Positions 1 to 24,923 of a stretch of DNA of 24,923 nt are shown here, in pieces (the stretch's first letter is position 1; each line of letters begins with the position of its first letter). Below the pieces are notes generated by a model that had not been told where the DNA came from, searched no databases, and saw only the letters and a program-made list of their open reading frames with translations. A program made the translations under genes and the position numbers. The DNA comes from a virus: positions 1-24,923 of the IMG/VR virus record IMGVR_UViG_3300008952_002003; one strand, written 5' to 3'.

Positions 1-322
1 AAATAATATCGTATCGTGGTCCTGTGGCCGGGTAAGAGAAAGTTACAAAATCCGCTGAATCATTTATTTCTATTAACTTACCCTGAATATAGAATCTATT
101 TTTAGTATCCGAGCCTTTGCCAATAGATATCTTATTTGCAGCAGTCCCTAGAGTTACAAAACAACCGAGCAGTACGAAATTATGCTGCGTGTCTTTAACA
201 TAGTTTCGATAATCCTGAGCTAGAACATCAGCTTGAACAGTAGATAAGGTTTGAGTATTAGTGCTTATATCAGTCTGAATCTGGCCTATTGTTTGCAGGT
301 CTTCTGAATCAAAATTACTCAT
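1..322 (-). CDS. Tail-tip/fibre-associated protein, N-terminal part (3' end outside window)
   Basis: An open frame starts at an ATG at 322-320 and stays open for 107 codons to the left edge, so only the N-terminus is visible. It begins MSNFDSEDLQTIGQIQTDIS. The first 35 or so residues look helical and heptad-like, followed by a probably beta-rich part (around NKISIGKGSDTKNRFYIQGK). The start lies 9 bases after the J-like gene's TAG. An AGGA-type SD sits about 8 bases upstream, so translation is probably coupled. Genes just after J in lambda-like phages usually encode fibre or tip accessory proteins. That placement, and not homology, is the basis for the call. The short N-terminal helix resembles trimerising or attachment segments of tail fibres, which is inference only. 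Confidence 0.7.
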   Translation of the reverse strand, partial: MSNFDSEDLQTIGQIQTDISTNTQTLSTVQADVLAQDYRNYVKDTQHNFVLLGCFVTLGTAANKISIGKGSDTKNRFYIQGKLIEINDSADFVTFSYPATGPRYDII

Positions 323-331
323 ATTTATATC

Positions 332-3300
332 CTATATTAAGTCTGTTTTAGTTAGAAACCTTAAGTGTGCGGTAGCAGAAAAAACTCGAACTTGTTGTAT
401 GGCTAATAAAGGAGGAGAGGGGTTTAAAGGAAAGATGTCAAAATTTATTAAATACATTTGCCCCGGAGTTAAATCACTTAGTTGACCAAAATTATTAGAC
501 CCTGAATAGTTTTGCAAAGCGTCTGTAATTGATCCGCTAATTAAACCTGTAACCACCCTATTATTCCAAGTTACCCCGCCAGTATAAGGAAAAGTAACAT
601 TTACATCAAAGCCGGTTCTTATAACGGGTATAATGTCTTCTGGGGCATTAGGGTCTGGTTGAGCTATGGTTATTCTTATGTCAATAGGGCTAACATCTCG
701 TACTATACTAGTATTCATAGATACTTGGAAGGCGGTAGTTACAAAAATGCTTTTTAAATTCGATGTTTGTACTACCTCAGGGGGTAAGTTAACAGCAGTA
801 CGTAGAACAGGTACATAGTCGTACCCGCTCATTGGGTTATTCCAAATATCCACAAAACTCTGGGAAACAGTAATACCGTCAAAAAATTGGTTTAATGCTG
901 CAACATCGATACTATTAGCCTGTACATTACCAGCAAGATCAACCCTAAATTTTCCTTTGTCAAAAGTAAAATCGTTTGGGGTATTAGTTCCTAACCACAA
1001 ACCCTCTGAGCCATTATACTGTAACCAATCTTGCCCAGCTCCTACTTTTAAACTACCGTCTTTAATCTCCAACCCCGATGTACTTAGTTTTGTAGAGCTA
1101 TTACCATCCCCGATATGTATAACGCCCTTATTACCGGAGTCTAACCCTATCTGTATAAAATTATTTCCAGCAGCCTTGTAATAAGTAACGGATACTACGT
1201 TTTCGTGCTGTGGTTGAGGCTGGTTATCTAAGAAGTCATTAGGCACTTGGTTAAAATCTGCCGTAAAATTACCCGCATTAACCGCTGTTATTTTTAAAAC
1301 CAGTCCCTTATTATTCCCGTTTTCTACTTTAAAGTAATCCCCTACTTGTAGCCCATAATTCTGAGAAAAAGTAAACCTAGTTTGAGTAGTTATAGTGGTA
1401 TTAACAGTCGCAGTCTCGGAAGCATCAAAGATAAGAATGCCCTTATCCTTGTCTAAGATTATATTCTGCTGCCCTATTAAACTTAGGAAATTGGTGGTTA
1501 TACTTTCCGCAGCTAGCTTTTCCGCCCCTATTTCTCCGGCTAATATATGATTTGCAATAATAGCATCGGTTTGAATTTTACCTCCGCTAATCTTGGTTTG
1601 CCCCTTATCGTTAGCATCATTAGTGAAAAAATCCCCTACTGCCGGGAAAGTGCCTGTAACCCCAGTTAAAGTAACCTTTCTTCCGTTGCCTGGGTCTATA
1701 ACAAAATCTCCGTAATCAAAACTGCCTCCACTAGGAGCTTGTAGCCCATCTGTATCATAAGAAACCATAGTACCTAACCCGGAAGCCCATATAGTTTTAG
1801 CCTGATTGTATACGACTATGGTCTGGTTTCCGGCATCTACCGACAGAACCACACCATAAACAGTACCAGTACTGTCTATAAACCTAGTTACCGCATCTAT
1901 TATCAGAGCTTTACCGGCGATAGCTATACCCTCCTCGCTAAGATTAATGGAATTAATTACATCATCCCCTTTAACTCTAAGATTAATATTATCTTCTGCT
2001 ACATCAATCCTAGCCCTTTCTGTATCAACATCAGTATTAACTGTCTGCATATTAGACAGAATTGTTAACACTTCGTTTGCGAGCTGTTTTTTGTGTTCAC
2101 GGTTTCTGGCATTATCTATCTGATCGTCTGCATGAAGGGTATATGCCATAGCATGCGTACCTTCATTTAGCATAATTTTCTTAATATTACCTTCGCCCGT
2201 AATAGTAAATACTGTTTGGTTATTAACAGTGCTTACAGGAGTCGTAAACTTAAATGTTAATAACTCGAAATTTCCGGTATTGCTTGTTGTTACTGATCCG
2301 TTATTACTGCCAGACACAGTAATACCTATATTTACATTAGTCTTTTTTGCTTCAAAAGATAAGACATAGTTAGTAGATGCCTTAAGCGTTATAGACTGTG
2401 AAAAATTATCAGCATTTAAAACCGCCAAAGAATACCCAAAATTATCCCGGTATTCGTCCGATCCCCAATTAGCCAATAGGAATTTATTATCACTTAAATC
2501 AGAAGCTAAAGCGTCAATCGCTACATCAGCAGAAGCCACTTTACGCATAGTATACGCAACTATAGCGGCTGATGGTTCTTGGTTATCGGCAACTATAGGA
2601 GTAAGTCTGTCTTCCGCCACTACTTTTATATTTCCTGTAAAGGTTTCTCCTGTAAATAAAGAGTAAGGAACCGAGTATAGGAAATGGGGGGTAGTCTTTC
2701 TGTCAACTTCTATATACACGTTTGAAGCTTGCGCCCCGTCTATATGCTGCCCCGTGTTTTCCACGTACAGTATATATTCAACTATATCGTTTTCGTAAGC
2801 CCCGCTAATGTAAGGAGTTACATCTATGTGAATAGCATTTCCTGTTTCTTTAACGCTTATATTACCGCTCGGAATTAAGGCCGGCTGGGAGTCTACTAAT
2901 TGAAGCTCTTTGGCTAAAGTAGAATAAGTTCCTTCGGTGTTATAAGTTTTCAAAAAGTAAGATACACTACGAGTAGTAGGTAAATTTTCCTTAATTTCAA
3001 AAAATAATTGCTGTGGACCTCTAGTTACTAAATTTCCGTCTGCTGTGTTATTGGCTTTTAACCCCCAGTTAGAGTCTGAGGTTCTTATTTCTAATCCGGC
3101 GTATATTTCAGCCGTATATTTTTTAGTTGCTAAAGTTATCGTTTTGCCGAATTTGCCGGATACCACACCACCGGCCTCAGAATCATAGTAAGCCAAATCC
3201 CACTCGCCCGGCTCTGGTGGTAAATCATCGGGAGATAACTCTACTAAACCCCCTACTCCGCCATCCTCTACAGCACCATCGGAATAAGCAATTTCAGAGC

Positions 3301-6214
3301 TTAAATTATGTTCATTATAGTTAATAGCAGAAGCATAAAAAGAAACATTATTTTCAGTTAGAAATTGAGTTACCCTACTAAGATTAGCAGTAATAGAGCT
3401 TTGCCCTCTATATAAAGTTTGAGTAAATACTACCTGATCTTCCTGCATTAAATTCAAGTCTTTAGCATAAATAGTAACTATAGTTCTATTTACATTGGTA
3501 CCAGAAACCCCTATTAACTGTGCGAAAGCTTCATAGGTTCCCCTGCCTGCGGGTGTTTGTGCGGAATATATTTTAAACTCAGTAAAAGCCGGAGCGCCCG
3601 GAGTTAAAAATAAGCTATCATTTATTACATAATCAGGCGAGGAGGCTGTGATAAAGTTAAGGTTTTCTGCCCCATAAGCCTCTGGTGCTATTTTCCTAGC
3701 TGTTACAGTAAGTTTTAACTCCGGGCTTACTTTAACCTCCATTATCCTAGCTAAAACACTTTCTTTAAGTTGTCTAATACCATTAAGCCTTTTTAGGTTT
3801 ACGGGTATACCTACTGGAGGGGTAGTAAAAGTTCCGGTAACTCTAGCGAAATACTCTCCTGTTTCTTTATGCCCAACCTCTTCTATAATTAAGGTTTCTC
3901 CTCCAGACTCTACCTTATCCCCAGGCTTTAGTTCATTAATCCTTAGAGCGGCAGTTACGCCATAAAAACCGCCCAAAGCTTTACAGCACAGAACTCTAGT
4001 AACACCACCGGACGTTACCGAAAACCAGGAATTTACAGCTATCCCCAAAGTTGTAGGGTCTACATCCAAGGTTAAAGTAACCTCGTTTTTACCCCAAGAT
4101 ATCTTAGGTTTACCAAAAGTATTAGCGGGTCTTCCTATTGGCCCTACGGTCGGCCCTTTAACTATAGATTGACCAGCTTCTATCTCTGCATGGGTAAGTA
4201 CATTCTCAGAATCATCAAAGACTAAAATATGATCCCCAGCATCAGACTCTACTGAGTTAACCGTAAAATACTGGCTTTCTATGTTTGCGTTATCTTCCGC
4301 AGAATCAAAAGCTACTAACTCTATTATCTGTCCGGCTGTTATCTCTACCCTAGAAGTATTAAGCTCCATTTCAAAAAACTCATCTTCTAAAGCATTTCTA
4401 GCCATATGGATGTTAGCTGACTTGCTGGCATATTTATCTTCCATAAACCCTAACAAATCCATATTCTTAGTTTTACGAGTCCCAGAAAACGTAATATCTG
4501 GTAGGTCTACCAGCTTCAAAAAGTAGTCTGCTATAAATTCCTTATCTGGTTTTATATAGCGCACGTTTAGCTCGTTATACCTATCATTAGCTTCCGTATA
4601 TGAGCTTTTAAACATTAAAGAACCTATAGAAGCCCCTTTCCTAGCCTCTGATCTAACAATGTGTCGCATGTCGATTTGAGTGAAAGACTGCGTATAGTCT
4701 TCATCTGCATTCAAGAAAATTTTAAATTTTCCTTCTTCATCCCATACATAGTCTCCATGAATGTGATTAAGAATATCTTGTATGTATTCCCTAGCTTCTT
4801 GAACATTAGCTAAAACATAACCGCCGAACCTCCAAGCCTCATCCCCCCCTGATGGTTTTAAACTAGTATCCGTGGCTTTGCATTTATTATAGTTTGTTAC
4901 AAAATTATCCATATCAATATGAATTTTAGGATCAAGCCCAAGCCCTATACCTGGATCAGTTAAAATCTCATATATAATCGCTATTGGGTTAGTCCACATT
5001 TTGCTAATACCCGAAACCCTAAACGCAAAAGTTTCATTGTTTGCGTTTGTGGGCAAAGTTACGCTCATTTGCATGGACTCATCAGCAATTAACCCTACAA
5101 TACTAGGCACAGTAGATACAGAAGTCTTATTTATTTTTTCCTGTACGTTAGGGTCTGTGGTGGGGAGGGGCTCTCTAACCTCTACACTAAGCCAGCCAAG
5201 ATGATTATTATTATTATAATTTGATTGGGAGAACCTTAAAAAAGAATCGGGGTTACGGTTTGTTACACCATTAAATCTAAGTACGTCAATTTTAGTGTAA
5301 TTAGTCCATACATGGCTTATTTTTTGTAAAGTATCCCTGCGCACAGGCGTAGTGAACATAACCAAAACTGTATTTGGGAACGTGGTAGTACCTACTAATC
5401 GAGGCTCAGCCTGAGTTCCACTATAATCCTTTCTTACATAAGGATAAACAACAGCGTTAACTTCCCTAGTAACAAAATCACTACCAGTATAAAAAATAAG
5501 AATATCACCTTTTTGTATTTGTGTAGCAGGTTCGCCGTTTATAGGAGGTAAAGAGTAATCTAAATAAAATCCTTGTGATCTTACATAACCTCCGCTTGGT
5601 ACGCCTCTTGAATACCTATCTTGCGGTATTACCACAAAAGGGTTTTTATCAGGATTAATTTTTTCATAAAGAGTAAGAATATCCCCAGTGGACCCCGCAC
5701 TAAAACCTCCTTTACTAAAAAACTTTAGGATTAAATTATTAGCTTTTTTGTTGGAATCGTTAGAGAACTTTAAAGCTTTTCTGATTTCGGTTTGATCATA
5801 AACCGCTGCTCCACTCTCTGCATCCTTAGTTAATTTTGCATAGTTTAAGGATTCCTGAGGCCCATCAAAAGCTATTGAGTTTCTATCTATAAGCTCTATA
5901 CCCTCTGAAAAGTATCTAGGCAAGGCATACCCTATACCGCCGTGAACCGGGTAAGCCCCGCTTGATGGGGTTAGGGAGTCAAACAAAGTCCCGCCTGTGT
6001 TAACTACCCCAAATACAACTATTATAGGATCACCTATAGTTACATTGGTTCCAGGGGCTGAGGATTGCCGCCCTCCTATTTCTTGGGGCTTTTTCTTATT
6101 TCTATGCCTAGTCCAAGCGTTTAATGCTACATTACTAGATACATACCAAATTAACTGACCTACGTGCATTCCGGCCATTAGGCCGCCTATTATTGCTGTA
6201 GCTGCGCCGGGCAT
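332..6214 (-). CDS. J-like tail-tip hub and central fibre protein (host specificity)
   Basis: This 1960-residue protein should form the trimeric hub closing the tail tip and continue into the receptor-contacting fibre. Residues 1-33 are Gly/Ala-rich and hydrophobic. Residues about 60-80 (DPIIVVFGVVNTGGTL) match the opening strand pattern of lambda J-type hubs. Residues about 470-510 (YIQDILNHIHGDYVWDEEGK) and the following beta-rich part resemble the phage-tail hub domain. From about 860 to 1240 there are repeated beta-sandwich, fibronectin-III-like segments. Residues about 1243-1365 look like a carbohydrate-binding jelly roll. Residues about 1394-1442 (INLRVKGDDVINSINLSEEG) carry the DUF1983-like motif typical of J C-termini. 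The remainder is beta-rich fibre. The start ATG has an AGGGGG SD five bases upstream and lies 2 bases after the NlpC gene. At 1960 residues it is much longer than lambda J (about 1130). No separate I-like gene precedes it. Confidence 0.9.
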   Translation of the reverse strand: MPGAATAIIGGLMAGMHVGQLIWYVSSNVALNAWTRHRNKKKPQEIGGRQSSAPGTNVTIGDPIIVVFGVVNTGGTLFDSLTPSSGAYPVHGGIGYALPRYFSEGIELIDRNSIAFDGPQESLNYAKLTKDAESGAAVYDQTEIRKALKFSNDSNKKANNLILKFFSKGGFSAGSTGDILTLYEKINPDKNPFVVIPQDRYSRGVPSGGYVRSQGFYLDYSLPPINGEPATQIQKGDILIFYTGSDFVTREVNAVVYPYVRKDYSGTQAEPRLVGTTTFPNTVLVMFTTPVRRDTLQKISHVWTNYTKIDVLRFNGVTNRNPDSFLRFSQSNYNNNNHLGWLSVEVREPLPTTDPNVQEKINKTSVSTVPSIVGLIADESMQMSVTLPTNANNETFAFRVSGISKMWTNPIAIIYEILTDPGIGLGLDPKIHIDMDNFVTNYNKCKATDTSLKPSGGDEAWRFGGYVLANVQEAREYIQDILNHIHGDYVWDEEGKFKIFLNADEDYTQSFTQIDMRHIVRSEARKGASIGSLMFKSSYTEANDRYNELNVRYIKPDKEFIADYFLKLVDLPDITFSGTRKTKNMDLLGFMEDKYASKSANIHMARNALEDEFFEMELNTSRVEITAGQIIELVAFDSAEDNANIESQYFTVNSVESDAGDHILVFDDSENVLTHAEIEAGQSIVKGPTVGPIGRPANTFGKPKISWGKNEVTLTLDVDPTTLGIAVNSWFSVTSGGVTRVLCCKALGGFYGVTAALRINELKPGDKVESGGETLIIEEVGHKETGEYFARVTGTFTTPPVGIPVNLKRLNGIRQLKESVLARIMEVKVSPELKLTVTARKIAPEAYGAENLNFITASSPDYVINDSLFLTPGAPAFTEFKIYSAQTPAGRGTYEAFAQLIGVSGTNVNRTIVTIYAKDLNLMQEDQVVFTQTLYRGQSSITANLSRVTQFLTENNVSFYASAINYNEHNLSSEIAYSDGAVEDGGVGGLVELSPDDLPPEPGEWDLAYYDSEAGGVVSGKFGKTITLATKKYTAEIYAGLEIRTSDSNWGLKANNTADGNLVTRGPQQLFFEIKENLPTTRSVSYFLKTYNTEGTYSTLAKELQLVDSQPALIPSGNISVKETGNAIHIDVTPYISGAYENDIVEYILYVENTGQHIDGAQASNVYIEVDRKTTPHFLYSVPYSLFTGETFTGNIKVVAEDRLTPIVADNQEPSAAIVAYTMRKVASADVAIDALASDLSDNKFLLANWGSDEYRDNFGYSLAVLNADNFSQSITLKASTNYVLSFEAKKTNVNIGITVSGSNNGSVTTSNTGNFELLTFKFTTPVSTVNNQTVFTITGEGNIKKIMLNEGTHAMAYTLHADDQIDNARNREHKKQLANEVLTILSNMQTVNTDVDTERARIDVAEDNINLRVKGDDVINSINLSEEGIAIAGKALIIDAVTRFIDSTGTVYGVVLSVDAGNQTIVVYNQAKTIWASGLGTMVSYDTDGLQAPSGGSFDYGDFVIDPGNGRKVTLTGVTGTFPAVGDFFTNDANDKGQTKISGGKIQTDAIIANHILAGEIGAEKLAAESITTNFLSLIGQQNIILDKDKGILIFDASETATVNTTITTQTRFTFSQNYGLQVGDYFKVENGNNKGLVLKITAVNAGNFTADFNQVPNDFLDNQPQPQHENVVSVTYYKAAGNNFIQIGLDSGNKGVIHIGDGNSSTKLSTSGLEIKDGSLKVGAGQDWLQYNGSEGLWLGTNTPNDFTFDKGKFRVDLAGNVQANSIDVAALNQFFDGITVSQSFVDIWNNPMSGYDYVPVLRTAVNLPPEVVQTSNLKSIFVTTAFQVSMNTSIVRDVSPIDIRITIAQPDPNAPEDIIPVIRTGFDVNVTFPYTGGVTWNNRVVTGLISGSITDALQNYSGSNNFGQLSDLTPGQMYLINFDIFPLNPSPPLLAIQQVRVFSATAHLRFLTKTDLI

Positions 6215-6216
6215 AG

Positions 6217-6651
6217 TTACCCCCTAAACTGTGCGTATATCCTTTTAAACCAATGAGGATCGGTTAAGGATATAATACGCACACAACTATCTTGCGTAGT
6301 GGTTATTACTTCATTATTTCCTATGTAAGTACCTAAGTGGCATGGGATAGTTTCTACCCTGAAAATCAAAACATCGAACTGTTTGAGTGGCGGCCACTTA
6401 AAATTAGTGTAAGACCCTTTCCAAACTAGTTCTAAGTGTTTCTGCATTTCCTTAAATAAAAACCTAACATCGTTGAAAGAGTAGAATTCTCGATATTTCT
6501 TAATCACTTCTCTATCTGTTACTATGCCCTTGAACCTGCTAAGAACTCCCATAGTAAGAGTTAAACAATCAAAGCCTTGATCCCCTCTGCCCCCTATAAC
6601 GTAAGGCTTGCCTAAAAACTCATCCTGTAAAATTTTCTGTACGTGGCACAT
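6217..6651 (-). CDS. Minimal NlpC/P60 tail-tip peptidase (K-like)
   Basis: This predicted cysteine peptidase of the NlpC/P60 family is the counterpart of the C-terminal half of lambda K. Such enzymes act at the tail tip, probably cutting peptide bonds in peptidoglycan or processing tip assembly. From the chosen start it has 144 residues. The pattern GKPYVIGGRGDQGFDCLTL gives the nucleophile Cys29. His105 lies in CHLGTYIGN. The usual third polar residue, often His, falls in VITTTQ and seems to be Thr here. Lambda K also carries an N-terminal JAMM-type domain, which is absent. I placed the start at the ATG at 6651 because GGAGG lies 5 bases upstream; a longer in-frame start at 6690 has no SD. 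The gene overlaps the L-like gene by 32 bases and ends 2 bases before the J-like start. Confidence 0.85.
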   Translation of the reverse strand: MCHVQKILQDEFLGKPYVIGGRGDQGFDCLTLTMGVLSRFKGIVTDREVIKKYREFYSFNDVRFLFKEMQKHLELVWKGSYTNFKWPPLKQFDVLIFRVETIPCHLGTYIGNNEVITTTQDSCVRIISLTDPHWFKRIYAQFRG

Positions 6652-7795
6652 TAAGCCCTCCAACACTACGAATAATAGACTGCTTACCATCGAAATTTAC
6701 ATTGTTAGTAAACCTATCTTTACAGTCTTTGAAAGTCCTATTACAATTTGGTTTTAGTTCTGCCGTTCCAGAGGATATAGAACCAGGTATTGCCCTATCC
6801 AAAGTTAAATCGTAACCCGTACCGTTTTGAACACAAGACCTGATTATCCTGTAAAGACCAGACAGCCCCCCAGTTTTGAAAGTGCATAACCCCATTGTCC
6901 AATAAGCTAAATCAGTAGCCCCTGCGGGGGGGACTACCGTTCCGCTAGGTTGTATATTGTCTACTGTGATTGTTTTACCAGACCCGGAAATAACATCATA
7001 AGTGGCACTTTTAACAAAATTAGAAGTAATTCTACTGCAATGTATGTCTCCTGTATTATACGGGCAGGTATAGCTATAAGTTACTTTAGGAATTTCCCCA
7101 GATAAAAAATCAACCTCTGACTGTAGTTCAATAGATACCCCACTCTCGCCGGGGGATGCGGTATTCAATTTTCCTACATACATTTGTACCCAAAATTGCC
7201 TGTCCTTATAAAATGGTATTTTTATAGTGGCGTTTTGGTTTAATGTCTGAGGCCCGTTACCTCCGTAATCTACCTCTATCTCCTCGGCAGCACCGTTCAT
7301 AGTTACAGCTATTACTTCTCCGGCATAGTTACCGTTACTATCCCCTACCTCTATAAGATCAGTAACCCCAAGCCCCGGATTACCTGCAAAATTAACCACT
7401 TTATTTAGGTCTGTACTGTGTATTTTACAGGTAGTAAAAGTATTATCTCTAACGCCCAGAGGTACTAGCCACATCCTGAAAGTAGACCTATTAAGTATTT
7501 GCTCATTTTGTAACAAAGACTTAATAGACCCAGGAGTATTGATACCGGCAGGATCAAAAATATTAACCCTTGCAGAATGTGAGGTTTCGTTTAATCGGTG
7601 TAAAAACTCTTCTATATCAATAGGCCAAGGGAGCCAATTAACAGTAGCGCTATCTGTTATTAGCGGGAAATTATTAATGCAGTAACGGTAGTAAATATTA
7701 GGGCTTCCTACAGATACTTCTATTTCCATAAAAAAGCTTATATTAACCGTATGGTTTTGGAAATAGGCTGAAATTTCTGGGTCAACTTTAGGCAT
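6620..7795 (-). CDS. L-like minor tail protein with four-cysteine cluster (DUF2163/BR0599-like)
   Basis: This 391-residue tail-tip protein matches the lambda L / DUF2163 / BR0599 group, which links the distal tail ring to the J hub. The visible signature is two cysteine pairs: Cys244 and Cys253 (TCPYNTGDIHC), then Cys351 and Cys358 (CNRTFKDCKDRFTNN followed by NFDG). In lambda L four cysteines bind an iron-sulfur cluster; here the spacing within pairs (9 and 7) fits that arrangement. The roughly 97 residues between the pairs are beta-rich (YWTMGLCTFKTGGLSGLYRI and after), as in DUF2163/BR0599 proteins. Two further cysteines lie in that insert. The ATG overlaps the stop of the M-like gene by one base (TAATG), so the two are translationally coupled. 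Cluster binding is inferred, not shown. Confidence 0.85.
   Translation of the reverse strand: MPKVDPEISAYFQNHTVNISFFMEIEVSVGSPNIYYRYCINNFPLITDSATVNWLPWPIDIEEFLHRLNETSHSARVNIFDPAGINTPGSIKSLLQNEQILNRSTFRMWLVPLGVRDNTFTTCKIHSTDLNKVVNFAGNPGLGVTDLIEVGDSNGNYAGEVIAVTMNGAAEEIEVDYGGNGPQTLNQNATIKIPFYKDRQFWVQMYVGKLNTASPGESGVSIELQSEVDFLSGEIPKVTYSYTCPYNTGDIHCSRITSNFVKSATYDVISGSGKTITVDNIQPSGTVVPPAGATDLAYWTMGLCTFKTGGLSGLYRIIRSCVQNGTGYDLTLDRAIPGSISSGTAELKPNCNRTFKDCKDRFTNNVNFDGKQSIIRSVGGLNVPRTENFTG
6652..6662 (-). promoter_or_regulatory. Ribosome binding site that decides the NlpC/P60 start
   Basis: The minus strand reads GGAGGGCTTA directly before the ATG at 6651, so GGAGG is five bases from the start. The in-frame ATG 13 codons further upstream (6690) is preceded by AT-rich sequence with no purine-rich SD. 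This supports the shorter protein. The site lies inside the 3' end of the L-like gene, which makes translational coupling likely. Confidence 0.75.
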
Positions 7796-8193
7796 TAGAT
7801 CGTCGCAACATCCGTAGATTGGATTAGAGATAAAGAAAAATGAACCGCTAGGGTATCTTGGTTATCTGTGTTATCTGAATAAACCTTTCTTTTCAATTTT
7901 TCTGCCTGCCTTACCGTGAAGAGCTTATTTATTTCTTGGTCCCTCCAAGTAAATTCTAAACCGCCGAAACGCTTAGACCTTAGAAAGGTGTAAATTTCTT
8001 GATAAATAGCTAAACTACACTCAAACTCTAACTCCCATGATCTAGCAGGCGCACTACCTATAATTGCGGTTTTTACAACATTGGTTCCGGTAGTGCTTAA
8101 AACTTTCGGTATATCCTCATCCACCGAAATAGTGTGCTTCGGCTTCCATTTAAAATCTCCAGGATTAGTAACATAGGGGGAGAGAACGCCCAT
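7795..8193 (-). CDS. M-like minor tail protein
   Basis: This 132-residue protein fits the lambda M family of small minor tail proteins at the distal end of the tail tube. The family pattern is visible: an N-terminal FKWKPKHTISV, then RSWELEFECSLAIYQEIYTF, then FLRSKRFGGLEFTWRD, that is, a beta-sandwich with a helix and the closing 'G-x-x-F-x-W' strand before a final strand ending in HFSLSLIQ. The start ATG has AAGGAA upstream and lies 2 bases after the tape measure stop. The next gene starts within its stop codon. The order tape measure, M, L, K, J is the lambda order and strengthens the call. No unusual features are seen. Confidence 0.83.
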   Translation of the reverse strand: MGVLSPYVTNPGDFKWKPKHTISVDEDIPKVLSTTGTNVVKTAIIGSAPARSWELEFECSLAIYQEIYTFLRSKRFGGLEFTWRDQEINKLFTVRQAEKLKRKVYSDNTDNQDTLAVHFSLSLIQSTDVATI

Positions 8194-8195
8194 AT

Positions 8196-11100
8196 CTAAT
8201 TTCCTTTGAATAAGTTAGTTTTTCTACCAGTATCATAAACTACTTTTTGTATTGCCGGAGCCATTCTTTTTTCTACCATAGCTTCGGGGTCCATTACATC
8301 CCCTTCAATATTAATATGAATATCCCCGCCACCCACTTTGCTTAATGAAGGACTTAAATAACTAGGCATACCATCCGCTCCGCCTAAGCCGCCCTTAGTT
8401 ACAGACCCGGCAATGCTATCAAATAGATTACCTAAAAAAGATTCTTCTATAGCCCTTTCCATAACTAATTTATTTAAGCGATCCATAATCCCGGCAAAAA
8501 CATCATAGAGCATATCCCCCCATGTTTTAGTACCTTTAATTATATCAGCGAACCCACTAGTCCAAGTTTCTTTCATAGTATTAGCTGTTTGCTGAGTAAT
8601 ACGAATTCTCTCATTAGCTATTTGTTGATCAATCTGTATAAGCCTATCCCCTGAGTCTTTAAGCTGAGCCTCCTCACTTTTTCTGTTTATACTAGTGTCT
8701 TTTGTGATCCTTTCTCTTAGTTTATCTACTGCTTCCTTCTCGGCCTCCAACTCTCGTATACCCCCACCGATACCGTAGGATTTTAGATCACTTAAGTTCT
8801 GTATACCCCGGCGATTCTTTTCATCAAACGTCGATATCTTGTTTTTAATCCTATTCTTAGCTGCGTCGGTTTGAGCTTTTTCCAGAAGGTTACTTAATTG
8901 ACTACGAAGTTTAATGCGCTCAAACACTTGGATAATTCTGTTTCTATACTTCTCATTTAAGGCTTTTTCCTTTTCCAGGATTTGCGTATAAGCTCTGTTT
9001 TGTACTTGCTTATCTGCTAATTGCGCCCGATAATGTTTTACTTCTTTCTCCCTATCGCTAATTTGCTTTTCTAGTATTTCTATATGTTGTTTATCTATAA
9101 CCCCTAAAGATTTAGCAAGCTTTAATCGCTTCTGTTTAACGGCAATAAGGGCTTGAACATTTTTTAAGTGTTCCTTTATTTGCTCCTCTGTTTTCCTGTC
9201 TTTGTAGAAAGTCATTTCGGCAGTAGTATCTTCATGTCTTATAGCCTCCCCCATTAATTTATTTACTATTCTGCCAAGTTTTTGCTTTCTTTGAAGATTT
9301 TGAATTTGTGCCTGTATTGAGGCTTTACCCCCTTCCTCTGCTTTGTTCAGTTCTTCGTTCAAGTCCTGAATCTCATATTGCATTTTAATCTCTGTTTCCA
9401 AACCCTTTATCTCTTTTCCTTTATCTTTTACTAAATCTTCAAGATTAGAATAAGCGGCTAAATCTCTGCCTAGCCGTTCATCTCTTCTCTTAGAGTTTTT
9501 GGCATCTTGCTTTTCTCTTGCTTCCCTAACCTTCTCCCTGGCTATTAGCAATTTTTTTACCTGTTCTGCTATTTCCACCTCCTCTTCAGTTAAATTTGAA
9601 ATTTCCTCCCTTGTTAGCTCTATTTCATTATCAGGACCTCTTAGAGCCTCGATAAGGGAGCTGTAAAAGCTCTTTTTTTCTTTTGGGGTACCTTTCGGTA
9701 AGTTGTTTACTGTTATAGATAATCTGGTCTGCATTTCTAAGTTAGCGGCTGTTAAATTCTCAAATGTTTTGAATTTTTTAAGGGTTGTTTCCAAATCTTC
9801 TTTTGTGGTGTCTTCCGTTACCTCTTCCCCAGACGATAACCCAGAAGTTTTAAATACTCTCCCGGCTATAATTTTATTCGTTAACTCTAGCCTAGACCTA
9901 AGCTCTTCCAGATTTTTAATTTCCCCTTGTCTTGCTTCTTCTGTATATCTCTCCATCAAAGAATATAGAACCTCTAGCACTTTAGGCCTATTAGCGTATT
10001 GCCTATTACTACCAGGAACTGGATCTGCGGGTCCATAACCGGGAGAGCTATTGGGCCTGCTGCTGAGCCTAAAATACTTTTTTATATTATTCGCTACGTT
10101 TGGGCCAAAAGCACTATCAGATAAACCCATCACCATATGCAGTAGCCTATCCCCTGTCCTGCTTTTAGTATCTGTGCTCCTTAAATTTGCCAACTCCTCC
10201 GGGGTAGTACTTTGTAAAAACCTCTCCAGTAATTGTGAATCATCCGAGGTAAAGTTACCTGGTAGTTTAGCAAAGTTTTCATCGTCTAAAACCTTGGCAG
10301 CTATTATGTTTGATCTTACAAAATTTCCTTTGCTAGACCCGTAGCTCCTTAAGCCCTCTTCCTTAGTCTTAATTTCGGTTCTTATTAAATCTCGCTCAGC
10401 TAAGGCCTTTAAGCGCATAGTTTCTTTCATTCGTCTTTCAACTATACCTAAAACCTTATCTACTTTAGTCCCAAAATTATCAGCATTTACCATACCGGTT
10501 AAAAAAGCACTATTTTGAACCTCAGCTAACTGTAGAAACTTACTCTTTAGCTGATCTACCCCTTCCCCGGTGTCTTTAAAAGCATCAACACTAGCTTTAA
10601 GGTCGGCTAAATCCCTTTGATTTTTATTTGCTTCTCTGCCTAAATCATTCACAGCTTTTTTTACTAGGTGAATAGGCCTAACTGCTTCCCTATTCTTTTT
10701 AGTAAGGTCTTCCATTGCCTGTATTTCTGAGTAAATATAGTAAGTCAACCCCGCTATAGCTAAACCAAGGAGAGCTATTGGGCCTGCTGCTGAGCCTAAA
10801 AAACCCGCCACAGCGCCCCCTTTAATAAGCAAAGGTATAATCCAGGCTATGGCCCCGGCAAAACTATTTAAAACCCCTTTAACCAAGAAAATATTCGCAG
10901 CCAATATTGCTATAACAGCCGCAAACTTAGTCATAGCAAAAATAGCAACCCCTATACGTGATGTAACATTTCCTACTCCGGTAGCAGTATCGCTGAAACT
11001 TTTGATCCACTCTTTTAGTTGCTTCGTTATATAAATAATAGCTGGCTTAAGCTCCAAGCCTAGTTTTTGTTGCATAATAGTAAAAGCCCCGGAAGTGCTA

Positions 11101-14100
11101 TCAACCGACCCAGCCAAAGTAGACATAACGGATTCTAAAGCCCCAGAAGCAAGGGTAGCCTCTATACTAATTTCCCTTTGTAAGGCCATCACCCTCTCTC
11201 TTTTCGTGAGTTGAGCCACAGTCTTACCTATAGAATCAGCATACTCTTTATTAATCTGTGATATATTTTTAGTAATACCACCGGCATCGGCCAACACGGA
11301 CAAGTTTTGACGAAAACCCTCGGTAGTAGAAACAAGGGCTTGGCCCAGTGTTAATGCAGACTGTTTATTTTCAATGGATATTTCTGTAATTTGTTTTGCT
11401 GCTGCTACGGCCTCATCAAAAGTAAAACCCATCCTCATTAGATTTCTTACTGCTTTACCTGCCTCGCCTATAGATACTAGACCTTTCTGAACAATATCTA
11501 AATTAGCTACGGTCTTTTGCGCCCTATCCCCAAATATCCCGCTAAACCTAGCCTGCCTATTCAAAGCATTTAACGCTTTTTCTGCCTCCCCCGCTGTGCG
11601 TATAAGCCTCATCATAGGATATACAAAAGTAGCAGAGGCGATTAAAGCAGTAAAAAATACTTGCCTAAACTGGGTAAAACTTCTCTGGGCCTCCCCCCAA
11701 AACCTGCCTTGCAACTTTTGAAGTTTGCCTATTCTGCCCACCAAACTAGCCTCAAGCTGTAATAAAGCGTTCTTTTTCTTTTGTATCAGAAAAGTATTAC
11801 GTTGAGTTTCCTTGGTTTTATTTAAAACAGATAGCTTTTCTCTAGTAAGCGCCAGCTCTTTACTAAGCAGGGAGATAGACCTTTGAGTTCTTACAGTAGG
11901 AAGAAAACTACTCTTTCCGGCAGCTCCCCGGCTATATATGGCACCTACTTTAGTATCTACCCCTTGGTAGCGGTTACTTACCGCTTTTGCTATTTTACCT
12001 TCCCTTAATGACGCTGCAGAAGATTCCGCCGCTTCCTGCGCCCTAATCAAGTTAAGAACTTCTCTTTCTTTTTTAGCCAATCTTTGACTTTTGGCTATCA
12101 TATCTTCTTGGGCTATTCCTAATTTTTCACCTGCGTTATACTGCTTTCTAAGCTCCTGCGTAATGCGGTTTTGCTCTGCCCTATACTTGGAGGCCTCTGC
12201 TCTAAGGCCTACTAGATTTGTTGCCGTAATCTTGGCTAATCTCGACTCTTCGGCAGCTACCTTTCTGCCGAACCTAGCCCTGTTTTTATCGTCGGCTTCC
12301 TGTTTTCTTTTCCTTTGACCTCTTTGATTCAGGAGTTGCTTTGCTTTTCTATCTCTGGCGTTTTGGTTTTTAGTGACTATGTTATTAAAACTACTTTCCA
12401 GACCTCTTAATTTCCCATACCTTTTTTCAAGCCCGTCAAGCTCGCTACCCTCCGCTGCAGTTCTTGAAGAGCCTTTACTAAGTAAAGTATCTCTTCTGCC
12501 TACTATAGAAGCCGCTGCCTTACTAGCAAAAGCTGATTGCTTAGTAGCCTCTGTTATAGCTTTTCTGGTGTTTTCTTCCTTTTTTAACGCTCTTTGTTTT
12601 GTCTTTAATCTGTTAATCTCAGAATCTATTAATGAGGTAGTGTCCTTCTGCTTTTGAATCTTCTGGTTACTGACTGCTCTTTCTTTAGCGTTAATCCCTT
12701 TTTCTATAATTCCTTTACGCTTTTCGTGTTCCTTAAGAATAGCCAGATCATAACTATCCCTGCTGGTTCCGGTTTTAGTCCTCTGCTCTTTAATTTCCTT
12801 TTCTGTTCTCAGAAGCTTATTCTTTAACTGCTGAACAGACATTGTTTTAACGTCCTCTTGCAAGGAGCTGGTGAATAAGTTTCTCCGTACTACCGCCTGC
12901 GCCCTGAACTCCTTTTGGCTTCCCTTAAGCAGGTCTAAAGATTTTCGTTCTCGTTCTACCGCCTGGGCATTTACGTCATTATCTTCTTTACCTAGAGCTA
13001 CGGTTGCTTTTCTTAGCCTAGCTTGCTGAGCCTGTACTGCTGTATTAGCCTCCGACAGGGATTTAAGTTTAGCTGCCTGCTCTATAACCCCCCTAGGTAC
13101 TGCCCCTCCTCCTACGCCTAAACCTCTCCCCTCCAGCTTAGACTGAGCATTAGCGGATAAAGCATCATATTTAGCTGCCTCCTGCGGGAAATCCTTTGCT
13201 AAAAATTTACCTCTTTGCGCTGCTATAGCCTCCACTTTGCGGATATCGGCATAATCTTTTTTACCAACAGCGACTTTAAACTTATTACCTAAGTCTCTTT
13301 GTCTATCAACTATTCTCTTTACTTTAGAAGCTTCGGCATCTGATTTTTGTTTTTTACTCACAGCTTGTGCTTCTTTTTCCTTGTTTGCTACCAAGGTAGT
13401 AAGCCCTTTTCTATAAAGGGTTGCCTGCTCAAGAGCTGTTTTAGCCTTTTCGGTTCCGTATTTTTCAAGAGTCTTTGCTGCTTTTTGCTCTGCTTTTAAA
13501 GACTTCTTAAGCTCGCTTTTAACTTGCTTCTCGGATTTGCCAGACAGCTCCCCCATTCGCCTATCGTGGGTTTGTTCGAGTTGTACTTTGGCCGCCCTAG
13601 TTGCTGCTTTTGTGGCCGCCGCCTCTACCTTATCCCTTCTGACTCGTATAGCCGTATCGTATTTATCCAAAGAGCGCTGCACCTTATCCAATAAAGAAGG
13701 GTGCATGAATTTTTTAGAATACTGCTCCAACGACCCCCTAAGCTTTTCCATATGCTTAAGGTCTTTTGCCCCTTTAGCTTTTTTAAATGCCTCCTCACTT
13801 TGCTTTACCCTGTAGTCTACCTGAGCCGTAGTTTTACCTTTACCGAATTCATCACTGAAATAATTGTCGTTATCCAGTCTTTTTAAGTAATTGTTTAGGG
13901 CTGCTTTACTAGCTTGCGGGTTATTAGCCTTAAACATGCTGACAACTTGCTCATTTGTTAGTTGCTTAGTGGGGTCTGGGAATACCGGATTACCTCTGTT
14001 ATTTGCTACTACTCCGCCCTTTCTGAGAAAAGATTCCTCAGTTACGGAGCTGACCATCCTGTCTATAGAATCCGTTACGGACCCCACATCAGACCCAAAC

Positions 14101-14618
14101 AATCTATCTGCTTTTCTTTTAGCTGTTCGTAGCTGCTTGTCGTAAGTATCTACATTCCCTAGAGCAGATATAGAAGTAATCTCCGCCGCCTGCCTATACG
14201 CTTGTTTAGCTTCGTCGGTTAAGCCCCTCTTAAATTTTAAAACGCCTGTAGGTGTATCCCCTCTTGCAATATCCTGAAAGTTCATTTTACCTGTTTCAGG
14301 ATTTACTACCCTCTCTTGAAAAAATCGGTGTGCGTGTTTAGGGCCTCTTACTGCCTGAACAGTGGCTAAGGCCTGCTTATACTGTGTATTTATCTTACCT
14401 TGTGTTTCTTCTATTTGCTCATGAATATGTAGAAGATTTGATGCTTCACGGGTTAAGATTCTTACTCGACCTTTTTGTTTTTCTATAACCCTATTTCTGT
14501 CAAACTTCCCATCTACTTTTAGAGCCTCCATACGCTTAGCGAAGTCCTCAAGACTTCTGAGCTGTCTTTTAACATCAGATATATCAGCTTTTACTACTAT
14601 AGTGTGAGTTTCTGTCAT
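8196..14618 (-). CDS. Tape measure protein (very long)
   Basis: This 2140-residue protein should run inside the growing tail tube, set its length and help DNA entry. Residues 1 to about 980 are almost entirely Lys/Arg/Glu/Ala/Gln-rich coiled coil. Residues about 980-1005 are hydrophobic (FFTALIASATFVYPMM). About 1005-1170 resembles the tape measure core (GFRQNLSVLADAGG, VMALQREISIEATLASGALE). Strong hydrophobic segments lie at about 1222-1300, probably for membrane insertion. A Pro/Ser/Gly-rich linker lies near 1510-1535, then a second coiled coil to about 2010. The C-terminal FADIIKGTKTWGDMLYDVF motif (about 2020-2040) matches lambda H-type ends. At about 0.15 nm per residue the tail would be near 320 nm. 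The start has AAAGG upstream and lies 2 bases after the frameshifted chaperone stop. The gene holds a 33-bp repeat read in two frames. Confidence 0.93.
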   Translation of the reverse strand: MTETHTIVVKADISDVKRQLRSLEDFAKRMEALKVDGKFDRNRVIEKQKGRVRILTREASNLLHIHEQIEETQGKINTQYKQALATVQAVRGPKHAHRFFQERVVNPETGKMNFQDIARGDTPTGVLKFKRGLTDEAKQAYRQAAEITSISALGNVDTYDKQLRTAKRKADRLFGSDVGSVTDSIDRMVSSVTEESFLRKGGVVANNRGNPVFPDPTKQLTNEQVVSMFKANNPQASKAALNNYLKRLDNDNYFSDEFGKGKTTAQVDYRVKQSEEAFKKAKGAKDLKHMEKLRGSLEQYSKKFMHPSLLDKVQRSLDKYDTAIRVRRDKVEAAATKAATRAAKVQLEQTHDRRMGELSGKSEKQVKSELKKSLKAEQKAAKTLEKYGTEKAKTALEQATLYRKGLTTLVANKEKEAQAVSKKQKSDAEASKVKRIVDRQRDLGNKFKVAVGKKDYADIRKVEAIAAQRGKFLAKDFPQEAAKYDALSANAQSKLEGRGLGVGGGAVPRGVIEQAAKLKSLSEANTAVQAQQARLRKATVALGKEDNDVNAQAVERERKSLDLLKGSQKEFRAQAVVRRNLFTSSLQEDVKTMSVQQLKNKLLRTEKEIKEQRTKTGTSRDSYDLAILKEHEKRKGIIEKGINAKERAVSNQKIQKQKDTTSLIDSEINRLKTKQRALKKEENTRKAITEATKQSAFASKAAASIVGRRDTLLSKGSSRTAAEGSELDGLEKRYGKLRGLESSFNNIVTKNQNARDRKAKQLLNQRGQRKRKQEADDKNRARFGRKVAAEESRLAKITATNLVGLRAEASKYRAEQNRITQELRKQYNAGEKLGIAQEDMIAKSQRLAKKEREVLNLIRAQEAAESSAASLREGKIAKAVSNRYQGVDTKVGAIYSRGAAGKSSFLPTVRTQRSISLLSKELALTREKLSVLNKTKETQRNTFLIQKKKNALLQLEASLVGRIGKLQKLQGRFWGEAQRSFTQFRQVFFTALIASATFVYPMMRLIRTAGEAEKALNALNRQARFSGIFGDRAQKTVANLDIVQKGLVSIGEAGKAVRNLMRMGFTFDEAVAAAKQITEISIENKQSALTLGQALVSTTEGFRQNLSVLADAGGITKNISQINKEYADSIGKTVAQLTKRERVMALQREISIEATLASGALESVMSTLAGSVDSTSGAFTIMQQKLGLELKPAIIYITKQLKEWIKSFSDTATGVGNVTSRIGVAIFAMTKFAAVIAILAANIFLVKGVLNSFAGAIAWIIPLLIKGGAVAGFLGSAAGPIALLGLAIAGLTYYIYSEIQAMEDLTKKNREAVRPIHLVKKAVNDLGREANKNQRDLADLKASVDAFKDTGEGVDQLKSKFLQLAEVQNSAFLTGMVNADNFGTKVDKVLGIVERRMKETMRLKALAERDLIRTEIKTKEEGLRSYGSSKGNFVRSNIIAAKVLDDENFAKLPGNFTSDDSQLLERFLQSTTPEELANLRSTDTKSRTGDRLLHMVMGLSDSAFGPNVANNIKKYFRLSSRPNSSPGYGPADPVPGSNRQYANRPKVLEVLYSLMERYTEEARQGEIKNLEELRSRLELTNKIIAGRVFKTSGLSSGEEVTEDTTKEDLETTLKKFKTFENLTAANLEMQTRLSITVNNLPKGTPKEKKSFYSSLIEALRGPDNEIELTREEISNLTEEEVEIAEQVKKLLIAREKVREAREKQDAKNSKRRDERLGRDLAAYSNLEDLVKDKGKEIKGLETEIKMQYEIQDLNEELNKAEEGGKASIQAQIQNLQRKQKLGRIVNKLMGEAIRHEDTTAEMTFYKDRKTEEQIKEHLKNVQALIAVKQKRLKLAKSLGVIDKQHIEILEKQISDREKEVKHYRAQLADKQVQNRAYTQILEKEKALNEKYRNRIIQVFERIKLRSQLSNLLEKAQTDAAKNRIKNKISTFDEKNRRGIQNLSDLKSYGIGGGIRELEAEKEAVDKLRERITKDTSINRKSEEAQLKDSGDRLIQIDQQIANERIRITQQTANTMKETWTSGFADIIKGTKTWGDMLYDVFAGIMDRLNKLVMERAIEESFLGNLFDSIAGSVTKGGLGGADGMPSYLSPSLSKVGGGDIHINIEGDVMDPEAMVEKRMAPAIQKVVYDTGRKTNLFKGN
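10042..10074. repeat. 33-bp exact direct repeat, copy 1 (inside tape measure gene)
   Basis: These 33 bases are identical to 10769-10801 and in the same orientation. They are flanked by different bases on both sides. Here the minus-strand reading frame gives residues around 1515 as FRLSSRPNSSP, part of a Ser/Pro-rich linker. The other copy is read in a different frame. The offset between copies is 727 bases, not a multiple of three. Confidence 0.9.
10769..10801. repeat. 33-bp exact direct repeat, copy 2 (inside tape measure gene)
   Basis: This copy is identical over 33 bases to 10042-10074. Here the tape measure frame gives LGSAAGPIALL at about residue 1274, a Gly/Ala-rich turn within the hydrophobic segment. 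It fits its surroundings well, so I infer that this is the original copy and 10042-10074 the derived one. Confidence 0.9.
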
Positions 14619-14620
14619 AA

Positions 14621-15432
14621 TTAACCTTTAGATTTTTTAGCTTCCGCCTGTGAAATCATTGCTTGGATTCTTGGGTCCGAGGAAGGGGTTAGCCCTCCTG
14701 GGCTACCAGAAGCTTTGTTCATTTGCTCATTCATTGCATATTGCGTCCTTATAAGCGTAACCAATTCTGGAAACCGTATCTTTAAAATAATGTCGTCTCT
14801 ACTATAACCTAACCCCAATAACCATACTAAGCCAGACCCCCAGAGATTAGCTTTTGAATCTGTTCTTTCATTCCCTGAGGTAGGAGCTTTTTTGGTATCT
14901 GGTCAAGCTTATTTACCTCCATGAACTTTTCAGCTAAGCCTAAGATATCCTTAAAAGAAATACACTCAGCTAAATCATCGGTTACGTTAGTCCCTGGGCA
15001 TATAATACCTAGCACTTCTTTAATAACGATCAAGGGCATAGTGGACCCTCTCTCTATAGAGACTACCAGCTTTTCAAACTCTAGTTCCTGGGTTTTATTT
15101 GCTAAGTCTTTTCCTAACTTTTCCAGCTTCTCATTAATTTCAATGAATACCTTCAAGTCTTCTGTATTCTCCTGTTTTAAATCAGGAACCTTAGCCTCCA
15201 AGTCATCGAACTCATCCCGCAATTTACGGATATCATCTTTTAGCTGCTCAACTAAATTAGATTCCATAATCTCGGAACTAAACCAATGATTCTTTATTGT
15301 ACGCAACGCTTTAGCTAGTTTATTAGCTGTTTGAACTACGGGTACATTTTTAATTTGAAGAACTAAAGAAATACCATTTTTATCTGTAATCCTATACTCT
15401 TCCATAACTTCCGCAACAGGTAATTGCTCCAT
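14621..15432 (-). CDS. Frameshifted tail assembly chaperone fusion (GT-like)
   Basis: This is the predicted long product of a programmed -1 frameshift, equivalent to lambda gpGT. It would carry 182 residues decoded from the upstream frame, then 88 residues in the -1 frame, giving 270 residues. The -1 frame opens after a TGA at 14905-14903, contains the A AAA AAG heptamer at 14893-14887, runs past the zero-frame TAG (14829-14827) without a stop and ends at 14621. The extension contains WLLGLGYSRDDIILKIRFPE and a Gly/Ser/Pro-rich tail, as in T-type domains that bind the tape measure protein. The downstream frame has no ATG between the heptamer and the conserved part; its only local start candidate is a TTG at 14818. 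This argues for synthesis by frameshift. The gene sits directly before the tape measure, the standard place. Confidence 0.85.
14827..15432 (-). CDS. Tail assembly chaperone, short form (G-like)
   Basis: This 201-residue protein lies between the tail tube and tape measure genes, where lambda-type phages keep the G chaperone. G-type chaperones coat the tape measure and recruit tube subunits, and are absent from the finished virion. Residues 1-50 are mixed alpha/beta (MEEYRITDKNGISLVLQIKN). Residues about 55-125 form a charged Glu/Lys/Leu coiled coil. The C-terminal 75 residues are helical. The ATG has AAGGAG upstream. A terminator lies between this gene and the tube gene. Recognition rests on position, predicted helical make-up and the frameshift extension, not on a clear sequence motif. 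The coiled-coil insert is unusual compared with lambda G (about 140 residues). Confidence 0.8.
   Translation of the reverse strand: MEQLPVAEVMEEYRITDKNGISLVLQIKNVPVVQTANKLAKALRTIKNHWFSSEIMESNLVEQLKDDIRKLRDEFDDLEAKVPDLKQENTEDLKVFIEINEKLEKLGKDLANKTQELEFEKLVVSIERGSTMPLIVIKEVLGIICPGTNVTDDLAECISFKDILGLAEKFMEVNKLDQIPKKLLPQGMKEQIQKLISGGLA
14887..14893 (-). promoter_or_regulatory. -1 ribosomal frameshift slippery heptamer A AAA AAG
   Basis: In the chaperone frame the codons are CCA AAA AAG CTC, giving the canonical X XXY YYZ heptamer A AAA AAG, the same slippery sequence as E. coli dnaX. Slippage leads into an open -1 frame that continues to 14621. A GGAGG lies at 14920-14916, about 22 bases upstream. 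That is further than the roughly 10 bases of the dnaX stimulatory SD, so its role is uncertain. I see no strong stem-loop just downstream. Confidence 0.85.
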
Positions 15433-15449
15433 TCAAAATCTCCTTATAT

Positions 15450-15489
15450 AAAAAAATAGGCAGAGCAGCCCTAAAGCCAACCCTACCTA
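15450..15489 (-). terminator. Intrinsic terminator after the tail tube gene
   Basis: On the minus strand a stem formed by 15489-15483 (TAGGTAG) and 15463-15457 (CTGCCTA, one G-U pair) encloses about 19 bases, which can pair weakly. It is followed at once by seven T residues (15456-15450). It lies in the 81-base gap after the tail tube stop and before the chaperone SD. It probably lowers read-through so that tube protein far exceeds chaperone and tape measure. Confidence 0.65.
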
Positions 15490-15513
15490 CTTATTAGTAA
15501 CTAATACTAAGAC

Positions 15514-16059
15514 TTACCCATAGGTATAAGTCATTTTAAGCATCGGCGTAGCACTTGCACCTTTGCCTTTAGGCGGTACGCCTCTGGCCTGGAAAGTAGG
15601 CGAAGCGAACTGCTTATCGGCGAAAGGGGCAGTAGATTGACTGGCTTTCATCTTGGCAATCTCTACTTTAAACTGCTTACCATCATCAGTAAGCGCAATA
15701 AATTCAGCTCTAAAATACTGGCCGAATGTTCTACCGTCCATCGTAAAAATTTCATCTGGGGAAACATCGGTTTTAGCCCCCCCAAACAAAACACCCATAG
15801 CATCGAGATTAAGCTGAGCGTTGCCTAAATCAAGACGTACATTAGCAGGGGTGGCTACTATGCCTTGAACAACGTCATCTCCTCTAGCCTCGACCTCTTC
15901 CTGTTCCAGGGTTAAATTAGCATTATTAATACCATGAATACTGATAATACTCCCCGCAACATTAGGGTAAGTCATAGGGTTATTGCCCTCAGGATCGGTA
16001 GCTACAGCTTGAATTTTCAAATCCCTAACACCGAAAACCAAAATATTTCTAGTTGTCAT
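15514..16059 (-). CDS. Major tail tube protein
   Basis: This 181-residue protein is called as the tail tube subunit, which stacks as hexameric rings around the tape measure. The middle part, NNANLTLEQEEVEARGDDVVQG, has the 'acidic strand, then G-D-D' look of tail tube folds, followed by ANVRLDLGNAQLNLDAMGVLFG, which fits the helix of such folds. The C-terminus is beta-rich and ends in a Gly/Lys-rich loop and MLKMTYTYG. Context is strong: it follows a tail-terminator-like gene, has its own good SD (AAGGAG, 6 bases before ATG), is followed by an intrinsic terminator, and precedes the chaperone and tape measure. No extra Ig-like domain is seen at the C-terminus. Confidence 0.82.
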   Translation of the reverse strand: MTTRNILVFGVRDLKIQAVATDPEGNNPMTYPNVAGSIISIHGINNANLTLEQEEVEARGDDVVQGIVATPANVRLDLGNAQLNLDAMGVLFGGAKTDVSPDEIFTMDGRTFGQYFRAEFIALTDDGKQFKVEIAKMKASQSTAPFADKQFASPTFQARGVPPKGKGASATPMLKMTYTYG

Positions 16060-16071
16060 TTCAAACTCCTT

Positions 16072-16485
16072 TTAAGAATGTGATTCGTGAATGGAAAAAA
16101 CACAATTTTTTGATATTAAGCTTTGTCTCGCCTCATCCACCGGCATGATAGAAACTGCTTCATGAGATAAAAAACAGAAGTAGCTCCCTGTGATTATAAA
16201 ATGTTTATCATGTAAAATTCTAATCAAATCTTCAATTATTGAATTTATCCTAGAATAATTATTAGCCTTATCAAATATAATTATCTCTAAAAGGCCCTCT
16301 CCTATTCTAGTACCTTGTGGGCCTACATTTCTAGTATCGCTAGAAATTATTAAATAAGGGGTTGTTAATTTAGTGTTAGCCGGAACCTGGGCATCAAACA
16401 TACCAGAAGCCAGAACTTGAGCAGTTAGAGTACCATCAGCTTTTAAGGCTGTTAATACTTTAGTCTCTAAATCCCCGGTAGCCAT
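16072..16485 (-). CDS. Probable tail terminator protein (DUF3168-like)
   Basis: This 137-residue protein has the layout of tail terminator proteins, which cap the tube and join it to the head. An N-terminal helix (LETKVLTALKADGTLTAQVL) is followed by a strand (TPYLIISSDT), then EGLLEIIIFDKANNYSRINS leading into a helix (IIEDLIRILHDK) and a final strand pair. The 'strand, then polar loop, then helix ending in a late His/Asp' arrangement is that of the DUF3168/lambda U group. It lies just before the tube gene, as expected. Its ATG overlaps the upstream stop by one base (TAATG). The call rests on layout and position; no diagnostic motif is present. Confidence 0.65.
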   Translation of the reverse strand: MATGDLETKVLTALKADGTLTAQVLASGMFDAQVPANTKLTTPYLIISSDTRNVGPQGTRIGEGLLEIIIFDKANNYSRINSIIEDLIRILHDKHFIITGSYFCFLSHEAVSIMPVDEARQSLISKNCVFSIHESHS

Positions 16486-17210
16486 TAGTCCATCTTAGTA
16501 GTATTTTTGGTATTAATATTACCGGGAGCGTTAGCTGTGGCAATCATACGCAACATTTTAGCTTTCGATATTTCGTGCTTTTTCCTTCCTAATTGGAAAT
16601 CTCCGAGCCTGCTTTTAACTGTAGCATAAGAGTCTTTCCAGCGAATTTTTTGCCTTATAGGAATTTTTGCTCTATGTAGCGCAAACTGTATAATCCCTTT
16701 TCCATATTTTTTACGGGATATATTATCAAGATTCTCCACATACTCATGCCCTTTTATCATGTCGATAAAACCGCCTATACCTATATTAATATTTGCGGAG
16801 GAGCCTAAACCACTACTGGACCCAACCCACCGAGAATCTATAGTTATACTACCAGAGGCCTGCCCGGTATGATCTGTATAAGGCATTCTAAGACCTTTCC
16901 TTTTCTTAGCCCACTTATTTCTTAGTTTAGTCCTTTTAAACACGGCCTGCATTCTAGCCCTAGCTCCGGCTTTTGCGCCAGTTATCGGGTTCCCGGCTCT
17001 TTTTGTGTTTGCAACTTCTGTCCCAGTAAAAGCCCCATACAGAAAAGACTCTCTCCTTTGTAGCCAGTTTTGAGTAGCTTTAAGCATTTTATACTGAGTT
17101 TGTAAGCTGTGCATTACTGATAAATTCATAACAGGCTGAACTATATTTAAAGTGGCTTCTGAGGCCTTATCAACAATCAACGGGTATAAGATACTATTTA
17201 GCTCATTCAT
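16485..17210 (-). CDS. Probable tail completion/neck protein (HK97 gp10-like position), basic
   Basis: This 241-residue, strongly basic protein lies in the neck cluster. HK97 gp10-type tail completion proteins are encoded here between the stopper and the tail terminator. The N-terminal half is helical. Around residues 70-115 is a Lys/Arg-rich stretch (TKLRNKWAKKRKGLRMPYTD), followed by a Ser/Gly-rich beta part (SGSITIDSRWVGSSSG), then GHEYVENLDN and another basic helix. The 'G-x-x-Y-x-x-x-L' near residue 155 resembles the gp10-type motif where a Tyr precedes a short helix. It is longer than a usual gp10 (110-150 residues), with an N-terminal extension. It overlaps the preceding gene by 8 bases. 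Confidence 0.5.
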   Translation of the reverse strand: MNELNSILYPLIVDKASEATLNIVQPVMNLSVMHSLQTQYKMLKATQNWLQRRESFLYGAFTGTEVANTKRAGNPITGAKAGARARMQAVFKRTKLRNKWAKKRKGLRMPYTDHTGQASGSITIDSRWVGSSSGLGSSANINIGIGGFIDMIKGHEYVENLDNISRKKYGKGIIQFALHRAKIPIRQKIRWKDSYATVKSRLGDFQLGRKKHEISKAKMLRMIATANAPGNINTKNTTKMD

Positions 17211-17541
17211 CGGAATCTCTATCTAGTCCCATAACCATAGTTCTGCCCTGTGACATTACCTTACTTATAACAAACTTACCTAGCTCCTCTTCTTTAGAAT
17301 TATATACTACCGCCCTTTGCCCGGACTCTATAGCCCCGGACCCGGTAAAGGGGAGTTTTAGTACACAATACCCTTTAGACGAAAAAAAGTCTTGGTACTC
17401 GTTAGCTGTTTGTGTAGCCGTATCAAGCTGAGAGCGAAAGTTACACGCCTGCTTAGAAATTACTTCTACAGACCAAGGATCGACTACAGAAGCATCGTTT
17501 TTTAGGACTGTAAGCTTAAATCTATGGGATGGATACTTCAC
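17203..17541 (-). CDS. Probable head-closure (stopper-like) connector protein
   Basis: This small protein (112 residues from a GTG at 17541, or 118 from a TTG at 17559) is mostly beta: HRFKLTVLKND, ACNFRSQLDTATQTANEYQD, GYCVLKLPFTG, RAVVYNSKEEELGKFVISKV. Such small beta-barrels encoded between adaptor and tail-completion genes are usually stopper or head-closure proteins that plug the portal after packaging. There is no ATG start. GTG at 17541 has AAAAGG about 9 bases upstream, while the TTG at 17559 has only a weak GGA, so I chose GTG with low certainty. The start overlaps the 3' end of the upstream gene by about 20 bases, which suggests coupling. Function is inferred from position and fold impression only. 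Confidence 0.5.
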   Translation of the reverse strand: MKYPSHRFKLTVLKNDASVVDPWSVEVISKQACNFRSQLDTATQTANEYQDFFSSKGYCVLKLPFTGSGAIESGQRAVVYNSKEEELGKFVISKVMSQGRTMVMGLDRDSDE

Positions 17542-17890
17542 CGAACACAGCCTTTTCAAATTGTGATCCGTGGAACTTAAGCATCCTTATATGTGACCAG
17601 ACATTAGCTTCGCCCTGGATTATGCCTAACTCTTCCATCTTGCGTATTTTTTGATGATCGCCAGCCATAAAAGCCCACACAGAAACAACCATATTTCTAT
17701 ACTGTGTCTCGGATAAGGAGGCATAATGAGCATTAGAATTATACCCTGTTCTAGTGATTAACGACTCATAAAAATCATCGTCGTACATTAAGCTTTCATT
17801 ATTGCTATCTTTTTCATCCGGCACCAAAGCCCGGAGCTGGTGAAGAATAGTTACTATTTTAGTTCTAGGGCTAAGCATCACTTGAGCCAT
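17522..17890 (-). CDS. Small connector-region protein, unknown
   Basis: I do not recognise this 122-residue protein. It is predicted mostly helical, with an acidic patch (SLMYDDDFYESL) and a Trp/aromatic-rich middle (NMVVSVWAFMAGDHQKIRKM). It overlaps the upstream gene by 20 bases and the downstream stopper-like gene by 20-38 bases. I kept the ATG at 17890, although neither it nor the in-frame ATG four codons later (17878) has a clear SD. Its place in the neck cluster suggests a head-tail joining or structural role. A head-to-tail adaptor is possible but unsupported by any motif I can see. Confidence 0.55.
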   Translation of the reverse strand: MAQVMLSPRTKIVTILHQLRALVPDEKDSNNESLMYDDDFYESLITRTGYNSNAHYASLSETQYRNMVVSVWAFMAGDHQKIRKMEELGIIQGEANVWSHIRMLKFHGSQFEKAVFGEVSIP

Positions 17891-18290
17891 CTGTATCTGG
17901 GTTTATAGACTTTAGGATAAAAGTATTAGACCCTTCTAGCCTATCATCAACTTCTCTGATCATTTTTTTAAGATCATCAGACAACCTATCTAAGGTTTTA
18001 GCATAATCTTGGTATTCAGACTCTACGCCTACTTCTATGCGCCTTCTTTTAGGTATATTGGTATAGATAGTTTTTATAGGCAGTAAAGCATTAAGGGTAG
18101 CTCTTAATACAAAACCTTCCCTTAATACTTCGTCTGCCGCTAAGTCACCCTCAGTAAGCCCATAGTCTTCAAGAGTATAAGCTATAATATCTGTAAGTAC
18201 CTTGTTAAAGGTATACAGAGCAGCCCCTGCAAACAAAGGCTCAAACCCGATAAGGTTAAGCGTTACTCTGTTTAGCAGGGAGGCAGCCAT
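17871..18290 (-). CDS. Small connector-region protein, possible head-tail adaptor
   Basis: I do not recognise this 139-residue protein by motif. It appears all-helical. The N-terminal part is hydrophobic (LLNRVTLNLIGFEPLFAGAALY), the middle basic (KRRRIEVGVE), and the C-terminus a charged helix (KTLDRLSDDLKKMIREVDDR). Small all-helical proteins encoded soon after the capsid gene are often head-tail adaptors that dock on the portal (HK97 gp6 / SPP1 gp15 class), and that is the best guess. The ATG overlaps the preceding stop codon by one base (TAATG), so it is translated with its neighbour. The gene's 3' end overlaps the next gene by 20 bases. Confidence 0.55.
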   Translation of the reverse strand: MAASLLNRVTLNLIGFEPLFAGAALYTFNKVLTDIIAYTLEDYGLTEGDLAADEVLREGFVLRATLNALLPIKTIYTNIPKRRRIEVGVESEYQDYAKTLDRLSDDLKKMIREVDDRLEGSNTFILKSINPDTDGSSDA

Positions 18291-18748
18291 TACACAGCTC
18301 TAGCCCTTCCTCTTCCTTTTTTCTGGTCTGGATGAGGTTGTTTACCCTCTTCGTCTTCGTCCTCAGGATCTTCCCAGGAAGGAGCAGTCTTATACTTATT
18401 CTTAAGCTTATCTACAATCTCTTTAGGAAATGCTTTAGGAAATGCTTTAATCCAGTTCATAAGCTGGTTTTCGTTTGCATTCGCAAGAGCGTCTACAGTC
18501 TCAACCCCGGAGCCTGGAAAAGTAGACCCGGTAATCAAAGCTTTTAAAAGTTTAGGGTCTGCCTTATCATCAGGCGAAATAAGCTCAATAGCTGCCCCAA
18601 ACTTATTCTCATGATTACCAAAGTTATTAATTGCTTGGTTAATAACATCCGTACTCTTATCAAAGAAAAGAGTATAGTAATTAGGCCCGAAAGAAACTCT
18701 GGTTTCCTTGCAGAACAAGTCTCCAATTCTTGAAATTCCAATAAACAT
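18290..18748 (-). CDS. Unknown protein after the capsid gene, charged C-terminal tail
   Basis: I do not recognise this 152-residue protein. Its N-terminal two thirds look compact (FIGISRIGDLFCKETRVSFG, then NYYTLFFDKSTDVINQAINN). Its last 40 residues switch from acidic (EDPEDEDEEG) to basic (KKGRGRARA) and should be disordered. A 12-base tandem duplication near 18421-18449 gives KAFPKAFPKE. A TTG two codons upstream (18754) is also open, but the ATG at 18748 has AGGA about 8 bases upstream, so I use the ATG. The gene follows the terminator downstream of the capsid gene and is the first of six overlapping connector genes. A head or neck structural role is inferred from place alone. A minor capsid or capsid-vertex protein is another possibility. 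Confidence 0.6.
   Translation of the reverse strand: MFIGISRIGDLFCKETRVSFGPNYYTLFFDKSTDVINQAINNFGNHENKFGAAIELISPDDKADPKLLKALITGSTFPGSGVETVDALANANENQLMNWIKAFPKAFPKEIVDKLKNKYKTAPSWEDPEDEDEEGKQPHPDQKKGRGRARAV
18421..18449. repeat. 12-bp tandem repeat, about 2.4 copies, in the post-capsid unknown gene
   Basis: The plus strand repeats the unit CTTTAGGAAATG twice and then continues with CTTTA, an exact period of 12. In the protein this is KAFPKAFPKE. As a multiple of three it keeps frame, so changes in copy number would be tolerated. Confidence 0.85.
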
Positions 18749-18766
18749 AGTCAATATCCTTGGTGT

Positions 18767-18800
18767 AAAAATTAGGGCAGGTTTTACCCCACCCTAATTT
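18767..18800 (-). terminator. Intrinsic terminator after the major capsid gene
   Basis: A perfect 9-bp stem joins 18800-18792 and 18777-18769 (minus strand AAATTAGGG and CCCTAATTT). The inner sequence can extend the pairing through GGT/ACC, and a run of T (18771-18767) follows on the minus strand. It sits 17 bases after the capsid stop and before the next SD. It should limit expression of the connector genes relative to the abundant capsid protein. Confidence 0.75.
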
Positions 18801-18816
18801 AAGTTAACAAATTCCT

Positions 18817-20100
18817 CTACTTTTTCAACGCTAAGTAGGAAGGAAAGCCAGTTGATGCAAACGTCTGGGTACCGTCCATAAGGAACTTAGCCGCCTGAAT
18901 CAGGTTAGCAAACCCGCTCGTCATACGAATGTAGTAAGCGTTAGTTTCAATACTAGCCTTTCTCTCCTCTTCAACGTGCATAGGCTCCGACACCAAATAC
19001 TCAAGAGCTGCTTTTGGGTCAAGAAACAACTGCTTATCATTAGCAATGTCATCATGAACCCACATCGTAGCACTAGAAAGAACACTGGTATTTCCCAGAT
19101 TAAGCTGAAACCTTGCCGAGGCATTGTTAGCACTAGGAGAAAAATCAGCATCAAGGAATTGCCTTAGAGCCTCGGCCTCGTTTGCGATAATCTGAGTAGG
19201 ACGATAAGCCGTTCTCATATAGCGCAAGAAAGCACGAATGTAATCCTTGTACTTGATTTTATTCCCCACGTTATCAACCCCTAAAGCCCCGATAGGATCA
19301 GTCAAATTAGGCTTATCCCCATTCAGAAGGATATCAATAGCCTTACTTGTAAGATCATTATTAAGTCGGGTACTAACATCAGCTAAATAAATACCAAGCT
19401 GGTCTACAGTTACATACTGCTTAACAGGATCAGTAAGAGCAATACCCACCCCGGTACGAGTAATCTTTACAGTCTTTCGACCAAAAGATACTTCACCCAG
19501 AGGTACATGCTCAGCTTCCCCTATTTCTTCCATCTGGGCGCTAGACCCGGAATAGTTGATATGGGGAGCATCCTCTTGAGGCTGTGAGATAGAGCGCTCA
19601 GTAGCGACTAGGCTTTTCCACATCCCCTGCTCAATCAAATCTTTGGTAATAAAAGCCCGAATAATTTCAGGCACTAACTCCCTGGAACCGGTAACCTTAT
19701 CCGTGCTTAACAAAAACTGAACCGTGTCCCTTGCGGGGTTAAAACCCATTTGACGATAAATGTCTTTAATCGTAAACGGCTCTCCAGTTTTGAAGTTCTT
19801 GTAATTAGCCCCTTTAAGGTACTCATCCAAGCTTAAGTTATGAAACCCTTCCCTACGCTGCTTATTAAGGTTAGCCATAATCCGCTTAATAGACAGATTT
19901 TCTTTGATACTAACCATTCCATGATCTTTGTCATAAAAAACATGGGAATCATCATAATTAGCGAACTCTTTCGGCGTAACATCGGGAGCGGTAAGACTAA
20001 CTGTAGTCTCTTCCCCTTCCTGCGTAACATCACCGATTTGTCGGATAACTCCGAATTCGTGAGTTTTCCGCTTATCAACTACGTTTAAATTAATCGGCAT
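18817..20100 (-). CDS. Major capsid protein, HK97-fold
   Basis: This 427-residue protein is called as the main shell subunit. The order of elements fits the HK97 fold. An N-terminal arm and helical region (residues 1-135) may be partly removed by the neighbouring protease. Residues about 165-210 form an E-loop-like beta hairpin (GEAEHVPLGEVSFGRKTVKI). Residues about 228-262 form the long spine helix (VTVDQLGIYLADVSTRLNND). A P/A-domain region with YRPTQIIANEAEALRQFL follows, and a C-terminal strand-helix part ends in FPSYLALKK. Its place after a protease and a decoration protein and before connector genes is standard. AAGGAG stands 8 bases before the ATG. It starts 4 bases after the decoration gene and has a terminator just downstream, consistent with very high expression. 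Confidence 0.88.
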   Translation of the reverse strand: MPINLNVVDKRKTHEFGVIRQIGDVTQEGEETTVSLTAPDVTPKEFANYDDSHVFYDKDHGMVSIKENLSIKRIMANLNKQRREGFHNLSLDEYLKGANYKNFKTGEPFTIKDIYRQMGFNPARDTVQFLLSTDKVTGSRELVPEIIRAFITKDLIEQGMWKSLVATERSISQPQEDAPHINYSGSSAQMEEIGEAEHVPLGEVSFGRKTVKITRTGVGIALTDPVKQYVTVDQLGIYLADVSTRLNNDLTSKAIDILLNGDKPNLTDPIGALGVDNVGNKIKYKDYIRAFLRYMRTAYRPTQIIANEAEALRQFLDADFSPSANNASARFQLNLGNTSVLSSATMWVHDDIANDKQLFLDPKAALEYLVSEPMHVEEERKASIETNAYYIRMTSGFANLIQAAKFLMDGTQTFASTGFPSYLALKK

Positions 20101-20104
20101 GATA

Positions 20105-20815
20105 TTACTCCTTCACCAAAACTTGCACAGTTTCAGTAATAGCCTTGGTTTCGATTGCTAATCCATGCAAAGCTGCGTCAATATACCCTACCCCGCTGGC
20201 AATAGTAGCCGGAATAGTATACGTCTGTGTTTCCCCCGCATCAATAGTCTTAGCCATTGTCATTCCGTTTCCAGTTTTACCCGGAGCAGAGACAGTAACT
20301 ACAGCCCCCGATGAGGTAGCAAACAATCCTTTATTAATTAGCTCAATATTGTCATTAATAAGAGCCGTAATAGCCGTAGCTGTAACTGTAGGAGTATCCC
20401 CGTTTGCTGTGTTAAACGTAATGTCTACACCGTCAATCGTGATCTTATTCCCAGTAGTTCCTGCTGCATTTCCTCCTGCGATTGTAATAGTAGCCCCGCC
20501 GTTAGCAGTATTTCTATGCCATTCGTAGACTTTACCATCAGCGCCCAAGATTACAGGCCCGGCACTAATAGCCTCGCCCGCTACATAATTAATCAAAGAG
20601 CCGTAATCGGTTCTAACAGTTACTTTGGAGTTGTTAACAACGCCAGTCGCATCGACAATTACTCGCCCAAGGGCTAAGGGATTGCCGTTACTACTCTTAG
20701 TAACTTCTTTCGATCCCGACAGGCTGACTTGATCATTTTCCGCCAGAGTTACCCCTGTTTTAGGTGTAAACGTAAGCTGTAAGCCCCGTTCCTGCACCAT
20801 TCGATTTTTAGCCAT
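20105..20815 (-). CDS. Capsid decoration protein (DUF2190-like) with an inserted domain
   Basis: This 236-residue protein precedes the capsid gene, where head decoration proteins usually lie. Residues about 20-100 (ENDQVSLSGSKEVTKSSNGN, LALGRVIVDATG, YVAGEAISAGPVILGADGKV) match the repeated 'G-x-V' beta pattern of DUF2190-type decoration proteins. The pattern returns at the C-terminus (LHGLAIETKAITETVQVLVKE). Between them, residues about 103-190 form a separate domain with GNKITIDGVDITFNTANGD, then TAITALINDN, then GAVVTVSAPGKTGNGMTMA. This is a strand-helix-strand pattern often repeated in phage sheath and tube proteins. Typical DUF2190 proteins are about 110-130 residues, so the insertion explains the extra length. 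A strong GGAGG SD lies 7 bases upstream. The call is good for a virion surface protein; trimerisation is family knowledge. Confidence 0.75.
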   Translation of the reverse strand: MAKNRMVQERGLQLTFTPKTGVTLAENDQVSLSGSKEVTKSSNGNPLALGRVIVDATGVVNNSKVTVRTDYGSLINYVAGEAISAGPVILGADGKVYEWHRNTANGGATITIAGGNAAGTTGNKITIDGVDITFNTANGDTPTVTATAITALINDNIELINKGLFATSSGAVVTVSAPGKTGNGMTMAKTIDAGETQTYTIPATIASGVGYIDAALHGLAIETKAITETVQVLVKE

Positions 20816-20835
20816 GTCAATTCCTCCAAATTAGT

Positions 20836-22137
20836 TTAATTTCCGTGAACTTTTTCACAAAATACGTCTAAAGCTTTTTCTTGCTCTTTGTCCACACTAG
20901 TAACTGTTAGCTCTACAGGCTCCGACTCGACTTCTTGAGACGATTGCCTGTCTACAGTAGTATCATTTCCACAAGCCGAACATTTCAAAGCAAACTCAGT
21001 TTCAATCTCCTCTTTGTATAAAGTAAAGAAATCGGAAACCATTTTGAAATCTTCTGATTTTTCGATTGTGGGAATAAAACTCTGTTTACCTTTCAAACGC
21101 AAAAACTTGAGTAATTCTTTCTTTTTGCGTTCAAATTCATCATAACCAAACTTGGCAAAAGTAGATAAACTAACCCCGTAAGCGGATTTTAGAGTTTGAA
21201 ACTCTTCTGCATTACCGAACTCATCTACCTGTTTTTGTAGATTTTCTTTGTCATCTGCCAGGGTGTCCCGCTCTTTCGTTAGGGCTGTGATTTGATCAGT
21301 GAGGGGCTTAGTGCCTGCTTCTATCATTTCCTGAGCTTCTTGCTTAGAAAAAGTTTCTGCTTCTGACTTACTAAACCCACCATCCACTTTAGCGGAAGGA
21401 TCGGCCCCGTCATATACGGAAGACAGCTCTTGAACAAAGTTAATCTCAGTTACCAGAAACCTAACCAGCTCCCCATCTACCTCGTGACCGAGCAGATACC
21501 AAAAATCCCAGGGGTCTTCAAATTCGTGGGAACGCTTCTTCTCAAAAGAAACCCCCACACTAACTGAATCCACAAATTCCTTTGCAAATTTAATAGCAAA
21601 AGACTCGTCCAGAGGCTTATAAACAAAAACCGAAGTATTAACCCCGGAAACCTCACTCTTATTATCGAACCAGGATTTAGTAGTTAGCCCTACCAACTTG
21701 TCCACAGAAAGGTCATGATCTTTATAGAATTTTAGATCATCGAATTTTTTATCTTTCTGTGCCTGCGCTAAAGCGGTAATTTTCTTACCGTCTGGGACAT
21801 GAGAAAAATCATAAATTCCGGCTACAACCTGCTCGGAAAGCATTCGATAAACTTTTGAAACAAAGTTATCTTTATCGGCCTCGATTTTTCTTTTATGTTT
21901 TGAGCCGTCTAGCCCTTTTTCAAACTTAGCGACTCCCTCTTCCGTTAACTTAGTTTCCTCAGGTAACGAATCTTCTTGCACAACAGCCTCACTAAGGGAA
22001 AACGTAGTTTGAAAACTAGACCCATCTTCTCCGTGAAGAGTAGCTAAAGCCTTAGTTTCTTTCTCAGTTCTTACTTCTTTGCCTGCTTCTGTGAGGGCTT
22101 TTAAGAACTGTATAACTTGCTCTTTTGTGAATTTCAT
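20836..22137 (-). CDS. Prohead protease fused to a scaffold-like coiled coil
   Basis: This 433-residue protein joins an S78-type prohead protease to a scaffold-like tail. The protease is visible from about residue 85 to 252. His141 lies in FYKDHDLSVDKLVG (family pattern 'H-D-x(n)-G'). Ser193 lies in VDSVSVGVSFE (pattern 'S-x-G'), 52 residues later. TEINFVQELSSVYDGADPSA (230-249) matches the family's closing 'E-x-S-x-V, A-x-P-x-A' strand. Residues about 258-310 form a Lys/Glu/Asp coiled coil, followed by a helical part. Near the end is a CSACG pair (386-389) and an acidic tail. Such enzymes cut scaffold and capsid N-termini during maturation. No separate scaffold gene exists between portal and capsid, so this C-terminal part probably does that job. 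AGGAG stands 8 bases upstream, inside the preceding small gene. Confidence 0.82.
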   Translation of the reverse strand: MKFTKEQVIQFLKALTEAGKEVRTEKETKALATLHGEDGSSFQTTFSLSEAVVQEDSLPEETKLTEEGVAKFEKGLDGSKHKRKIEADKDNFVSKVYRMLSEQVVAGIYDFSHVPDGKKITALAQAQKDKKFDDLKFYKDHDLSVDKLVGLTTKSWFDNKSEVSGVNTSVFVYKPLDESFAIKFAKEFVDSVSVGVSFEKKRSHEFEDPWDFWYLLGHEVDGELVRFLVTEINFVQELSSVYDGADPSAKVDGGFSKSEAETFSKQEAQEMIEAGTKPLTDQITALTKERDTLADDKENLQKQVDEFGNAEEFQTLKSAYGVSLSTFAKFGYDEFERKKKELLKFLRLKGKQSFIPTIEKSEDFKMVSDFFTLYKEEIETEFALKCSACGNDTTVDRQSSQEVESEPVELTVTSVDKEQEKALDVFCEKVHGN

Positions 22138-22142
22138 AGTGA

Positions 22143-22307
22143 TTACTCCTGTGTACTACCTCTAATAATATCCGAACTTACCCTAATAAAGTCAACATCA
22201 AGATTTTGTTTCTTAAACTTTAGTTGCTCTATTTCATTTTCTCTTTGTTCTTGACTCAGATTTTTTAACCCCTTTTTCTTTTTCGTCTTTAGTTTGTCTT
22301 GTGCCAT
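22143..22307 (-). CDS. Small hidden gene between portal and protease, 54 residues, unknown
   Basis: An ATG at 22307-22305 opens a 54-codon frame ending with TAA at 22145-22143. It overlaps the last 74 bases of the portal gene in another frame and fills the gap up to the protease gene. An AGGGAGG SD lies 6 bases before the ATG, one of the best in the window. The protein is very basic at its N-terminus (MAQDKLKTKKKKGLKNLSQE), then helical and charged (QRENEIEQLKFKKQNLDVDF), and ends in IIRGSTQE. It contains the next gene's SD near its stop. I do not recognise it. A small structural or scaffold-associated role is a guess from place. The strong SD, the fit to the gap and the close coupling support a real gene. 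Confidence 0.7.
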   Translation of the reverse strand: MAQDKLKTKKKKGLKNLSQEQRENEIEQLKFKKQNLDVDFIRVSSDIIRGSTQE

Positions 22308-23670
22308 TTTCATCCTCCCTTTTACTTACTTGATTATCAAACTCAGCTTGTGTTTCAACATCCGAAGCATAGGGATAACGAGGTTCAGATAAAGAGGGTT
22401 TATCAAAGCCCATATTACCGGCATATTGATTCTGGTCTGTAATACCATCTTCATACAAACCATGCTGAACTTTCTGCTCCATAAAACTAGCTTCTGCATC
22501 GACTTTATTAGTAAGGGATTTTGCTTTCTTAAACTTTACAGTTACTTCTTTTATTGGCAACCCTTTCATTATTAAGTGCATCTGCAATCCTACAGATAAG
22601 ATATCGGCAATCATACTTTGAGGCATGTGCATACCGTTAAGGTATTTGTCATAAACTACCCCGGCGTAGGTTTCAGTAGTAGAGTAGGTTCTGCCTCCTA
22701 GTGCGGGGTCTTGATTAAGGGCGGAAAACACCTGCTCCTCATTCATCTGATTAAGCTTATATGCTCCGTCTGCGCTCCCTGACGCTCCTATATCCTGGTG
22801 TTCTATTTCGTGATGTTTTTGGAACCCTACGGCTAAGCCATCAGAAAAATTACCTCTATATTTTTCCACATTGTCATCAAGTAGTTTCTCCAATCTTGCG
22901 GCGTAGGCAGAATCACTCTCGGATCTTCCTTTAGCAGGAGGCCTAAACAGAATTTTCAAAAACCCCATTACCCCAAGTTTCTTGACGTATTTTCTCAAGT
23001 TATCAAAGAAGTTTTCTTGAGTTTGAAGAGGGGTTAAAACAGATAAGAAAGGGGGAACGCCGTATGGGTTTCCATCGATAGTTTCCAAAGCTTTGTAAAT
23101 AACAGTTTTAGCATTGAGTTTAATATACTGCTTAAAGGTAGTTCTACTCTGTCCAAGCATAAGCCGGATCGGTACTTTTTGCCTTAGCTCAAGTTTTCCG
23201 GCCTTTTTTCTAAACCACCGGATTGAGTAGGTAGGGATAATCAATACTTTTTGCATTCCCTCTAAGTCATTTCTTGGAACCCATTCAACACCAATCGCAC
23301 CATTACGCATAATGTTACCGATAGCATCGTTAATAAACCCCTTTAAATTTGAGGAAGGGTAAACAGTCCGGGCAAATTTACGAATCTCATCCGCCGCTTT
23401 TTCGATTATCTCAGCTTTCTTCTCCTCGGTGTTTACTGAATCCTCGAACTCATATTCAAGGGTATAATCAGTATTGCCGGTGTTTTGAGCATTCTTTACC
23501 GCTTGGGATACATCAGGAATTAATACTGATTTTTCAGTAAGAATATTCATTAAGTCAAAATCGACCGTAGGTTTAATCTCTGCTTCCCCTCCTTTTTCCA
23601 GGAGACTAAAAGAGAAGTCCGGTTTTGTGATCTGGTTTGCAAACTGAGTTACTAAATTAGAGATTTTCAT
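22234..23670 (-). CDS. Portal protein
   Basis: This 478-residue protein should form the dodecameric portal ring through which DNA enters the head and to which the tail attaches. It follows the terminase gene directly, its ATG overlapping the terminase stop (TAATG). Residues about 85-130 (EIRKFARTVYPSSNLKGFIN, then NGAIGVEWVPR) and the strand-rich part to 200 fit the portal wing and stem. The DGNPYGVPPFLSVL motif at about 199-212 is the portal signature preceding the clip/stem helices. About 340-375 (HMPQSMIADILSVGLQMHLI) is the long crown-side helix region. The last 45 residues are highly charged and probably disordered. The length is normal for the family. The 3' end overlaps a small gene in another frame. 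Confidence 0.86.
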   Translation of the reverse strand: MKISNLVTQFANQITKPDFSFSLLEKGGEAEIKPTVDFDLMNILTEKSVLIPDVSQAVKNAQNTGNTDYTLEYEFEDSVNTEEKKAEIIEKAADEIRKFARTVYPSSNLKGFINDAIGNIMRNGAIGVEWVPRNDLEGMQKVLIIPTYSIRWFRKKAGKLELRQKVPIRLMLGQSRTTFKQYIKLNAKTVIYKALETIDGNPYGVPPFLSVLTPLQTQENFFDNLRKYVKKLGVMGFLKILFRPPAKGRSESDSAYAARLEKLLDDNVEKYRGNFSDGLAVGFQKHHEIEHQDIGASGSADGAYKLNQMNEEQVFSALNQDPALGGRTYSTTETYAGVVYDKYLNGMHMPQSMIADILSVGLQMHLIMKGLPIKEVTVKFKKAKSLTNKVDAEASFMEQKVQHGLYEDGITDQNQYAGNMGFDKPSLSEPRYPYASDVETQAEFDNQVSKREDENGTRQTKDEKEKGVKKSESRTKRK

Positions 23671-24923
23671 TAACCAACTCTCATCCCAACATCAAAATAA
23701 GGCTCATATTTTTTTCTGCATTCTTGTGTTATAGCCGATGCCATAACTAAGTCATCACAGTAACCCGGCAACGCACCTATAGCCGTATTATTAAGCCAAT
23801 GATAAGTGTAGTGCTGATTTATAGCCCTAACCGATCTCTGCTTAAAGCTACCATCTTCATACAAGCCTTGCAAATACTGCAGTATTATAGGCTTAGTAGT
23901 CTGACTAGTGTAAAACCCGAAAGTTTCTGTATCTTGGTCTTCTTCAAATTGGCTACGTTTTCTTTGGTGTTTAATCTGAGTATATAGGCTATCTTCTGGA
24001 AACCCAAGCTCTAGTAATAATTCTATTATAGACCATCCAATAGAATTACTCTCGATAGCAGTAAACGCATCATTGTAATAAAAGCTCAAATACATGATCA
24101 AATAAGTATATTGACTAGTGCTTATTTTTCCCATGTATTCTAGGGCTAACTCATTTGTCTCGTAGTTTACAATTTGTAATGCTTGGTTATCATGCTCATC
24201 TGTTAGAGCTTTAGCCGCATCACAGCCCATGCAATATCTAGCCTCCGGGCGTGGCTCCTCCCAAATCAATAAATCCTCTTTACTGATTAAAGCTTCTGAT
24301 AGATACACTGGAGGCCTGCCGTGGCTTCCACTTTGTATGTAATTACTCTCATCTATAGCATACTGTTCTTTAAAATATTGCATTACCTTATCAATAGGGC
24401 GCTGCTTTTTATCCCATTTCTCTTTTACTTCTTCCTCCTGCTCCCGCATAAACAGTAGATTAAAGTAAGCTCTACCAGAAGTTAACGCCTCACATAAAAC
24501 CTCTTGTGCATATCTCAAAGGCCCAAGATCAGCCAATTCCTTAGCCGCCCATACTTCGTCTCTTCCGGGAAACATTTTGTAGTGTAGCTTTATAGGGTTA
24601 AAGCTGTTCGCTTTTTCTAATGCCTTTGTCCAGGTTTGATAAAAGAAATTTCCTATACCATTCATGGTAGACATAATTATGCACGATCCACCAGTCGCTA
24701 GAGTAGGTCTAGCAGCGGCCCAAATATCCTCAATATGTGATACAAAGCCTGCCTCATCAATCACAAGCAAAGACAAACCCTCTGACCTACCCGCATCCTT
24801 GGAAGTAGGCACAGACTCTATACGAGAGCCATTAGTAAACTCCATCAAAGTAGTAGTTCCGTAATCCCCCTTTTTTCCGTTAGTGATTTCTAACTGCATA
24901 TATTCCGGTAGCGCCTTATAAGC
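23670..24923 (-). CDS. terL: Terminase large subunit, C-terminal part (5' end outside window)
   Basis: The packaging motor ATPase and nuclease is cut by the right edge. The frame is open to base 24923, eight codons beyond the first internal ATG at 24899, so that ATG is not the start and the Walker A part is missing. Residues counted from 24899: Walker B LSLLVIDEAGFV with Asp48 and Glu49; coupling motif SCIIMSTMNG at 72-81; RNase H-like nuclease with Asp227 (RYCMGCDAAK), Glu283 (FTAIESNSIG) and Asp382/Asp383 (CDDLVMASAI). The FGFYTSQTTKPIIL segment (327-340) is typical of large terminase nuclease domains. All expected metal-binding acids are present. It is the first gene of the structural block visible here, with the portal gene directly behind it. 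Confidence 0.92.
   Translation of the reverse strand, partial: AYKALPEYMQLEITNGKKGDYGTTTLMEFTNGSRIESVPTSKDAGRSEGLSLLVIDEAGFVSHIEDIWAAARPTLATGGSCIIMSTMNGIGNFFYQTWTKALEKANSFNPIKLHYKMFPGRDEVWAAKELADLGPLRYAQEVLCEALTSGRAYFNLLFMREQEEEVKEKWDKKQRPIDKVMQYFKEQYAIDESNYIQSGSHGRPPVYLSEALISKEDLLIWEEPRPEARYCMGCDAAKALTDEHDNQALQIVNYETNELALEYMGKISTSQYTYLIMYLSFYYNDAFTAIESNSIGWSIIELLLELGFPEDSLYTQIKHQRKRSQFEEDQDTETFGFYTSQTTKPIILQYLQGLYEDGSFKQRSVRAINQHYTYHWLNNTAIGALPGYCDDLVMASAITQECRKKYEPYFDVGMRVG

Follow-up and report, generated by a model that had tools for sequence, protein, structure and literature searches.

Known frameshift systems in tail chaperone genes and dnaX

In phage lambda, the tail assembly chaperone genes G and T lie in overlapping frames between the genes for the major tail protein and the tape measure protein, the second frame lacks a start, and a -1 shift late in G, on the slippery sequence G_GGA_AAG, joins T to G as the GT product. 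The locus considered here is found on the minus strand of a viral DNA of 24,923 nucleotides (IMG/VR record IMGVR_UViG_3300008952_002003, here called the window) and has the same arrangement, but differs from lambda in its slip site, A_AAA_AAG, in a predicted 3' hairpin, and in G and T proteins that are without detectable similarity to known families. In lambda, gpG attaches to the tape measure protein and the T part to the major tail protein (PMC5009743), and where the level of frameshifting has been tested in other tail chaperone genes it was 6-7% (PMC3711429).

An earlier note on this DNA had considered a dnaX-type site to be unusual for a G/GT pair, but AAAAAAG has already been reported or predicted as the slip site in many phages. 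These include Burkholderia phage AH2 (PMC3483164), the group VT1-Sakai, psiM2, PVL, PV83, ul36 and a Borrelia prophage (PMC3483164, after Xu et al. 2004), and seven Paenibacillus larvae phages (PMC6003738), all with sites identified or predicted from sequence. The heptamer, the gene pair and the direction of the shift are shared between the window and the phages of this type, and a stem-loop is predicted downstream in AH2 too; within the phage collection searched, no match to G or T of the window was found. The E. coli dnaX gene likewise combines A_AAA_AAG with a 3' stem-loop after a short spacer, although its -1 frame provides a single codon before it ends, as against 88 in the window, and its stem is of 11 bp, as compared with 9 bp and a 25-nt loop here (PMC5009743).

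Gene layout and coding character of the second frame

The G and T frames are situated between the genes for the major tail protein and the tape measure protein (Table 1), in the order major tail protein, G, T, tape measure protein, with T in the -1 frame relative to G. The ATG of the G open reading frame is preceded by a Shine-Dalgarno sequence (AAGGAG), and at the other end the T stop codon, TAA at 14623-14621, is followed after 2 nt by the tape-measure ATG. If T is left uncoded, a gap of 208 nt results in an operon that is elsewhere tightly packed, its next largest gap being 96 nt. A segment of the tape measure protein matches Pseudomonas phage KT1 (E 6e-21; the KT1 record is unannotated) and also matches L136, a divergent viral contig taken up below.

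Table 1. Features of the G/T locus and its neighbours (positions in the window)
Feature	Position	Strand	Basis
Tape measure protein gene, 2140-codon ORF	8196..14618	-	PHROG 1272 (weak, E 0.0012), size, position, KT1 and L136 matches
-1 frame T, 93 open codons (88 after the heptamer)	14624..14902	-	Codon-usage test; homology to the L136 -1 frame
G ORF of 201 aa in the zero frame, tail assembly chaperone; central coiled coil predicted	14827..15432	-	ORF call, Shine-Dalgarno sequence, position
Candidate stimulatory hairpin, 9-bp stem (14880-14872 / 14846-14838), 25-nt loop	14838..14880	-	6 nt 3' of the heptamer; helix search, folding
A_AAA_AAG slippery heptamer, zero frame	14887..14893	-	Sequence reading
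Major tail protein gene, upstream of G	15514..16059	-	PHROG 4971, E 7e-10

Recalculation from the two frames gave the same predicted products as the earlier note, a protein of 201 residues and a fusion of 270 (182 + 88) with the junction KK/APTSG. The TGA at 14905-14903 does shut the -1 frame 9 nt before the heptamer, and no ATG occurs near the start of the T frame, the first being far in at 14734, with a TTG at 14818. The 88 codons once described as lying past the zero-frame stop had been miscounted; they run from the heptamer, and only about 68 are beyond the stop.

The second frame thus overlaps the end of G and is open, and it is without a start signal of its own. That it is also coding-like was seen with a codon-usage score derived from the remaining genes of this phage and compared with both sampled off-frame windows and true genes. 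The region unique to T scored 0.178 per codon, a value reached by no sampled off-frame window (mean -0.10), and one near the bottom of the distribution for true genes (4.5%; true-gene mean 0.33). The overlap of 19 codons between the heptamer and the zero-frame stop is itself coding-like in the -1 frame, with 0.5% of off-frame windows reaching its score, and this locates the shift to the heptamer or its close vicinity.

The TTG at 14818 lies in the T frame 8 nt past the G stop codon (TAG), and TTG starts were called for other open reading frames in the window, so that T could in principle be made separately by termination-reinitiation, as a 65-residue protein and with no fusion. Such a route is very unlikely: the TTG has no Shine-Dalgarno sequence at a usable distance, the -1 frame ahead of it, inside the overlap, is already coding-like, and a start there would remove a W-x5-WL block that is common to the T protein of L136, in which the T frame has no start codon before a TTG at 7007.

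The slip site and the downstream hairpin

As the earlier note had it, the zero frame reads CCA AAA AAG. The heptamer AAAAAAG is at 14893-14887 of the minus strand; it is the A_AAA_AAG of dnaX, has the frame and direction that a -1 shift into T requires, and is the sole full XXXYYYZ heptamer in the G/T overlap. In-frame AAAAAAG occurs 7 times in the 8074 codons of the window, from which about 0.02 would be expected in an overlap of about 25 codons. Formal XXXYYYZ sites of any kind are found in frame 80 times in the window, so the motif class on its own is weak evidence. When the ten in-frame AAAAAAG or AAAAAAA sites of the window were compared, the G/T site alone led into a long -1 frame (88 codons, versus 1-13) and alone had a strong, well-placed helix. 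T_GGG_GGT near the G stop codon was also considered as a slip site and rejected; its P-site tRNA would be without cognate re-pairing, and the -1 frame is coding-like already upstream of it.

No obvious downstream stem-loop had been recognized earlier and the stimulator was described as unclear, but a perfect 9-bp helix starts 6 nt past the heptamer, and the predicted 3' hairpin that it forms is a candidate for that role. In the stem, CCTCAGGGA pairs with TCTCTGGGG, two of the pairs being G-U. The calculated energy is -9.9 kcal/mol for the 9-bp stem-loop alone and -10.5 kcal/mol with an inner hairpin included, and the pairing probability of the stem is 0.97-0.99 with the first bases after the heptamer, those under the ribosome, omitted. 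Only 0.3-0.5% of codon positions in the phage have a helix of such strength at that spacing. By published empirical rules, a stimulatory hairpin in bacteria should start 4-10 nt after the motif, open with a G-C pair and reach at least 7.6 kcal/mol (PMC4066793), and the G/T hairpin, with 9 bp and a spacer of 6, conforms to these rules; its excess folding of 0.13 kcal/mol per nt is above the threshold of 0.09 applied in the same work. The folding energy of the whole segment is not lower than that of shuffled sequence (z 0.35), and the argument for the hairpin therefore rests on its placement. A search for a pseudoknot gave weak options of 5-6 bp only, and this was set aside. GGAGG does end 22 nt upstream of the heptamer, as previously noted, but a Shine-Dalgarno sequence is effective for -1 stimulation at 9-14 nt before the motif (PMC5009743); this one is too far, none is closer, and in this respect the locus is unlike dnaX.

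A run of six A at the slip site also bears on whether slippage would be ribosomal, since A runs support slippage by bacterial RNA polymerase (PMC3711429), and the longer product could then arise from transcriptional slippage. The runs reported for the polymerase, however, are longer than seven A (PMC3711429), the relative L136 has only five, and a hairpin at ribosomal spacing would be left without a role, all of which make this origin highly improbable.

Relatives of the locus

Searches of phages and viral contigs found no close relatives of G, T or most other proteins of this phage except in two contigs that are identical to it over 6.6 kb; close homologs of G and T were accordingly limited to these two copies. 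A tape-measure profile built from the window and phage KT1 was then used in a scan that gave one divergent lineage, the IMG/VR contigs L136 (3300022902_000610) and L137 (3300022888_000404), which are identical to one another over the G/T region. Further searches starting from this pair did not find a third lineage.

L136 and L137 have related head and tail genes; identity between L136 and the window is about 38% for the capsid protein, 39% for the scaffold, and about 47% for the tape measure protein. The gene order of L136 is the same, with G at 6291-6920 and a T homolog at 6866-7120 in the -1 frame. Its G protein, although in the same position, is weakly similar in sequence (20% in a global alignment, with no BLASTP match), and its T protein shares 30% identity with that of the window along 67 aligned residues (E 4e-10, for a single comparison), with the motifs WLL.LG and SGSP.G.T and the W-x5-WL block in common. 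At the shift, the residues KKL occur in the two G proteins alike, coded by AAA_AAG_CT, and in both the T frame goes on with A after KK. AAA_AAG pairs are rare in L136, at 3 in 2911 codon positions with the junction included.

The L136 heptamer is C_AAA_AAG and not the full tandem motif, the first base being C in place of A, so perfect re-pairing would be possible for the A-site tRNA only; in E. coli, A_AAG shifts more readily than any other tetramer (PMC4066793). The best hairpin in L136 is weaker than that of the window, having 7 bp at a spacing of 11 nt, and is unremarkable in that about 10% of positions in its genome match it. Across this single divergent lineage, then, the layout, the -1 direction and the AAA_AAG core are kept, and the full heptamer and the stem are not. 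The kind of change that the earlier note would count against a frameshift, an altered heptamer in relatives at synonymous positions and without compensation, is present only in part, the altered base being non-synonymous (CCA versus CTC) and the AAA_AAG core being retained.

The sole point in favor of reading the two frames as a single gene disrupted by an indel, or as an error of assembly, and in either case without a programmed shift, is that they abut. This reading is scarcely credible given that the sequence is identical in three contigs, which makes a sequencing indel unlikely, that the divergent relative has the same two-frame layout, and that G and T in different frames are the usual layout beside tape-measure genes (PMC3483164).

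Neither G nor T matched a tail-chaperone family in Pfam, PHROGs or NCBIfam; T had no hits, and G had weak coiled-coil-type matches only. Alignment of G/T by hhalign with actinophage-type G and T profiles gave a probability of 0.2%. Since the G and T open reading frames of different phages share low sequence similarity (PMC5009743), the missing family match weakens the case for membership without overturning it. Two scans of bacterial genomes for relatives gave nothing, and a tail-tip profile scan gave 80 loci, none similar in G/T. Many relatives of the major tail protein with a G/T layout were obtained by scanning with that protein, mostly with +1 (or -2) T frames and of unrelated sequence. 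In the IMG/VR loci with a distant major-tail-protein match (L099-L128), T is mostly +1 (or -2) to G where the pair is readable; L103 and Streptomyces phage mu1/6 (L105) have a -1 layout with GGGAAAC.

Single-sequence AlphaFold models were poor (pLDDT of 62 for T and 50 for G). The low-confidence model of the G protein (14827-15432) has a predicted long central helix, or coiled coil, and the sequence of L136 G suggests the same, so that a long central coiled coil of G may be a feature of the lineage.

A capsid-based search led to gut phages with a different tail. The capsid, portal and terminase of the window (18820-24899) match the gut phages MT121964 and MT835790 at about 27-33% identity in the longer alignments, the tail proteins have no match in these two, and the tail genes of MT121964 look contractile, which suggests head/tail module exchange. 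Elsewhere in the window (6217-7795), an NlpC/P60 open reading frame and the tail-tip frame upstream of it overlap by 71 nt with longest-start calls, and the true NlpC/P60 start is probably further in.

Proposed mechanism and significance

The position of the pair, flanked by the major tail protein and tape measure genes, the coding-like -1 frame without a usable start, a heptamer that is among the most slippery in bacteria, the correctly spaced hairpin, and the homologous T in the divergent L136, in the -1 frame at the same KK/A junction, together support the tail-chaperone frameshift put forward in the earlier note. The locus is thus very probably a lambda-type G/GT tail-assembly-chaperone pair expressed through programmed -1 ribosomal frameshifting at a dnaX-type site with a 3' hairpin. 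Most ribosomes would make the 201-residue G protein. A minority would be stalled by the hairpin while AAA occupies the P site and AAG the A site; the two tRNA-Lys would then re-pair one base back (A_AAA_AAG to AAA_AAA), yielding the 270-residue G-T fusion. By analogy with lambda, G would coat the tape measure protein, the T tail would recruit the major tail protein, and the ratio of G to GT would matter for tail assembly. What the sequences show is the layout, the coding character of the -1 frame, a predicted hairpin, and the same layout with a homologous T in a divergent relative; from these we infer the occurrence of the shift and its efficiency, as well as the stimulatory role of the hairpin and the functions of the proteins. 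A more speculative suggestion, and a rather unlikely one, is that this orphan lineage has an unusually strong signal, with a GT fraction that could far exceed the few percent of other tail chaperones, and that the strength of the signal (full heptamer and hairpin here, A_AAG core in L136), and hence the G:GT ratio, may differ between relatives.

In summary, this is an ordinary, known phage feature, to which the window adds the hairpin and a T family without known relatives. It is one more G/GT pair, with a divergent T family, and leaves knowledge of tail chaperone frameshifting unchanged; for the phage itself, an unannotated T frame and a chaperone pair can be named where almost no relatives are detectable.
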